This document shows, piece by piece, positions 1 to 64,000 of a stretch of DNA of 64,000 nt. A program made the position numbers and the translations under genes. Under the pieces are notes generated by a model. That model saw nothing but the letters and a program-made list of their open reading frames with translations, made no database searches and was not told the origin of the DNA. Position 1 is the first letter of the stretch. Each line of letters begins with the position of its first letter. The DNA is taken from assembly GCF_003074135.1 (NCBI RefSeq), contig NZ_PPDK01000001.1, forward strand, positions 1,798,001-1,862,000, given 5' to 3'. The stretch comes from Euzebya tangerina. Lineage in GTDB: Bacteria; Actinomycetota; Nitriliruptoria; Euzebyales; Euzebyaceae.

Positions 1-256
1 TCGCCTCGGCGTTGGCGCAGTCCATCCGGTGGAAGGAGAAGTTGGGATCCTGCTGCAGCTTCGCCAGGCGGCCCTGTTTCAGCGCCGGGTCGTAGTAGGT
101 GTTCAGCGCGTCGACCCCGATGACCTCGATGCCCTCGGCCAGCAGGCGCTGGGCCAGGTGGAAGCCGATGAAGCCGGCAGCTCCGGTCACCAACCATGGT
201 CCAGGTGAGATCCGGTTGCGCCACCCCTGGGGGTCAACCGACGATGTGTGTTCCAT
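1..256 (-). CDS. NAD-dependent sugar-nucleotide epimerase, N-terminal part (cut by window edge)
   Basis: Only the first 85 codons lie in the window. They encode a Rossmann nucleotide-binding start with VTGAAGFIGFHLAQRL, then EVIGVDALNTYYDPALKQGR. The YYD..LK..RL pattern is typical of UDP-glucuronate 4-epimerase-like members of the extended SDR family, which interconvert UDP-sugars for cell-surface polysaccharide synthesis. The ATG at 256 is preceded by AGGG about six bases upstream and gives a 26-residue leader before the glycine-rich loop. The gene diverges from a sulfotransferase and stands at the edge of a polysaccharide locus, which supports the role. The catalytic YxxxK lies outside the window, so the exact substrate cannot be told. 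Confidence 0.85.
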   Translation of the reverse strand, partial: MEHTSSVDPQGWRNRISPGPWLVTGAAGFIGFHLAQRLLAEGIEVIGVDALNTYYDPALKQGRLAKLQQDPNFSFHRMDCANAEA

Positions 257-294
257 GATCAGCCCTGTTCGACGTCATCACTGTGCGGTTGCCG

Positions 295-300
295 TACGGT
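295..300 (+). promoter_or_regulatory. -10 box TACGGT for the leaderless sulfotransferase at 310
   Basis: TACGGT ends nine bases before the GTG at 310 and argues for that start over the longer one at 283. No clear -35 is visible. Confidence 0.5.
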
Positions 301-309
301 AGGCCCTCA

Positions 310-1266
310 GTGCTGCTGCGCCGCACGATCACCCGTGTCCGCCGGTCCACCATCCTCGACCGTCCGGACGTCCGACGGACGGGCCTGTTGGCCGGGAGTG
401 CGCGCAGCGGGACCACGTGGGTGGCTGGCCTGCTCAATGCGGAGAACGCTTATCGGGACATGTTCGAGCCCTTCCACCCGGGGAAGGTCGACCGGATCTC
501 ACACTTCGCGTTTCGTCAGTACCTTCGTGCTGACGAGATGAGGCCGCGCTTCACCGAGCCGATCATGTCCATCCTCGCGGGCGACATCCGGCATCCCTGG
601 GTCGACAAGCACAACGAGCGTCTGTGGGTCAGGTATCGACTGATCAAGGAGATCCGCGCCAACCTGTTCCTCGGGTTCATCCGGGCGGCAGTCGCGAACC
701 TGCCGATCGTCCTGTTGCTGCGCCACCCGGTTGCCGTGGCGGCGTCACGGGCGGAGCTGGGCTGGAGCGTGGACCTCCGCTCCTTCCTCGCCCAGTCGGA
801 CCTGGTCGAGGATCACCTGGCCCCGTTCGTCGACGTGATCAGCTCCACCAGCGACCCATTCCTGCAGCACGTGGTCCTGTGGTGCATCGAGAACCGGGTG
901 GCGCTGCGCGACCTCGGTGCCGCGTCGCCGGCACGCACCCACGTCTGCTACTACGAGCACTTCTGCGCCGACCCCGTCGCCGAGACGACGGCGGTGCTCG
1001 AGCTGTTCGCCCGCGCCGGGCTGGTCCCACCGAGCGCGGAGCACACGGCGTCGGTCAGGCAGGTTGCGGATCGCCCCTCACCCCTCGCCAAGGCACACAG
1101 CGCGGTCAACACGGGGGACGACCGCATCCGCGGCTGGCGAAGCCGGGTGTCTGTCGAGCAGGTGCGGCTCGCCCTGGACCTGGTCACGGCGTTCGGGCTG
1201 GACGGGATCTACTCGGACGACGTGCTGCCGCACCAGTCGTCAGGCGGGTGTCCGACCATCCACTGA
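310..1266 (+). CDS. sulfotransferase family protein
   Basis: This predicted PAPS-dependent sulfotransferase is 318 residues long. The 5'-phosphosulfate-binding loop is visible as AGSARSGTTWVAGLLN near residue 30, and the 3'-phosphate-binding segment as LLLRHPVAVAASRAELGW further on. Such enzymes move sulfate from PAPS to a hydroxyl or amine of a glycan or other acceptor in the cytosol. I chose the GTG at 310 because a TACGGT -10 box ends nine bases upstream; a GTG at 283 would add nine residues. It is the first of five sulfotransferase-like genes in the polysaccharide locus. Its 3' end overlaps the convergent methyltransferase gene by 27 bases. Confidence 0.8.
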   Translation: MLLRRTITRVRRSTILDRPDVRRTGLLAGSARSGTTWVAGLLNAENAYRDMFEPFHPGKVDRISHFAFRQYLRADEMRPRFTEPIMSILAGDIRHPWVDKHNERLWVRYRLIKEIRANLFLGFIRAAVANLPIVLLLRHPVAVAASRAELGWSVDLRSFLAQSDLVEDHLAPFVDVISSTSDPFLQHVVLWCIENRVALRDLGAASPARTHVCYYEHFCADPVAETTAVLELFARAGLVPPSAEHTASVRQVADRPSPLAKAHSAVNTGDDRIRGWRSRVSVEQVRLALDLVTAFGLDGIYSDDVLPHQSSGGCPTIH

Positions 1267-2106
1267 GACGTCCCCAGGTGCGCGGTGCAGCACGAACGCG
1301 CCCTTCTCCAGTTCGAGGTAGGTCGAGCTGAGCTCGGGGTGGACCTGCGTCCACCGGGTCACCATCTCAGCCTCGTCCGGCCGTGCGCCGTCATCGGCCA
1401 CGATCGTCACCGAGGACGACAGGTGGTCCCACAGCAGCGGGACGGCGGGGAAGCGAGCCAGCGGCTGGATCGTTCCGGGCGGCCCGTCGATCACGAGCAG
1501 GTCGATCGGGTGGTCCAGCTCCACCTGCTCGAGGTCGTACCAGCGCCATGTCTCGCCGTCGATCTCGTACGCCCGCAGGGGCGCGTCGATCACGCTGGCA
1601 ACGTCCTCCAGCCCGTGGGCTCGGACCTGGCGGCGTGTCTCCTCAGCCCACTCCGGGCTGCTCTCCAGGGAGACGACACGGCCGTGCCCGCGCTGCTGCA
1701 ACGCGTAGCCGATCGCCACCGTCGAGGTGCCACTGCTGGCTTCCACGACCAGCGTCGGTTCGCGCCGCTTGACCTGATCGACCAGGACGGTGAGCAGGTC
1801 GGCTGATGCCGCCCAGCCACCGAGCGGCAGGAGTGGCGCCCGCGGTGAGAGCAGCGCGTACAGCGCGCCGAGTGCCTCGGTCTGCTTGCTGGCGTTCAGC
1901 TGGGCTGCCATGGCCTCGACCGCGTGACTGCGCAGACGTCGGTAGACCTCCAGCGCCACCATGATGATCGCGGTCGTCGCAGCGCCGAGGCCGGTGGCGA
2001 TGCCGACCGGAACCGAGATCGCCGTCCCGATGCCGGTCAGGGCCGCGACGATGACACCGACCACCAGCGCCGATCGCAGGTCATCGTTGCGGGTGTTCGT
2101 GCTCAT
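1240..2106 (-). CDS. membrane-anchored class I SAM methyltransferase-like protein
   Basis: The 288-residue protein starts with two likely membrane helices (about residues 12-55) and continues with a Rossmann methyltransferase-like domain. The glycine motif is seen as VVEASSGTSTVAIGYAL, the acidic ribose-binding position as VVSLESSPEW, and a later acidic loop as LLVIDGPPGT. This pattern resembles small sugar or TylF-like O-methyltransferases. It is the last gene of a five-gene run (GT25, flippase, GT2, sulfotransferase, this gene), and its ATG overlaps the upstream stop as ATGA. It may methylate a sugar of the polymer at the inner membrane face; the acceptor is not known. Confidence 0.65.
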   Translation of the reverse strand: MSTNTRNDDLRSALVVGVIVAALTGIGTAISVPVGIATGLGAATTAIIMVALEVYRRLRSHAVEAMAAQLNASKQTEALGALYALLSPRAPLLPLGGWAASADLLTVLVDQVKRREPTLVVEASSGTSTVAIGYALQQRGHGRVVSLESSPEWAEETRRQVRAHGLEDVASVIDAPLRAYEIDGETWRWYDLEQVELDHPIDLLVIDGPPGTIQPLARFPAVPLLWDHLSSSVTIVADDGARPDEAEMVTRWTQVHPELSSTYLELEKGAFVLHRAPGDVSVDGRTPA

Positions 2107-2720
2107 GTCCGCAGTCCCGCTGGTGGTCCGGCGTTGTGCAAGCTCATCAGTTCCTCGGCAGCGCGGTCGAAGTCCCCTTCCGCACCGACGAAGTCCCAGA
2201 GCCTGCGCAGGGCGACGGGCCCATCGTTGATGTCGATCTCCAGCGCGTGCCGCACGCCGTGCAGGAAGTGAGTGACGTTCCCCTCGATGGTCTCGACCAG
2301 GTCTCGGGCCACAGCGGGTCGCTGGTCATCCGGCCAGAACTCGTTGCGCTGCAGCACCCCGTAGGCGTAACTGTCGATCAGGGAGTTCCATCGGAATCTT
2401 CCCGTCAGCGCACGACGAATGCGCCAGCGCAGCGGCGGGACATCCGGCCGCCAGCGGTCCACGAAGCTGCGCGCGACGAGCGCGGGGTCGCGGCGCAGGT
2501 GGACGTAGGCGGCTTGGTCGCCGTAGGTGCGGTAGAGCCGACCCAGGTACCAGCTCAGCCGGTTGTCCACCTCGATGTGGTTGTCCGGGTAGTCCAGGCG
2601 GGACGGGCCCAACGTGTCCCGATGGCTCTCATGCCCAGCGGTGTAGTTGGTCATGTGCTGGCACGCTCGCGCCAGTGATGTCGAGCCGGTGCGGCCGGCT
2701 CCGAGCACGAACACTCTCAT
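2103..2720 (-). CDS. sulfotransferase family protein, short
   Basis: The protein is 205 residues long and begins directly with the P-loop-like PAPS site MRVFVLGAGRTGSTSLARA, followed by YVHLRRDPALVARSFVDRW as the 3'-phosphate site. The ATG at 2720 is fixed by a strong AAGGAGGA site eight bases upstream and by an ATGA overlap with the preceding glycosyltransferase; the longer reading frame has no support. It is short for the family, which often exceeds 250 residues, so the acceptor-binding part may be minimal. It is translationally coupled on both sides, which ties it to polymer assembly. Confidence 0.75.
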   Translation of the reverse strand: MRVFVLGAGRTGSTSLARACQHMTNYTAGHESHRDTLGPSRLDYPDNHIEVDNRLSWYLGRLYRTYGDQAAYVHLRRDPALVARSFVDRWRPDVPPLRWRIRRALTGRFRWNSLIDSYAYGVLQRNEFWPDDQRPAVARDLVETIEGNVTHFLHGVRHALEIDINDGPVALRRLWDFVGAEGDFDRAAEELMSLHNAGPPAGLRT

Positions 2721-3646
2721 GCTGTCCTCCTTCTTCGTGAGATGCGCCAGTACGTCTGGCGTGGCAGACGGCCCACACGCAGGGCCGGCCCGGTCAGGGA
2801 CGGAGCGACGTCGTCCAACGCCGTCAGACCTCGCCATCGCCGCTGCTGGGTGACAGCGGTGAGGGCATCCAGGACCGTCCGTCGGGTTGCGGGGTGCTCT
2901 GCCTCGGCCGCTGCCGCCAGCAGTTTGCGCGTCATGACGCCGCACGCTGCCGGATCCTGGCGGACGCGTGATGCGTACTTGGTCGCCACTGCGGCCAGGC
3001 CCAGGCCTCGCCGGTCGCCGGCGAAGACTCGCCTGCCGTCGGTCGTCTGGTGGATCACCGTCGTCGTGTGGTCAGTGGTGGCGACATCGGTCAGGTCGAG
3101 CAGTTGGAGCAGGTAGTCCCAGTCCTGCATTGCGGGCAGCGCCTCGTCCCAGCGAGGGGACACACCTCGGCGAACGGTCAGGGACGAGGTCACCGCAAGC
3201 CGCCAGTTGTCGAAGCGCAGGACCCGGCGGGCGTCAGCGCAGTGGTCACGCGTGACCGGTGCTTCGCGGACCCCGTCCCGCACCCGCACGGCTCCCGACA
3301 CGATGGCGCCGGCATCGCCGATGGCGGCGAGATCCTGCTCGAGCTTGTCGGCGGTCCACGCATCGTCGGAGTCCAGGTACGCCACGAAGTCCTGCGTCGC
3401 GGCCGCCAAGCCGGAGTTCCGGGCGGCCGGTGCGCCGCGGCTGATCGGATGGTCGAGCCGCCGCAGGGCCGAGGTGGGCGGTAGCGGATCGTCGGCCAGG
3501 TCGTGCCCGACGGGGCCATCGCGGACGACGATGACCTCGGCCGGTGCACGGGTCTGGGCAGCGACCGAGCGGATGCAGCGATCGATGCCCTCAATCCGAG
3601 GGCCGAGGGGGATGATCACTGAGACCGGGGCGGGCGGCGGTTCCAT
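2717..3646 (-). CDS. glycosyltransferase family 2
   Basis: The 309-residue protein has a GT-A fold start, VSVIIPLGPRIEGIDRCIRS, and a nucleotide/metal-binding AYLDSDDAWTADKLE near residue 95, which is the DXD-like motif of inverting GT2 enzymes. They transfer a sugar from a nucleotide donor to a lipid-linked acceptor at the inner membrane face. The ATG at 3646 has AGGA about six bases upstream. The stop overlaps the next gene's start (ATGA), and the flippase gene lies 97 bases upstream. Donor and acceptor cannot be read from the sequence. Confidence 0.8.
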   Translation of the reverse strand: MEPPPAPVSVIIPLGPRIEGIDRCIRSVAAQTRAPAEVIVVRDGPVGHDLADDPLPPTSALRRLDHPISRGAPAARNSGLAAATQDFVAYLDSDDAWTADKLEQDLAAIGDAGAIVSGAVRVRDGVREAPVTRDHCADARRVLRFDNWRLAVTSSLTVRRGVSPRWDEALPAMQDWDYLLQLLDLTDVATTDHTTTVIHQTTDGRRVFAGDRRGLGLAAVATKYASRVRQDPAACGVMTRKLLAAAAEAEHPATRRTVLDALTAVTQQRRWRGLTALDDVAPSLTGPALRVGRLPRQTYWRISRRRRTA

Positions 3647-3743
3647 GCGGGTCCTGGAAGATCACGTAGGCGGCAGAAGACCATACTGCCCGTGATCCGC
3701 GTGTTCGCCCAGCGGGGAGGCGACCCGATGGCCGATGTCCGGA

Positions 3744-5282
3744 TCACTGATCCTCGTCCGTGTCGATTCCCACGGCGGTCGGGACCTCGCTCGAGTCCGT
3801 GGACCGCGAGCGCCGGAGGAGGGAGAACAGCACGCGCAGGGTGTCCCGGTCGAAGACGAACGCGACGAGGCCGTACACCACTGCGCCGGCGGCGACCAGG
3901 GTGACCAGGGCGAGGAGTCCGGGGATCTGGCCCTCCAGGGCGGTCTGCAGCGGCAGGACGGCTGCGGCCATCGCGATCATGCCGATGACCGGGACGACCA
4001 CCTGGCGGAGGTAGTGGAGGGGCGAGAGCCCGGCCACGCGTCGGAGGATCAGGAACTGGACCGGCCAGAACAGCACCGAGGTGATGGCCACGGATGCGGC
4101 CACACCGACGATGCCGTACTGCACGCCGATCAGGAACCCGAGCGTGTTCACGATCAGGCGGGCGATGTTCATCGTCAGCGTCAGCCCGCCTCGTCCCTTG
4201 GCCAGCAGCAGGGCTTGGCTGAAGTAGGTGACGCTCATGACGACGCCGTTGACGACGAGGAACTGGCTGGGGACGATCGCCTCGTCCCACTGGGGCCCGA
4301 ACACGGCGGGGAAGAGCGTCGGCGCGACCAGCCCGAGCCCAGCGAACAGTGGGATGCCGACCAGCGCGCTGATCCGGGTGGCTCGATACAGCGCATCACG
4401 CATGGCCGCAGCATCGTGCTGCAGTCGGGCGAAGCTCGGAAGGGACACGCCCGAGACCGACGTCAGCACGCTGTCGACCACGACCCGGTAGAAGCGGTAG
4501 GCGATCGTGTAGATGCCGAGGGCGGAGGAGCCCAGGTTCAATGAGATGATCAGGTTGTCGACGTTCTTGTTGGCCGTGCTCATCAGCCTGATGCCGGTCA
4601 CCGACGCGCTGAAGCCGAGGAGGTCACGGAACTCGGACCGGCCGACCGACAGACTCGGCCGCCACTCGCTCACCCGCCACAGCATCGCGCAGCCGAGCGC
4701 CGTTCCCACGAGGAGTTGCACGGCCAACGCGTAGGGGCCGGCTCCCGCCCACGCCAGTCCGATGGCGACGATGGCCGCACCGATGGTGGAGACGATGTTG
4801 CGCACCGCCAACTCGGAGAACCGGAAGGACCGCTTGAGCAGCCCCATCTGCACGCTGGACAGCGCTGCCAAGGTCGAGTTCAGGGCCATCAGTCGGAGGA
4901 TCGGCGTGGCCTGGCTGTCGCCCAGCGCCGTGGCGACGGGGCCGGCCGCGCTCGCGACCACTGCGGTCAGCAGTGCCCCCGTTGCGACCGACGCCCAGAA
5001 CGCGGTGTTGAGGTGCCGGTCGGTCAGGTCAGGATGGCGGACGATCGCCGTCCCGAAGCCGAGGTCAGCGATGGCGGTGAGGACGCCGACGGCCACCGTG
5101 GCGACGGCAACGATCCCGAAGTCCTCGGGGACGAGGAGTCGGGCGAGGACGATGACGACGATGGTGGTCGCGGCCTTGCTGAGCCACTGCGCTGCGAACA
5201 GAACCAGCGCAGATCGCCCTGCCGAACGGCCGAGGGTGGCCTCGGGGAGTTCGTCGACGGGCAGTGGACTGCTGGCGCTCAT
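3744..5282 (-). CDS. polysaccharide flippase, Wzx/MOP superfamily
   Basis: This 512-residue, highly hydrophobic protein has about 12 to 14 predicted membrane helices and the WzxC-like pattern ALVLFAAQWLSKAATTIVVI near the start, with FGIVAVATVAVGVLTAIADL next. Members flip lipid-linked repeat units across the cytoplasmic membrane for Wzy polymerisation. I chose the ATG at 5282 because it overlaps the upstream GT25 stop as ATGA; an ATG nine bases earlier is possible. The acidic C-terminal tail (DSSEVPTAVGIDTDEDQ) lies in the cytosol or is free. Together with the Wzy and Wzz-like genes nearby it defines a Wzx/Wzy pathway. Confidence 0.88.
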   Translation of the reverse strand: MSASSPLPVDELPEATLGRSAGRSALVLFAAQWLSKAATTIVVIVLARLLVPEDFGIVAVATVAVGVLTAIADLGFGTAIVRHPDLTDRHLNTAFWASVATGALLTAVVASAAGPVATALGDSQATPILRLMALNSTLAALSSVQMGLLKRSFRFSELAVRNIVSTIGAAIVAIGLAWAGAGPYALAVQLLVGTALGCAMLWRVSEWRPSLSVGRSEFRDLLGFSASVTGIRLMSTANKNVDNLIISLNLGSSALGIYTIAYRFYRVVVDSVLTSVSGVSLPSFARLQHDAAAMRDALYRATRISALVGIPLFAGLGLVAPTLFPAVFGPQWDEAIVPSQFLVVNGVVMSVTYFSQALLLAKGRGGLTLTMNIARLIVNTLGFLIGVQYGIVGVAASVAITSVLFWPVQFLILRRVAGLSPLHYLRQVVVPVIGMIAMAAAVLPLQTALEGQIPGLLALVTLVAAGAVVYGLVAFVFDRDTLRVLFSLLRRSRSTDSSEVPTAVGIDTDEDQ

Positions 5283-6070
5283 CGTCCCCACACCCTGCCC
5301 CGAACCGAGGTGCCCGCACGTCGCCGACGCAGCGCCATCCGTTTGCGCGTGCGGTCGAGGTATCCCGCCAATCGTGCGCTGGCGGGCACCGGTGCCGCCG
5401 GTTCCTCGAAGCGTTGGTGGCCGATCATCGACTCCTGGACCGTCTCGAGGACGGGGAAGGGGAAGACGCTGTAGTTCGGAACGCCGTGCTCCCAGTACCG
5501 GTCCAGCTGGTCGTCGATCGGTCTGCTCACCGTGGAGAAGCGGGCCAGGAAGTGCCGCGCAGCCGGCCGTGCGATGTAGTAGGCCTGCGTGCCGAAGGCG
5601 GGGTCCAGCAACTCGATCAGCGCGGTCGACCGTGTGAGGAAGGGTCGCTGGCGTTCGACGTACCGCGGTGTGCGCTTGTAGTACAGCCGCAGGTAGGAGA
5701 TGCCGTGGTCGACGGGACGGTGGTCGGCCAGTGCCCGGAGGAAGAGCCAGTCCGCGATGACGTCGTCCTCCAGGACGATGTAGGCCTGGTCCTCTCCGGC
5801 CAGCAGTTGGCGCCAGATGCCCAGGTGGCTGGAGTAGCAGCCGATCTCACCCGCGGTCAGAGACCGCCCCTTGGCTCGCCTGGCCGCACGGTCGTCGTAG
5901 GTCAGGGCCGGGTCGAGGCCGGTGTGGGCGTCGAAGAAGGACCACGGCAGCGAGCAGGTGGGGACGCTGGCTTCGAAGCGCCGCCGCCGCTCGGTGGCCG
6001 TCGGCAGACTGAGCACGACGACCTTGGTTCCCCGGTCACCGGCCGGCCGCGCGGTTTGGTCCTGCGCCAC
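5279..6070 (-). CDS. glycosyltransferase family 25 (LPS-type galactosyltransferase family)
   Basis: The 263-residue protein matches GT25: the N-terminal KVVVLSLPTATERRRRFEAS, the central LTAGEIGCYSSHLGIWRQLL and the donor-site YIVLEDDVIADW (EDD replaces the usual DXD). GT25 members transfer galactose or glucose to glycans of surface polymers. It starts with GTG at 6070, six bases after a TAGCGT -10 box, and so appears to be the leaderless first gene of the operon GT25-flippase-GT2-sulfotransferase-methyltransferase. The stop overlaps the flippase start by four bases. Confidence 0.85.
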   Translation of the reverse strand: MAQDQTARPAGDRGTKVVVLSLPTATERRRRFEASVPTCSLPWSFFDAHTGLDPALTYDDRAARRAKGRSLTAGEIGCYSSHLGIWRQLLAGEDQAYIVLEDDVIADWLFLRALADHRPVDHGISYLRLYYKRTPRYVERQRPFLTRSTALIELLDPAFGTQAYYIARPAARHFLARFSTVSRPIDDQLDRYWEHGVPNYSVFPFPVLETVQESMIGHQRFEEPAAPVPASARLAGYLDRTRKRMALRRRRAGTSVRGRVWGR

Positions 6071-6076
6071 GCCGCA

Positions 6077-6082
6077 ACGCTA
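6077..6082 (-). promoter_or_regulatory. -10 box TAGCGT for the GT25 operon
   Basis: TAGCGT on the minus strand ends six bases before the GTG at 6070 and probably drives the five-gene run down to 1240. Confidence 0.5.
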
Positions 6083-6154
6083 CTCGGAGACGGGTGAACA
6101 ACAGCGGTCCGCACGCACACCACTGCACAAGGCCTGGACGAACACCAGGTCGAC

Positions 6155-7105
6155 TCAGCCAGACCGCTCCGGTTGGATGTCGGCCCCCGGGTCGGCCAGG
6201 TGGTACTTCGCGAGGTACGCCAGGTGGGTGGCTTGCACCGCGGCCCCGACACCCGCGGTCGTCACACGCTGCCACGGCGACATCTCGACCTCGCGGGCGA
6301 TCGAGCGGGTTCCTCTGACGAGCTTGCGTGCGCGGGTGCGGACGAACTCGCGCCGCCACCCGTCGCTGCCAGCTTCGAAGCGCCCCAGGGTCAGCCGGTG
6401 GGCACGGCCGCGGAAGGCCGCCCAGTCCGAGCGGGCGCGATGGAACACCACCACCTGGTCGCTGTACGTCCCTCGCACGCCGTGCCGGTGGGCGCGACCG
6501 CCCCACTCGTGGTCACCACCCGAGCGCAGGCCGGCATCGAATGGCCCGACCCGCTCGAACACGGCTGTGGTCATCCACGCGTTCGCCGTCGCGGCGTAGT
6601 GGTTGACGTCCATGTCCCGCGCCTGGTCGAACAGCAGGACCTTCTCGTAGCGCTCGAACGCGTTGCCGACGTCAGGCGCGGCGAGCGCCTCGAGGGCGCG
6701 GTCGCGGTCGCGGCCCGACAGGTCCCACCGATACCCAGCGTTCGGTCCTGCGGCGTAGATCACCACGCGGCCCGCCAGGTACTCGACCCCCCTGTCGACG
6801 TGGCGGCGGCCGGCCTCGATGAAGTCGGACCGGGGGATGCAATCCGCGTCCACGAAGGCCAGGATCTGTCCCTGGGCGTGTCGCGCACCGAGATTGCGAG
6901 CGGCATATGGCCCTGGCGCCTCCTCCCGCAGGAGCGTCGCGCGCGCCGCGGGCGGCAGGGCCAGCGGTGGGTCGGAGCGGTTGTCGACGACGATGACCTC
7001 GAAGGTCTCGTCGGGGGCGGTCTGCTCGCCCAACGCCTGCAGGCATCGTCGGATGCCATCGGCGTCGTTGTACACCGGAATGACGACGGACACGGTCGGC
7101 GACAT
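6155..7105 (-). CDS. glycosyltransferase family 2
   Basis: The 316-residue protein begins PTVSVVIPVYNDADGIRRCL, has the DXD region ILAFVDADCIPRSDFIEAGR, and a later GPFDAGLRSGGDHEWGGR segment that corresponds to the acceptor or catalytic-base part (an ED-like element) of GT2. The longer frame adds about 59 residues with no family resemblance, so I place the start at the ATG at 7105, ten bases after a TAGCGT box. It is transcribed separately from the GT25 operon 84 bases downstream and diverges from the nucleotidyltransferase gene. It is likely one of the enzymes building the repeat unit. Confidence 0.82.
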   Translation of the reverse strand: MSPTVSVVIPVYNDADGIRRCLQALGEQTAPDETFEVIVVDNRSDPPLALPPAARATLLREEAPGPYAARNLGARHAQGQILAFVDADCIPRSDFIEAGRRHVDRGVEYLAGRVVIYAAGPNAGYRWDLSGRDRDRALEALAAPDVGNAFERYEKVLLFDQARDMDVNHYAATANAWMTTAVFERVGPFDAGLRSGGDHEWGGRAHRHGVRGTYSDQVVVFHRARSDWAAFRGRAHRLTLGRFEAGSDGWRREFVRTRARKLVRGTRSIAREVEMSPWQRVTTAGVGAAVQATHLAYLAKYHLADPGADIQPERSG

Positions 7106-7115
7106 GACAGCCGCG

Positions 7116-7121
7116 ACGCTA
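7116..7121 (-). promoter_or_regulatory. -10 box TAGCGT for the GT2 gene at 7105
   Basis: TAGCGT ends ten bases upstream of the ATG, at the long end of the spacing seen in this window. Confidence 0.4.
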
Positions 7122-7146
7122 CCCGCGGTTGGTGTCCACCCACACG

Positions 7147-7152
7147 TACGCT
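7147..7152 (+). promoter_or_regulatory. -10 box TACGCT for the nucleotidyltransferase gene
   Basis: TACGCT ends nine bases before the ATG at 7162. The same hexamer at the same distance precedes the pqqD-like gene at 10096, which may mean joint control of the two transcripts. Confidence 0.5.
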
Positions 7153-7161
7153 TGCCCAGGG

Positions 7162-8397
7162 ATGGCAGCGGGTCGGAGGTCGGAGGGCGTGACGCGGGCG
7201 ACCCGACGCCAGCTCTACGACGTCCTGTCCTGGGCGCTTGCGGTGTCGTTCGATCCGTTGGTGGCCGCGCGTCGGCGCCCACGAGCGGCGTGGATCGCGG
7301 GCGCCTGGGAGGAGGTGGTGGCGGCCGCTCGCTTCCACGGCGTCTTCGGCTATCTCACCCGTGCGCTGCGGCAGTCCGGCGTCGAGCTGCCGGACCAGGT
7401 GGTGACTCAGCTTCGTGAGGGCAACGCCATCAGCGGGGCGCAGTACCTCGCCGCCGTTGCGGACCTCGCCGTCGTGGCGCGCACCCTCGACGAGCGCGGC
7501 ATCGTCTGGGCGGGGTTCAAGGGCCCCTTCCTGACGGAGTTGGCGCACGAGGCGGTGCACCTGCGGACCTTCGGCGACCTGGACGTGCTGGTCGCGCCGT
7601 CAGACATCCGTGCGGCCGTGACCGCGCTGGTCGCCGTGGGGGCCCACCCGATGGTGGAGGACCATCGTCGCGTCCTTGCGGAGCAGCGCGCCGAGATGCA
7701 CCTGGTGCTGCCCGGCGGCACCCAGCTGGATCTTCACTGGGACCTGGTCGCCGACGGCCAGCGTCGCGCCGACGTGTCCGTCCCGCCCGCTGCGGCGCTG
7801 CTCGGTCGTCGTCGGCAGGTGCTCGTTGATGGCCACCCCCGGTGGACACTCGGCCTGGCCGACAGCGCCCTGCACGTGGCCATGCACGCGACGTGGAGCG
7901 GTGGGCACCGGCTGATCTGGGTGCGGGACGTCTCCGGGCTCTGGACGGCGCTTGCGGCTCAGGACGCGTCGACCGACGCCATTGGTTCACGGCTTGACGG
8001 CCACGCGATGGTCGAGCAGGCACGGTCCTGGGGGGTGGTCCAGCCCGTCTCGATGGCGCTCGGCCGCATACCGCGGTTCGGCGGTGAGCTGCCGTCGGTT
8101 GCTGGTCCGCTCGTGGCCGCGGGGTCGAGCTTCACGGCAGCCCTGCTGCGTTGCTTGCAGTCCGTCCACCGGCCGCCGGTCCGCGAGGGGCGTCAGAGCA
8201 TCGCGATGTGGCATGCGCGATCGGCTCGGGACTCGACCGGCGCGGTCCTTCGGGAGATGGCGCGCTACGCGCTGGCCTTCCCGCGGCGCGCCACGTACCG
8301 ACGGGTCGGTCCCCCACGGGCAGACGAGGCGGGTACCGGCCTGGACGAGCTGCTGAGCGCGCTCAGCGGCCAGGACGCCAAGGCGGTCGAGGGGTAG
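7162..8397 (+). CDS. nucleotidyltransferase family protein (NTP_transf_5-like)
   Basis: The 411-residue protein shows the pattern of the uncharacterised nucleotidyltransferase family PF14907: GIVWAGFKGPFLTELAH, then HLRTFGDLDVLV, where G-D-L-D supplies the metal-binding aspartates, and later LDLHWDLVADG. The family is common beside PqqD-like and HPr-kinase-like genes in polysaccharide loci, and all three occur here. The start at 7162 follows a TACGCT box by nine bases; a GTG at 7189 with GGAGG upstream is an alternative. It converges on the HPr-kinase-like gene with a 12-base gap. The target of nucleotidyl transfer is unknown. Confidence 0.75.
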   Translation: MAAGRRSEGVTRATRRQLYDVLSWALAVSFDPLVAARRRPRAAWIAGAWEEVVAAARFHGVFGYLTRALRQSGVELPDQVVTQLREGNAISGAQYLAAVADLAVVARTLDERGIVWAGFKGPFLTELAHEAVHLRTFGDLDVLVAPSDIRAAVTALVAVGAHPMVEDHRRVLAEQRAEMHLVLPGGTQLDLHWDLVADGQRRADVSVPPAAALLGRRRQVLVDGHPRWTLGLADSALHVAMHATWSGGHRLIWVRDVSGLWTALAAQDASTDAIGSRLDGHAMVEQARSWGVVQPVSMALGRIPRFGGELPSVAGPLVAAGSSFTAALLRCLQSVHRPPVREGRQSIAMWHARSARDSTGAVLREMARYALAFPRRATYRRVGPPRADEAGTGLDELLSALSGQDAKAVEG

Positions 8398-8409
8398 GGG
8401 CCCAAGTGG

Positions 8410-9231
8410 TCAGCGGACGCCGGCCAGGTCGAGCACGAACCGCGTTGCTGCCGCCAGATCCTGTCGGCCCATCACCGCCGTCGTGCTGGCCCGCTCGACC
8501 AGGGCTCCGATGGCGCCCAGCCCCCGATCCGTTCCGGCGCCGGTCGGGATGACCAGCTGGCCGAGCAGCAGGGCCGCATCCCGGCCGGAGATGGTACGAG
8601 GCAGCGGATCAGGCGCTCGAGAGAGACCGATCACCGCCGCCACCGGGGCGGGGTCGCGCGAGGTGCGGCCGGCCGCCGACATCCGCAGGGGACCGTCTTC
8701 CCTGAACAGGGCTCCGTCAGTGCCGAGATGGCCCAGGACGGCGTTGGCTCCCGCCTTGAGGTTCAGCGGCGCCGGCGATCCGGTGACCAGACCGGTGTCG
8801 GCCACTGCGACCAGCTCATCGGTCAGGCCGAGTGCGCCACCGCGCAGGCATGCCGCGACGAGGGTCGACTTGCCGACGCCGGAGCGGCCGGCCAAGAGGA
8901 CGGCGCCTCTGCCTCCGGCCACGGCTCCGGCGTGCAGCAGCACCGAGGTCCGTCCGTCGCGGGCGGCGTGGTGCAGGGCACGAAGGACCGCACGGCCCAG
9001 GTCCGCTCGTGTGGTTGGACGGAGCACCTCTGCCGGGCTGGTGACCGACCACGCGTGCACGTCCAGCCGCCGGATGCCGACGTGGACCGGTTGCGGATCA
9101 GGACCGCCGCCCCGCGGCGCGATCGCCAGGTCGCCGAACAGATCGCGCAGGTAGGTGCGGTCCTCGGCGTCGTCGGCGTCGACCTGCAGCCAGACGCCGT
9201 GATGGAGGACCCGGGTGGCCGGGGCGGACAT
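8410..9231 (-). CDS. HPr kinase/phosphorylase-like P-loop protein
   Basis: The 273-residue protein carries the C-terminal-type HPr kinase fold: LLHAGAVAGGRGAVLLAG leading to the Walker A GRSGVGKST (residues 115-123), then a short GGALGLTDELVAVADTG segment where the capping aspartate sits. It lacks the N-terminal domain and length of true HprK, and no HPr gene is near, so a role in PTS control is unlikely. Comparable HprK-related proteins occur with PqqD-like peptides in polysaccharide or peptide-modification loci. It is the third gene of the pqqD-collagen-like-hprK run, 18 bases after its neighbour. Substrate unknown. Confidence 0.72.
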   Translation of the reverse strand: MSAPATRVLHHGVWLQVDADDAEDRTYLRDLFGDLAIAPRGGGPDPQPVHVGIRRLDVHAWSVTSPAEVLRPTTRADLGRAVLRALHHAARDGRTSVLLHAGAVAGGRGAVLLAGRSGVGKSTLVAACLRGGALGLTDELVAVADTGLVTGSPAPLNLKAGANAVLGHLGTDGALFREDGPLRMSAAGRTSRDPAPVAAVIGLSRAPDPLPRTISGRDAALLLGQLVIPTGAGTDRGLGAIGALVERASTTAVMGRQDLAAATRFVLDLAGVR

Positions 9232-9249
9232 GGACCGGGTGGGTGGGTC

Positions 9250-9816
9250 CTACTCGATGTCGTCGTCCGCGGCGCTCTCGTCGGGGTCAGCCACAGTCGC
9301 GTCCTGGCCGCTCTTGCTGGCCTTGAGCATGGCGGCACCACCGGCAACCGCGCCGGCTGACAGCCCGACGTAGGACAGGACGCCCAGTCCCGTCGTGGCC
9401 AGCGAGTCGGGCTGGTCGGGGTCGGCGGGGACCTCCTGACGCACCGCGGTCGTGACGGGGGCCGGCGGGGTGCCAGCGGACACGACCGGAGTCGTCACCT
9501 CGCCCGGCTCACCCGGCTCGCCTGGCTGACCCGGTGCGCCCGGCTCACCTGGTGCTCCGGGTTCCCCCGGTTGGCCCGGTTGGCCCGGCTGTCCGGGCTC
9601 GCCTGGCTGACCGGGCGGCGGCGGCTCGGGGTTCTCCGTGTCGACGCCGATCACCACCGGGTCCTCCGTCGGGGGGGGTCCGGACTGCGCGAACGCAGCA
9701 ACGGGGCGAAGGACCAGGATCGTCGGTGCCGCGTAGGCGGTGCCGACCAACGCCCGGCGGCTGACCCTGGAGCGGTCGTCTTTGATGGCTGCTTCTGGAC
9801 TGCTGCTCTCACTCAC
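9250..9816 (-). CDS. secreted collagen-like protein with Tat-type leader and LATTG sorting motif
   Basis: I do not recognise this 188-residue protein as a named family. It begins with SRRALVG (residues 19-25) and a hydrophobic stretch ending VAAFAQ, which reads as a twin-arginine signal peptide. Residues 69-104 are twelve perfect Gly-X-Pro triplets, and a thirteenth (GEV) follows. Near the end, LATTG (139-143) precedes a 20-residue hydrophobic segment, as in LAxTG substrates of class E sortases, but the tail after it is long and acidic (DPDESAADDDIE) instead of short and basic. It overlaps the pqqD-like gene by eight bases and precedes the HPr-kinase-like gene, so it may be the target handled by those proteins. 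That link is inferred. Confidence 0.7.
   Translation of the reverse strand: MSESSSPEAAIKDDRSRVSRRALVGTAYAAPTILVLRPVAAFAQSGPPPTEDPVVIGVDTENPEPPPPGQPGEPGQPGQPGQPGEPGAPGEPGAPGQPGEPGEPGEVTTPVVSAGTPPAPVTTAVRQEVPADPDQPDSLATTGLGVLSYVGLSAGAVAGGAAMLKASKSGQDATVADPDESAADDDIE
9505..9612 (-). repeat. collagen-like Gly-X-Pro coding repeat, 12 x 9 bases
   Basis: Twelve consecutive nine-base units encode GQP, GEP or GAP. The units vary at the X codon, so this is a protein-level repeat, not an array of identical DNA copies. Confidence 0.9.
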
Positions 9817-10096
9817 GTGTAGCTCGACTTTCGGCGGCGTCGGTCAGTAGTCGTCTCTCGCGCAGTGTAGTCACGAACTCGGTCACATCGCGAGATGCAG
9901 TACGAGCATCAACCGCGAAGGCCTGGACCAGACGGTCCACCAGGTCCGTGATCGTGGCACCGGCGACCAGTTCTCGCCACAGCAACGAACCGGTGTGGTT
10001 GAGCGAGAGGTACTCATCACGGGTCAGGTCGACGGCGATCACCTCACCGTCGATCTCACGCCAGCTCACGCGCTGATCATCCAGTTGCAACTGCAT
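9809..10096 (-). CDS. PqqD-like peptide chaperone
   Basis: The 95-residue protein has the PqqD pattern: VSWREIDGEVIAVDLTRDEY, then LNHTGSLLWRELVAG, then ITDLVDRLVQAF and a C-terminal RDVTEFVTTLRERRLL helix. PqqD proteins bind a precursor peptide and present it to a modifying enzyme; in lone form they also occur in glycan loci. The ATG at 10096 is set by the family start and by a TACGCT box nine bases upstream. It leads the run to the collagen-like protein and the HPr-kinase-like gene. No radical-SAM partner, asparagine synthetase or lasso B2 protease is nearby. Confidence 0.78.
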   Translation of the reverse strand: MQLQLDDQRVSWREIDGEVIAVDLTRDEYLSLNHTGSLLWRELVAGATITDLVDRLVQAFAVDARTASRDVTEFVTTLRERRLLTDAAESRATRE

Positions 10097-10105
10097 CGGT
10101 GGTGC

Positions 10106-10111
10106 AGCGTA
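10106..10111 (-). promoter_or_regulatory. -10 box TACGCT for the pqqD-like operon
   Basis: TACGCT ends nine bases before the ATG at 10096. A plus-strand TACGAT lies 24 bases away for the divergent sulfotransferase. Confidence 0.5.
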
Positions 10112-10129
10112 TCGGGTCGCGGTGAGGAC

Positions 10130-10135
10130 TACGAT
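10130..10135 (+). promoter_or_regulatory. -10 box TACGAT for the sulfotransferase at 10144
   Basis: TACGAT ends eight bases before the ATG at 10144. Confidence 0.5.
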
Positions 10136-10143
10136 CACTGACG

Positions 10144-10980
10144 ATGGATCTCCGCGCAGTCGCACGACGGGGCATCGCCGTGTACGAGCGCAGGCGAACC
10201 CGGGCCATCCCGCCCATCGTGTTCTTCCACCTCCCCAAGTGTGGCGGCACCAGCGTCCGCATCGCCCTGCGCAACCGTCTGTCCGCCCTCGGCACGGGCA
10301 CCAGCATTGCCGAGCTGGATTCCGCCGCGACTCGAATCGTCTCCGAACGCAGCGGCCAGTCGCTCCTCGCCGTCCGTCAGGCGTGGCTGGACTATCAGCT
10401 CGCTCGATCCGACGTCCAGCTCGTGGCGGGCCACGTGCCCTGGTCGCCGACGGTGATGCACGGTGACCGCAGCCGGGTGCTCGTCACGCTCCTGCGTGAC
10501 CCCACGGAGCACCTGCTGAGCGGTTACTACTTCAACCGGGACAAGGCCGACAGCGATCACTTCGGGATTCCGGACTCGACCACACTCGGCGAGTACCTGG
10601 ACTCACCACAAGCTGCGAGCTCGGGCGCCATGTTCGTCAGCTACTTCACCGATCCGGCGTTCCGTGGCGACCCGAGCAGCGAAGCGGCCATCGAGGCCGC
10701 CATCCGGAACCTGGATTCGGTTGATGTGGTCGGTGTCCTGGAGGACCTCGATGCCTGGCTCGAGCAGCTGCAGCGCCGCACGGGCGTGACCCTCCGGGTC
10801 GAACGCCGCAACACGAGCCCGACGTCAGCCGCGGAACGTCACCAGATGCTCGAGCCCGTGCTGCGCGCGCGCATCCACACCGTCACCCGGCCCAACCGCA
10901 TCCTCTACGAGCACGTCACTCAGGACCTCGACGAGGTTCTCACCGAGGGCGGCGAGCCCATCACCGGGCGGACGCCGTAG
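10144..10980 (+). CDS. sulfotransferase family 2-like protein
   Basis: The 278-residue protein has the PF03567-type start IVFFHLPKCGGTSVRIALRN, where the LPKCGGTS loop binds the 5'-phosphosulfate, and the second site VLVTLLRDPTEHLLSGYY. This branch includes carbohydrate sulfotransferases such as heparan 2-O type enzymes. Start is the ATG at 10144 behind a TACGAT box, divergent from the pqqD-like gene. It ends within the convergent polymerase gene (20-base overlap). It likely sulfates a sugar of the surface polymer. Confidence 0.8.
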   Translation: MDLRAVARRGIAVYERRRTRAIPPIVFFHLPKCGGTSVRIALRNRLSALGTGTSIAELDSAATRIVSERSGQSLLAVRQAWLDYQLARSDVQLVAGHVPWSPTVMHGDRSRVLVTLLRDPTEHLLSGYYFNRDKADSDHFGIPDSTTLGEYLDSPQAASSGAMFVSYFTDPAFRGDPSSEAAIEAAIRNLDSVDVVGVLEDLDAWLEQLQRRTGVTLRVERRNTSPTSAAERHQMLEPVLRARIHTVTRPNRILYEHVTQDLDEVLTEGGEPITGRTP

Positions 10981-12373
10981 CGTCGACACGGGCCGGTGTG
11001 CGTTCGCCGTGGCTGCGAGCCCAGGCGACCGATGACGCGGTAGCCATGAAGGCCATCAGGTACCACAGCGAGACCAGCTGTTGGATGATGTTGCTGGCCA
11101 GGCTGGCGACCAGGAATGCGGCCAGGACCCCCGAGCTGCCGATGGTGAGCGCCCGCGGCCAGCCTCGGGTGTGCCGCTGCCCGATCAGGCGGATGACCGT
11201 TGTGATCAGAACTCCCACGAACGTCAGGTAGGCGAGCAGCCCGATGACGCCGGTCTCCACGTACGCCTTGACGATGTCGTTGTGCGCGGGCTTCCCATTG
11301 GAGCTGACGTCGGTGATCACCGTGCTGCCGATGCCCGTTGCCGGCACATCCGAGGCCAGATCTCCAAGCTCCTGCCAGTAGTCCAGCCGCCACACCAGGC
11401 TGTTGCCAGCGGTGCCTCGCAGGCTGCGGTCGGCGTTCAGGTCGGAGAGGCGCTCCTGCACGCTCGGGACGAACAGCATGCCGACCACGGCCAGGATGAT
11501 CACCGGCAGAACCCAGTACCGTCGCGCGACCACGGCCATGGCGATCACCGCGACGACGACGGCCAGGTAGCTGGATCGGGAGTAGGTCAGTACCAGCTCG
11601 ATCGCGGTGACGGCCACGAGACCGACCACCGCGACCCGGAGGGCCCCACGGGTCATGGGGACCGCCGCCACGCCGACGATCAGCATGACGGTGAGGAAGA
11701 ACCCGAAGGTGTTGGGGTGGGAGAGCGACCCTTCGATCCTGCCGACACCACGGGCGATCTGGAGGAGGCCCACGATCAGCGGCACGACCGACCCGATCAG
11801 CACGCCCATGACGATCCGACCGATCTGCTGGGGGTCGTACTCGGTCAGCCGCCCGGTCACCGGACCGGGCCTGCGGGCGAGGTGTTCGAACGTCGTGAAC
11901 ATGATCGCGAGGATCCAGAAGCGGAGCGCACCCTCGGCGGCCGCGCCGGTGCGCTCGGAGAACACGATCGACACGGTCGCGGCGACAGCCAGTGCCAGCG
12001 CAGACCAGGTCACGGGCGAGAGGCGAAGCTCGCCGATCTTCGCTCGGCTCACCAGCCACAGGACGGCCACCACCGCAAAGCCCAACGTCACCACGACGGA
12101 GGGGCGCAGAACCGACGCACCGGGGACGTGGGTCAGGTCCAAGGCCGCCCGGCCGGCCAGCATGAGCAGCGCGAGCGCCTCGAACCGCTGGAGGGTCAAC
12201 GTGGCCACGCCGACCAGGAGTGCCAGGCCCAGCAGCGCGGCACCAACCCAGACGGGCAGCAGCACCGTCGTCGCGCCGAGGGCCACTGCTGCGATGACCA
12301 CCAGGCCCGCGACCAGCCCGGATGGTCGGTCTCGGTCCGGCCGAACGCGGACGAGCGGCTCGACGGTCGCCAT
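10961..12373 (-). CDS. O-antigen polymerase/ligase family membrane protein (Wzy-like)
   Basis: The 470-residue protein has about 10 to 12 hydrophobic segments and a large loop in the last third (RLSDLNADRSLRGTAGNSLV, then VPATGIGSTVI and AHNDIVKAYVETGVIGLLAY). The AHND..L....E.G..G pattern is a hallmark of the PF04932 O-antigen ligase/polymerase family, which joins lipid-linked repeat units outside the membrane. It is the last gene of a three-gene run with two sulfotransferases, and its ATG overlaps the upstream stop by one base. Polymerase rather than ligase is inferred from the Wzx and Wzz neighbours. Confidence 0.85.
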   Translation of the reverse strand: MATVEPLVRVRPDRDRPSGLVAGLVVIAAVALGATTVLLPVWVGAALLGLALLVGVATLTLQRFEALALLMLAGRAALDLTHVPGASVLRPSVVVTLGFAVVAVLWLVSRAKIGELRLSPVTWSALALAVAATVSIVFSERTGAAAEGALRFWILAIMFTTFEHLARRPGPVTGRLTEYDPQQIGRIVMGVLIGSVVPLIVGLLQIARGVGRIEGSLSHPNTFGFFLTVMLIVGVAAVPMTRGALRVAVVGLVAVTAIELVLTYSRSSYLAVVVAVIAMAVVARRYWVLPVIILAVVGMLFVPSVQERLSDLNADRSLRGTAGNSLVWRLDYWQELGDLASDVPATGIGSTVITDVSSNGKPAHNDIVKAYVETGVIGLLAYLTFVGVLITTVIRLIGQRHTRGWPRALTIGSSGVLAAFLVASLASNIIQQLVSLWYLMAFMATASSVAWARSHGERTPARVDATASAR

Positions 12374-13263
12374 CAGCGGACCCCCATGATCCGGCGACCG
12401 GTCCGCACGACCACCCGCTCGACGCGGCGGCGAACGGGCCAGGTCCGTGACGGCTCGTTGGTCATCGAGGCCGGGTCGTACCCGAACTCGCCGGCCAGCT
12501 CCACCACCGAGCGGTCAGGGGTGAACCCGAAGCGACCATCCGTCCGCCACGCCCCGATCGAGCCGGCGTGCAGACGGCCGGCGTCGAGCCGTGCGTCGTC
12601 CACGCCGCAGAAGCGGGTGACCGGAGCGAGGACGCCGGGGTCAGCCACCACGTCCTCGTATCGGATGACCTGGACGTGGTCGGGACGGGTCGAGCTCAGC
12701 CACTGCAGGTTGCGATACGCCTCGGCCCACTCGAACTGCAGCGCTTCGGGCGGCGTCCGCCACCGGCGGTAGGCCGAGTAGAGGGTGTCCATCGGATGTC
12801 GCACCAGACCGACCAGTTGCATCTCGATGGACGGCACCCGTTCCATGGCCTCGACCAGCAGTGCGAGACACGGCCGCTGCACCAAGTGGTGGGGGCTCTT
12901 CTCGAAGAACACCGGACGGTGCGCCTCGACCAGTCGTCGCCACCCCTCGAACACCAGGCCGTCGTCATCGCTCGGCATGTCGGACGGCAGATCGTCGGTG
13001 TTGTCGGCCAGCAGGCGGATGAGGTCCTGACGGGCGCGCTCCGGTGGGATCGGCACCTCGCTGTCCAGCATGTCCCGCTGCGGCCGGCCCAGGACCGAGG
13101 CGGCCTTGGTCCAGAACAGGGTCTCGTGCTGCTGGTGGCGGGTGTGCTCGACATGGCGGATCCGACCGGTGCTGGCCAGGACGTCCTGGACGACACTGGA
13201 CCCGGACGACTTCGTCGAGAGGAGCACGACCGCCTTCGCCGGGGTCTGTTCGTTGGCGGTCAT
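12373..13263 (-). CDS. sulfotransferase-like protein
   Basis: The 296-residue protein has the PAPS loop as KAVVLLSTKSSGSSVVQDVL, a divergent form in which KSSGSS replaces the usual RSGTT, and the second site as LVGLVRHPMDTLYSAYRRW. VIRYEDVVADPG matches the third conserved block of the family. It is coupled to its upstream sulfotransferase (ATGA overlap) and to the polymerase downstream. Function in the locus is likely sulfation of a glycan; enzyme activity is less certain because of the altered loop. Confidence 0.72.
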   Translation of the reverse strand: MTANEQTPAKAVVLLSTKSSGSSVVQDVLASTGRIRHVEHTRHQQHETLFWTKAASVLGRPQRDMLDSEVPIPPERARQDLIRLLADNTDDLPSDMPSDDDGLVFEGWRRLVEAHRPVFFEKSPHHLVQRPCLALLVEAMERVPSIEMQLVGLVRHPMDTLYSAYRRWRTPPEALQFEWAEAYRNLQWLSSTRPDHVQVIRYEDVVADPGVLAPVTRFCGVDDARLDAGRLHAGSIGAWRTDGRFGFTPDRSVVELAGEFGYDPASMTNEPSRTWPVRRRVERVVVRTGRRIMGVR

Positions 13264-14174
13264 CCCTCCACCTGCCCGACTCGCGCAGCGTGGTCGAGTT
13301 GGGCGCCGAGGGCCTCACAGCGCTCCCGGATGGCGGGGTCGATGTCCAGCGGCGCCCGCGTGGCCGCCGGACGGCGTTCGATGTGGGCCACGAGTGCCGG
13401 CCGGTAGGTGATGCCGAGGAAGGCGCACAGATCGGACATGGCGGCCTCGGGGTCACGGGTGAAGTCGCCGTAGCGGGCGAGTCGCACGTCATCACGGCGG
13501 TCGAGGCCGAGGGTGAAGTAGAGGCGGTTGCGCAGGTACCAGAACAGCGCCGCGCCGCTCTCCGGGGTCATCCGATCGACGTCCAGGGATGCCACCCAGG
13601 CAGCGTCCGCCTCCGCGATCCCCTGCGTCTGCCAGTGGTTCCGTGCGCCACCTCGGGCAAGCGCCTGCATCACCCGCAGGTTGATGTCCCCGAACTTGGC
13701 GAGGTAGGAGCGGACCCGACCGTCGACATCGCGGTAGGCCCAGACGGCTCTGGTCGGTCCCTCGAGGGTCGGCAGCGACAGCAGGTCGAGGGTGCGATGG
13801 CTGTCCAGCAGCGGCTTGAACACGACGTGGGGGTAGCGGCTGCCCGCGACCAGCTCGGCAAGTCGTTCGTCGGACCGCAGCGCGAAGTTGCGATAGGCCC
13901 GTCGGTCGCCCTCGTTGTACATCACGACCTCGGGGGCGTTGCCGAGGCCGTAGACCATCATGTTCGTCCCGGATCGCTGCGCACCGACGACGAACGTGGT
14001 GGTGATGGTCGTCGGTCGTGGGTTGCCGGCGCGCCATCGCAGGGCAGCGGCCATCCGCCGTGCCCGAACTGTCGGCTGCAGATCGTGCTCCTCGAGGAGG
14101 TTCGCCCAGCCGTGCGTCCGACCCCAGTGGAGATTCCGCCGGATCTTGGTCGCCAGGCTGTTTCGAACGGTCAC
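13260..14174 (-). CDS. sulfotransferase family protein
   Basis: The 304-residue protein contains TTFVVGAQRSGTNMMVYGLG as PAPS loop and VWAYRDVDGRVRSYLAKFG as the second site. The GTG at 14174 is chosen because TAGCGT ends eight bases upstream and the resulting start (VTVRNSLATKIRR) leaves a compact N-terminus; an upstream extension of 36 codons would run into the divergent promoter. It is the first gene of the run sulfotransferase-sulfotransferase-polymerase. Confidence 0.76.
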   Translation of the reverse strand: MTVRNSLATKIRRNLHWGRTHGWANLLEEHDLQPTVRARRMAAALRWRAGNPRPTTITTTFVVGAQRSGTNMMVYGLGNAPEVVMYNEGDRRAYRNFALRSDERLAELVAGSRYPHVVFKPLLDSHRTLDLLSLPTLEGPTRAVWAYRDVDGRVRSYLAKFGDINLRVMQALARGGARNHWQTQGIAEADAAWVASLDVDRMTPESGAALFWYLRNRLYFTLGLDRRDDVRLARYGDFTRDPEAAMSDLCAFLGITYRPALVAHIERRPAATRAPLDIDPAIRERCEALGAQLDHAARVGQVEG

Positions 14175-14182
14175 CTGTCCCC

Positions 14183-14188
14183 ACGCTA
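14183..14188 (-). promoter_or_regulatory. -10 box TAGCGT for the sulfotransferase-polymerase run
   Basis: TAGCGT ends eight bases before the GTG at 14174 and decides that start. Confidence 0.5.
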
Positions 14189-14267
14189 GATGTGACCGCT
14201 GGCGATTCCCATCACTCGGTCCGGCCACACGGACGAGGACGCCGGGCAGCACCGCGTGGCCACGCCC

Positions 14268-14273
14268 TACACT
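14268..14273 (+). promoter_or_regulatory. -10 box TACACT for the GT2 gene at 14281
   Basis: TACACT ends seven bases before the ATG at 14281. Confidence 0.5.
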
Positions 14274-14280
14274 GCGCGTC

Positions 14281-15174
14281 ATGGCTCACACCGTGAGTTG
14301 TGTGATTCCCACCTACGCACGGGCGACACAGCTCGATGACGCCGTCGAAGCCGCTCGGGCGCAGACGCACATGCCGGCGGAGGTGATCGTGGTCGACGAC
14401 GGCCCGCAAGACGCCTCGGCTCGTCAGCCGGTCCGCGACTGGGCCGGGTCGCCGCTGGTGGTGGTGGTCGACAATCCCGACGGACAGGGGGCGTCCAGCG
14501 CCAGGAACACCGGGGCGGAGCGGGCCAGCGGATCGCTGCTCGCCTTCCTGGACGACGACGACCGCTGGGACCCGACCTACCTGGCCCGGGCCCTCGACCG
14601 GCTCGAGTCAGCCGACGTCGACCTGGTCGTCACCTGGGCCTGGCTCTGCTTCGAGGACGGGACGCGCCTGCCGGGACCGGCCATGCCGGAGGGCCTCACG
14701 GTGGCGGACGTGGTCGCGATCAACCCGGGACTGACCGGATCCAACCTGGTGATCACACGCAGTGCGTTCGACCAGATCGGCGGGTTCGATCCGGCACTGA
14801 CCGTGTCGAACGACAAGGACCTCCTGGTGCGGTTCCTCGATGCCGGGCTGCGCTACGCCGTCGTCGAGGACCGTCTCGTGCGCAAGACCGAACATGAACG
14901 GGACCGACTCACCCGACCATCCCTTGCGCGGGTTGCTGCCCTCGGCGCGTACGAGCGGAAGCACGCCGACCGCCTGAGCCGTCGCCAGCGCTGGCAGCTT
15001 CGGGCGAAGCGGGCGCGGGTGCGGCGTCGGGCTGCCGAGTCGCTGCTCGACCGGTCACGCGCGACCGGCGTGCTGCTGGTCTGCCTCATCCTCGGCGGGC
15101 CGGTCGAGGGGCTCCCCCGAGCCCTGCAGCGGCTGCTGGCCGGCCAGCGCTCGGCTCCCGGGCAGGAGGGCTGA
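14281..15174 (+). CDS. glycosyltransferase family 2
   Basis: The 297-residue protein starts HTVSCVIPTYARATQLDDAV, has AEVIVVDDGPQD at the nucleotide site and LLAFLDDDDRWDPTYL as the metal-binding DXD region. LTGSNLVITRSAFDQIGGFD matches the conserved segment before the catalytic base in this family. The last 70 residues are basic (RRQRWQLRAKRARVRRRAA) and end in a hydrophobic stretch that may hold the enzyme at the membrane. It diverges from the sulfotransferase run and converges on the Wzz-like gene six bases away. Confidence 0.82.
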   Translation: MAHTVSCVIPTYARATQLDDAVEAARAQTHMPAEVIVVDDGPQDASARQPVRDWAGSPLVVVVDNPDGQGASSARNTGAERASGSLLAFLDDDDRWDPTYLARALDRLESADVDLVVTWAWLCFEDGTRLPGPAMPEGLTVADVVAINPGLTGSNLVITRSAFDQIGGFDPALTVSNDKDLLVRFLDAGLRYAVVEDRLVRKTEHERDRLTRPSLARVAALGAYERKHADRLSRRQRWQLRAKRARVRRRAAESLLDRSRATGVLLVCLILGGPVEGLPRALQRLLAGQRSAPGQEG

Positions 15175-15180
15175 GGGCGG

Positions 15181-16299
15181 TCAGCGCCGTCGGCCGCTCA
15201 GTCGCAGACGAACGTCGTCATCCTCCACGGGCCCATCGTCCAGCACCAGTGCGTCCCGCTGGAGGGACCTTGCCGGCTCGTCGGACCGGATCGCATCCTC
15301 GGCGGCCAGCCCGTCGGGGGACATCTGCGGATCGTCGGGCTGCGCGGGATCACCGTCGGGGGAGCGTGGACCGCGCCCGAGGCCCCATAGCGCCAGCACG
15401 GCCAGGAACGAGACACCGAACCCGGTGGCAGCCGCGAGGATGACCCGCTGGAGCCAGGGCAGCAGGTCCGGTCCGGTGGCTGCGTCGACCGGCTGCAGGA
15501 TCAGCGCCTCGGGGGAGCGCTGCAGCTCGAACGTCGCCTGGACCTGCGCCAGCGCGTCCTCGGCGGCGAAGAGGTCGGACTGCGACTCACCGATCCGCGC
15601 TTCGATCTGGCTGAACTCGCGGGCCAGCTCGATCAGGCGTGGGAGCTCCGCCTCTGCGTTGGCCTTCGCCGTCTCCAGACCGGCGATGTAGATGCTGCCG
15701 AAGCTCAGCAGGGTCGCCTCGCGGATCTGCCGGTCCAGGGAACGGATGTCCGACAACGTGCCCTGGTAGGTGCCGCGCGGGTCGAACACACCGGTGGTTG
15801 CGATGAAGCGATCGATCTCGGCCTGGGCCGCCTCCAACTCTGCCCGCGCTCGCTCCACCCGGTCGGTCGGGCCTTCCAGCGGGGCCGTGCCGAGGTTGTC
15901 GATCGTCGCGCGGATTCCGGCGTCGAGCGCCTGGGCGGCGACGAGTTCGTCGTCGGTCTCGTACGTCACGTCGAAGAGGACCGATGACCCCTGACGCTCG
16001 ACCGTGACACCGGTCTGGAACTCGAGCGGTGTCACGTCGGGGACGGCGCCCGCCACGATGTCGGCCGTCTCTGCGCTGCGGATGCTGAGCCCGAAGTTGG
16101 TGACGTACAGGCCGATGCCGCTCGAGCTCGAGATGTCCGTCGGGGTTCGGAGCACCGCAGTCGCGACGGAGACGTCCTCCGGGGGTGGCGCCAGGAAGGC
16201 CGCCGCCGCGCCGGAGAGGATCGTCGCCAGCGCGATGATGATGATCTCGCGGCCGAAGGCCTGCCCGAAGCTGGTCCGGTCCGGCGCGTCCTGGTCCAT
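15181..16299 (-). CDS. Wzz-like polysaccharide chain-length/co-polymerase protein
   Basis: The 372-residue protein has one membrane helix near residues 18-36, a long periplasmic-type section with coiled-coil character (RARAELEAAQAEIDRFIATT and AREFSQIEARIGESQ), and a second helix near 285-310, followed by an acidic and basic cytosolic tail. This layout is that of Wzz/PCP proteins that set chain length with Wzy. There is no tyrosine kinase domain or tyrosine-rich tail. TAGCAT ends eight bases before the ATG at 16299. Confidence 0.75.
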   Translation of the reverse strand: MDQDAPDRTSFGQAFGREIIIIALATILSGAAAAFLAPPPEDVSVATAVLRTPTDISSSSGIGLYVTNFGLSIRSAETADIVAGAVPDVTPLEFQTGVTVERQGSSVLFDVTYETDDELVAAQALDAGIRATIDNLGTAPLEGPTDRVERARAELEAAQAEIDRFIATTGVFDPRGTYQGTLSDIRSLDRQIREATLLSFGSIYIAGLETAKANAEAELPRLIELAREFSQIEARIGESQSDLFAAEDALAQVQATFELQRSPEALILQPVDAATGPDLLPWLQRVILAAATGFGVSFLAVLALWGLGRGPRSPDGDPAQPDDPQMSPDGLAAEDAIRSDEPARSLQRDALVLDDGPVEDDDVRLRLSGRRR

Positions 16300-16307
16300 G
16301 CCGTTCC

Positions 16308-16313
16308 ATGCTA
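16308..16313 (-). promoter_or_regulatory. -10 box TAGCAT for the Wzz-like gene
   Basis: TAGCAT ends eight bases before the ATG at 16299. Confidence 0.5.
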
Positions 16314-16408
16314 GGCACGACGGCGGCCGAACGGCAGCAGCGTCACCCGGTCAGGTGATCACTGCCCGCCGGGTCAAGGCCTGGTCGACGCAGCACCGGC
16401 CGGGCACC

Positions 16409-17791
16409 TCAGCTGGCCAGCTGGTCGCCGAGATCGTCGGTCTCCAGGGCGTTGCCGGGCTCCACGGTGCTCAGCTGTGACTCGGCCGCGCGCCGGACGT
16501 CCGAGTCGATGACCTGCAGGGTTGCCGCGGGCCCATCGACGTCGAACACGATCGTCTCGGGGTCGGCATCGACGAACCGGCAGCCCGACATGACCACGAC
16601 CGCCCCCTCGGCCACCTGCACCTGGGCCTGCGTGCCGGTGCCACCGCGCTTGTTCGGGTCCAACCCCTCGCAGTCCTGGACGTCGATCAGGCCCCAGAAC
16701 CGGTAGTTCCGCTTGTTGTCGACCGCCCTGACCGAGCGCATCGTGATCTCGGTGCCCTTGATGTCGTACCCCCCGTCGCTGTGGCCGGCAGCCAGGGTGT
16801 CGATGAACTGAACCCGCGTGACGCCACGCTCCACAGAGAACCCGTCACCGTTCCAGTACTCACCAGTCGTGTCCAGCGTGCCGGTCATCTGCACGCGTCG
16901 GAGCACCACGTCGCTGACCTGGCCGGACAACGACACACCAACCGCGAAGTTGTCACCGTCCTGCTGCTCGGAGTCGCCGACCACGTCCTGGAGCAGGACG
17001 TCGCGCGTGCCGTATCGCAGCCGGAAGGCCGACTTGGAGAACCCGCGGACCGAGACGTCAGAGACGCGCAGGCCCGTGATGCTCGCCGTCGCCACGCCGT
17101 CGGCTGCGGTCGTGTCCAGGAACCGCCGGACGTTGGTGGCGCTGACCTGCCGGACGTCGAGATCGCGGATGTCGGCAGCCACGCGGAAGGCCACGCCCAC
17201 GTTCTCGAACGCCAGGTCGACGAAGCGCAGGTGGTCGGCACCGCTGCCCAGCCGGAACACCGCGTCTCCTGGATCGCCCGCCACGTCGTAGGGGGCGGTG
17301 CGGGTGCCGGTCAGGACGACACGCCGACCTGAGGGCGGCCAACTCCGGATGGTCACTGGTGCCTGGCTGGTGCCGCCGCTGGTCAGCGTCACGGAGTCGG
17401 TGACGGGGATCGTCCCGGAATCGGCCACCACACGCACGTCGAGGGGCCCGTCTGCTTCGGCGATCAGTTGGTCCAGTGAGGAGAGGGGAGCGGCTTGCCC
17501 CTGGGCAGAGCCGTCGCCCCGGCCAGACGCTGCAGCGGCGACGTATCGAACGGCCGTCTGCGGGGCGGCCGCGTCGGCGGACTCGGGCTCCGGTGCCGGC
17601 CCGTCGGTGCTGGTGTCGGCGGCCGGCGGCTCGCTCGCCGCGCCCGCCTCGGACTGGACCACGTCAACGCTGCTCGCGTCATCGCCGAGCAGGCGCGACA
17701 GCACGAACAACGCGGCAGCGACGGCGACGGCGATCACGGCTGCGGCCGCGAGGGCACTGGTCAGGCTGGACGATTGGCGGGTTCCGGCCAT
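16409..17791 (-). CDS. membrane-anchored right-handed beta-helix protein
   Basis: The 460-residue protein has a cytosolic stub, a membrane helix (about 12-35), a Pro/Ala/Glu-rich linker and then a region rich in regularly spaced short beta strands with N, D and V (residues about 140-440), typical of the pectate-lyase-like right-handed beta-helix fold. Such extracellular proteins bind, cleave or epimerise polysaccharides. I see no diagnostic catalytic motif, so lyase, hydrolase or adhesin roles remain open. It lies between the Wzz-like gene and the GTPase pair, and shares an overlapping promoter region with the latter. Confidence 0.65.
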   Translation of the reverse strand: MAGTRQSSSLTSALAAAAVIAVAVAAALFVLSRLLGDDASSVDVVQSEAGAASEPPAADTSTDGPAPEPESADAAAPQTAVRYVAAAASGRGDGSAQGQAAPLSSLDQLIAEADGPLDVRVVADSGTIPVTDSVTLTSGGTSQAPVTIRSWPPSGRRVVLTGTRTAPYDVAGDPGDAVFRLGSGADHLRFVDLAFENVGVAFRVAADIRDLDVRQVSATNVRRFLDTTAADGVATASITGLRVSDVSVRGFSKSAFRLRYGTRDVLLQDVVGDSEQQDGDNFAVGVSLSGQVSDVVLRRVQMTGTLDTTGEYWNGDGFSVERGVTRVQFIDTLAAGHSDGGYDIKGTEITMRSVRAVDNKRNYRFWGLIDVQDCEGLDPNKRGGTGTQAQVQVAEGAVVVMSGCRFVDADPETIVFDVDGPAATLQVIDSDVRRAAESQLSTVEPGNALETDDLGDQLAS

Positions 17792-17800
17792 CTCGGCTCG

Positions 17801-17810
17801 ACGCTACCAT
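17801..17810. promoter_or_regulatory. overlapping divergent -10 boxes
   Basis: The ten bases hold a minus-strand TAGCGT (17801-17806), nine bases from the ATG at 17791, and a plus-strand TACCAT (17805-17810), seven bases from the GTG at 17818. The hexamers share two bases, so polymerase cannot occupy both at once. Confidence 0.5.
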
Positions 17811-17817
17811 GCGGCGC

Positions 17818-19347
17818 GTGGCATCCCACTCGAGCGATCCGGTGGTGTCGGATGCCACAGTCGCGGGGTCGACGGGGTCGCTCATGGCGGCCCTGGATGC
17901 GCTGCGGCAGGAGCTCGTCGGGTTGCCCCTGACCGGCACGACGCCGTCGGCTCGCCGGGCAGCGAGGGCACGTGACGCTGTGGCGAATCTGATCAGCAAG
18001 GCCGTGGAACCATCGGCGGCAGCATCGCCGCCGCTCCGTGTTGCCGTCGTGGGTGCCACCGGGGTGGGCAAGTCGACGCTGCTGAACGCGCTGTCAGGAT
18101 CTCCCGTGGCCACCGTGTCAGCGGTCCGCCCGACGACGACGGCACCGGTGTGGGTCACCGCCTCGGGCCAGCGGTCCCGAGACTCGGCACCGCACCTTGC
18201 GGGCGTCGATGTGGTGCAGGCTCCGGGTCTGCCCCCGGGACTGATGCTGGTGGAGGTCCCCGATCCCGGACCTGGCCTGACGGCGCTGGTGCCGACGGGG
18301 CCGGAGGGGGACCCGGTGCTGCCGCTGGACGCCTGGGACGTCCACCTCGTGGTGACCTCGACGACCCGGTACGGGGATCAGACCCTGTGGGAGCGACTTG
18401 CCGAACTGCGTGATGCGGAGGCCGATGTGGTCATCGTCATGACCAAGGTGGCTGCCGGCCGGCCCGGGACCATCCATCAGGATCTTCGCCGGAAGGCCCG
18501 GGCACTGGGTCTTGGTGACGTGGAGATCCTGAGTGGGTCCGATCCCGCGACCGTCTTGTCGGCTCTGAGCGACCGACTTGATCGGAGACGCGGGGTCAGC
18601 CCCGCCGCAACGACCGGGCTCCACGCTGCGGGCACAGCTGGGCTGCCGTTGGCGTCGCTCCCGCGTCAGCTGGCACCGGTGCTCGACGAGCTCGCCGAAG
18701 CGGCCCTCACGTCGCTCACCGCGCAGGCGGTCACGCGCCTCCTGAGCCAGCTGGCACAGGCCAGCCGGTCATCAGCCGTGTTCGCCGACATCGGCGGGGA
18801 GGACGCCACGGACATCGACGCGGGCAGCACGGTGCACGGACGGGTGGAGCGTGCCCTGGTTGAGCTGCGTGGTCTGCTCCAGACGGCCTGTCGGGAGCTG
18901 CCGCCGTGGTACCGACGACGACTGGCCCAGGCGCGACCAGGGCTCGAGGTGCGTTCTTCCCTCGCCGCCGACGTGGCGTTCGAGCGGGATGTCCTGGCCT
19001 GGTTGGCGCGCTTCGATCCTCCTCGAACCAGTCTGGTCGCGCCGACCGATGTCGCTGCCGACCCGTCGACGCCGACGGTGCTGGTCGTGGTCGAGACGTT
19101 GCGCAGCCCGACGGCTCAGATCGAGCACCTGACGGGCGGTACCACGACGGAGGCTGCGACGGCTCTGGACAGTCCTGGCCTGGCGATGTGTCGCGAGCTC
19201 GCCAGGGTGATCAGCGTCGCCATCAGCACGCACCTCGCCCCGGCCAACGGCCGGCCTGCCGGGGTGCCGGCAGCCTCGACACCCGCGCAGGACGAGGTCC
19301 TTCGACGCCGGCTCGATGCGGTCATGGAAGCGCTGGGCCAGCCGTGA
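17818..19347 (+). CDS. dynamin/Era-like GTPase, first of a tandem pair
   Basis: The 509-residue protein has a G1 P-loop VGATGVGKSTLLNALSG near residue 77, a G2-like threonine in VRPTTTAPVWV, a weak G3 (VEVPDPGPG) and G4 as VIVMTKVAAG. The remainder is helical with no clear membrane helix. Bacterial GTPases of this build (YfjP/dynamin-like) often occur in adjacent pairs that act together at membranes. The GTG at 17818 follows TACCAT by seven bases, and the stop overlaps the second gene as GTGA. No direct link to polysaccharide synthesis can be shown. Confidence 0.72.
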   Translation: MASHSSDPVVSDATVAGSTGSLMAALDALRQELVGLPLTGTTPSARRAARARDAVANLISKAVEPSAAASPPLRVAVVGATGVGKSTLLNALSGSPVATVSAVRPTTTAPVWVTASGQRSRDSAPHLAGVDVVQAPGLPPGLMLVEVPDPGPGLTALVPTGPEGDPVLPLDAWDVHLVVTSTTRYGDQTLWERLAELRDAEADVVIVMTKVAAGRPGTIHQDLRRKARALGLGDVEILSGSDPATVLSALSDRLDRRRGVSPAATTGLHAAGTAGLPLASLPRQLAPVLDELAEAALTSLTAQAVTRLLSQLAQASRSSAVFADIGGEDATDIDAGSTVHGRVERALVELRGLLQTACRELPPWYRRRLAQARPGLEVRSSLAADVAFERDVLAWLARFDPPRTSLVAPTDVAADPSTPTVLVVVETLRSPTAQIEHLTGGTTTEAATALDSPGLAMCRELARVISVAISTHLAPANGRPAGVPAASTPAQDEVLRRRLDAVMEALGQP

Positions 19348-20918
19348 CGGACCCGGGACAGTTGATCACACGCGCCAAGGCGCTGACAGCGGCCGCGGAT
19401 CTGGTGGAGCGATACACCAGCGACCCTGCGGCGACGGTGGCGCATGCCACGGCTCGGCGGGTGATGCGGCGCATCGTCTACGGGCACGACCGGACCGTGG
19501 TCGGACTGGTCGGTCCGACCGGCGTTGGCAAGTCATCCCTGTTCAATGCCCTGGCCGGACAGCGGGCGTCACCCACGTCCGAGCTCCGGCCGACCACCGA
19601 CCGACCGCACGGGCATGTCTTCGGCGGACCGGCGCACAAGCTCCTGGACTGGTATCGGGTCTCCGCCCGCACCTCGGGTCCCGGACCGCAGGGGTGGGAG
19701 TCGGTCGTCCTGCTCGACCTCCCGGACCTGGACTCGCTGGACCTCACCCACCGGGAGACGGTCGAGCGGGTGGTCGAGCACCTCGACTTCCTCATCTGGG
19801 TGGTCGACCCCGAGAAGTACGCTGACGTGCGGGTCCAGGAGGCCGTTCTTCGGCCGCTGGTCGAGTACGGCCTGGCCGTTCAGGTCGTCATCAACAAGGC
19901 CGACCTGATCCCGGCTGAAGAGCGTGATGTGGTACGGGACCACGCGGCTGCTGTGCTTGCCAAGTTGCTGCACGAGACGGGCCGCACGTCGCTCGACCCG
20001 CTGCTCGTCTCCGCGGGTACGGGCATCGGGCAGGATCAGCTCAGGCAGCGGGTGGCAGCGGTCACCGCGGACCGGGAACGGGTGTTGGCGCCGCTTGCCC
20101 GAGACCTGCAGACGGCCGCCGATCAGCTGGAGCCCTCGACCTGGATGCCGACGGTTGACGAGGCCACGGCCGACCAGGCGCTGGCGGACCTGATCGAGCT
20201 CTACGACCTGGACACGGTGATGGCAGCCCGTGCGGGGTCGCGCCAGGCGCGCCGCCGTCGGATGGCCGCCTGGCCACCGCTGCGGCCACTGCTCGGGGTG
20301 GCAGGGTCCGGCGGTGCGGTCGTCGCGCGTGACCCTGACCAGGTGACGGCGACACTCGATGAGCTGGCGGACGGGGTCGTCGGTGAGCACCACGGCCCCT
20401 GGGCCTCGGCGGCTCGACGCGGGATGCTGGCAGGTGCGGGCGATCTGACCACGGCGGTGAACGACCAGCTGGACCAGGACGATCCCACCGACCGGCAGGA
20501 CGGATCGACCTCACCGGCCCGAGCCCGGGGAACCGGATGGCCCGGCCTCGTCGGCGAGGTCCAGAACTGGCTCATGGTCGCGACCGTGGCCATCGGGGGA
20601 CTGGTTGCCTGGACCACCCTGGTCGGCGATACCGGCCCGCAGATCGGCACCCGACAACTGATCCTGCCGACCGGCACTCCGGTCGTAGCGGCACTGGTCG
20701 GAGCGGTGGCGCTCGGGCTGGTGCTGACCGCAGTCGGCTGGCTGCTGGCCGGACGGGCGCACGCCGCGGAGCTACCGCGCCACGAGGATCTCCTCGCCCT
20801 GGTCGAGCGAGCCGTCGACCGCGCCGTCATGCGACGCGCAGAGTCGGTGCTCCGGGCGCGGAATCGCGTCGTGGCCCTGACCGACCTCGCAGCCGGTCGA
20901 CCGGACCGTCGCCCGTGA
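19344..20918 (+). CDS. dynamin/Era-like GTPase with C-terminal membrane hairpin, second of pair
   Basis: The 524-residue protein has G1 VGPTGVGKSSLFNALAG near residue 56, G2 in ELRPTTDRPHG, G3 as LLDLPDLDSLD and G4 as VVINKADLIP near 182. Two membrane helices lie near 408-427 and 446-470, and the arginine-rich end is probably cytosolic. The GTG at 19344 overlaps the first GTPase's stop (GTGA), so expression is coupled. The pair resembles actinobacterial dynamin-like twins, in which one partner is membrane-anchored; membrane remodelling or stress protection is the inferred role. Confidence 0.75.
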   Translation: MTDPGQLITRAKALTAAADLVERYTSDPAATVAHATARRVMRRIVYGHDRTVVGLVGPTGVGKSSLFNALAGQRASPTSELRPTTDRPHGHVFGGPAHKLLDWYRVSARTSGPGPQGWESVVLLDLPDLDSLDLTHRETVERVVEHLDFLIWVVDPEKYADVRVQEAVLRPLVEYGLAVQVVINKADLIPAEERDVVRDHAAAVLAKLLHETGRTSLDPLLVSAGTGIGQDQLRQRVAAVTADRERVLAPLARDLQTAADQLEPSTWMPTVDEATADQALADLIELYDLDTVMAARAGSRQARRRRMAAWPPLRPLLGVAGSGGAVVARDPDQVTATLDELADGVVGEHHGPWASAARRGMLAGAGDLTTAVNDQLDQDDPTDRQDGSTSPARARGTGWPGLVGEVQNWLMVATVAIGGLVAWTTLVGDTGPQIGTRQLILPTGTPVVAALVGAVALGLVLTAVGWLLAGRAHAAELPRHEDLLALVERAVDRAVMRRAESVLRARNRVVALTDLAAGRPDRRP

Positions 20919-20948
20919 AAGTGACGCCGCTGAAGTCGTCTCAGCTGA

Positions 20949-22115
20949 TCAGGCGGCCAGGGACCGGGGTCGGTCAGCGACCAGCTCGCGGTAGACCTGC
21001 TCGGTCCGGCTGGTGACCTCCTCCCAGTCGTAGCGCCGGAGGACCTCACTGCGAAGGCGCTCGGCGCCCACCCGGCCTCGCTCGGGATCATCGAGCTCGC
21101 TGTCGATCGCAGCGGCCAGATCTGATGGGTCGGTCTGTACCAGCCGTCGGCCCGGACCCGATACGGAGACGACCTCGCGGTGGGGCGCGATGTTGCTGGC
21201 GATCACCGAGATGCCGTGTGAGGCTGCCTCCAGCAGGGTCAGGGGCAGTCCCTCGAGCCGGGAGGGCAGCACGAACATGCGTGCACCCGCGTACAGGGCG
21301 CGCAACGTCTCGCCGTACACGAAGCCGGTCAGCGTCACGCGAGAGTCCCTGCTGGCCTGCTCGCGCAGGCTGGCGACGAAGCGATCGGTGAAGCTGGAGC
21401 CGCCGGCCAAGACCAGCTGGACATCACGGTTGCGAATGCGCCGGAAGGCCTCCAGGAGGACATCGGGGGCCTTCTCGGGCACCAGCCGACCGACGAACAA
21501 GACGTACGGCCGGCTGTCCAGACCCAGCTCACGACGGACGCCGTCGGTGTCGGACGGGGTGGGTGCGACGACACCGTTCGGGATGTGCTCCACGTCACGG
21601 CCGTGCTCGACCGCGTAGTGCTTGCGCAACGACTCGCTGACGACCAACGTCCGGTCGGGAACGCGGGCGCTGGCGTGCTCCCCGAGGGTGAGCAGCTTCT
21701 GTGCGGCCCCGCCCCACTTCGCGCGATGGTTGTCCAGGCCGTGAACCGTCTGGACCACGCGGGCGGACGACCCCCAGCGAGTGATGGGACTGACCAGCCC
21801 CGGTCCGAGTGCGTGGTAGTGGACGACGTCGAAGGGGACCCGACCGACGGTGAATGCAGCGGCCGCAGCGCTGTGGACGATCGCCTCGCAGTGCTTGGTC
21901 CGCACCGTCGGCAGCGTGATCAGTCGCATGCCGCGGAACCACTGCGGGCGATCGACCGGGCAAGCTGCCCCGTAGTTGTCGCGACAGAACACCGTGACGC
22001 GGTGCCCGCGCTCAGCCAGACGTGAGCCCAGCTCTTCGACGTGATGTTCGATTCCGCCATACGTGGCTGGGAGACCACGCTGGCCGATGAATGCGATGTG
22101 GAGTGGACGGGTCAT
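20949..22115 (-). CDS. glycosyltransferase family 4 (GT-B)
   Basis: The 388-residue protein starts RPLHIAFIGQRGLPATYGGI, the WcaA/DUF1972-type GT4 N-terminus with a glycine loop, and has the donor domain pattern YVLFVGRLVPEKAPDVLLEA, then FVLPSRLEGLPLTLLEAASHG, the E-x7-E motif of retaining GT-B enzymes. It likely acts early in repeat-unit assembly. The ATG at 22115 has GGAAGG nine bases upstream, inside the preceding GT4 gene, which overlaps it by 104 bases in another frame. Confidence 0.85.
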   Translation of the reverse strand: MTRPLHIAFIGQRGLPATYGGIEHHVEELGSRLAERGHRVTVFCRDNYGAACPVDRPQWFRGMRLITLPTVRTKHCEAIVHSAAAAAFTVGRVPFDVVHYHALGPGLVSPITRWGSSARVVQTVHGLDNHRAKWGGAAQKLLTLGEHASARVPDRTLVVSESLRKHYAVEHGRDVEHIPNGVVAPTPSDTDGVRRELGLDSRPYVLFVGRLVPEKAPDVLLEAFRRIRNRDVQLVLAGGSSFTDRFVASLREQASRDSRVTLTGFVYGETLRALYAGARMFVLPSRLEGLPLTLLEAASHGISVIASNIAPHREVVSVSGPGRRLVQTDPSDLAAAIDSELDDPERGRVGAERLRSEVLRRYDWEEVTSRTEQVYRELVADRPRSLAA

Positions 22116-23214
22116 CACGGGTTGCCTTCCAATTGCGGCTACGGCGGGCTCGCACAAAGACATCACGGTGGTCCTGCGCCACATCGGCGAACGTGCGCAG
22201 GTCGGGGTGCGAGGGGGCAATGGACACTTCGGCTTGCTCGAGGATGGCATCGGCAAGGCTGTGCGGATCCTCGGGGCGGCACAGCCGGACGCCCGGACCA
22301 GCGGCCGGGGGAAGTCCCGGCGCGTCGGTGGCTACCGCGGGGATGCGGCATGCCTGGGCTTCGAGTAGGGCATTTGGGAGGCCCTCATACCGCGAGGGCA
22401 TGGCAAAGACGGTGAGGTCGTGCAGAAAGTCTGCGACCTGGTCGGGGGTGTCGAGCGCTCCGAGGAACTCCACGGGCAGGCCCTCGGCCTGGGACTCGAG
22501 CTCGCGGCGGAGGGGGCCGTCGCCCACGATCGAGAGCGTGGCTGGCCGCCGCTCCAGGACCAGTGGCAGAGCGTGGAGCAGGACGTCGAACCCCTTCTGG
22601 TGGACCAGGCGGCCCACCGCGCCAACCCGGATCGGGCCCGACGAGTCGGCCGTCGACGGCGGAGACGTCCGCGGTCGGAAGGTGGTGGTGTCGATGCCGT
22701 TCGGGATCACGACGACCCGGCGCGGCGACACGCCGTGGGACGTGGCGATGAACTGGGCGACGTCGCCGGAGTTCCCGATGTAGGCCTCGGTCAGCAGCCG
22801 CAGGGGGCGGTCCAGCGCGCGCTTCGCCGGGCTGCGGAAGTGCTCGACGCGGCGCTCGGACATCACGATCGCCGGACGTTCGCGGTCGAGGGCGGCAACG
22901 GCGCGACCGAACAGGCTGCCACCCCACAGCGAGGTGTGGAGGACATCTGGCTTGCTGGTTCGCAGGTGCCGCAGCAGCCCGGCTGCTCGGCCAGGATGCC
23001 AAGACGGCTCGGCCCCGAACTCCACCACCGGGATGCCGGCATCGCTCAGTTCGCGGGTCAGCGGGAAGCCCTCGTACAGCACGCCGACGGTGGGGTTCCA
23101 CAGGCCCTGATCGACGGCAGCCTTGGCCATCCCCACCAGCTGCCGCTCGGTGCCAGACGGAGGCAGGCGCGCGATCAGGTGGAGCACCGACAGGGTGGTG
23201 TCGTGGCCGTCCAC
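22012..23214 (-). CDS. glycosyltransferase family 4 (GT-B)
   Basis: The 400-residue protein begins LSVLHLIARLPPSGTERQLV, has a donor domain with VGAVGRLVHQKGFDVLLHAL and the E-x7-E region FAMPSRYEGLPNALLEAQAC. I place the start at a GTG (23214), seven bases after a TACGAC sequence. The last 40 residues (about from RNWKATRDD) lie over the start of the next gene in another frame and do not resemble GT4 ends, so the natural stop may have been lost. It is the first gene of the two-GT4 run that closes the polysaccharide locus. Confidence 0.83.
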   Translation of the reverse strand: MDGHDTTLSVLHLIARLPPSGTERQLVGMAKAAVDQGLWNPTVGVLYEGFPLTRELSDAGIPVVEFGAEPSWHPGRAAGLLRHLRTSKPDVLHTSLWGGSLFGRAVAALDRERPAIVMSERRVEHFRSPAKRALDRPLRLLTEAYIGNSGDVAQFIATSHGVSPRRVVVIPNGIDTTTFRPRTSPPSTADSSGPIRVGAVGRLVHQKGFDVLLHALPLVLERRPATLSIVGDGPLRRELESQAEGLPVEFLGALDTPDQVADFLHDLTVFAMPSRYEGLPNALLEAQACRIPAVATDAPGLPPAAGPGVRLCRPEDPHSLADAILEQAEVSIAPSHPDLRTFADVAQDHRDVFVRARRSRNWKATRDDPSTPHRIHRPAWSPSHVWRNRTSRRRAGLTSG

Positions 23215-23261
23215 GTCACGAGTCGTAGCAGTCGGCGTCGGTGGCACCTCGCGTACGTATG

Positions 23262-23273
23262 GGCCGATCGGCC
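23262..23273. promoter_or_regulatory. 12-base perfect palindrome between GT4 and panC
   Basis: GGCCGATCGGCC lies in the 172-base divergent space. It could be a regulator site; GC-rich palindromes of this length also arise by chance. Confidence 0.25.
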
Positions 23274-23372
23274 ACGAAACGGCCGGTTCATGCGGCTGCC
23301 GCTGGTGCACGAAACCGAGCTGTCACCTGCATTTTCGTTCGATTTCACGTTTCTTTGACGGTGGCTGGGCGC

Positions 23373-23378
23373 TAGCCT
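23373..23378 (+). promoter_or_regulatory. -10 box TAGCCT for panC
   Basis: TAGCCT ends eight bases before the ATG at 23387. A TTGACG lies 12 bases further up, too close for a normal -35. Confidence 0.5.
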
Positions 23379-23386
23379 CCCAGGCC

Positions 23387-24241
23387 ATGGGCCGGCCACA
23401 GGTCATCACGGGCGTCGAGGAGATCCGCCGGATCGTCACCGACCACCGATCTGCCGGCCGCCGGGTCGGACTGGTGCCGACCATGGGAGCCCTCCACGAC
23501 GGACACCTCTCCCTGGTCGACGCGGCCCGTCGGGACAACGATGTGGTCGTCACCTCCATCTTCGTCAACCCGCTGCAGTTCGCCCCCGGCGAGGACCTGG
23601 AGGCGTACCCGCGCAACCTCGAGTCCGACGTCGACCAACTGGCGGAGCGGGACGTGGAACTGGTCTTCCACCCCGACGTGGAGGCCTTCACCAGCCCTTC
23701 CGCCATGACGACGGTCCACGTGGACGGTCTCAGCCGGGGACTCGAGGCTGTCACTCGCCCCACCCACTTCGACGGCGTCACGACGATCGTCACGAAGCTG
23801 CTGAACACCGTGGCCCCGGACGCGGTCTACTTCGGGGCCAAGGACTTCCAGCAGCAGGCAATCATCCGCCAGATGGTGGGGGACCTGAACATTCCGGTGG
23901 AGGTCGTGACCTGCCCCATCGTCAGGGAGCCGGACGGCCTGGCCATGTCCAGTCGGAACGTCTACCTGTCGGCGGAGGAGCGCGTGGACGCGCTGGCCCT
24001 CTCCGCGGCGTTGATCCACGCCCACCAGGTGTGGGACGCCGGGGAACATGACGCGGATGAATTGCGTTCAGAACTTGTGGATATACTCACTGACGCCCCG
24101 GGCGTCCGCCTGGATTATGCGGAGGTCATCGACCCCGTGACCCTTGAGCCACTGAAGGGCATCCAGACCGGACCAGTCCAGGTCGTCCTGGCAGCGTTCG
24201 TCGGACCAACACGTCTGATCGACAACGCCAGAATTGCATAA
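23387..24241 (+). CDS. panC: pantoate--beta-alanine ligase
   Basis: PanC joins pantoate and beta-alanine with ATP to make pantothenate, the vitamin B5 precursor of CoA. The 284-residue protein has VGLVPTMGALHDGHLSLVDA with the HDGH form of the nucleotidyltransferase HIGH motif, VYFGAKDFQQQAIIRQM, and MSSRNVYLSAEER as the KMSKS-equivalent loop. Length is normal. It appears leaderless, with TAGCCT eight bases upstream of the ATG. The next gene, panD, makes beta-alanine, so the two form a pathway operon. Confidence 0.96.
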   Translation: MGRPQVITGVEEIRRIVTDHRSAGRRVGLVPTMGALHDGHLSLVDAARRDNDVVVTSIFVNPLQFAPGEDLEAYPRNLESDVDQLAERDVELVFHPDVEAFTSPSAMTTVHVDGLSRGLEAVTRPTHFDGVTTIVTKLLNTVAPDAVYFGAKDFQQQAIIRQMVGDLNIPVEVVTCPIVREPDGLAMSSRNVYLSAEERVDALALSAALIHAHQVWDAGEHDADELRSELVDILTDAPGVRLDYAEVIDPVTLEPLKGIQTGPVQVVLAAFVGPTRLIDNARIA

Positions 24242-24313
24242 CCAGCCAACAGGCTGACCACATCGGTTGGAGCCCGCACCGACGGGCCTGGCACGAGAGA
24301 AAGGACGTGCGAC

Positions 24314-24706
24314 ATGTTCCGCACGCTGATGAAGTCGAAGCTGCACCGTGCAACGGTGACGGGCGCGAACCTCAACTACGTCGGATCGATCACGATCGAT
24401 CCAGACCTGATCGAGTTGGCTGATCTGATGCCAAACGAGCGGGTCCAGATCGTGAACAACAACAACGGCGCGCGCTTGGAGACCTACGTGATCCCGGGTG
24501 TGCCCGGCTCGGGCGACATGTGCCTGAACGGCGCCGCGGCGCGGCTGGTACAGCCCGGCGACAAGATCATCGTCATCAGCTACGGCATGTACGACCGGGA
24601 GGAGGCGGCCGAGCACGAGCCGACCGTCATCATCCTCGACGAGTTCAACCAGCCGGAGAACATCATCGGCGAGGAGCCGGCCCACTCCATCCTGTCGGAG
24701 TTGTAG
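24314..24706 (+). CDS. panD: aspartate 1-decarboxylase proenzyme
   Basis: PanD decarboxylates aspartate to beta-alanine for PanC. The 130-residue protein self-cleaves at Gly24-Ser25 (NYVGSITID), giving a pyruvoyl cofactor on the alpha chain. The segments [20 protein letters not shown] and [20 protein letters not shown] are characteristic. The ATG at 24314 has AGAAAGGA about nine bases upstream, and it is 72 bases from panC. Confidence 0.96.
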
Positions 24707-24709
24707 GTT
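24704..24709 (+). promoter_or_regulatory. possible -10 box TAGGTT for nadC
   Basis: TAGGTT covers the panD stop codon and ends six bases before the nadC GTG. It may allow a separate transcript inside the operon. Confidence 0.3.
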
Positions 24710-24715
24710 GCCCGT

Positions 24716-25606
24716 GTGTCTCGTCAGCCAGCCCTGATCCGCCTCAGCGCCGTCGTCGCCACCGCTCTGGCCGAGGACCTGGGGACCGGGTGGTCGGTCG
24801 ACGACGACCTCACCTCCGCGGCGACGGTGCCGCGCGACATCAGGGCAACGGCACACTTCGTCCCCCGTGAGGCCGGTGTCGTCGCCGGCCTCGACGCCAT
24901 CACCGAGACCTACGCGCAGGTGGACCCCGAGGTGACGGTGACCCGCTACGCCGGCGATGGCGACGAGGTCGTCCCCGGTGAGACCATCGTCACGATCCAC
25001 GGTCGGGCGCGCTCGGTCCTGGCCGGAGAGCGGACGGCCCTCAACCTGGTCACCCACCTCTCGGGCATCGCAACGACGACCCGGGAGTTGGTGGACGCCG
25101 TCGCGGGCACCGGGGCGATCGTCCGCGACACCCGGAAGACCCTGCCCGGCCTCCGATTGGTGCAGAAGCAGGCGGTCCTGGCCGGCTCCGGTGCCAACCA
25201 TCGGATGTCACTGGTCGACGAGTTGTTGGTCAAGGACAACCATGTGGCCGCGGCGGGTGGCATGGCGACGGCAGCGCGGGGAGCCCTCTCGGCCGCGCGC
25301 GGTCTGCCGGTGCAGATCGAGGTGGACTCGCTGGAGCAGTTGGACGTGGTGCTCGAGGCGGGGGCGGACCGGGTGATGCTGGACAACTTCTCCATCGAAG
25401 ACTCGGTCGAGGGCGTGCGGCGCTGCCGGGCGACAGGCCGGAAGGTGTTCGTGGAGGCCTCCGGCGGCATCACCCTCGAGACGATCGCGGAGATCGCCAG
25501 GACCGGCGTGGACTCGATTGCCGTTGGTGCACTGACTCACTCCTCCGGCGCGTTGGACATCGGCCTCGACATCCACCTCGACCTCCCACCGGGTGGGGAG
25601 GGCTAG
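24716..25606 (+). CDS. nadC: nicotinate-nucleotide pyrophosphorylase (carboxylating)
   Basis: NadC converts quinolinate and PRPP to nicotinate mononucleotide in de novo NAD synthesis. The 296-residue protein has AVVATALAEDLGTGW, RDTRKTLPGLRLVQKQAVL with the quinolinate-binding residues, ANHRMSLVDELLVKDNH, and VFVEASGGITLETIAEIART with the phosphate-binding end. GTG at 24716 follows the panD stop by nine bases. No nadA or nadB is in the window. Confidence 0.95.
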   Translation: MSRQPALIRLSAVVATALAEDLGTGWSVDDDLTSAATVPRDIRATAHFVPREAGVVAGLDAITETYAQVDPEVTVTRYAGDGDEVVPGETIVTIHGRARSVLAGERTALNLVTHLSGIATTTRELVDAVAGTGAIVRDTRKTLPGLRLVQKQAVLAGSGANHRMSLVDELLVKDNHVAAAGGMATAARGALSAARGLPVQIEVDSLEQLDVVLEAGADRVMLDNFSIEDSVEGVRRCRATGRKVFVEASGGITLETIAEIARTGVDSIAVGALTHSSGALDIGLDIHLDLPPGGEG

Positions 25607-25610
25607 CGTC

Positions 25611-26393
25611 GTGCTGTTGGCCGTCGACGTGGGCAACTCCACCACGGTGATCGGGGTGTTCGAGGGCGATGATCTGGTTGAGCACTGGCGGGTCTCGACG
25701 GAGGCGGCCCGGACAGCCGATGAGTGGGCGCTGATCTTCCAGGGCTTCATGGCCTTCCAGAACCTGTCCTTCTCCAAGAACGTCCATGGTGTGGTGCTCT
25801 CCTCGGTGGTCCCGATCGTGACCGAGCGGCTGGTCGAGATGACCCGCAAGTACTTCCACTTCCCACCCGTGGTCGTGCGGCCCGGGACCAAGACGGGGTT
25901 CAGCATCAACATCGACAACCCACGAGAGGTCGGAGCCGACCGGCTGGTCAACGCCATCGCGGCGCACCACAAGTTCGGTGGCCCTGGTGTGGTGGTCGAC
26001 TTCGGGACCTCCACCAACTTCGACGTCTACACCGCCAAGGGGGCGTTCATCGGCGGGGCGATCGCCCCCGGCGTGATGATGTCGATGGAGGCTCTCAGCG
26101 CGCGGGGGGCGCAGCTGCCGAAGTTCGAGCTGCGGGCGCCACGGTCCGCGGTGGGGCGCAATACCATCGAGGCGATGCAGTCGGGTGCGGTCTTCGGGTT
26201 CGCCGGGCAGGTGGATCGGATCGTCGAGCGGATCGTCGAGTCCTTGGTGACCGAGGGGCACGGCAACCCCAACGTCGTCGCAACCGGGGGCCTGGCGGAT
26301 GCCATCGTCGAGGAGTGCTCGACCATCGCCCACCACGAGCCGTGGCTGACGCTGGACGGCCTGCGGATCATCTGGGACCGCAACACCGGCTGA
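25611..26393 (+). CDS. coaX: type III pantothenate kinase
   Basis: CoaX phosphorylates pantothenate, the first step from pantothenate to CoA, and is resistant to CoA feedback in this family. The 260-residue protein has the ASKHA-fold phosphate loop LLAVDVGNSTTVIGVF at its very start, GADRLVNAIAAH, and VVVDFGTSTNFDVYTAKGAF. I chose GTG at 25611, which gives the usual family start, with GGGAGG nine bases upstream; a GTG at 25593 would overlap nadC. It completes panC-panD-nadC-coaX. Confidence 0.94.
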   Translation: MLLAVDVGNSTTVIGVFEGDDLVEHWRVSTEAARTADEWALIFQGFMAFQNLSFSKNVHGVVLSSVVPIVTERLVEMTRKYFHFPPVVVRPGTKTGFSINIDNPREVGADRLVNAIAAHHKFGGPGVVVDFGTSTNFDVYTAKGAFIGGAIAPGVMMSMEALSARGAQLPKFELRAPRSAVGRNTIEAMQSGAVFGFAGQVDRIVERIVESLVTEGHGNPNVVATGGLADAIVEECSTIAHHEPWLTLDGLRIIWDRNTG

Positions 26394-26437
26394 GAGCCTC
26401 TCAGCCCGGAGTGCCGATCAACGGAGGAGCTACCGAT

Positions 26438-27745
26438 ATGACCGCCGTCCCCGACATTGCTGGGATCGTCGACCGAGTCAGAGCCGGACAGCAGTCAGGG
26501 ATGCTTCACGGCCTGGATGCGCGCCGCGACCAGCTGAAGGCACTGCGCCGCATGCTGGTAGAGCGCGACGACGAGTTGGCCGCAGCCCTGGGGGTCGACC
26601 TCGGCAAGCCCCCGATCGAGGCGTACACGGCCGAGATCGTGTTCACGATCAACGAGATCGATCATGCACTGGAGCACATCGAGGCGTGGTCACGCCCGGA
26701 GAAGGTCGCACTGCCGTTGGCTGTCCGCCCCGGCGCCGGGCGCATCCGCCCGGAACCGCTGGGGACCGCCTGCATCATCGCGCCGTGGAACTACCCGGTG
26801 CAGTTGCTCCTCGCCCCTGCCGTCCCCGCACTTGCGGCTGGGAATGCGGTCGTCCTCAAGCCCTCCGAGGTTGCGCCGGCCGTGGCCGAACTCCTCGAGC
26901 GGCTGATCGGGGAGTACCTCGATCCCCAGGTCGTCGGGGTGGTGACCGGTGCCGTGGACGAGACGACGGAGCTCCTCGCCCAGCGCTTCGACCACATCTT
27001 CTACACGGGGAACGGGACCGTCGGCCGCATCGTGATGAAGGCGGCCGCTGAGCACCTGACACCCGTCACCTTGGAGCTCGGCGGGAAGAGCCCGGCCATC
27101 GTCGCCGCCGACGCGAACATCGACGTCACGGCGCGCCGCATCGTCTGGAGCAAGTTCCTCAACGCCGGTCAGACCTGTGTGGCACCTGACTACGTCCTGG
27201 TGGAGCAGTCAGCGGAGCAGCCACTCGTGGCGGCCATGGCTCGGACGGTCACCGACTTCTACGGATCGGACCCCGCCGCGTCCTCGGACTACGCGCGGAT
27301 CATCAACGAGCGACATCATGACCGGCTGACCGGGCTGCTCGATGGCGGTGGGTACGCCGAGACCGCCGTTGGAGGGGAGCAGGATCGCGACTCGCGGTAT
27401 CTGGCCCCGACGATCCTCACGGGTGTGAAACCGGACGCGCCGGTCATGGCCGAGGAGATCTTCGGCCCGATCCTGCCAGTGCTGGCGGTGGCGTCAGTCG
27501 ATGAGGCCATCGACTTCGTGAACGAGCGCGACAGGCCACTGGCCCTGTATGCCTTCGGCGATGACAAGGCCACGCTCGGGCGGATCGTTGAGCACACCTC
27601 CTCGGGCGGGGCGGTGTTGAACCACGCCATCATGCACCTCGCGGTCCACGAACTGCCCTTCGGAGGGGTGGGGGCCAGTGGCATGGGCGCCTATCACGGG
27701 AAGGCCGGCTTCGACGTCTTTCAGTCACCGCAAGCCGATTCTTGA
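26438..27745 (+). CDS. aldehyde dehydrogenase, C-terminus lost by frameshift
   Basis: This NAD(P)-dependent aldehyde dehydrogenase oxidises an aldehyde to its acid. The 435-residue frame has the IIAPWNYPVQLLLAPAVPAL cofactor segment, VTLELGGKSPAIV with the general-base Glu, and NAGQTCVAPDYVLV with the catalytic Cys. The ATG at 26438 has GGAGGA eight bases upstream. The frame ends FDVFQSPQADS, but the family's real end continues in the +1 frame to 27827. One extra T in TTT at 27719-27721 explains the break. The active site is intact, but the C-terminal strand needed for dimer contacts is missing. Confidence 0.85.
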   Translation: MTAVPDIAGIVDRVRAGQQSGMLHGLDARRDQLKALRRMLVERDDELAAALGVDLGKPPIEAYTAEIVFTINEIDHALEHIEAWSRPEKVALPLAVRPGAGRIRPEPLGTACIIAPWNYPVQLLLAPAVPALAAGNAVVLKPSEVAPAVAELLERLIGEYLDPQVVGVVTGAVDETTELLAQRFDHIFYTGNGTVGRIVMKAAAEHLTPVTLELGGKSPAIVAADANIDVTARRIVWSKFLNAGQTCVAPDYVLVEQSAEQPLVAAMARTVTDFYGSDPAASSDYARIINERHHDRLTGLLDGGGYAETAVGGEQDRDSRYLAPTILTGVKPDAPVMAEEIFGPILPVLAVASVDEAIDFVNERDRPLALYAFGDDKATLGRIVEHTSSGGAVLNHAIMHLAVHELPFGGVGASGMGAYHGKAGFDVFQSPQADS

Positions 27746-27827
27746 CAAGCCGACCTGGCCGGACCTGCCACTGGCCTATCCGCCGTACACCGACTTCAAG
27801 CAGTGGGCGATCCGCAAGGTCATGTGA
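27719..27827 (+). other. out-of-frame C-terminal segment of the aldehyde dehydrogenase
   Basis: Reading from 27720 gives FSHRKPILDKPTWPDLPLA, then YPPYTDFKQWAIRKVM and a stop at 27825-27827. This is the expected end of class 3 aldehyde dehydrogenases. Joined to the upstream frame it would restore a protein of about 462 residues. Confidence 0.85.
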
Positions 27828-27851
27828 CGCCTGCGGACAGTTGGTAGGCGT
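27827..27851. terminator. weak hairpin between converging genes
   Basis: ACGCCT pairs with AGGCGT across 13 bases, directly after the restored aldehyde dehydrogenase stop. There is no T-tract, so its role as a terminator is uncertain. Confidence 0.25.
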
Positions 27852-27859
27852 GGCCGGAG

Positions 27860-28321
27860 CTACCCGGGAACGGAGATGACGTCGCTCAGGACGTCCGGTT
27901 CCTCTGGCCGCCGCAGGCGAAGGCGTACCAGACCGGTCACCGGCACGGTGAAGCCGCCGGCGGCATCGAGGTCGACCTGATGGGTGGTCCCACCGATCTC
28001 CTCCACGACGACATCGGCGTCGATGGGCGCCACGCGTCCGTCCAATCGTCCGGGCGAGGGGACAACCGAGATCTGGGTGGGACCGTCCGTCCAGTGCAGC
28101 GCCGCCTCATCGTCGATGGTGGCGGAGGAGCGTACGGCGGCGAACTCCTGCTGGCTCCACTCGGCGAGGATGGCCTCTGGGTCACGGAGTGCGAACAGGG
28201 CCTTCGCCCCCTCCACGGTCGCTTGGATGGGTTCGCGTGCGAAGTGTGCGCGCAGACGACTCACGGCCTGGGCTTCCTCGGCCGTGGTCTCGACGTGTGG
28301 GGCGTCATCGTGTGTGCTCAC
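27860..28321 (-). CDS. unknown beta-rich small protein linked to ECF sigma and CHAT protease
   Basis: I do not recognise a named family for this 153-residue protein. It has no signal peptide or membrane helix. The first half is helical (AEEAQAVSRLRAHFAREP); the second half is beta-rich, with LDGRVAPIDADVVVEEIG and VDLDAAGGFTVPVTGLVRLR, which looks like a single transthyretin or carboxypeptidase-regulatory-like repeat. The GTG at 28321 has a good GGAGGA site. It follows the ECF sigma gene by 45 bases and belongs to the same minus-strand run as the CHAT gene, so it may be a regulator or substrate of the module. That is inference. Confidence 0.6.
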   Translation of the reverse strand: MSTHDDAPHVETTAEEAQAVSRLRAHFAREPIQATVEGAKALFALRDPEAILAEWSQQEFAAVRSSATIDDEAALHWTDGPTQISVVPSPGRLDGRVAPIDADVVVEEIGGTTHQVDLDAAGGFTVPVTGLVRLRLRRPEEPDVLSDVISVPG

Positions 28322-28366
28322 CGTTCCTCCTTCCCGCCGGAGAGTGATGACTGAAGGCGTTTGATA

Positions 28367-28930
28367 CTAGGCCGCCTCCAGTTTTCTCAACTCGGCCGTC
28401 AGGGCTGCCAGACAGCGGCCGCGGGTCGGCCCGATCCAGCCGAGCGGGCGTCCCAGGGTGGCGGCGATCTCGGCGTAGGACAGCTCGGCGGCGAACAGCA
28501 GGGTGAGCAGTTCACGGCAGGCCTCACCCAGGCGTCTGAACGCCCGCCGGATGGCCGAGTCCTCCTCCTCCGCGAGGATGACGTTCTCGGGCTCCCGCTC
28601 GGGGAGATCCATCGACTGCAGCAGGTCGTCGATGACCGGCGTCGGCCGGCGTTTGGTGAGCTCGCTGCGAGCCGTGTTGCGGGCCACGATGGCCAGCCAC
28701 CCCTTGATCTTCTCCGGGTCACGGATGGTGTCCAGGCGGGAGAGGAGGCGCATCCACACGATCTGCGAGACGTCGGTCGCCAGGTCCGGGTCGGCGCCGA
28801 CGGCGCGGGCTGAGTGGTAGACCAGCCGGCCGTATCGGTCGACAAGCTGGTTCCAGGCGGCTTGGTCGCCCGCGGCGGCGCCCTTCAACAGGTCGGCGTC
28901 GGTGTCGTTCTGGAAGGGGCCGTCGGGCAT
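28367..28930 (-). CDS. ECF RNA polymerase sigma factor
   Basis: The 187-residue protein has sigma region 2 (DQAAWNQLVDRYGRLVYHSA, then DLATDVSQIVWMRLLSRLDT, KGWLAIVARNTARSELTK) and region 4 (CRELLTLLFAAELSYAEIAA with helix-turn-helix TLGRPLGWIGPTRGRCLAAL). It directs RNA polymerase to its own promoter class. I chose the ATG at 28930 because TACGAT ends seven bases upstream; an ATG at 28939 would overlap that box. No anti-sigma with a membrane helix is next to it; the small gene downstream or the CHAT protein upstream may control it. Confidence 0.88.
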   Translation of the reverse strand: MPDGPFQNDTDADLLKGAAAGDQAAWNQLVDRYGRLVYHSARAVGADPDLATDVSQIVWMRLLSRLDTIRDPEKIKGWLAIVARNTARSELTKRRPTPVIDDLLQSMDLPEREPENVILAEEEDSAIRRAFRRLGEACRELLTLLFAAELSYAEIAATLGRPLGWIGPTRGRCLAALTAELRKLEAA

Positions 28931-28937
28931 GGCCGAC

Positions 28938-28943
28938 ATCGTA
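28938..28943 (-). promoter_or_regulatory. -10 box TACGAT for the ECF sigma gene
   Basis: TACGAT ends seven bases before the ATG at 28930, so the sigma gene can be transcribed apart from the CHAT gene. Confidence 0.45.
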
Positions 28944-28955
28944 GGGGTCGAGCGG

Positions 28956-31499
28956 TCAGTGGTTGCGCTGGATCAGCGGTCCCACGACCGAGAGCGTCTG
29001 GGCGACCGCATCGTCGCCGTCGAGTTGGATTCGGTGCAGTGCCGTCTCCGGGGCCTCGCCCGCCAGCAGCCCAGCGTGGAGCGCGGTCATCGTGGCGACC
29101 GTGCGGTCATCGTCGGGCAGCACGCAACGGGGTGCCACCACGGCGGTGGAACCGGCCGTCAGCCACGTGGCGACCAGGCCGAGGGTCTGGCCCGTCGCCG
29201 GGCTGGTCTGGCGGCCGGCATCACAGGCGGCGGCGACGACGGTCCGTGGGGGCTGACTGAGCTGCTCGATCTCGTAGCCGACCAGGGTGCCGCCCGAGAG
29301 GGCGTAGGAGGAGAGGAGCGGGTTCTCGCGATCGAAGGTGCCGTGGGTGCACAGGTGCAGGACCTCCGCGCCGTGGCTTGCGGTGACCACATCGGCGGGG
29401 GTGGCCGCAGCACCCTCCAGAACCCGGCTGTCGCCCGGACGGTCCGCCGCCACCAGCGTGTGGAGGACCTCGGCCTCGTGTGGTGCAGACGTCAGTCCAG
29501 GCCCAGCCACGATCACCCAGCGCGCGTCGGCGTCGGCCAGGCTCGGCGGCGGACTGGGCTGGGGTCGTGGCCGGAGGTCCAGTGTGATTCTGGTCGACCC
29601 GGACAGCAGGTTGGTCCAGGGCACCTCCAGTAGTCGGCCGACGGGGAGGACGACGGTGGGCCGGTCGTCGAGTTGGCGGAGCATCGGCAGGTGGTCCCGC
29701 ACAACCCGCAGGGCGGCGTCGACCGCGCTCGAGTCATGTGACTCGGCGAACATGGCCTGGCTGAGCTGGAGGTGCCAGCGACGAGTGGCGTCCATGACCG
29801 GTGCCGCGGGCGTCGGCTCCAGCAGGCTGATCTGGCCGTCGTCGAGACGGAGGCCGTGGAGCAGGCCGCGGTGCTCCCACAGGGCCAGCAGACGGCGGCT
29901 GCCTAGCGCCGCCTGGACCTCCTCCGTCGTGGTGATCTCGGGCGTGTCGTCGAGGCCGTTCGACGTGCCACGGGCACGATGTCGGCGGAGCACCCGGCGC
30001 CACTCGTCGGTGTCGGTGGCCCCCCGCTGCAAGGCTGTCCGCAGCTCGATGGACACCGGGTCCTCGGACTGCACCGGCGTCGAACGCAGGCCACCTCCCG
30101 TGGTCAGGATCAACAGATCGAGCATCCCGCGCGCGTCCTGCCGCTCGAGCAGGCTTTGTGCGCCGAGGGCCCAGAGTCGCTCGAACTGCTTGGCCATGCC
30201 GGTCCGGACCTCGAGGGAGGCTGATCGCGCCTGCCGGCTTCGCAGGGTGAGGAGTCCCTCCCGCACGTGCGCGATGGTCCGCTGGGGGTTGCCGCTTCTG
30301 CCGCTGGCCACGGCCTGTGCGATGGCGCGGCGAGGGTCACCGGAGGACAGCTGGAGGAGCCGGTCCAGGGCGCCGTCGGTCAGCGTCGAAGGGGCATTGA
30401 TCGTGGCCAGCAGCAGATCGGCGTCGGCCGCGATGTCCCCGGCGTCGTCCTGATGGAGGCTGAGCGCCAACTCCGCAATCCGAGCGGCGTCTTCGGCGGT
30501 CAGCGCCGTCGCGTCGGCATCGGCCAACTCGAAGCCGCGAACCTCGGCTATGCGAGCCCAGAGGCTTCGGCCCTGATCGCGGAACTCGGCCGCGGCGACG
30601 TCGATGACCCGCCTGGCGGTATCCGTCTGTTCCGAGCGGCCGAGTGCGCGGCCGAGCGCCAGGAGGGCTTCCGCACGGTCGGCATCAGCGCCTCCAGCAA
30701 CCAGACTGGGCAGGGCCGACGTCACCTCCTCCACGGCCTCTGCGCTGAGGCCGGCCGCGAGCAGCGCCTCCGCGCGGTCCAGAACGGCCTCGGTGAAGGG
30801 CTCGCCCAGCGTCTTGAGCTCTTGGGCGGCAAGTGCGAGGTTGTCGAGGGCGACCACGAGTTCGCCTGCTCGAGCCGCCGCACGGCCGAGGTTGCACCGA
30901 GACGAGGCAACCATGGTCGGAAGGTCCAGCTCGGCGTACAACGACAGCGCCAACCCGAACCGCAGCATCGCGGTCTGCGCCTCCCCCGACGCAATCTCCG
31001 CCAGTCCGAGTCCCGTCAGCGAATGCGCCTCGCCGAGTTGATCGCCCGAACGCCTGAACGACGCGAGAGCCGCGGTATACCGCAGTTTCGCCTCGGCGAG
31101 TCTTCCCTGGTGTTCGAGGACGGTCGCCATCTGGGCCTGGACGCGCGCCTCGAGTGCGGGCGACGGTGAGAGCCGCTCCAGCAACTCGGCGGCGGCAGCC
31201 AGCTTGCCCTGAAAGGCCAGCACGCCAGCGTGGGTCAGTTGTGCTCTGGTGTGATCGTCGGAGCCCGGTTCGAACGCGTCGACCGCCCGTGCGATCCAGT
31301 ACTTGGCCTCACTCAGGTGCTTGAGATGCCGCTCCGCCAGTGCCAACGCCCACGCGGTGAGCGCCTGGTCGTGGTCTAGGCCCTCACCGTCGCTCCCGGC
31401 GAGCCGGTTGCGAGCGTGGGCCGCCACGGCGGCCGGATCGGCGTCGGCCTGCTTGACAAGCTCGCGCGGGCTCGCCGAGGCTAGCGGCGACGTGGTCAA
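28956..31499 (-). CDS. TPR-CHAT caspase-like protease
   Basis: The 847-residue protein starts with about 450 residues of paired helices typical of TPR repeats (for example GDQLGEAHSLTGLGLAEIAS, then LRFGLALSLYAELDLPTM) and ends in a CHAT domain. The catalytic histidine is His719 in LHLCTHGTF and the cysteine is Cys759 in VVAAACDAG, with the usual 40-residue spacing and the following WLTAGSTAVVAPRCVLPDDD. CHAT proteases are caspase relatives that cleave partner proteins, often in defence or programmed-death settings, with TPRs as sensors. The start is a TTG at 31499 without a good ribosome site. No signal peptide is present, so it is cytosolic. It heads the run CHAT-ECF-small protein and diverges from the S8 protease. 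Confidence 0.87.
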   Translation of the reverse strand: MTTSPLASASPRELVKQADADPAAVAAHARNRLAGSDGEGLDHDQALTAWALALAERHLKHLSEAKYWIARAVDAFEPGSDDHTRAQLTHAGVLAFQGKLAAAAELLERLSPSPALEARVQAQMATVLEHQGRLAEAKLRYTAALASFRRSGDQLGEAHSLTGLGLAEIASGEAQTAMLRFGLALSLYAELDLPTMVASSRCNLGRAAARAGELVVALDNLALAAQELKTLGEPFTEAVLDRAEALLAAGLSAEAVEEVTSALPSLVAGGADADRAEALLALGRALGRSEQTDTARRVIDVAAAEFRDQGRSLWARIAEVRGFELADADATALTAEDAARIAELALSLHQDDAGDIAADADLLLATINAPSTLTDGALDRLLQLSSGDPRRAIAQAVASGRSGNPQRTIAHVREGLLTLRSRQARSASLEVRTGMAKQFERLWALGAQSLLERQDARGMLDLLILTTGGGLRSTPVQSEDPVSIELRTALQRGATDTDEWRRVLRRHRARGTSNGLDDTPEITTTEEVQAALGSRRLLALWEHRGLLHGLRLDDGQISLLEPTPAAPVMDATRRWHLQLSQAMFAESHDSSAVDAALRVVRDHLPMLRQLDDRPTVVLPVGRLLEVPWTNLLSGSTRITLDLRPRPQPSPPPSLADADARWVIVAGPGLTSAPHEAEVLHTLVAADRPGDSRVLEGAAATPADVVTASHGAEVLHLCTHGTFDRENPLLSSYALSGGTLVGYEIEQLSQPPRTVVAAACDAGRQTSPATGQTLGLVATWLTAGSTAVVAPRCVLPDDDRTVATMTALHAGLLAGEAPETALHRIQLDGDDAVAQTLSVVGPLIQRNH

Positions 31500-31605
31500 T
31501 GTGCGGTCTGCTCGGTGAGGCGACGCAGGTTCGGCGCGCAGACACGTATCACTGCCACGGTCGGCATCGTCTCACGCTCGAGCTCATCTATCAAAGGTGT
31601 CTGTT

Positions 31606-34065
31606 GTGCTCCGCAAACTCCCCCAGGTCCTCATGCTCGCAGTTGTCGCGGCGCTGCTCTCCGTCGTTCCCGCCGTCTCGCAGGTGGGCGATGGCGGCGC
31701 TGATGGCGACCCCGCCGCCGCCACGGACTACGAGTTGGTCCAGGACGAGTTCGACGAGATCTACGACCAGGCCAACCCACCGATCAGCGAGGACGACGGG
31801 TTGATCCAGTGTCTGTACGACCCGGCCAGACTGCTGGCTGACAGCGACACGCTGCAGGCCGCCGAGAACGACCCCAACTCCAACTTCTCGCTGGACCAGT
31901 TCGGGTTGCGCCGAAGTGTCGCCCCGGTCATCGACGAGGGACTGGTGGAGGAGGCCACGTTCGGCGACCTCGGGATCACGGAGCTCGAGGTGGCCGCGCC
32001 CACAGGGGACGATCCCGTCGACCTCGCCCTGCAGCTCAGCGAGTTCGGGATCTTCGCCGCCCCCGACTACCAGATGTTCCCCACACCGCGGCACTACTTC
32101 CCGGGATCCTTCCCGGTCCCGCGGACCCCCTCGCCGGCGCTGTCCTACGCCGCACCGGACGGGGAGCACACCGTCCACGTCCTCGACACCGGCATCGACC
32201 TCGACCAGGGGTACGCCGTCAACGACGTGCTGGTCGGCGGCCACACCGACGATGACCCCGAAGGCGCCAGCGAGGACGATCCCCTCGTCGCGACCGCACC
32301 GCTGGACTACGTCGGCGGGCACGGCGCCTTCGTCGCCGGTGTCCTGGCCCAGCAGGCTCCCGGTATCGGTCTTCAGGTGCGCGCCGTCAGCCCGGCGTCC
32401 AGCGCTCCCTCCTTCTTCGAGAGCGACTTCATCAACGCAGCCGCAGGTGCGCGGGTCCGGCACGACTCCGATAACGACACGGGGCCGATGTTGACCAACC
32501 TGTCGCTGGGGGTCAGCAACTGCCACACCTTCGGAGACCTTGACGAGGCCGGCCAGTCCCTGCCCATCGGGACCTTCCGTGCCGTCACCCGGATCCTGCT
32601 GCGCGAGCCGGGAGATATGTACCTGGCCGCCGCCGGCAACAGCGGCGACGACCAGCAGATCACCTACCCGGCGGCGTTCTTCAAGCGCCCGTCGACTGCG
32701 GGCCTGGAGGCTGACCTGCTGGACCAGTTCGACACGCGGACGATCGAGTCGTTGGAGGGGCAGACGCTGGCCGTCGGCGCCTCCGACCACGGTCGCATCG
32801 CTGAGTACTCCACGCGCGGTGGTTGGGTCGACGTCTACGCCGAGGGGTGTCACGTCGCGGACTACCCGCGTGGGACGTTCGACTACCCGTCCGCCTCGGG
32901 CAACCCGTCGGAGTCTCGGGAGTTCACCACCGGCGCAGCCCAGTGGTGTGGCTCCAGCTTCGCGACGCCGCTGGTGGCCGGGCTGATCGCGAGTGCGTGG
33001 ATGGACGGCGTCGACTTCGCCACGGCCAAGGCCAATGTCCTCGCGCAGGCAACCGACGTCGATGGGTCCCTGATCCTCGGTGACCTGGCGTTTGCGCCCG
33101 GGGTGAATCAGGTGACGGATTCCTCCGCCGCGGATGCCATCGACACAGCGACCGACACCTGCCAGCTGCTCTTCCCCCGGCCGGACGAGGCTCGCTCCGT
33201 GCTTCTGGCACGGGTGGGCGTCTTCGCGGATGCGCTGGCGGGATCGCCGCTGGCGCGTGATGACTCGTGCATCCTGTTCACGCCCTCCGACACGCTGGAC
33301 AGCCGGACCGAGACCGAGATCGACCGTGTGCTCCCCGAGGGCGGGTTGGTCCGGATCCTGGGCGGTGAGGTGGCTGTCTCGGCGGAGATCGAGGCGCAAC
33401 TGCAGGAGACCTACTCCGTCGAGCGGTTCGGTGGCGTGACCCGGGTCCAGACGGCGACCGCCATCGCGGACGCGGTGCTGGCGGAGAACCCCGGTCAGAC
33501 CGAGGCGATGATCGCCTACGCTCGAGACTTCCCCGACGCGGTGACCGGCGGTGCGTACGGGGCGCAGACCGGCACACCGGTGCTGCTCAGCGACACCGAG
33601 GTGCTGCATCCGGACACCCGCCTGTGGCTGGAGGCCAACGAGATCACGACCGGCTACCTGCTCGGCGGGACGGCCGTCCTCGGGAACCAGGTGGAGGCGC
33701 AGGCTGGCCTCACCATCCTGAACAACGACCCGGTGGCTGGGCAGGTCCAGCGGGTGGCTGGCCCGAACCGGATGGGGACGGCGGCGGCCGTGGCGAGCCA
33801 GCTGTGGGGTCCGGTCAACGGTGGCTCGCCCGAGAACCTGGTCGTGCTCGACCTCGAGCGGCCCGACGCCTGGAACGTCGCGCTGTCCTCGGCACCGCTG
33901 TCGGCCCTGTGCGACGCACCGCAACTGGGTGTGCGAGCGGCGGGTACGCCGATCGAGACAGGGCAGTACCTGCTGGACCAGAGCTTCGGGCAGACCCCGA
34001 CGGTCCTCATGATGGGGCCGGCGCGGGACGACGGGCTCATCGCCTCGGCGGTCGACGTGCCCTAG
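31606..34065 (+). CDS. secreted S8 (subtilisin-like) protease with CWB2 cell-wall-binding repeats
   Basis: The 819-residue protein has a Sec-type signal peptide (VLMLAVVAALLSVVPAVS), then a subtilisin domain with the whole triad: Asp194 in HVLDTGID, His239 in GGHGAFVAGVL, Ser451 in GSSFATPLVAG, and the oxyanion Asn in AAAGNSGDD. From about residue 520 it carries three cell-wall-binding repeat 2 (PF04122) units, such as FGGVTRVQTATAIADAVLAE and YLLGGTAVLG. It therefore acts outside the cell, held to the wall. The GTG at 31606 has AAAGG eight bases upstream; 31597 is an alternative. It diverges from the CHAT gene across about 100 bases. Confidence 0.9.
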   Translation: MLRKLPQVLMLAVVAALLSVVPAVSQVGDGGADGDPAAATDYELVQDEFDEIYDQANPPISEDDGLIQCLYDPARLLADSDTLQAAENDPNSNFSLDQFGLRRSVAPVIDEGLVEEATFGDLGITELEVAAPTGDDPVDLALQLSEFGIFAAPDYQMFPTPRHYFPGSFPVPRTPSPALSYAAPDGEHTVHVLDTGIDLDQGYAVNDVLVGGHTDDDPEGASEDDPLVATAPLDYVGGHGAFVAGVLAQQAPGIGLQVRAVSPASSAPSFFESDFINAAAGARVRHDSDNDTGPMLTNLSLGVSNCHTFGDLDEAGQSLPIGTFRAVTRILLREPGDMYLAAAGNSGDDQQITYPAAFFKRPSTAGLEADLLDQFDTRTIESLEGQTLAVGASDHGRIAEYSTRGGWVDVYAEGCHVADYPRGTFDYPSASGNPSESREFTTGAAQWCGSSFATPLVAGLIASAWMDGVDFATAKANVLAQATDVDGSLILGDLAFAPGVNQVTDSSAADAIDTATDTCQLLFPRPDEARSVLLARVGVFADALAGSPLARDDSCILFTPSDTLDSRTETEIDRVLPEGGLVRILGGEVAVSAEIEAQLQETYSVERFGGVTRVQTATAIADAVLAENPGQTEAMIAYARDFPDAVTGGAYGAQTGTPVLLSDTEVLHPDTRLWLEANEITTGYLLGGTAVLGNQVEAQAGLTILNNDPVAGQVQRVAGPNRMGTAAAVASQLWGPVNGGSPENLVVLDLERPDAWNVALSSAPLSALCDAPQLGVRAAGTPIETGQYLLDQSFGQTPTVLMMGPARDDGLIASAVDVP

Positions 34066-34071
34066 CGCTGC

Positions 34072-35136
34072 TCACGTGGTCTCGCCTGTCTCCTCGTCCG
34101 CCAGGCTCTCCCTGGCCGCCCGGTAGCCATCCTCGATGAACCGGGCTGCCCTGCTCGGCTCGAAGTCGAGCAGTTGGCCGATGCCCGGGGTGAGACCTGA
34201 TGGCGTCACCGTGACCAGCTCGACGATCCGGTGCACGGTCTCGGCCTGGCCACTGGCGACCAGTCGGTTGACGGTGCGGGCGTGGTCTAGGTCGACGACG
34301 AGTGATTGGGTGAACAGGTGCTCGACCGCCAGGCCGATCACGTCACCGAACGACCTCGGCGCGTACGGCCGGTTGTGCCGGGCAGCCGAGGCCACCACGA
34401 CCGCGGCATCGGGCTCGTGTTCGAACGCGGCGGCCAGTGGGGTGTTGGAGGCCAGGCCGCCGTCCCAGTAGGAACGACCGTCGATCTCGACGGGCTCGAA
34501 CAGACCCGGTATGGCTGCGGAGGCCAGGATGTGGTCGACGGTCATCTGCACGACGCGGAGCCCGTCCCCGCTGCGGCCATCGGCTGGCTCGGCGTTGCTG
34601 AACCGAACGAACTCACCGGTGTCCACCTCGACGGCAGACACGGTGAGGATTCGGCCGGGCTGCAGCGGCAACACCTCGCCGCCGATGGCATCGACGATCC
34701 GCCGGCGCAGGGGGCGCATGTGGAACAGCCAGGTCCACCCGAACAGGTCGAGCAGCGCCTCGGATGCGGTGTGCTCCCCGAAGCCGAGGAATCGTCGGGG
34801 GTCGCCCAGCAGTCGACCCAGCCGGAACAGACGATGGAGGTCCAGCCGAGGACGCATGACGTGCCGGGTCTCCTGGCCACACCAGAACGTCTCCAGCCGG
34901 TCGGTGTCCCAGCCCATCGCCAGCCCCGCTGCGGTGAGCGCACCAGCGGACGTCCCGGCCAGGATCTGGGGTGTGATGCCGGCTTCGAGCACGGCCTTGG
35001 CCACGCCCACGTCGAACGCACCCCGAGCACCGCCCCCGGACAGCACCAACGCCACACGTCCCTGCTCGAGCGCGTGCCGCCGGGCATCGGGGTCGCCGCC
35101 GCCCTCCCAGGTCGAACGGGGCCGGGCGGTGGTCAT
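34072..35136 (-). CDS. patatin-like phospholipase
   Basis: The 354-residue protein has the patatin oxyanion loop ALVLSGGGARGAFDVGVA, the nucleophile Ser63 in LAGTSAGALTAAGLA and the catalytic Asp near residue 225 in SYWDGGLASNTPL, so the Ser-Asp dyad is complete. Patatins hydrolyse acyl chains of membrane lipids. There is no signal peptide. TAGACT ends nine bases before the ATG at 35136. It converges on the S8 protease with a six-base gap; whether it belongs to that module or is an independent lipid gene is open. Confidence 0.88.
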   Translation of the reverse strand: MTTARPRSTWEGGGDPDARRHALEQGRVALVLSGGGARGAFDVGVAKAVLEAGITPQILAGTSAGALTAAGLAMGWDTDRLETFWCGQETRHVMRPRLDLHRLFRLGRLLGDPRRFLGFGEHTASEALLDLFGWTWLFHMRPLRRRIVDAIGGEVLPLQPGRILTVSAVEVDTGEFVRFSNAEPADGRSGDGLRVVQMTVDHILASAAIPGLFEPVEIDGRSYWDGGLASNTPLAAAFEHEPDAAVVVASAARHNRPYAPRSFGDVIGLAVEHLFTQSLVVDLDHARTVNRLVASGQAETVHRIVELVTVTPSGLTPGIGQLLDFEPSRAARFIEDGYRAARESLADEETGETT

Positions 35137-35145
35137 GGGTGCGGG

Positions 35146-35151
35146 AGTCTA
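35146..35151 (-). promoter_or_regulatory. -10 box TAGACT for the patatin gene
   Basis: TAGACT ends nine bases before the ATG at 35136. Confidence 0.5.
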
Positions 35152-35320
35152 CGCCCTTGTCCGGGACAGCTTCGACAAGCCGGCGGCGACGTCCACGCCT
35201 GAGCGGCCCCGGTTCGTGTCGGCCAGTACGGTCGAGGGCAGGAGGTATGACGCTGATCAGACCCGCTGGACCGCCACCGATTCTCCGACCTTGCTGGCCC
35301 CAACCCGTCCGGGGACGACG

Positions 35321-36214
35321 GTGACGCGTCACGTCGGCGTCGTCGTCAACCCGGAGCGGGACGACCTGGCCGAGGAGTTCTTGGCCGAACTCGAGGGCCG
35401 CGCCACCGTCACCGTGGAGCGTCTGGATGATGCCAGCCAACTTCCCGACGCCGTCTCCCGCTTGGTGGCTGCTGGGGTGCACTGCGTGGCGGCGGTGGGG
35501 GGCGACGGCACCCAACGAGCGGCCGCCACCGTGCTGGCCGACACCCCCGTCGGTCTGGTCGTGGTCCCTGCGGGCACGGTCAACCTGCTGGGCCAGGTCC
35601 TCGGCATCACAACGGTCCAGGACGCCGTCACGGCAGCGTTCGACGGCGAGGAGGTGTCGATCGACCTCGGAGAGGCAGAGGAGGAGACCTTCGTGCTCAA
35701 CGCCAGTTCGGGGTGGGACGCCGCCACGATCGCGGGGGTCGACGACGGCCTGAAGCGATTCGGTCGGGCCGGCTTCGCCGTCGCTGGCCTGAGGGAGTGG
35801 ATCCGCAACCGAGCGCTGCCCGTGCGGGTGACCGTGGACGGTCACACCTGGCACGACGGCCACGCAGTCGCGGTGCTCGTGCTCAACGTCGGACAGCGCG
35901 CATCCACCGACTTCGACGTCGCACCGGAGGCCTCCGTGGAGGATGGTCGACTTGACGTCGTGGTCCTCCCCCGACACTCGGTGGTCGGCCTGATGCGGTC
36001 GATGGCTGCGATCGTGCGAGGAGGCGACGCCACACATGGCGATGCCCGCGCCACGCAGGGGGCCGAGATCACCGTGCAGTGGGGGACCCCGGTGGCCCAT
36101 CAGGTCGACGGCGACGCGACCGGCCTCGTGGCCAGCGTGACGTACCGGGCCAGGCCGGGAGCGCTGCGGGTCAGACGGCCCCCCCGTCGCTCAGCGGTCC
36201 GTGATCCCGCGTGA
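35321..36214 (+). CDS. diacylglycerol/lipid kinase family protein
   Basis: The 297-residue protein has the DAGK_cat pattern: RHVGVVVNPERDDLAEEFLA, CVAAVGGDGTQRAAATVLAD (the GGDGT nucleotide loop), GLVVVPAGTVNLLGQVLGI, and the C-terminal QVDGDATG. It is related to DgkB/YegS enzymes that phosphorylate diacylglycerol or related lipids at the membrane. The GTG at 35321 has a weak GGGGA site seven bases upstream. Its 3' end overlaps the convergent regulator gene by 44 bases. Confidence 0.82.
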   Translation: MTRHVGVVVNPERDDLAEEFLAELEGRATVTVERLDDASQLPDAVSRLVAAGVHCVAAVGGDGTQRAAATVLADTPVGLVVVPAGTVNLLGQVLGITTVQDAVTAAFDGEEVSIDLGEAEEETFVLNASSGWDAATIAGVDDGLKRFGRAGFAVAGLREWIRNRALPVRVTVDGHTWHDGHAVAVLVLNVGQRASTDFDVAPEASVEDGRLDVVVLPRHSVVGLMRSMAAIVRGGDATHGDARATQGAEITVQWGTPVAHQVDGDATGLVASVTYRARPGALRVRRPPRRSAVRDPA

Positions 36215-36764
36215 CCGCTGCTCCTCGATCGTCGGGCATCAGCACGGTGCTCACCAGACGCCGGCGGCGCCCCCGACCCGGGGTGTGCTGCAGTCGTTGC
36301 TCGAGCAGGCCCCGCATCTCCCTCGCCAGCTCGTCCGCCTCCTCGTCGGACAGCCAGAGCGGCACCTGCCGATAGCCGACGCGATCTGCCTCGAGATCCG
36401 GGGCGCGGGCGTCACTGACGCCGTCGAGGAAGGCCGCGTAGTCGGCCAGCAGTGTGCCGACGAAGGTCGCGAAGTAGCGGAAGTGATCGGCGCGACTCGT
36501 CCCGGCCAGGTCGGCCGGCCCCAGGTGGACAGCGTCCTCGACCACCCGGTAGGTCCGCTCGACGGTTCCGCGAACGGGCCGCTCGGCCGCCACCTCGATC
36601 AACCCGCCGGTCTCCAGCGCCCGGAGGTGCCGATACAGCGTCGCCTGTGCCACGTCGCCCAGGGTCTCCAGCAACGCGCCGGGGGTGAGGGATCGGCCGA
36701 CCAGGGCCTGCACGATCCGCAGCCGGACCGGATGCAGAAGAAGGTCTGCTGGCCGGTCAGCCAC
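36171..36764 (-). CDS. winged-helix transcriptional regulator (ArsR/PadR-like N-terminus)
   Basis: The 197-residue protein has a winged helix-turn-helix near residues 8-65 (LLLHPVRLRIVQALVGRSLT, DVAQATLYRHLRALETGGLI) and a helical C-terminal part with many acidic residues, probably for dimerisation or ligand binding. The GTG at 36764 gives the family start. It diverges from an alpha/beta hydrolase gene whose promoter carries a palindrome, so it probably represses that gene and may control itself. Confidence 0.75.
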   Translation of the reverse strand: MADRPADLLLHPVRLRIVQALVGRSLTPGALLETLGDVAQATLYRHLRALETGGLIEVAAERPVRGTVERTYRVVEDAVHLGPADLAGTSRADHFRYFATFVGTLLADYAAFLDGVSDARAPDLEADRVGYRQVPLWLSDEEADELAREMRGLLEQRLQHTPGRGRRRRLVSTVLMPDDRGAAVTRDHGPLSDGGAV

Positions 36765-36824
36765 CGGCCGTCACCGCCTGGTTCGGGGGCGCGAACGATT
36801 CGGTCTTTCCCATTACTATCGAGA

Positions 36825-36840
36825 CTGATAACATGATCAG
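36825..36840. promoter_or_regulatory. palindromic operator CTGAT-N6-ATCAG over the hydrolase -10 box
   Basis: CTGATAACATGATCAG is a perfect inverted repeat with five-base arms. It covers TAACAT (36829-36834), which ends eight bases before the hydrolase ATG at 36843. A second dyad, TATC-N6-GATA, lies at 36817-36830. This AT-rich patch stands out in GC-rich DNA. Confidence 0.55.
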
Positions 36841-36842
36841 CA

Positions 36843-37796
36843 ATGATAGCAAACGAACGTCCAGCTCGACTGGAGCCCACCGAGATCACGATCGACGGGC
36901 CTGCCGGGCAGCTCTCGGGCACCCTCGTCCACGCCGCCGACGGGGTCGCTCGACCAGTGGTGCTGCTGATCAGCGGCTCAGGGCCGATCGACCGGAACTC
37001 CGACAGCAAGAAGCTGGCGATCGGCGTCATGGGCCGACTTGCCCGCTGTCTTCGCGACGCTGGGGTTGCCTCGCTTCGCTACGACAAGCGCGGGGTGGGT
37101 GCCAGCAGCGGGGCGTTCCTGACGACCGGCTTCCACGACAACGTCGGCGACGCCACTGCCGTCCTCGACGCGCTGCGCTCACGGGATGACGTGGACCCGA
37201 GCCGGGTCGTCGTGATCGGGCACAGTGAGGGTGCACTGATCGCCGCCGAGTTGGCTGCGGCCAATCCGGACCTGGCCGGCGTTGTCCTGCTGTCCGGTGC
37301 GGCGGTGACCGGCGAGGAGGTTCTGCGCTGGCAGGCCGGTCAGGTCGGCGCCACGCTTCCCAAGCCGGTCAAGCTGATGCTGCGGCTGCTCCGGGTCGAC
37401 ATCCTGCGCTCGCAGGCGAAGCGGCTGGCCCAGCTGAAGGCCACGACGGAGGACACGACCCGGATCCAGTTGGCCAAGGTCAACGCCAAGTGGTTCCGGG
37501 AGTTCATGGCGCACGATCCGCTCGAGGCGCTTCGGGCGACCACGGTCCCGGTCCTGGCGCTGACCGGGTCGAAGGACATCCAGGTCGACCCGGTCGACGT
37601 GGAGCGGATGGCTCAGGTCGTCACGGCGGCGTACACCGGTGAGATCCTCGACGACGTGACCCACCTGCTCCGCACCGAGGAGGGTCCGCCTTCGCTGCGG
37701 ACGTACAAGAAGCAGGCCAAGCAGCCCCTTGCTCCGGCCGTGCTCCGGCGGACCACCGACTGGGTCCTCGCGCACACACGCGAGAAGACCGGCTAA
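36843..37796 (+). CDS. alpha/beta hydrolase
   Basis: The 317-residue protein has the oxyanion segment VVLLISGSGPIDRNSD, a SLRYDKRGVGAS strand and the nucleophile elbow VVVIGHSEGALIAAELA with Ser in GHSEG. A catalytic acid probably sits in ALTGSKDIQVDPVD. It hydrolyses an ester or related bond of unknown identity; the SGSGP-DRN pattern is that of serine-esterase-type hydrolases. The ATG at 36843 follows TAACAT by eight bases inside a palindromic operator, and the divergent winged-helix gene is the likely regulator. It converges with the methyltransferase, sharing CTAA. Confidence 0.85.
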   Translation: MIANERPARLEPTEITIDGPAGQLSGTLVHAADGVARPVVLLISGSGPIDRNSDSKKLAIGVMGRLARCLRDAGVASLRYDKRGVGASSGAFLTTGFHDNVGDATAVLDALRSRDDVDPSRVVVIGHSEGALIAAELAAANPDLAGVVLLSGAAVTGEEVLRWQAGQVGATLPKPVKLMLRLLRVDILRSQAKRLAQLKATTEDTTRIQLAKVNAKWFREFMAHDPLEALRATTVPVLALTGSKDIQVDPVDVERMAQVVTAAYTGEILDDVTHLLRTEEGPPSLRTYKKQAKQPLAPAVLRRTTDWVLAHTREKTG

Positions 37797-38434
37797 TCGA
37801 TCACAGCGGTCCCCCGGATCATGATCCGGGTGTTGAAGGACGTCCAGCCCTCGTCGATGGTGGTCAGGTCCAGTTCGGCGAAGCCAGCACTGGTCAGCAG
37901 TTGGCCGGTGTCGCGCATGACGTCGCAGCCGTTCGCAATCCACTTCTGGGCCGGTCTCGTGACGCGCTGGAGCAGACGGACCCCTGGGGTGGTTGCGACG
38001 ACGTGCTCCAGGAAGAAGAAGGTGCCGCCCGGCTTCACGACTCGCTGGATCTCACCGACGACGGACGCGGGGTCACCCACGCCGCACAGGACCAGGGTGC
38101 CGACGGCGTGGTCGGCCTCGTCGTCCTCGAGGCCCATCCGCTCACCCGCGACCGTGCGGATCTGCAGGTCGACACCGTGCTTTTCGGCCTTCTGCCGCAG
38201 TCGGTCGTGCATGACCGGGTTCGGCTCGACGGCGATCACCGTCGTCCCGGCGGGGTAGTAGCGCAGGTTGGCTCCCGTCCCGGCACCCACGTCCACCACC
38301 GTCCCGGTCATCGCGCCGATGGCGGCCTGCTTGGCCTCGCCGTGCAGGCGGTGGACCGCGGGGTCGATGAGGTCGAGCGTGCGGGCCTCGAACCGCGATC
38401 GGAGGCGGCCGAACGTCGGGATCCCGGCAGGCAT
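37793..38434 (-). CDS. class I SAM-dependent methyltransferase
   Basis: The 213-residue protein has motif I VVDVGAGTGANLRYYPAG, the acidic VIAVEPNPVMHDRL, LVLCGVGDPASVVGEIQRVV and KPGGTFFFLEHV, which match methyltransferases of the UbiE/type 11 group and methyltransferase-like 7 relatives. The ATG is at 38434, and the gene follows the molybdopterin oxidoreductase by seven bases, so the two may be co-transcribed. The substrate is not known. Confidence 0.85.
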   Translation of the reverse strand: MPAGIPTFGRLRSRFEARTLDLIDPAVHRLHGEAKQAAIGAMTGTVVDVGAGTGANLRYYPAGTTVIAVEPNPVMHDRLRQKAEKHGVDLQIRTVAGERMGLEDDEADHAVGTLVLCGVGDPASVVGEIQRVVKPGGTFFFLEHVVATTPGVRLLQRVTRPAQKWIANGCDVMRDTGQLLTSAGFAELDLTTIDEGWTSFNTRIMIRGTAVID

Positions 38435-38441
38435 GGGACCA

Positions 38442-40727
38442 CTATGGCACCGGTAGCACCCTGGCCGGGACGTGCTTGTGCCAGGGCGTCCCGATCAGAT
38501 CGTCGGCCAGGTCTGAGCTCGTCAACTCGTTCGGGGCAACCCCGACCCCACGATCGTCGTCCGAGAGGGTCAGGCCTTGCCCGTTCGGCAGGCTCATCTG
38601 GCCTGGCGCGGCCTCCTCGGTCACCGCCGCCACCCCCTCCACCGCGCCGGTCGCAGTCTCGATCCGGACACGGCCGCCGTCAGTCACCCCGAACGCCTCG
38701 GCGTCGGCCGGGTGGATGCGGACAGCCCCCTCCGCGTCGCGCTTTCGCCAGGCCGGGTCCCGAAAGATCGTGTTGGCCGTGTACGAGCGTCGCTCGCCAG
38801 CAGCCACCAGCAGCGGGAACGCCGGATCCTGCACTGGGTCCACGGGCAGGCTCGCCAGCCGGGCCAACAGCTCGGGGATGGCGAGGTGCACCCGCCCGTC
38901 CTCGTGGGCCAGCCGTTCGAAGCTCACCGCTGGGTCGTCATCGCTGCTGAACACCACTCCAGACCGACCGTCGAGAACAGCGTGGAACAGCGCGTTGCCC
39001 AGTGCCAGCGGACCCTCTCCGTCCGGCTCAACCCCTGCTCGACGAATGGCGGACGCGTTCCGCTGCGCCGCCTGATGGCACACGGCGAACAGCACCGCGC
39101 CCTCACGTAGATCAGGATCCAGCGCCGGACCAAGCGTCTCGTACAGCAGCACCGGCAGCACCTGCAGGGCAGCAGGGGTCGACGCTGCCGCCCCGAACAG
39201 CGCGGTGGCGTAGGCCTCCAACCCCTCCGACGCCGCCTCCGTCAACCCCTCGACGTCGATGCCCTCCATGGCCCCCAACGCATGGCAGAGCCGACGGTGG
39301 ATCTCCGCCTCGGGCAATGTGCCGTCCAGCGGATCGAGGATCGCGTGGCGCAGGTGGAAGGTGTTCTCGGGGAAGTCGGTCGTGAAGAACGTCGCCTCGG
39401 CCTTCTCGAACTGCGACGAGGCGGGCAGGACCCAGTCGGCCAGCCGAGCGGTCTCGGTCATCGCCACGTCGATCACCACGACGGTGTCGAGCGCGCCGAT
39501 GGCCTCGCGCATCCGTCGAGAGTCCGCGATGGAGTGTGCGGGATTGCCCGACTCGACGATCAGCGCCCGGAAGCGGTCCGGGTGGTCGGTCAGGATCTCG
39601 TCGGGGATGTGGTTGCAGGCCAGCAGTCCGGCGGCCAGTGGCCGGTCCGCCACCGGTGAGCGGTGCCGCGAGTGCGAGCCCATCAGCGGCGCCATCGCCG
39701 TGTGCAGGTTCATCCCGCCGGCCACGCCGAAGTTGCCGGTCAGCAGGTAGATCAGCTTCTCCAGGTAGCTGTTGAGCGTCGAGTGGCGCCCCTGCTGGAC
39801 GCCGAGGTCCTCGTAGACGGAGACGCTGGAGGCGGTTGCGATGCGCCGTGCGACGGCCTCGATCTGGGGAAGGTCCAGCCCGGTTGCGGCGGCGTGGGCC
39901 GCCACGTCGAGGGTGGCGAGGACGGCCATGACCTCCTCCAACCCCTCGGCGTGCGCGTCGAGCCACGCCGCATCGAGCAGCCCGTCACGGACGATGATCC
40001 CGAGCATCGCAGCCAGCAGATTGGCGTCGGTCCCAGGCCTGACCGCCAGGTGCACGTCGGCCATTGCGGCGGTCTCGGAGCGGCGGGGGTCGATCACGAT
40101 GATGGTCCGGTCCGGGTCCCGCTGCGCCTCCTTCAGCACGATCCGTGCCCGCTCCACGCCGTGGGAGATCCACGGGTTCTTCCCCAGGAACACCAGCACC
40201 TCAGCGTGCTCCCAGTCGCCGGCGGTGTGGCAGGTCGACTTGCCGTAGAGGTGGCCGTCGACCCAGAACTCGCCGGTCTTCTCCTGGCCCAGGGCCGAGG
40301 ACGCGACAGTGCTGCCGAGCACCCCTCGGGTCGCCTTGGCGTAGGCACCGGGCAGGTGGTTGCCCTGTCCGCCGCCGCCGTAGTACAGGATGGACCGGCC
40401 ACCGTGGGCGTCGCGGATGGCGGCCAGGTCGGCGGCGACCCCGGCGATGGCGGTGTCCCAGTCGACCTCCTCGAAGGTTCCGTCCTCGCGGCGGCGCAGC
40501 GGCGTGGTCAGGCGGCCCTCGAAGTTCTGGTAGTGGTCCAGCTGTCGTGCCTTCTCGCAGGTGTAGCCCTGGCTGCCCGGGTGGGCCTTGTCGCCGGTGG
40601 TCCGGACGAAGGTGCGGCCCTCCAGCTCGACGGTGACGCCGCAGTTGAGCTCACAGAGGATGCAGGCCGTCGTGACCAGCTTGGTCCCGTCGTCGGTCGG
40701 GGTGGCGCGAAGCGGGAACGTGGGCAC
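38442..40727 (-). CDS. molybdopterin-dependent oxidoreductase (formate dehydrogenase/nitrate reductase-like)
   Basis: The 761-residue protein binds one Fe4S4 cluster through Cys22, Cys25, Cys29 and Cys57 (CILCELNC and GYTCEKA) and a bis-MGD cofactor through the conserved FDH-like body (SALGQEKTGEFWVDGHLYGK, VFLGKNPWISHGVERARIVL) and a C-terminal dinucleotide-binding domain (YTANTIFRDPAW, VRIHPADAEAFGVTDGG). There is no Tat leader and no electron-transfer partner gene, so it is an orphan cytosolic enzyme whose substrate cannot be read off. GTG at 40727 has CGGAGGT five bases upstream. It diverges from an HxlR regulator across a palindromic site. Confidence 0.87.
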   Translation of the reverse strand: MPTFPLRATPTDDGTKLVTTACILCELNCGVTVELEGRTFVRTTGDKAHPGSQGYTCEKARQLDHYQNFEGRLTTPLRRREDGTFEEVDWDTAIAGVAADLAAIRDAHGGRSILYYGGGGQGNHLPGAYAKATRGVLGSTVASSALGQEKTGEFWVDGHLYGKSTCHTAGDWEHAEVLVFLGKNPWISHGVERARIVLKEAQRDPDRTIIVIDPRRSETAAMADVHLAVRPGTDANLLAAMLGIIVRDGLLDAAWLDAHAEGLEEVMAVLATLDVAAHAAATGLDLPQIEAVARRIATASSVSVYEDLGVQQGRHSTLNSYLEKLIYLLTGNFGVAGGMNLHTAMAPLMGSHSRHRSPVADRPLAAGLLACNHIPDEILTDHPDRFRALIVESGNPAHSIADSRRMREAIGALDTVVVIDVAMTETARLADWVLPASSQFEKAEATFFTTDFPENTFHLRHAILDPLDGTLPEAEIHRRLCHALGAMEGIDVEGLTEAASEGLEAYATALFGAAASTPAALQVLPVLLYETLGPALDPDLREGAVLFAVCHQAAQRNASAIRRAGVEPDGEGPLALGNALFHAVLDGRSGVVFSSDDDPAVSFERLAHEDGRVHLAIPELLARLASLPVDPVQDPAFPLLVAAGERRSYTANTIFRDPAWRKRDAEGAVRIHPADAEAFGVTDGGRVRIETATGAVEGVAAVTEEAAPGQMSLPNGQGLTLSDDDRGVGVAPNELTSSDLADDLIGTPWHKHVPARVLPVP

Positions 40728-40781
40728 AGGGACCTCCGGGTGCAGTCAGGTGGGATCAGGAGGACCGATCAGAGCACATTC

Positions 40782-40798
40782 GGTTGCGTAACGCAACC
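40782..40798. promoter_or_regulatory. 17-base palindrome, likely HxlR operator
   Basis: GGTTGCG-TAA-CGCAACC is a perfect inverted repeat with seven-base arms. It lies between the divergent oxidoreductase and HxlR-type genes and 18 bases upstream of the regulator's -10 box, where a self-regulating repressor would bind. Confidence 0.6.
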
Positions 40799-40816
40799 TA
40801 ATCACCTGTTGTTCGG

Positions 40817-40822
40817 TACGGT
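40817..40822 (+). promoter_or_regulatory. -10 box TACGGT for the HxlR gene
   Basis: TACGGT ends six bases before the GTG at 40829. Confidence 0.45.
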
Positions 40823-40828
40823 GGGCTG

Positions 40829-41293
40829 GTGAAGCGGTCCGACATCACCCACCTCAACTGCTCCGTGGCGCGTGCCCTCGACGTCGTCGGGGAGTGGTGG
40901 AGCCTGCTGATCATCCGCAACGTCGCCTATGGCCAGCACCGGTTCACCGACATCGCGGAGTCGCTGGGCGTGGCTCGCAACGTCCTGACCGACCGACTGA
41001 GGACACTCGTGGAGGCGGACGTGCTCCGCCGGGTCCCCGATCCGGACGATGGGCGGGCCGCCCGGTACGAGCTGACCGACAAGGGGCAGGAGTTGGTCCC
41101 CCTGCTGCTGATGCTGATGCAGTGGGGCGATCGCTGGGAGTCACCGGACGGCGCCCCGCTCAACGTGGTCGACTCGAGTGGGGAGGTGGTCGACCTGGCC
41201 CTGGTCAGCCGCCGAACCGGTGAAGAGGTCGACCTGGCCACGATGCGGCTGCGGCCGGGACCTGGATTCAGACACGAGGCTCGGGGCGGCTAG
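40829..41293 (+). CDS. HxlR family transcriptional regulator
   Basis: The 154-residue protein has the HxlR start LNCSVARALDVVGEWWSLLI with the conserved Cys near residue 11, then IIRNVAYGQHRFTDIAESLG, VARNVLTDRLRTLVEADVLR (recognition helix) and RYELTDKGQELVPLLLMLMQ. HxlR proteins are dimeric winged-helix regulators, many of which sense electrophiles or aldehydes through that cysteine. It is divergent from the molybdopterin oxidoreductase and likely controls it through the 40782-40798 palindrome. Confidence 0.9.
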   Translation: MKRSDITHLNCSVARALDVVGEWWSLLIIRNVAYGQHRFTDIAESLGVARNVLTDRLRTLVEADVLRRVPDPDDGRAARYELTDKGQELVPLLLMLMQWGDRWESPDGAPLNVVDSSGEVVDLALVSRRTGEEVDLATMRLRPGPGFRHEARGG

Positions 41294-41294
41294 C

Positions 41295-41425
41295 TCAGCG
41301 ATCGGACGTGCCGGTGAGGAGTCCCAGGGCGCGGGTGCGGATCCTCTCATCTGGGTCATCGGCTGCACGGGCATGTAGCTGCCGGAGGTGCTGGTCGTTC
41401 CAATAGTCGACACTGCGCGGCCACC
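41295..41425 (-). pseudogene. possible gene remnant, HEAT-like tail
   Basis: One frame reads WPRSVDYWNDQHLRQLHARA, then ADDPDERIRTRALGLLTGTS and a stop at 41295-41297. The ADDPDERIRTRALGLL part resembles an alpha-helical HEAT-type repeat. I find no start codon with support, so this looks like the 3' end of a lost gene. The surrounding 285-base intergenic stretch shows nothing else clear. Confidence 0.25.
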
Positions 41426-41578
41426 CGCATCTTCATGATCGGATGCGTATTGACCGCTACACCCGTAGGTGCCGCGGCAGCCGGTGATGTTCCAGGCAGG
41501 CGCTGTCGTAGGGTTATCCACAGCGCCTTGGTGTGGACGGTTGCGGCCCCCGACCATGTCCGAGCATGATCCGAGGAG

Positions 41579-42154
41579 ATGACCACGTTGCTCTCACCCG
41601 TGACCGAACTCCCGCCTGAGTTCCGACCCCTCCTCCGCAGCGAGTATGACCGACTGGTCGAACTGGGCGTGTTCGAGGGGACGAAGGTGGAGCTCATCGG
41701 AGGACTCCTCGTCGAGATGTCACCCCAGAACAGTCCGCACTACCAGTTCATCGCCGACCTCACCATGCTGCTGGTACCGATGGTCGTCGGGCGGCACACC
41801 GTCGGCGTGCAACTCCCGCTTCTGGTCGACGACGTCTCCGAGCCGGAGCCCGACCTCACGATCCTGCCCCTGCCGCAGTATCGAGGTGTCGGCAAGACCG
41901 GTGAGGCCCTCCTGGTGATCGAGGTGTCGGAGTCCAGCCTGGCCCTCGACCTGGGTGAGAAGGCCCGCCGATATGCAGGCGCCGGATACCCGGAGTACTG
42001 GGTCTTCGATGTCGTAGGGCGGCAGTTGATCCGGCACACCGAGCCTGCGGAAGACGGGACCTGGGGGACGGTGACCACACTCAGCTCGGGAACGGTGGCC
42101 GCCGTCGCAGTCGAGGGGGTGACGATCGACCTGGACGATCTCTTCGACTTCTGA
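41579..42154 (+). CDS. Uma2 family endonuclease
   Basis: The 191-residue protein has the Uma2 (DUF820) PD-(D/E)XK pattern: KVELIGGLLVEMSPQNSPHY, SEPEPDLTILPLPQYRG with the PD aspartate, LLVIEVSESSLALDLGEKAR with the E-x-S strand and lysine, and YAGAGYPEYWVFDVVGRQLI. The function of this nuclease-fold family is unclear; it is abundant in cyanobacteria and some actinobacteria and is often found near mobile DNA. The ATG at 41579 follows CATGAT by eight bases. It is monocistronic. Confidence 0.88.
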   Translation: MTTLLSPVTELPPEFRPLLRSEYDRLVELGVFEGTKVELIGGLLVEMSPQNSPHYQFIADLTMLLVPMVVGRHTVGVQLPLLVDDVSEPEPDLTILPLPQYRGVGKTGEALLVIEVSESSLALDLGEKARRYAGAGYPEYWVFDVVGRQLIRHTEPAEDGTWGTVTTLSSGTVAAVAVEGVTIDLDDLFDF

Positions 42155-42270
42155 CGTCGAGCTGCTTGGACACGCGATCTACGCCCGACCTCCACGCGAC
42201 CGGCGTCCGGGCTATGGTGCCCGCGGACCAGGCGGTCAGCGATGACCTCGAGTGAGAGAAGGCGGAGACG

Positions 42271-43431
42271 ATGCGGATCGGAATCCTGACAGGCGGCGGT
42301 GACGTACCCGGGCTCAACCCGTGCATCAAGGCGGTGGTCGAGCGAGTCATCGACGACGGGCACGAGGTGATCGGACTGCGGCGAGGCTGGGCCTCGCTGG
42401 TCGACGGGGACCCGGCCCAGCCCGAGACGCTGAAGGCGATCAGTCGACCGCTGCCGCGCAACGCCGTTCGCACCATCGACCGCACCGGCGGAACCACGCT
42501 GCACACCTCCCGGACGAACCCCAGTCGGGTCAAGCCCTCCGCCCTGCCAGCCCACCTGGCCGACCGTGCCCCGGAGGACCAGGACAACGACGACCCGATC
42601 GACGTCACCGACCACGCGGTCTCGGTCCTCGAGGCCCTGAAGATCGACGCCCTCATCCCGATCGGCGGCGACGACACGTTGTCCTACGGCCTCCGGCTGC
42701 ACAACGAGGGTGTACCGGTCGTGGCCATCCCGAAGACGATGGACAACGACGTCCACGGGACGGACTACTGCATCGGCTTCTCCACGGCCGTCTCCCGCTC
42801 GGTCCAGTTCATCCACCAGCTGCGGACCAGCACCGGCTCGCATGAGCGGATCGCCGTCATCGAGCTGTTCGGCCGCTATAGCGGCGAGACCTCGCTCATC
42901 GCCGCCTACCTGGCCGGCGCCGACCGGGCGTTGATCTCCGAGATCCCCTTCGACGTCGAGAAGCTCTCCGGCCAACTCGTGAACGATCGAGATGCCAATC
43001 CCTCCAACTACGCGGTGGTCACCGTGAGCGAGGGCGCGCGGATGCTGGAGGGTGAGGTGCACCTCTCGGGCGAGGCAGACGACTACGGGCACCGCAAGCT
43101 GGGCGGGATCGGCGACACCACCGCCGAGGCCATCAAGCAGATCACCGGCGTGAACATCATCTCGCAGCGGCTGGGCTACCTCATGCGCTCGGGCAGTCCG
43201 GACTCGCTGGATCTCATGGTGGCCACGAACTACGCCGTGATGGCGGCCGACCTGGCGGTTGAGGGCGCGACCGGCCGGATGGTCGCGCTGCGCAGCGGCA
43301 CCTACACCGACGTGCCGGTCTCGGTCACGGGTGAGGGGGTCAAGCGCGTGGATGTCGACGCGCTCTACGACGCGGACGCCTACCGCCCCAAGGTGCGCCA
43401 GGTCGTCGGCAAGCCCATGTTCCTCTACTGA
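42271..43431 (+). CDS. 6-phosphofructokinase, pyrophosphate-type signature
   Basis: PFK converts fructose 6-phosphate to fructose 1,6-bisphosphate. The 386-residue protein has [20 protein letters not shown] at the start, GGDDT (132-136) and PKTMDND (154-160). ATP enzymes carry GGDGS and PGTIDND; Asp in the first and Lys in the second motif mark PPi-dependent PFK, which also runs in reverse, so PPi use is inferred. [13 protein letters not shown] and EGARMLEGE are other family blocks. The ATG at 42271 has AAGGCGGAG upstream. Confidence 0.92.
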
Positions 43432-43467
43432 CCGTCACCGCCCGCCCGTGGCGCGGCGGAACCGAGA

Positions 43468-43473
43468 TAGCCT
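43468..43473 (+). promoter_or_regulatory. -10 box TAGCCT for the zinc peptidase gene
   Basis: TAGCCT ends seven bases before the GTG at 43481 and decides that start over upstream in-frame codons. Confidence 0.5.
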
Positions 43474-43480
43474 CAGGGTG

Positions 43481-45262
43481 GTGAGCTACCCAGCGAACCG
43501 CCCGTCCGGACCGCCGCCAGACGGGAGTCGCCCTCCCGGTTACGGAGAGGCCGGCTCGAGTCTGGCCGATTCCCGTCCCAACCCCTTCGCCAGCTCGGGC
43601 AATACGTGGACGACGACGAGTGCCTCGACACCAGGCCGTGAGCCGACCGGTGGCGAGGATGGCCGAGGAACGGCCAGGTGGCTCCTGCTGGCGGTCATCA
43701 TCCTGGTCGTTGCTCTGGCCGCAAGCAGCACGGTCGCCGTCGTGCAGACCGACCGTCTCTCCGACACCAGGGACGACCTGACCGACACCCGCTCCGACCT
43801 CGCAGTCGCCGAGCAACGGGCCGCCGATCAGCAGGCCCAGATCCGGGAGTTGGAGGAGGAGTTGGCAGCCGGAGGAGCGCCAGGCGACAACCCCCTGGAA
43901 GACCTCTTCGGCGGTGCCGCACCCGGTGGCGAGAACCCACTCGAGGACTTGCTCGACCCAGAGGACTTGGAGGAGCTGTTCGGTGAACAGGGCCTGGAGG
44001 ACCTGTTCGGCGAGGGGGGTCTTGAGGACCTCCTCGGCGAGGGTGGCCTCGAAGATCTGCTCGGCGCGGCCGAAGATGCGCCGGACGTCAACGCCTGCCT
44101 GGCTGACGTCGAGGACCTGCCCGACGTGGACGCTGACACGTTGGAGGGTCAGTTCGAGCAGGTGGCCGAGATCGTCCAGACCCTGCGCGGCCAGACCTTC
44201 CCGGAGCCGTTCACGCCCACGATCAGGACCGCTGAGGAGATCCGCGAGTTCTTCGCCGAGGAGATCGCCGAGGCGTACAGCGAGGAAGCCGCAGACGCCG
44301 ACCAGCGCATCCTCGGCGCGCTCGGTGCGGTCCCGACGGGCACCGATCTGATCCAACTGCAGACCGACCTGCTCGGGGACCAGGTGGCGGGTTACTACGA
44401 CGACGAGACCGGCGAGCTCGTCGTCCGGGCCGAGAGCGGCGACGATCCGCTCGGTGGCATCGGGCTGATCACCCTGGCACACGAGTTCGAGCACGCCTTG
44501 GTCGACTCGACCATCGGCCTCCCAGACCTCGAGGGCTTCGGCGATGACGAGGACGGTGCGCTGGCGGCGCTCTCGATGGTCGAGGGCAGCGCTGTGGCCC
44601 TCCAGTCACGGTTCCAGACCTCCGCGCTCGACCCCTTCAGCCTGCTCGGTGACCTGGACGGGCTGGACCAGGGTCTTGACGAGGTGCCCTTCTACCTCCG
44701 CGAGAGCCTGACCTTCCCCTACGTCGAGGGCGCGACGTACATCTGCAGCCAGTACGCGGTCGGCGGCTGGGACGCCGTCAACGCGCTGATCGCCCAGCCG
44801 CCCGCAACCTCCCACGAGGTGCTCTTCCCCACCGGTGTGACCGGCCTGGTCGACGTGCCGCAGGCCCCGATCCCCGACGGCTTCGACGAGGTCACCCGGC
44901 GCTCGTTCGGGGCCGCCCAGTTGAGCTGGTTGTTCGGCGCCCCGGCCACGGACGAAGCGCTGTCCCTGTCAGACCCGGTCAGCGCCGTCGAGTCATGGCG
45001 GGGTGGTGAGGTGACGCTGTCCACGGCAGGTGAGGACTCCGCCGTCGCGGTCGTGCTCGCGGGCGGAGGCCTGTGTGATCCCGTGACGGAGTGGTGGGGC
45101 CTCCGGGCAGGCGGGAGCGGTGAGACCGGGGATCTCCAGGACGACGAGACCCTGACCCAGCAGACCGACGATGGCTTCTGGGGCGCGGTCAGCTGCAACG
45201 GCGACACCGTCCGCGTCGGGATCGGCCCCGACCTGACCACCGCCCGCGCCGCCATCGGCTGA
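43481..45262 (+). CDS. membrane-anchored zinc metallopeptidase-like protein
   Basis: The 593-residue protein has a Pro-rich cytosolic N-terminus, one membrane helix (67-88), a coiled coil (about 90-128), a Gly/Leu/Glu/Asp repeat zone (137-196, units such as GLEDLLGEG) and then an extracellular domain with HEFEH (334-338), an HExxH zinc site, in LITLAHEFEHALVDSTIG. DEVPFYLRESLTFPYVEGA is a further block seen in similar actinobacterial proteins. A protease role outside the membrane is inferred; the third zinc ligand is not certain. It lies between pfk and lysS without coupling. Confidence 0.72.
   Translation: MSYPANRPSGPPPDGSRPPGYGEAGSSLADSRPNPFASSGNTWTTTSASTPGREPTGGEDGRGTARWLLLAVIILVVALAASSTVAVVQTDRLSDTRDDLTDTRSDLAVAEQRAADQQAQIRELEEELAAGGAPGDNPLEDLFGGAAPGGENPLEDLLDPEDLEELFGEQGLEDLFGEGGLEDLLGEGGLEDLLGAAEDAPDVNACLADVEDLPDVDADTLEGQFEQVAEIVQTLRGQTFPEPFTPTIRTAEEIREFFAEEIAEAYSEEAADADQRILGALGAVPTGTDLIQLQTDLLGDQVAGYYDDETGELVVRAESGDDPLGGIGLITLAHEFEHALVDSTIGLPDLEGFGDDEDGALAALSMVEGSAVALQSRFQTSALDPFSLLGDLDGLDQGLDEVPFYLRESLTFPYVEGATYICSQYAVGGWDAVNALIAQPPATSHEVLFPTGVTGLVDVPQAPIPDGFDEVTRRSFGAAQLSWLFGAPATDEALSLSDPVSAVESWRGGEVTLSTAGEDSAVAVVLAGGGLCDPVTEWWGLRAGGSGETGDLQDDETLTQQTDDGFWGAVSCNGDTVRVGIGPDLTTARAAIG
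43885..44068 (+). repeat. degenerate Leu-Glu-Asp-Leu-(Phe/Leu)-Gly coding repeat
   Basis: Units encoding NPLEDLFGG, NPLEDLLDP, GLEDLFGEG and GLEDLLGEG (twice, the last degenerate) follow one another. The spacing is about 9-14 residues and the codons are similar, so the array probably grew by local duplication. Confidence 0.75.
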
Positions 45263-45319
45263 CCTCACTCCGTCTGAGGGGCCAGGCCAGGATCGACTCG
45301 CAATCTCGAGGACAGGCCG

Positions 45320-45325
45320 TAGCCT
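45320..45325 (+). promoter_or_regulatory. -10 box TAGCCT for lysS
   Basis: TAGCCT ends eight bases before the lysS ATG at 45334. Confidence 0.5.
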
Positions 45326-45333
45326 GCGAGGAC

Positions 45334-46893
45334 ATGAGCAGCGACAGCGGCCAGCGACCGCCGGCCGACCAGCACGATTCCGCCGCGCCGGGGGACGACG
45401 GCTCGGCCGACTCCGGCCACCTGGCCACCCTCATGGACGAACGACGGGCCAAGGCCGAGCAGTGGCGTGCCGACGGCGTCGAGCCGTACCCCGTCGGAAT
45501 CGAGATCACCGACACCCTGGCCGACATCGCCGCCCAGTACCAGGACCAGCTCGAGGCCGGTGAGGAGACCGATCACGTCGTCACCGTGGCCGGCCGACTG
45601 GTCATGCGGCGTGGCATGGGAAAGCTCGCCTTCCTGGTCCTGCGAGAGCGCGGGACCGACCTGCAGGCCATGGTCTCCAAGGCCGTGGCGGGGGAGGGGG
45701 TGATGGCCACCGTCGACCGCTTGGACACGGGCGACTGGGTCACCGTGACCGGACGGGTCATCCGCTCACGGCGCGGCGAGCTGAGCGTCATGGCTGACAG
45801 CGCAGGCATCCTCGCCAAGTCCATTCGACCGCTGCCCGACAAGTGGCACGGCCTGTCCGACACCGACACGCGGTACCGCCAGCGCTACGTCGACCTGATC
45901 GTCAACGAGGACACCCGGCGCGCGTTCGCCGTCCGCAGCGCCACCATGCAGGCGTTCCGCAGCGAGCTCGTCGAACGCGGCTTCGTCGAAGTGGAGACGC
46001 CGGTCCTGCACCCGATTCCCGGCGGGGCGGTCGCCAAGCCATTCATCACCCACCACAACGCACTCGACGTCGATCTGTACCTGCGGATCGCGCCAGAGCT
46101 GTACCTCAAGCGGCTCATCGTGGGCGGCATGGACCGGGTCTTCGAGATGGGACGGGTCTTTCGCAACGAGGGACTCTCGCCCCGGCACAACCCCGAGTTC
46201 ACGATGCTCGAGACCTACCAGGCCTACGCCGACCACGAGCAGGTCATGGCCATGACCCAGGCGTTGGTCCAGCGCGCCGCGAGCGAGGCCACGGGCTCGG
46301 AGGTTCTCACCCACGCCGGTCGCGATATCGACCTGAGCGGCGACTTCATCCGACGTCCGCTCCTGGATCTGGCTCGAGAGGGGACGGGCGAGGCGACGCT
46401 CTCCTACGACAGCCACCTCGGTGATGTTCGCGATCTGTGCGACGACCACGACGTCCCCTGGGAGGAGGGGCACGGTGTCCAGAAGCTGATCGTCGAGCTC
46501 TACGAGAAGCTGGTCGAACACACGCTGTGGGACCCCACGTTCGTCACCGAGCACCCGATCGAGACCTCCCCGCTCGCACACGCCCACCGCAGCCAACCGC
46601 ACATCACGGAACGCTTCGAGTTGCTGATCGCTGGCCGCGAGATCGCCAACGGCTTCTCCGAACTTGCCGACCCGGCTGACCAGCGCGATCGCTTCGAGGC
46701 CCAGGCCACGGCCAAGGCGGCCGGCGATGACGAGGCCATGGTGGTGGACGAGGACTACCTGCGTGCCCTCGAGTACGGGCTGCCGCCGACGGGCGGTCTG
46801 GGCATCGGCGTCGACCGGCTGGTGATGCTGCTGGCCGGCGTGGAGACGATCCGCGACGTCATCCTCTTTCCGACACTCCGTCCCGAGGCCTGA
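45334..46893 (+). CDS. lysS: lysine--tRNA ligase, class II
   Basis: LysRS charges tRNA-Lys. The 519-residue protein has an acidic 30-residue N-terminal extension, an OB-fold anticodon domain (VVTVAGRLVMRRGMGKLAFL), motif 2 as VFEMGRVFRNEGLSPRHNPE followed by FTMLETYQAYADHEQ, and motif 3 as GLGIGVDRLVMLLAGV. All catalytic motifs are present. It starts at the ATG behind TAGCCT, without a leader. In other actinobacteria lysS lies next to clpC; here nine other genes stand between. Confidence 0.96.
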   Translation: MSSDSGQRPPADQHDSAAPGDDGSADSGHLATLMDERRAKAEQWRADGVEPYPVGIEITDTLADIAAQYQDQLEAGEETDHVVTVAGRLVMRRGMGKLAFLVLRERGTDLQAMVSKAVAGEGVMATVDRLDTGDWVTVTGRVIRSRRGELSVMADSAGILAKSIRPLPDKWHGLSDTDTRYRQRYVDLIVNEDTRRAFAVRSATMQAFRSELVERGFVEVETPVLHPIPGGAVAKPFITHHNALDVDLYLRIAPELYLKRLIVGGMDRVFEMGRVFRNEGLSPRHNPEFTMLETYQAYADHEQVMAMTQALVQRAASEATGSEVLTHAGRDIDLSGDFIRRPLLDLAREGTGEATLSYDSHLGDVRDLCDDHDVPWEEGHGVQKLIVELYEKLVEHTLWDPTFVTEHPIETSPLAHAHRSQPHITERFELLIAGREIANGFSELADPADQRDRFEAQATAKAAGDDEAMVVDEDYLRALEYGLPPTGGLGIGVDRLVMLLAGVETIRDVILFPTLRPEA

Positions 46894-46940
46894 GCGCCCG
46901 CCGACCTCCCACACCCACGACCGCCCCCGCGCGACAAATC

Positions 46941-46958
46941 TTCGACAGCACTGTCGAA
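46941..46958. promoter_or_regulatory. 18-base palindrome TTCGACAG-CA-CTGTCGAA
   Basis: The eight-base arms are perfect. The right arm contains the -35 TGTCGA of the promoter for the DGPF-sigma operon, so a bound regulator would block it. Confidence 0.55.
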
Positions 46959-46978
46959 TCGGTGCTTGGCTCATCGTC
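46952..46978 (+). promoter_or_regulatory. ECF42-type promoter TGTCGA-N17-CGTC
   Basis: TGTCGA (46952-46957) and CGTC (46975-46978) are 17 bases apart, 60 bases upstream of the DGPF gene. This agrees with the -35 TGTCGA and -10 CGA/TC motif known for ECF42 sigma factors, so the downstream sigma factor probably controls its own operon. Confidence 0.65.
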
Positions 46979-47038
46979 GGCACAGGTGAGGGGACACGTC
47001 CGGTGTCCTCCGGAGCCACCCGAGAAGAGGGACCACCG

Positions 47039-47374
47039 ATGAACTACATGTTGTTGATCACATCCACCCACGAAGACGAGCCCGCCACTGAGGAGGAGGG
47101 CCAGACCCGCATGAACGCCTGGTTCGAGTACAACCGGATCGCGGAGGAGGCGGGTGTGTATGTGGCTGGCGAGGCACTGCACGGCGTCGAGACCGCCAAG
47201 GTCGCCGACGTCCGCACCGGCGTGGTGACGGATGGGCCGTTCGCCGAGACCAAGGAGGTCATCGGCGGCTTCTACGTGCTCGATGTCGCCGACGAGGACG
47301 CTGCCATCGAGTGGGCCCTGAAGATGCCGCCGTACGTCTCGGTCGAGGTCCGACCGGTCATGGCCTTCGGGTAG
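47039..47374 (+). CDS. YCII-related DGPF-motif protein
   Basis: The 111-residue protein is a YciI-fold member with the diagnostic VVTDGPFAETKEVIGGFYVL and a C-terminal EVRPVMAFG. DGPF proteins nearly always stand beside ECF42 sigma genes; their biochemical job is not settled, and they may bind small molecules or redox signals. The ATG at 47039 has GAGGG about seven bases upstream. The sigma gene begins four bases after its stop. Confidence 0.92.
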   Translation: MNYMLLITSTHEDEPATEEEGQTRMNAWFEYNRIAEEAGVYVAGEALHGVETAKVADVRTGVVTDGPFAETKEVIGGFYVLDVADEDAAIEWALKMPPYVSVEVRPVMAFG

Positions 47375-47378
47375 GGGC

Positions 47379-48644
47379 TTGCCCCTCTACCCCGACCCGG
47401 CCACGTCAGCGGCGGCCCAGGCGGTTGCCCGGGCCGTCGAGCGGGCCTTCCGCGAGGACGAGGGGCGGGCGGTCAGCTCGCTCATTCGCAGCTTCGGTGA
47501 TCTGACGCTGGCCGAGGAGAGCGTCCAGGAGGCATACATCCGGGCCCTCGCGACCTGGGGGGCGGGCGTCCCGGACAATCCGGGCGGCTGGATCCTGACC
47601 ACGGCCCGCAATCGGGCGATCGACACACTCCGCCGTGCCGGTCGCCTGGAGACCAAGACCGCGGAGATGGCTGTCGAGCTGGATCGGCGCCAGCAGGACA
47701 CCGACACCTTCGGCCCCGTCGAGACCATCGCCGACGATCGGCTGCGACTGGCGTTCCTGTGCTGCCACCCGGCGCTGGACGCCCAGGCCCAGATCGCGTT
47801 GACGCTCCGGCTCGTCGCCGGCCTGTCGACCGTGCAGATCGCCGCTGCCTTCATGGTCAAGACCGCCACGATGGCGGCCAGGATCACGCGTGCGAAGGCC
47901 CGAATCGCCGCTGAGGGGACCCCGTTTCGCCTCCCCGACGACCACGAGCTCCCGGACCGTCTGGCGTCCGTCCTCCACGTCCTGTACCTCATCTTCAACC
48001 AGGGCTACGTCTCCCGCGACGGTGCGCAGCTGGTGGACCTCGACACCGCCGCAGAGGCGATCCGCCTCACCAGTCTGGTCCGACGCCTGATGCCCGAGGA
48101 GCCCGAGGTCTCCGGCCTGCTCGCCCTCATGATCCTCACGCATGCGCGTCGCGACGCCCGTCAGGTCGGCCTGCGCATGCTGCTGCTGGGAGAACAGGAT
48201 CGGCGCCGGTGGCACACCACCGAGATCGAGGACGGACTTGCCATGCTGGAACGGGCGCTCCGCCGTGGTCGTCCCGGCCCGTACCAGCTCCAGGCGGCCA
48301 TCCAAGCCGTCCACGTCGAGGCGACGACGGCCGAGCAGACGGACTGGACGCAGATCGTCGGGCTCTACGGTGCGCTCGAGGCGCTGGACCCCTCACCGGT
48401 CATCCGCCTGAACCACGCCGTTGCGGTCGGAAAGGCAGACGGTGGCGCAGCCGCCCTGGCCAGGCTGGACGACCTGCGGGGGGAGTTGGACACCTACCAC
48501 CTCTTCCACGCCGCCCTGGCGGAGTTCTCGCTCGACGTGGGGGACGTCGACACCGCAAGGGCGGCGTTCGCACGTGCTCTGGCGTTGACGGACAACGAGG
48601 TGGAGCGTCGGCATCTCAGCAACCGTCTGGCTTCGCTGAAGTGA
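47379..48644 (+). CDS. ECF42-type RNA polymerase sigma factor with C-terminal extension
   Basis: The 421-residue protein has sigma-2 (RSFGDLTLAEESVQEAYIRA, WILTTARNRAIDTLRRA), sigma-4 (ALTLRLVAGLSTVQIAAAFM, MAARITRAKARIAAEG) and a long helical C-terminal part with TPR-like repeats (LHVLYLIFNQGYVSRDGA, LNHAVAVGKADGGAAALARL), the build that defines ECF42. The extension is thought to replace an anti-sigma. The start is a TTG at 47379. It forms an operon with the DGPF protein. Confidence 0.92.
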   Translation: MPLYPDPATSAAAQAVARAVERAFREDEGRAVSSLIRSFGDLTLAEESVQEAYIRALATWGAGVPDNPGGWILTTARNRAIDTLRRAGRLETKTAEMAVELDRRQQDTDTFGPVETIADDRLRLAFLCCHPALDAQAQIALTLRLVAGLSTVQIAAAFMVKTATMAARITRAKARIAAEGTPFRLPDDHELPDRLASVLHVLYLIFNQGYVSRDGAQLVDLDTAAEAIRLTSLVRRLMPEEPEVSGLLALMILTHARRDARQVGLRMLLLGEQDRRRWHTTEIEDGLAMLERALRRGRPGPYQLQAAIQAVHVEATTAEQTDWTQIVGLYGALEALDPSPVIRLNHAVAVGKADGGAAALARLDDLRGELDTYHLFHAALAEFSLDVGDVDTARAAFARALALTDNEVERRHLSNRLASLK

Positions 48645-48750
48645 GATGAACGTCTTCTCATCGTGCCCTAATCGTGTCTTCAGGCCCGCCGGACACAGTC
48701 CATAGCACCTGACACGCGGCCGGAGGCCGGTACTCGATGAGGAGACACAC

Positions 48751-49947
48751 GTGATGTTCACACCACTCAGCCCCGCTCGAGCAGACCAGCTCAAGCGCAG
48801 CTACACCACACGCATGGTCCCGCAGGAGCGGATTGCAGGTGTACGCCACCAGGGCACCCCCGAGTCGGGAGACGTCGTCGTAGCACGGGTCCTCGAGGTG
48901 GGACAGCACACCCGTCTCGAGGCTCCGGATGGTCGACGGCAGACGCTGTTTCCGGGGGACGAGATCATGGTCTGCTTCGCCAACCGCTACGCGCCCGCCC
49001 AGTACGAGGCCGTGGTCCCCGAAGGACTCGGGATCTGTGACCTCGTCGCGGCCGGCGGCGTTGCCGCAACGGCCCTGTCCTGGCACGCCGCGAAGGACGC
49101 CCCGACGGTGATCGACGTCATCGGCTTCGCGTGCGACGACTTGGGCCGAAAGATCAACCTGGAGCAGCACCGCATCCCGAGCTCGGCCCCAGCCGGACTC
49201 GTCCCCGTGCCCACGGATCGACCCCACACGGTCGTCGTGTGCGGGACGTCCATGGACTCCGGCAAGACCACCGCAGCCGCTGGCATGATTCGCGGCCTGG
49301 TCGGCGGCGGCCTGGATGTGGGAGCCGCGAAGGTGACCGGCACCGGCGCGGGTGGCGACGTCTGGCTCATGCGAGACGCGGGCGCACGTCCGGTCATGGA
49401 CTTCACTGCTGTCGGCATGGCCTCCACCTACCTGATGAGCCACGACCGGATCGTGGACTCGTTCGTGACGCTGACCGACGAGCTGTACGCCGTCGGCATC
49501 GACGTGGCCGTCATCGAGATCGCAGACGGGTTGTTCTTCGACGAGACCCGAGACCTGCTCGACGACCCTGCACTCCGAGACCGCTGTGACGCCCTTGTCT
49601 TCGCTGCCGGCGACGCCATCGGCGCCCAGGCCGGTGTGCAGCTGCTCCAAGGCATGGACCTGCCGGTCCGTGCGGTGTCCGGTCTGCTGACCGCCTCGCC
49701 GCTGGCCATCCGCGAAGCGCAGGGGGAGCTCGACGTGCCGGTCCTCGACCTGGAGCAGCTGTGGACAGCCGACCACGACCTGGTCGACGGCGCCGCCTGC
49801 CGGGCACGCCTCGAACCGTCCTCGCTTCCGATGATGGCGCCAGCCGCGGCGCCCGCTCGCAGACTCCGCACCTCACGGGCACATCAGCTCGCGGTCGAGG
49901 CGGACACCGCCGTCCGGGAGGAGACGAGCGTGCGGGCCGTCTCATGA
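48751..49947 (+). CDS. P-loop NTPase of unknown function (DUF1611/MobB-like)
   Basis: I do not recognise the full-length family of this 398-residue protein. The N-terminal 150 residues contain GDVVVARVLEVGQHTRLEAP and GDEIMVCFANRYAPAQYEAV, a beta-rich domain. From about 160 there is a SIMIBI-type NTPase domain with Walker A GTSMDSGKTT, VTGTGAGGDVWLMRDAG and a Walker-B-like VAVIEIADGLFFDETRD, close in pattern to DUF1611 and dethiobiotin synthetase folds. GTG at 48751 has GGAG six bases upstream; an ATG follows at 48754. The stop overlaps the ABC transporter start as ATGA. Confidence 0.7.
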   Translation: MMFTPLSPARADQLKRSYTTRMVPQERIAGVRHQGTPESGDVVVARVLEVGQHTRLEAPDGRRQTLFPGDEIMVCFANRYAPAQYEAVVPEGLGICDLVAAGGVAATALSWHAAKDAPTVIDVIGFACDDLGRKINLEQHRIPSSAPAGLVPVPTDRPHTVVVCGTSMDSGKTTAAAGMIRGLVGGGLDVGAAKVTGTGAGGDVWLMRDAGARPVMDFTAVGMASTYLMSHDRIVDSFVTLTDELYAVGIDVAVIEIADGLFFDETRDLLDDPALRDRCDALVFAAGDAIGAQAGVQLLQGMDLPVRAVSGLLTASPLAIREAQGELDVPVLDLEQLWTADHDLVDGAACRARLEPSSLPMMAPAAAPARRLRTSRAHQLAVEADTAVREETSVRAVS

Positions 49948-51644
49948 TCCCGCTGTTCCGAGACAGACGCGGCGTCACGTTCGTCCTCCTCATCGCCAAC
50001 GGCTTCGGCCAGGCGCTGTCGGCGATCGTGGCCGCCTTCGCCGTCGAACACGCCTTCACTCGCTTCGGCCAGCCGAACAGCGCGGGCGACATCGCGTCCG
50101 TGGCTGGGGTGCTCGCCGGTGCCGCCGCCCTCAGCGCGATCCTGCGTGCCAGGGAACGAGTCGACGCCGAACGGTTGGGCCAGAGCTACGTGCACGAGCT
50201 GCGAATGCACCTGTTCCGCCGGCTCACGGCCATGTCCCCGCGAGCGGTGTCGCGGCGCAGTCAGGGCTCGACTGCCCTTCGGTTCGTCGGTGACTTGAGC
50301 GCTGTCAGGAAGTGGGTCAGCTTGGGCCTGTCCCGGCTGGCGGTCGCCACGACGATGATCGTCGGGACGCTGGCCGCGCTCTCCGTCGTCGACCCGCTGC
50401 TCGCCACTGCGACCGGTGCGGCCGCGCTGCTCGGCGGGATCGGCGCCATCGTCCAGGGCCCGTCGTTGCGGGAGGCCGATCGGAGGGCACGGCGGCAGCG
50501 TTCGAAGCTGGCCGGCACGGTGACCGAGACGATAGGGGCGGTCGGAGTGGTCCAGTCCAGCAACGCCGTGAACCGCGAACGTCGCCGGGTGGGCAAGAGA
50601 AGCCGACGGCTGCGATCGGCGATGATCGACCGGGCTCGGCGGCTGGGCCGCCTCACGGCGATCGCGGAGGCAACGGGATCCGCAGCCACCGCCCTGCTGC
50701 TGCTGGCTGCGCTCCACTTTCGAATCCCCGCGCCAGAGGTTGCCGCCGGAATGACCGTCGTCGGGTTGCTCGTGCCCCAACTCCGCGGACTCGCACGGGT
50801 CCAGGAGTACCGGCAGCGCCAGCAGGTCGCGGTCGACGCCATCCAACGGTTCTTGGATCGTCCCGCGATGCTGACCGAACCTGAGGAGCCCATCTCGCTG
50901 CCACAGGGCCCCGGCCGGATCAGGCTCGTCGCGGCGTCACACGGGGTGGTCCGTGAGGTCACGGCCACCGCCGAGCCGGGACGGACCGTTGCCGTGGTGG
51001 GGCCGAACGGCGCCGGGAAGTCCACCCTCCTTGCGATGATCGGCCGTCTGGTCGACCTCGATGCCGGTCGTGTCCTCTTCGAGGACGTCGACCTGGCGGA
51101 GGTCTCGCTGGCAGACGTCCGCGCCGCGGTGGGGATGGCTGGCCCGGACCTGCCGCTCATGAAGGGGAGCCTTCGCCGCAACCTCACCTATCGCGACAAG
51201 GACGTCGATGACGCAGTGCTGCAGAGGACGATCGAGCGCTGTGGGCTGGGTCCGCTGATCGAGGAGTTGGACGGCGGGCTGGACTTCAGGATCTCGGAGG
51301 GCGGCGCAAACCTGTCCTCGGGACAACGACAGCGGATCATGCTGGGGAGGGCGATCCTCACAGCTCCCCGGGTGCTCCTCCTGGACGAGGCCGACGCAAA
51401 TCTCGACAGCGCGACGGCCGACTTGATCGACGCGGTGCTCACCCCGCACATCGGCCCTGCTCTGATTATCACCCATCGACTGGAGCGGGCCATGGCTGCC
51501 GATGACCTCTGGCACCTCGCCGACGGTCGCCTGGTTGAGCAAGGTCCTCCCGACCAGCTGCTCAAGCCCGGAACGGCCACGGCTGCACTGTTCGGGGTCG
51601 AACGGACACCCGAGCTCGAGTCCGGCGAGCTGGTCTCGGCGTGA
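49944..51644 (+). CDS. ABC transporter, fused permease and ATPase
   Basis: The 566-residue half-transporter has about six membrane helices in the first 330 residues and an ATPase domain with Walker A GPNGAGKST (near 353), signature LSSGQRQRI (near 457) and Walker B VLLLDEAD (near 475), then the H-loop in LIITHRLERA. It works as a homodimer or with another half. The family exports lipids, peptides or drugs; the cargo is unknown. It overlaps both neighbours by four bases. Confidence 0.87.
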   Translation: MIPLFRDRRGVTFVLLIANGFGQALSAIVAAFAVEHAFTRFGQPNSAGDIASVAGVLAGAAALSAILRARERVDAERLGQSYVHELRMHLFRRLTAMSPRAVSRRSQGSTALRFVGDLSAVRKWVSLGLSRLAVATTMIVGTLAALSVVDPLLATATGAAALLGGIGAIVQGPSLREADRRARRQRSKLAGTVTETIGAVGVVQSSNAVNRERRRVGKRSRRLRSAMIDRARRLGRLTAIAEATGSAATALLLLAALHFRIPAPEVAAGMTVVGLLVPQLRGLARVQEYRQRQQVAVDAIQRFLDRPAMLTEPEEPISLPQGPGRIRLVAASHGVVREVTATAEPGRTVAVVGPNGAGKSTLLAMIGRLVDLDAGRVLFEDVDLAEVSLADVRAAVGMAGPDLPLMKGSLRRNLTYRDKDVDDAVLQRTIERCGLGPLIEELDGGLDFRISEGGANLSSGQRQRIMLGRAILTAPRVLLLDEADANLDSATADLIDAVLTPHIGPALIITHRLERAMAADDLWHLADGRLVEQGPPDQLLKPGTATAALFGVERTPELESGELVSA

Positions 51645-52255
51645 ACGGGATCGGACCGATCAGGTCGGAGCGAGGTGCCCTGACCGTCATCGTCACCGTC
51701 GTGGGCGCGGTGCTCGCGCCGATCGCCAACCAGTTCAGGGCCGCACCCCGCGACAGCTTCCCGTTCTCTCACTACCCGATGTTCTCGGCCCGTCGTGGCC
51801 ACGACATCGGCCTGTCGTTCGTTCGCGGGGTTCGTGCAGATGGGACGTTCGTGCCACTGGACTCCCGCCTGGCCGCCCGTGGAGGCATGAACCAGGAGCG
51901 CAAGCAGCTGGCGGCCGCCGCGCGGCGGCGAACGCGGGCACGGAAGGTGGCGTCCCGGGTCGCCCGTCGAATCGCCCGTCGTGACCTCCATCTCGATGTC
52001 GTCGCCGTGGAGTTCGTCAGAGGGCGGTTCCTCCTCGCCCAGTACTTCGATGATGCGCCGCTGGAGTGCCACCTCGAGGAGGTGCGCGGCTTCGCCGTCG
52101 TCCCCGGCCGGCCCGGCGACGACGTGGCGCCCGATCTGCAGCCATCGGGCAACTGCCCACCGTCGACGCCGGCTCCTCCTCGGCGTCGACCCGCGGCTCG
52201 AGCTGAGGGCGCTGGAGACACGGGTCCCGTCGCACGCCCGAGGTCAGCCCCGTGA
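51641..52255 (+). CDS. unknown protein with FPFSHYPMFS motif
   Basis: The 204-residue protein starts with one membrane helix (ALTVIVTVVGAVLAPIANQF), followed by SFPFSHYPMFS, a motif I have seen in small proteins near HTTM genes. The middle is very basic (ARRRTRARKVASRVARRIAR), and the tail is rich in Pro and Arg. I assign no function. It starts at a GTG that overlaps the ABC gene and ends GTGA-coupled to the HTTM gene, so it is part of the operon. Confidence 0.65.
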   Translation: MNGIGPIRSERGALTVIVTVVGAVLAPIANQFRAAPRDSFPFSHYPMFSARRGHDIGLSFVRGVRADGTFVPLDSRLAARGGMNQERKQLAAAARRRTRARKVASRVARRIARRDLHLDVVAVEFVRGRFLLAQYFDDAPLECHLEEVRGFAVVPGRPGDDVAPDLQPSGNCPPSTPAPPRRRPAARAEGAGDTGPVARPRSAP

Positions 52256-53145
52256 AGTTCCTCCTCCGCTGGTGCTTCCGGCCCGCAACTCCGCAGGCGC
52301 TGGCTCTGGTGCGCATCGCCACCAACGGGTGGATGCTGTGGTACCTGGCGAAGCGCTGGAAGCTGATCACCAAGACGGCGTCGGGTGACCCGCGGAACTT
52401 CGAGGGCGTCGGGATCACCCGATCATTGCCGGGCCCGCTTCCACCGTCGCTGATCAAGGCGACCACGGCCGCCAACTATGCCGCCACGGCGCTGGCCGCC
52501 CTGGGGGTGGCCCATCGCGTCACCGGTCCGGCCAGCGCCGCGCTGTCCTGGTGGACGCTGACCTACCGCAACTCCTGGTCGATGGTGTTCCACACCGACA
52601 ACCTGGCAGTCCTCCATCTGGTCGTCCTCGGCCTCTCGCCTGCCGCGGATGGCCTGTCCGTCGACGGGTGGCTGGCCAGGCGCCGCGGCACGCCGGCGGT
52701 CACCCAACCGAGCGGGCAGTACGGCTGGCCCATCCAGACCGTCAACGCCGTCACAGCCGCCGTGTACCTGGTGAGTGGGACCGCCAAGCTGACGGGCCCG
52801 CTTGGGCTGCGCTGGGCCACCGGCGACCACCTCCGCTCACAGGTCGCCGTGGACGGTGTCCGCAAGGCGATGCTGCGGCCTGACCAGGACAAGAAGGCCA
52901 CCCCGTTCGTCGCGTTCGTGGACCGGCGGCCATGGCTGTGGTCGGCCTTTGCGACTGGTTCGTTGCTGGCCGAGCTGGGCGCGCCACTGGCCCTCGTGAA
53001 TCGACGGCTCGGCCGACTGTGGTCCCTTGCGGCCTTCGGGATGCACGTCGGCATCAAGGCCATCATGCAGATCACGTTCCGCTATCAGCTCTCCGGCGTT
53101 CCCTACGTCGGGTTCGCCGTCGCGCCCCGTGCACCGCGATCGTGA
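52252..53145 (+). CDS. HTTM-domain membrane protein (vitamin-K carboxylase-like family)
   Basis: The 297-residue protein has about six to seven membrane segments and resembles the horizontally transferred transmembrane (HTTM) family, with ALALVRIATNGWMLWYLAKR, LTYRNSWSMVFHTDNLAVLH and SGTAKLTGPLGLRWATGDHL. HTTM proteins are relatives of vitamin-K-dependent gamma-glutamyl carboxylase; bacterial members are mostly uncharacterised. It ends the four-gene coupled operon from 48751. The GTG overlaps the upstream stop. Confidence 0.8.
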   Translation: MKFLLRWCFRPATPQALALVRIATNGWMLWYLAKRWKLITKTASGDPRNFEGVGITRSLPGPLPPSLIKATTAANYAATALAALGVAHRVTGPASAALSWWTLTYRNSWSMVFHTDNLAVLHLVVLGLSPAADGLSVDGWLARRRGTPAVTQPSGQYGWPIQTVNAVTAAVYLVSGTAKLTGPLGLRWATGDHLRSQVAVDGVRKAMLRPDQDKKATPFVAFVDRRPWLWSAFATGSLLAELGAPLALVNRRLGRLWSLAAFGMHVGIKAIMQITFRYQLSGVPYVGFAVAPRAPRS

Positions 53146-53211
53146 CGCGGCTCAACCGATGCCGTCCCCGCCGATGAATGCGCACACCGCGGCCACATCG
53201 AGGTCACTCTG

Positions 53212-53694
53212 GTGGCCATGGCCACCAGACTCCGTTCGTCCTTGCTCCTCGTCTTGCTGCTGTTCGTGGCGGCGTGCACGGGTTCGGCTGACTCGGGCGA
53301 TGGGGGCGATGGGTTGGACCTGGCGGACGAGGTCGATCTCTCCGACGCCGAGGTTCCCGAGATCGAGGTGACGCCGGGCTTCTGCGAGCAGATCGCAACC
53401 ATCCTCGACACCGTATCCGCGGGGTCTGACGGCCCGGAGGCGCTCGAGAGCTCCTTCGTCACCATCGACCAGGCGTTCGCCGAGGCGCAGGATCTCGCCC
53501 CGGCCGGGACAGAAGACACGCTCGCCGGGGCACGGGCCTTCTTCGGAGAGCTCGATGCCGCGGCCGCAGCAGTGGGCTACGACAACGAGCAGGTTCCGGA
53601 CGAGGTGTTCACCGATCTCGAAGCCGAGTACGGCGAGGACGTGGAGACGATGGAGGCCTACTTCGCCGCCTGCGAACTGGACGGCGAGGGCTGA
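53212..53694 (+). CDS. predicted lipoprotein
   Basis: The 160-residue protein has a lipoprotein signal peptide ending in LFVAAC (Cys near residue 23), then a Gly/Asp-rich linker and an acidic helical domain (VTPGFCEQIATILDTVSAG, FFGELDAAAAAVGYDNEQVP) with two further cysteines that may pair. It resembles the lipoprotein at 58989-59867 in its Cys and Ala-rich helix style. GTG at 53212 has GAGGT upstream; an ATG at 53218 is possible. Function unknown. Confidence 0.72.
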   Translation: MAMATRLRSSLLLVLLLFVAACTGSADSGDGGDGLDLADEVDLSDAEVPEIEVTPGFCEQIATILDTVSAGSDGPEALESSFVTIDQAFAEAQDLAPAGTEDTLAGARAFFGELDAAAAAVGYDNEQVPDEVFTDLEAEYGEDVETMEAYFAACELDGEG

Positions 53695-53780
53695 GCCGAC
53701 CGCCCGGCGGTCGCTGCCACCCGCTGTTCGGAGCCTCACCGCGCGACCAGCACGGTCCCCTCATCCGCGGCATCGGTCCC

Positions 53781-54212
53781 CTACGTCTCGGAGACCTCGA
53801 GGTCGGCGGCGACCGCGTGGGCTACGACGACCTCGACCGGGTCTCGCTCATCGTCGACGGGAGTCAGGTTCGTCGTGAACAGCTGCGTGCGCCCGCCGTC
53901 GACATCAACACCCTCGATGATCGTGTCCCCGGACTTCCGACGGACTCTGAGCGCAGCCAGGCTGTCCCACGTCGTCGTCGTGCTGCCGTCGTGGACGCCA
54001 TCCCCATCGATGCGGACGCGCTTGGCACGAGCGTTGTTCGCCACCACGCCGAAGACAACGCACAGGGGCAGCATGCCGCCGAGCGCCGCACTGCCCTGGA
54101 CGAGGCCGAGGATGCCGGAGACAGCGAACATGACAGCCGCGGCGGCCGGGAGCTGCCAGGCCATGTCGCGATTGCGGAGGACGAGTTGGTCGGTCGTCGG
54201 AAGATCGGTCAT
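53781..54212 (-). CDS. small membrane protein with PH-like domain
   Basis: The 143-residue protein has two hydrophobic helices (AAAAVMFAVSGILGLVQG, ALGGMLPLCVVFGVVAN) and a C-terminal beta-rich part (KRVRIDGDGVHDGSTTTTWD, LRVRRKSGDTIIEGVDVDGG) like bacterial PH domains. The start is the ATG at 54212, six bases after CATGGT. It lies between a lipoprotein and a TetR gene. No function is known. Confidence 0.6.
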   Translation of the reverse strand: MTDLPTTDQLVLRNRDMAWQLPAAAAVMFAVSGILGLVQGSAALGGMLPLCVVFGVVANNARAKRVRIDGDGVHDGSTTTTWDSLAALRVRRKSGDTIIEGVDVDGGRTQLFTTNLTPVDDERDPVEVVVAHAVAADLEVSET

Positions 54213-54243
54213 GTGACCACCATGGGGCAACGTGGGAGCAGGA

Positions 54244-54933
54244 TCAGCGGCGAGCGTCGATCAGGTCCGGCATCAGGTAGTGCAACTGCCAGGCCGCGAA
54301 TTCAGCCGGCTCATCGAAGGCCCACCCGAGGTGGCCGGCCACCTCAACGGACACCAGGCCGAGGAGGCGCTGCCAGCCGACCGCGGTGGCGTAGAGCTGC
54401 ACGGCGGTCACGTCTCCGGGACCAGCCGCCGCACGCTGCTCCAGCGATGTGCGCAGCGACGTCGGCAGGAACTCGAGGTCGTCCACGAGGATGCGGCCCG
54501 CGGCGTCCAGTTCCACGAAGATGCGCGTGAACAGGTGGCCGAGTTCGCGGGACGCCGTGGTCGTGGGACCGTCCTGTGGCGCCTCGTAGCCGATGATCGG
54601 CGTCCCGTAGAGCAGCCCGAACTCCGAGGGGTTGGCCAGCGCCCAGTCCCGGAACGCCGCACCTGCGGCGCGAAGCCGAGCCAGAGGGTCTTCCACACCG
54701 GCAGCGGCAGCCGCACACCGTGCCGTGAGCTCCCGCAGCAGGGCCGCGATCAACTCGGTGAGCAGGCCGTCTCTCCCGGCGACGTGCTTGTACAGCGCCG
54801 GTGCGGTCACGGCCAGGCGGCGTGCGACCTCGCGCACAACCACAGCGTCGGGGCCGCCCTCCACCAGCAGGTCGCGTGCCGTCGTCGTCAGGAGCTCGAC
54901 GGACAGGGGATCGCGTTTCGACGTTGACACCAT
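54244..54933 (-). CDS. TetR family transcriptional regulator
   Basis: The 229-residue protein has the TetR DNA-binding domain (LLTTTARDLLVEGGPDAVVV, REVARRLAVTAPALYKHVAG) and a C-terminal WHG-type ligand-binding domain (AFRDWALANPSEFGLLYGTP). It probably represses the divergent membrane gene and itself through sites in 54934-54966. TAACAT ends eight bases before the ATG at 54933. Confidence 0.9.
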   Translation of the reverse strand: MVSTSKRDPLSVELLTTTARDLLVEGGPDAVVVREVARRLAVTAPALYKHVAGRDGLLTELIAALLRELTARCAAAAAGVEDPLARLRAAGAAFRDWALANPSEFGLLYGTPIIGYEAPQDGPTTTASRELGHLFTRIFVELDAAGRILVDDLEFLPTSLRTSLEQRAAAGPGDVTAVQLYATAVGWQRLLGLVSVEVAGHLGWAFDEPAEFAAWQLHYLMPDLIDARR

Positions 54934-54966
54934 GGTTAACGATGTTAGCCTGAGGGTTAGTTAACG
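54934..54966. promoter_or_regulatory. TetR operator region with two GTTAAC palindromes
   Basis: GTTAAC occurs at 54935-54940 and 54960-54965, with GTTAGCC and GGTTAG between. The first copy and the minus-strand -10 TAACAT (54942-54947) lie between TetR's start and the divergent gene. The AT-rich repeats are unlike the surrounding sequence. Confidence 0.5.
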
Positions 54967-54987
54967 CCGTTTACCAAAGGACCTCTC

Positions 54988-56097
54988 GTGCTCGCACCAC
55001 TCCGCCCACTCGCCAGGCGGGCCTGGGCGGTCAGTCCCGCCATCACGGTCCTGTTCGCGCTCAACCTCGTGCTCGCACCCTCGGCGATCCTGCTCGGACT
55101 GGTCGATGACACCGTGGTGGGTGGCGTCTCGGCCTGGGCGAAGCCCCTGAAGTTCGCGCTGTCGTTCCTCGCCTTCTCACCGGCCCTGCTGTGGATCTTC
55201 GACCGCGTCGAGCGCACCCGAACCGTCCGCGTCGCCCTGGAGGTGATCGGCCTCTCGATGATCCTCGAGATCGTCCTGATCACCCTGCAGGCTGCACGCG
55301 GCGTCGCCTCGCACTTCAACTTCACCACCGCCTTCGACGGCGCCGTCTTCTCGCTCATGGGGGCCGGGGTCGGCATCTTCAGCGTCGTCGCCGTGGTCGC
55401 GGGGCTCGTCCTGGCCCGACGACGACTGTCAGGACCCGTGGGCCTCGGCATGACGATCGGTGTGGGGCTGATGGCCGTGGGAGCGACCCTGGGGTTCACG
55501 ATGACCGCGCCACGCCCCGACCAGCTGGCTGACGGTGGCGTGTTGGGCGCTCACGCCGTGGGTGGCCCGGACGGTGGTCCAGGCCTGTGGCTGCTCGGGT
55601 GGTCCACGGAGTTCGGTGACCTCCGCGTGGTGCACTTCATCGGTCTGCACGCCCTGCAGGTACTGCCGCTGATCGGACTCCTGGTGCGCCGACTGTCCGA
55701 CCGTGGGTGGTTGCAGATCGACGCGGTGCGGCAACGCCTGGTGGTCTGGTGGGCCGCGGGTGGCTACCTGGGGCTGATGGCGACGTCACTCGTGCAGGCA
55801 CTGCGCGGCCAATCGGTGGTGGCGCCGGATTCACTGACGCTGCTGATGCTGCTGGTCCTCGCCCTCGCGCCGGCCGGCGTGGCCGTGGCGCTGGCCCGTG
55901 GTCGCTCGGTCAGCGCCGACGAGTCCCACGAAGTCGCTCCATCTCCCGACGGTCCTTCTTCGTCGGACGCCCTGCCCCGCGATCCCGAACCCCCTCGATC
56001 AGGTCCGCCACATCGCGCGAGGGCGGGGGCGGCGAGTGGTCGACGTAGCACTCCACCGCGATCTTCGCGCCGACGCGGGCATCGATCACCCGGGTGA
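54988..56097 (+). CDS. polytopic membrane protein of unknown function
   Basis: The 369-residue protein has eight or so membrane helices (for example [57 protein letters not shown]). The pattern resembles bacterial DUF-type membrane proteins with conserved Trp/His positions. The last 60 residues are Pro/Arg-rich and are antisense to the S4 gene. GTG at 54988 has AAAGGA six bases upstream. It is divergent from the TetR gene, which likely controls it. Confidence 0.72.
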
Positions 56098-56293
56098 CCT
56101 CCACCGAGCGCGCCCACTGCCCGACGCGGGCATCCACCCGATCACCGACCCGGACCGGCGAGGAGGGCTTGGCCTTGGCACCGTTGACGGAGACGTGCCC
56201 GGCACGACAGGCCTGGCCAGCCGCCGTCCGGGTCTTGTACAGGCGGATGGACCAGAGCCATTTGTCCACACGAGTGGTCTCCACAGGCTCCAT
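55910..56293 (-). CDS. S4-domain RNA-binding protein, Hsp15-like
   Basis: The 127-residue protein has an S4 domain: [40 protein letters not shown] and [20 protein letters not shown]. Hsp15-type proteins bind free 50S subunits with stalled nascent chains. The tail is basic ([19 protein letters not shown]). The ATG at 56293 matches the family start. Its last 188 bases overlap the converging membrane gene. Confidence 0.87.
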
Positions 56294-56411
56294 CCTGCCT
56301 GCCCGCGGTTGCGGACGGAGGTAGTTTGGAACTCTCAACTGGACCCCTCGCAGTGACGATACAGGAGAGGTCCCTTCAGCTTTCTCCAAGCCGCCTCGAA
56401 GGAGGCAACCC

Positions 56412-58928
<2,517 letters not shown>

Positions 58929-58945
58929 ACGCTCCGCTGATCCGA

Positions 58946-58973
58946 CCGGCCCGGGCCCCACGGCCCGGGCCGG
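58946..58973 (+). terminator. GC-rich perfect hairpin after clpC
   Basis: Twelve-base arms (CCGGCCCGGGCC and its complement) flank a four-base loop, 17 bases after the clpC stop. It lacks a T-tract, as is common for actinobacterial terminators. It could serve both clpC and the converging lipoprotein gene. Confidence 0.65.
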
Positions 58974-58988
58974 CCTGTGTCCGGAGGC

Positions 58989-59867
58989 TCAGCGGTCGCA
59001 GAGAGCGGGGAGGTCGTTGCTCACACGGACGAACTCCGGGTAGACCTGCTCGACCTCCGCTGCGGCGGGCTCGACCGCCGCGATGTCGAAGTTCGCCCGC
59101 TCGCCCAGCGCACCGAGGGTCTGCGTGCCCTGCGTGACCCACTCCAGCAGGAGCGCGCGACGGCGGTCAGGGGCGGCGGCCGCTGCGGCCCTCGCCGACT
59201 CGAGGAGTTCGTCGAAGGTCGTGCGGAACTCCTCAGGTGTGGCCGGCTCACCCTCGGCGATGACGGCGACCTGCTCCACGGCCTCGCAGAAGCTGCTCTC
59301 GTTGCCATCCCGATTCGCGCAGTAGGACTCAGAGAGCAGATCCACCAGTGGCTGGAGCTCGGTGGTGACCGTCTCGTACGCGCCGGCGTCGGCCTGTCGG
59401 ACGGGCTCGCCCTCCGGTAGGTCCAGCATGCCCAGAGCGCCGAGAGCGGTCTCGAGCGGCCCGTCGGGCCTGACCTGGATCTCGGTGGACTTGGCGATGG
59501 CCGCCGACAGATCGGTCGCAGCCGCGTCGGCATTGTCGACCAGTACGGAGGCGAGGGTGGTGTCGTCGCCCCGGCCCATCGCGGTGATGGCGACCTCCAC
59601 GCGGAGCTGGGCGGTGCAGACGTCGGTCCGCACCACATCGCTGTCGACCTGGACGGCCGGGGCAGGCGACCCCTCCGGCGCTGATGACGGCGTGGCGTCG
59701 GCTGGTGCCGGGTTCGCTAAGGTCGGCTCAGCCGGCTTCGGGGTGGCTGATGCCGAGGCCACTGTCGCCGGATCGGTCTGCTCCGTGACGGGGGTGTCAT
59801 CACCACTGCCGCAGGCGGTCAGCACGAGCACGAGGGGTAGGCAGATGGCGACTGCGCGTCGGATCAT
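58989..59867 (-). CDS. predicted lipoprotein of unknown function
   Basis: The 292-residue protein has a lipobox LVLTAC (Cys near residue 19), a Pro/Ala/Thr-rich linker to about 75, then a helical domain with several cysteines (VVRTDVCTAQLRVEVAITAM, LSESYCANRDGNESSFCEAV) that may form disulfides outside the membrane. CAGAGT lies six bases before the ATG. No function can be assigned. Confidence 0.75.
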   Translation of the reverse strand: MIRRAVAICLPLVLVLTACGSGDDTPVTEQTDPATVASASATPKPAEPTLANPAPADATPSSAPEGSPAPAVQVDSDVVRTDVCTAQLRVEVAITAMGRGDDTTLASVLVDNADAAATDLSAAIAKSTEIQVRPDGPLETALGALGMLDLPEGEPVRQADAGAYETVTTELQPLVDLLSESYCANRDGNESSFCEAVEQVAVIAEGEPATPEEFRTTFDELLESARAAAAAAPDRRRALLLEWVTQGTQTLGALGERANFDIAAVEPAAAEVEQVYPEFVRVSNDLPALCDR

Positions 59868-59932
59868 CCGACCACTCTGCCGACATGAACGCGGGTTTTC
59901 GTTGGGTACTTCTTCCCTTCATCCGCTGGCCG

Positions 59933-60865
59933 TCACCCGCCGTGCGTCAGCAGCGCTCCTGACGAGCTGAGACGGCGCAGCGCCTCGGCCGCAGTCGCCC
60001 GGAAGGCGGGATCGTCCGAGCCCAGGTAGATCGTCAGTGAGAGGTGAACCGCCCAGCCCATCCCGCGGGCCCACGTGTGGTCGTCCATCGAGTGGGTCTG
60101 GTGGCGGAGGACACCGTGCACCTCAGGGTCCAACAGCAGCCAAGCGACGATGGCGTCAACCGCCGGGTCGCCACCGCAGACGTCGGAGAAGTCGATGACG
60201 GCGTTGATGACCCCGTCGTCGACCAGCAGGTTGCGCGGGTGGAGATCCCCGTGGCACCACACTGGTCGCCCGGACCAGCGTGGGGCTGCGAGCGCCTGGT
60301 CCACGACGTGCTCCAGGCTGCCCCGGTCGAGGTGGAGCTCCGGGCAGGCGCGGGCGAGTCGCTCCTCGATCGTTCCCAGGGATCCGTCGCCCGTCGACTG
60401 GCTGACCCGATCGGCCAGCGGGACGCCCCGATACGGGTTGTGTGGCGCGTCTGCCGGTGCCGGCCGGTGCAGGGCGCCCAGGAAGCGGCCCAGCATGGCA
60501 GCGGTCTGATGCTGGTCTGTTGGGGGTGCCACGGTGGCCGGCAGACCCGGCAACCAGGGCACCACCGACCAGCGGTACGGGTACGCCGTCGTCGGCTCGC
60601 CCGTGCGCAGCGGGACCGGGACGGGAAGTGGGAGCTCGGCTCCGTATGCGGCCAGGAACGATTGTTCGTTCCCGATCATCCCGGCGCCGAGCGCCCGCCG
60701 GGGCAGCCGCACACAGAGGTCCCGCCCAAGCCGCGCCATGACGTGATCCCACCCGCTGTCGATCAGCTCGATCGGGAGCTCGGCCAGGTCAGGATGCTGG
60801 TCTTTCAGCAGCGCCCGGACCAGGTCCGCGGTGATCCGGACATCGCTCGGCACGGCTTCGACCAT
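59933..60865 (-). CDS. aminoglycoside phosphotransferase (APH) family protein
   Basis: The 310-residue protein has the APH/choline-kinase fold: [17 protein letters not shown] with the catalytic Asp, and [15 protein letters not shown] as the Mg-binding DFG equivalent. It phosphorylates a small molecule hydroxyl; antibiotic use is possible but not shown by sequence. I chose the ATG at 60865; the longer frame adds a basic stretch unlike the family. It diverges from nucS across 44 bases. Confidence 0.88.
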
Positions 60866-60896
60866 GGCCCAGCGGTACCCGACCCGCCTGGGCGCG

Positions 60897-60902
60897 TACC
60901 CT
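60897..60902 (+). promoter_or_regulatory. -10 box TACCCT for nucS
   Basis: TACCCT ends seven bases before the ATG at 60910. Confidence 0.5.
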
Positions 60903-60909
60903 CCCTGCG

Positions 60910-61569
60910 ATGCGTCTGCTCGTCGCCCGCTGCACCGTCGACTACGACGGCCGCCTGACCGCACATCTCCCCGAGGCCAAGCGCCTGATCATGGTCAAGG
61001 CCGACGGGTGTGTCGCCATCCACGCGGACGGCGGGGCCTACAAGCCCCTCAACTGGATGAACGCCCCGAACACGCTGGTGGAGGAGGAGGGACGGTGGGT
61101 CGTCACGTCCAAGAAGGGGGAGTCGCTGACGATCACCCTCCACGAGGTCATCTGGCAGTCGACCACCGAACTCGGTGAGGATCCGGGACTGACCAAGGAC
61201 GGCGTCGAGGCCCATCTCCAAGAGCTCCTGGCGGCCAACACAGCCGCCCTTGGCGATGACCTGTCCCTGGTGCGCCGCGAGTTCCCGACCGACATCGGCC
61301 CCGTCGACCTGCTGCTCAGGGACGGCGACGGCACGGCCATCGCCGTGGAGATCAAGCGTCGCGGAGAGATCGACGGCGTCGAGCAGCTGACGCGCTACCT
61401 GGAGCGGATGGATCGCGACCCGATGCTGCGGCCCGTGCGCGGGATGTTCGCCGCCCAGGTCATCAAGCCCCAGGCGCGCGTCCTGGCCGAGTCCCGCGGT
61501 ATCGAGTGCGTGGAGGTCGACTATGACGAGCTGCGCGGCATCGAGTCCGACGTGCTCAAGCTGTTCTAG
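60910..61569 (+). CDS. nucS: endonuclease NucS/EndoMS, mismatch-specific
   Basis: NucS cuts both strands at mismatches and replaces MutS/MutL in actinobacteria. The 219-residue protein has the N-terminal half ([35 protein letters not shown]) and the catalytic C-terminal half with [17 protein letters not shown] and [20 protein letters not shown] (D...ExK). The C-terminal LKLF matches the sliding-clamp binding motif. It shares CTAG with the convergent pyrimidine reductase gene, so the two stop codons overlap. Confidence 0.95.
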
Positions 61570-62315
61570 CCACAGCGGTAGGTGAGCAGGAGTTCCCCGT
61601 CGGCCTCCAGCACCTGGGCCAGGGTCACGTCGCGTCGTTCGGTCAGCCCGTCCACGATCCGCTTGCCGTCGTCGCCTCCAGCCAGCGCCGGGGCCAGGGT
61701 CACGCACACCTCGTCGGCCAGCCCAGCCGTGAGGATCTGGCCGTTGAGGTTGGGCCCGCCCTCGACCAGCAGATGGGCCAAGCCGTGGTCCGATCGCAAC
61801 TGCTCGAAGCCGGCGGTCAGGTTCACGTCGCCCTCACCGGCCGCGACGACGAGCCCGCCGGCGTCCTCGACGGCGGCGACCCGTTCCGTCGGCGCATCGG
61901 TCGTCGTCAAGACGATGGTCGGGGCCACGGCCTCGGTGAACACCCTCGACTCGAGGTCCAGATCCAGGCTGCGCGTCACGATCACGATCGACGCAGGGCC
62001 GTGACGCCCGTCGGCGCGCCTCCGCTCACCCCAGCCGTCCCGGACTCTCATCGGCCCGTACCCCTCGGCGCGGACCGTGCCTGCCCCGGCCACCACGCCG
62101 TCGGCGTTGTGGCGCATGGCGAAGAAGGCCTGGCCGTCACCGTCACCGCCCAAGGTCCCGCTGACCCCGTCATCTCCGACCACCCGACCGTCGAGCGCGG
62201 AGACCATGTTGATGCGGACCAGTGGGGCCAGGGGATCTTCGGGTCGGTACGCCTCATAGACGTCCACTGCGGTGGAGGGGTCGATGCCGGGCCGGTTCGG
62301 GTAGAGACGACGCAT
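61566..62315 (-). CDS. pyrimidine reductase family protein (RibD C-terminal/DHFR-like)
   Basis: The 249-residue protein is a single RibD_C domain: [20 protein letters not shown] at the start, [20 protein letters not shown], and [20 protein letters not shown] near the end, which form the NADPH and substrate sites. It resembles stand-alone reductases of the riboflavin and antibiotic pathways, but it has no deaminase half. GGGGAGGG lies eight bases before the ATG at 62315. That start codon overlaps the divergent mutY start. Confidence 0.87.
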
Positions 62316-63264
62316 GTCCGCAACCCTCCCCGCTGACGCGCCTCGTGGCACCTCGGAGTCGGTCGACTCCGCGGGAGTTGCCGCCATCGCGAGCCCGTTG
62401 CTGGCCTGGCACGACCCCACAGCCCGGCGGCTTGCCTTCCGCGAGGGCACCACGCCGTTCGGCGTGCTGGTCAGTGAGATCATGGCCCAGCAGACCCAAG
62501 CCGAGCGGGCCGCCTCGGGCTGGACCGCCTTCATGGCGCGGTTCCCCGACCCAGCCACGCTGGCGGCCGCCGCAACAGCCGACGTGATCGACGCCTGGCA
62601 GGGCCTGGGGTACAACCGGCGCGCGGTCAATCTGCAACGAGCCGCCCAAGCCATCGTCGCCGACCACGACGGGCGGGTGCCGGACGACCTCCAAGCGCTG
62701 CTGGCGCTCCCGGGCGTCGGCCCGTACACCGCCCGGGCCGTGCTGGCCTTCGCGTTCGACCATCCCGTCGTGCCCGTGGACACCAACATCGCTCGCATCC
62801 TGGCGCGAGTGACCGGCCGGGTCCTCACCCGCCCCGCCGCCCAGCAACTGGCTGACGACCTGGCCACCGCGCCTGAGCAGGGCTCGCTGCCGGCCGCTCT
62901 CATGGATCTGGGAGCAGCGATCTGCACCGCGAAGGGCCCCGACTGTGGGATCTGCCCGCTTCGCGACCACTGTGGCTGGCGTGGCGGCCCGAGCCCGGAT
63001 CCAGCGGCGCGCGGGGCGCACAAGCCGACCGCGCAAGGCCGATTCGAGGGCTCTCGACGACAGGCCCGCGGCCGCATCATCGATGCCCTCCGCCGGGGAG
63101 CGATCTCGACCAAGACGGCAACCGAGCTTGCGGGTGACCACGGTCCAGCCCTGCTCGACGGCCTCGTCCGGGATGGCCTGGCCGATACGATCCCCGGCGG
63201 ATTCGCCCTCCCGGGCTGGTCCGGCGACCTGGCGAAGGGAACACTCGATGTCCACGACCGATGA
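62314..63264 (+). CDS. mutY: A/G-specific adenine glycosylase
   Basis: MutY removes adenine opposite 8-oxoguanine. The 316-residue protein has the catalytic Glu55 in LVSEIMAQQTQAERA, the helix-hairpin-helix LPGVGPYTARAVLAFAFDH, Asp156 in VPVDTNIAR, and the Fe4S4 ligands Cys204, Cys211, Cys214 and Cys220. The C-terminal NUDIX-like domain for 8-oxoguanine recognition is short or absent; instead residues about 240-310 look like a winged helix. ATG at 62314 overlaps the divergent start; TAGAGA lies six bases upstream. Confidence 0.94.
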   Translation: MSATLPADAPRGTSESVDSAGVAAIASPLLAWHDPTARRLAFREGTTPFGVLVSEIMAQQTQAERAASGWTAFMARFPDPATLAAAATADVIDAWQGLGYNRRAVNLQRAAQAIVADHDGRVPDDLQALLALPGVGPYTARAVLAFAFDHPVVPVDTNIARILARVTGRVLTRPAAQQLADDLATAPEQGSLPAALMDLGAAICTAKGPDCGICPLRDHCGWRGGPSPDPAARGAHKPTAQGRFEGSRRQARGRIIDALRRGAISTKTATELAGDHGPALLDGLVRDGLADTIPGGFALPGWSGDLAKGTLDVHDR

Positions 63265-64000
63265 GGCCGAGCAGGACGAAGCCGCGACAGATCGAGCCGC
63301 GCAGGAGGAGTCCTTCTGGAAGATCGGCAAGGAGAACTGGAAGACCGTCCTGAAATCGACGGGGAAGCAGTTCGCCTCCGATCAGGTGGCGACGCTCAGC
63401 GCCTCGGTCACGCTCCGGATCGTCCTCTCCCTGGTTCCGGCGCTGATCGCCGCCATCGCCATCGGCGCCCAAGTCATCTCCACCGCCGACATCGAGGAGT
63501 TGGTCTCCTCGGCTAACAGCATCGTGCCCGGCGAGTCGGCGCAGGACTTCGTGTCCAACACCGTTCAAGATGCCATCGCGAGCCTGCAGGACCAGGGTCT
63601 CTCCGCGCTGCTGATCTCGATCGGGGCCGGTCTGTTCGCCGCCAGCAGCGCAGCCGTCCAACTCATCAAGGCGCTGAACGTGGCCTACGACGTCGAGGAG
63701 AACCGCGGCTTCATCGGCCAGCGGTTCGCCTCGCTGGCGGTCATCGGCGCGCTCGTGCTCGCACTCGCTGGCATGTTCGTCGCGATCGTGCTCGGCCCGA
63801 GCCTGCTCGAGTTGGTGCTGCCCGCCAACATCATCGAGTCGCCGCTGAACATCCTGATCACCCTTGGCCGCTTCGTGGCCGCCGTCCTGATCCTGATGGG
63901 GTTCTTCGGCTTCGCGTTCTGGTACGGACCGGATCGCGAGCGACCCAAGCTGCGGTTCCTCAGCCCCGGGGCCGTCTCCGGTGTGATCGGGTGGCTGGTG
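63248..64000 (+). CDS. YihY/BrkB family membrane protein, 5' part (cut by window edge)
   Basis: 251 codons lie in the window and the frame is open at the edge. After a charged N-terminus it has the family signature FASDQVATLSASVTLRIVLS, then a loop region, VSTADIEELVSSANS-like segments and several membrane helices (SLAVIGALVLALAGMFVAIV, LGRFVAAVLILMGFFGFAFW), followed by YGPDRERPKLRFLSPGA. YihY/BrkB proteins are inner-membrane proteins of unclear function. ATG at 63248 has AAGGGA eight bases upstream and overlaps the mutY end by 17 bases. Confidence 0.9.
   Translation, partial: MSTTDEAEQDEAATDRAAQEESFWKIGKENWKTVLKSTGKQFASDQVATLSASVTLRIVLSLVPALIAAIAIGAQVISTADIEELVSSANSIVPGESAQDFVSNTVQDAIASLQDQGLSALLISIGAGLFAASSAAVQLIKALNVAYDVEENRGFIGQRFASLAVIGALVLALAGMFVAIVLGPSLLELVLPANIIESPLNILITLGRFVAAVLILMGFFGFAFWYGPDRERPKLRFLSPGAVSGVIGWLV

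Follow-up and report, generated by a model that had tools for sequence, protein, structure and literature searches.

A putative protease-gated ECF sigma factor module with a CHAT protease, a subtilisin-type protease and a candidate soluble anti-sigma factor in Euzebya tangerina

Overview

An ECF sigma factor, a small protein of 153 amino acids, a TPR-CHAT cysteine protease and a subtilisin-type (S8) protease, encoded side by side in the genome of Euzebya tangerina, are supported as a real, co-inherited module that recurs across a number of actinobacterial lineages as well as in Acidobacteriota. We hold it about evenly balanced whether this is a protease-gated sigma switch, with the small protein as soluble anti-sigma factor and the CHAT protein as its releaser. 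The module is of a known kind, found here as a variant whose subtilisin is exported and bound to the wall; the novelty lies in the small protein, in what it is and what it probably does.

Organization of the locus

The window, the whole stretch of 64,000 nucleotides that was analysed, belongs to a genome of 4.78 Mb. The five open reading frames of the locus lie where an earlier note, written from the sequence, had placed them. The minus strand carries the CHAT gene (28956..31499, 847 amino acids) as the first gene, the ECF gene (28367..28939, 190 amino acids) and the small-protein gene (27860..28321). The gaps are only 16 bp between CHAT and ECF and 45 bp between ECF and the small-protein gene, which makes it likely that the three genes form one operon. 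The S8 gene (31597..34065, plus strand, 822 amino acids) diverges from CHAT, and the 97-bp intergenic region that separates them (31500..31596) likely holds the promoters of both arms. A recognisable ECF-type promoter motif was not found in this region. The regions upstream of related operons are not enriched for the GGAAC-CGWC motif (2 of 54, the same as in shuffled sequences), and no shared dyad stands clearly above shuffles there. A patatin gene (34072..35136, Pfam 9.2e-35) is separated from the S8 gene by the six bases reported before, but it does not come after it: it lies on the minus strand and the 3' ends of the two genes face each other, so that they are convergent rather than consecutive. 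Upstream, at 23123-26393, biosynthetic genes of the panC, panD, nadC and coaX types stand in a row, judged from their translations only; this is an ordinary arrangement.

The CHAT protein matches the Pfam families CHAT (E=1.3e-20) and TPR_12, and its profile recovers the solved CHAT protein 8rot. The His719/Cys759 dyad, previously described as intact, is invariant in an alignment of 14 proteins; the protein is a predicted protease with conserved catalytic residues. The ECF sigma factor, correctly assigned to the CHAT strand, matches TIGR02937 (2.5e-22) and sigma-70 region 2 (Sigma70_r2, E=2.5e-12) of Pfam. The description of the S8 protein as a secreted protease with a full triad and CWB2 repeats also holds: it features a Peptidase_S8 domain (E=1.2e-15) with the triad D197/H242/S454, three CWB2 repeats (Pfam, 1.9e-28) and an N-terminal hydrophobic segment at residues 12-30 with a mean hydropathy of 2.25. 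Export of this and the other S8 proteins was judged from N-terminal hydropathy.

The genome codes for 19 ECF matches, of which two are of the module type and both lie within complete modules. The second module (L047, G000:C1:396000-415000) has the order S8-ECF-small protein-CHAT on one strand, and its S8 protease is non-exported and has no CWB2 repeats. There are 11 S8 matches and three CHAT matches in the genome. The third CHAT match (G000:C1:765596-766030) is found in a short open frame of 241 amino acids, with no module-type ECF or S8 gene of this genome within 10 kb.

Conservation and co-inheritance of the module

A profile of eight CHAT-adjacent ECF factors was used to scan named genomes, loci being selected by ECF similarity alone; those flanked on each side by 5 kb or more, 54 in number, were counted and partners were sought within 6 kb. 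The small protein is present in 46 of these loci, CHAT in 32 (0.4 expected at the density found in the window genome) and S8 in 22 (1.5 expected at the same density). All three partners occur together in 21 loci and none of them in seven; of the 46 loci that encode the small protein, 15 lack both CHAT and S8 within that distance. The 54 loci are related to each other and binomial tails therefore overstate the excess over chance. An independent sample of 13 non-seed ECF loci, taken evenly from across the phylum, has both CHAT and S8 in eight cases and the small protein in nine. The neighbourhood search that the earlier note had proposed thus groups ECF, small protein, CHAT and S8 far above chance; the grouping of patatin and CWB2 with the rest is not above chance.

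Pairwise distances among the module parts correlate at 0.86-0.92 across modules, to which shared organismal descent contributes. Among the five modules compared, the ECF, CHAT, small and S8 proteins of the window all find their best match in Salsipaludibacter albus (51, 37, 31 and 28% identity, respectively), which belongs to the same class, Nitriliruptoria; the S8 identity extends over 391 amino acids and the S. albus protease is likewise exported. Each part of the paralogous module finds its partner in a different genome of the genus (71, 42, 49 and 54% for ECF, CHAT, small protein and S8).

Two other arrangements were observed. Loci L050 and L044 have tandem duplications of S8, small-protein and CHAT units around one ECF gene, which suggests several protease/small-protein pairs per sigma factor. 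In Streptosporangiaceae (L127, L133 and L104), related ECF genes without the module lie beside recurrent genes of sugar-nucleotide/polysaccharide type, as read from translations only; this ECF clade therefore has other partners too.

The small protein

The 153-residue protein gave no significant match to a Pfam, NCBIfam or PADLOC family, and a leave-out profile of its own family recovers it at 1.6e-11. The AlphaFold2 model, computed with 47 homologues (mean pLDDT 85, pTM 0.55), predicts three helices at residues 14-62 followed by a beta-sandwich at residues 75-151. The fold search barely covered the N-terminal helices, and its result, for residues 73-153, consists only of generic Ig-like sandwiches (Z about 8). 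For CarboxypepD_reg, homologues give weak matches below the cut-off (1e-4 to 1e-3) and the window protein gives none.

A member of this family is encoded directly downstream of the ECF gene in 60 of 77 loci, and no other neighbour of ECF is as constant as the small gene. Cognate anti-sigma genes are usually found directly downstream of their sigma gene. Four homologues, all of them module members from Acidobacteriota and Gemmatimonadota, bear a zinc-type motif upstream of the shared region: HxxxCxxC in L069 and L084, and HxxxxCxxC, with one extra residue, in L111 and L115. A profile built from Actinomycetota sequences only still matches the four at 7e-11 to 9e-8, while zf-HC2 is below cut-off in L069 and does not match the other three. 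The HxxxCxxC motif is absent from the window protein, which is homologous to the zinc-bearing relatives in the beta-sandwich and, before it, in at most the last N-terminal helix; the sigma-binding motif lies outside. As noted before, no membrane anti-sigma factor is present: the operon holds no such gene, and membrane segments are absent from the small protein. The earlier suggestion that the small protein may hold the sigma factor is strengthened by its constant place behind ECF and the anti-sigma-like zinc motif of its homologues, which make it the best candidate for a soluble anti-sigma factor. AlphaFold2 modelling of ECF and small protein as one chain yielded a pTM of 0.47 and no confident docking, from an alignment that was mostly unpaired and with no interface score.

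Proposed mode of action and alternatives

The observed genes, linkage, co-inheritance and domain content suggest a course of events in which binding, cleavage, signal and target genes are all proposed. With its N-terminal helical domain, the small protein would keep the ECF sigma factor inactive. The TPR-CHAT protein would sense an internal signal or a partner through its TPRs, become active and cleave or displace the small protein, whose degradation other proteases would perhaps finish. The freed sigma factor would then bind RNA polymerase. For the S8 protease, exported and cell-wall-bound in this lineage, a place as the circuit's output or outer sensor is more likely than one as its intracellular protease.

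A rather unlikely alternative, already proposed from the same gene neighbourhood for the group ECF54 (PMC8999054), dispenses with an anti-sigma factor: CHAT and/or the subtilase would degrade the sigma factor, which would stay off until proteolysis stops, and the small protein would be an adaptor or substrate-delivery factor. This reading draws on the sigma factor AntA, which is controlled by ClpXP via a C-terminal Ala-Ala. The window ECF ends in Leu-Glu-Ala-Ala (28367-28375), which resembles that degron, but the terminal Ala-Ala is mostly absent from related ECF factors. Most actinobacterial module S8 proteases, including the same-genome paralogue in L047, have no N-terminal hydrophobic segment, look cytosolic and could reach the sigma factor, whereas the exported S8 protein of the window could not. 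The zinc anti-sigma-like motifs of the small-protein homologues also speak against it, and for the small protein as anti-sigma factor.

It is less probable still, and in our view unlikely, that the sigma factor and the small protein control expression of the proteases, and that these attack other targets, for defence, suicide or remodelling of the envelope. In other conflict systems CHAT proteases serve as effectors, ECF factors commonly autoregulate, and a divergent promoter region between S8 and CHAT would fit their joint regulation. However, the autoregulatory promoter motif was not found, the module gave no defence-family match except weak TPR and generic phospholipase matches, and it is the small protein, not the proteases, that is most tightly linked to ECF.

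The circuit first suggested for the locus, with the exported S8 protease as a sensor of the outside, CHAT working inside and the patatin as effector, is very unlikely as a whole. S8 is indeed exported in the window and in its closest module, and predicted exported module proteases are found also in L052, L145, L147 and L149 and in the acidobacterial L084 and L115. Since only some module S8 proteases carry the export segment, a cross-envelope design is lineage-specific: it is possible in some lineages, but most actinobacterial S8 proteases, that of L047 among them, have no export signal. Nor was a membrane-spanning protein found in the module. The patatin has the expected motifs (GGGARGAF, GTSAG and DGG), yet no homologue occurs in any other module locus examined, and homologues are present in only three of 13 genomes searched, the window genome included. 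It was therefore rejected as a module part, and with it the effector role; the patatin is a chance neighbour. CWB2 was likewise rejected as a module signature, at least 163 repeats matching in the window genome alone, and with CWB2 so abundant genome-wide the S8-CWB2 fusion is a local elaboration. Another genome of the genus has, at L052 (6030-13201), genes for ECF, an anti-sigma-like small protein, CHAT and a secreted S8, followed by one for a separate secreted CWB2 protein, an arrangement that resembles a split version of the window fusion.

That ECF, small protein, CHAT and S8 are unrelated chance neighbours is hardly credible: the patatin is one and this genome abounds in CWB2 proteins, but this reading is already contradicted by the CHAT (32/54 against 0.4 expected) and S8 (22/54 against 1.5) counts and by the independent sample, with both in 8/13.

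Comparison with known systems

The group ECF54, whose type member (sequence SFT86700.1) is from the actinobacterium Geodermatophilus (PMC8999054), is described as having no anti-sigma factor, with control by proteolysis proposed (Huang 2015; Casas-Pastor 2021, reviewed in PMC8999054) because carboxypeptidase, subtilase and CHAT proteins are its conserved neighbours (PMC8999054). The window ECF shares the lack of a canonical anti-sigma factor and the CHAT and subtilase neighbours, and is provisionally assigned to ECF54 by gene context. The view of the locus as an undescribed module therefore does not stand, as this neighbourhood of CHAT, subtilase and carboxypeptidase-type proteins is published and the module is already described in outline (PMC8999054). 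Two differences are found: in the window lineage the S8 protease is an exported protein with CWB2 repeats fused to it, and an anti-sigma role is proposed here for the small protein while ECF54 is listed without such a factor. We infer that the "carboxypeptidase" neighbour of ECF54 is the sandwich of the small protein, which resembles a carboxypeptidase regulatory domain. The proposal of ECF54 proteolytic control without an anti-sigma factor derives solely from gene neighbourhood.

Zinc-binding anti-sigma (ZAS) proteins are alike in being encoded by a small gene directly after ECF, and their HxxxCxxC-type motif is found in module homologues of other phyla, whereas the window protein has three helices and a beta-sandwich instead of a zinc motif. 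The cascade of protease, anti-sigma factor and ECF sigma factor is the same in CalpL-CalpT-CalpS, where CalpL cleaves the anti-sigma factor CalpT (PMC11417357). CalpL is a Lon-type protease with a SAVED sensor triggered by cyclic oligoadenylate, while the window module has a CHAT protease with TPRs.

The release step proposed here is likened to that of Csx29-Csx30-CASP-sigma in type III-E CRISPR, where an ECF sigma factor is bound and inhibited by Csx30, a protein that the TPR-CHAT protease Csx29 cuts (PMC10028731). Both systems have a TPR-CHAT His/Cys protease, an ECF sigma factor and a third, possibly sigma-holding protein, and in the CRISPR system the protease relieves inhibition of sigma. 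Csx30 has 565 amino acids against 153 in the window protein, a comparison of lengths only, and the S8 partner is extra in the window module. A CRISPR link or type III-E identity was rejected, as Cas7-11 (RAMP, Cas7-type) had no match in the whole window genome while four control genomes matched. We tentatively consider that the 153-residue family may be a widespread group of soluble anti-sigma factors, akin to zinc anti-sigma proteins, with the linked CHAT protein as the protease that cuts them. The Csx29-Csx30-sigma switch would then exist in a widely distributed form independent of CRISPR. The model can be tested in cultured genera such as Saccharothrix, Amycolatopsis or Motilibacter. If the small partner is an anti-sigma factor and CHAT its protease, a switch of caspase-like protease, anti-sigma and sigma factor so far known from CRISPR loci would prove common among Actinomycetota and would occur in Acidobacteriota too.
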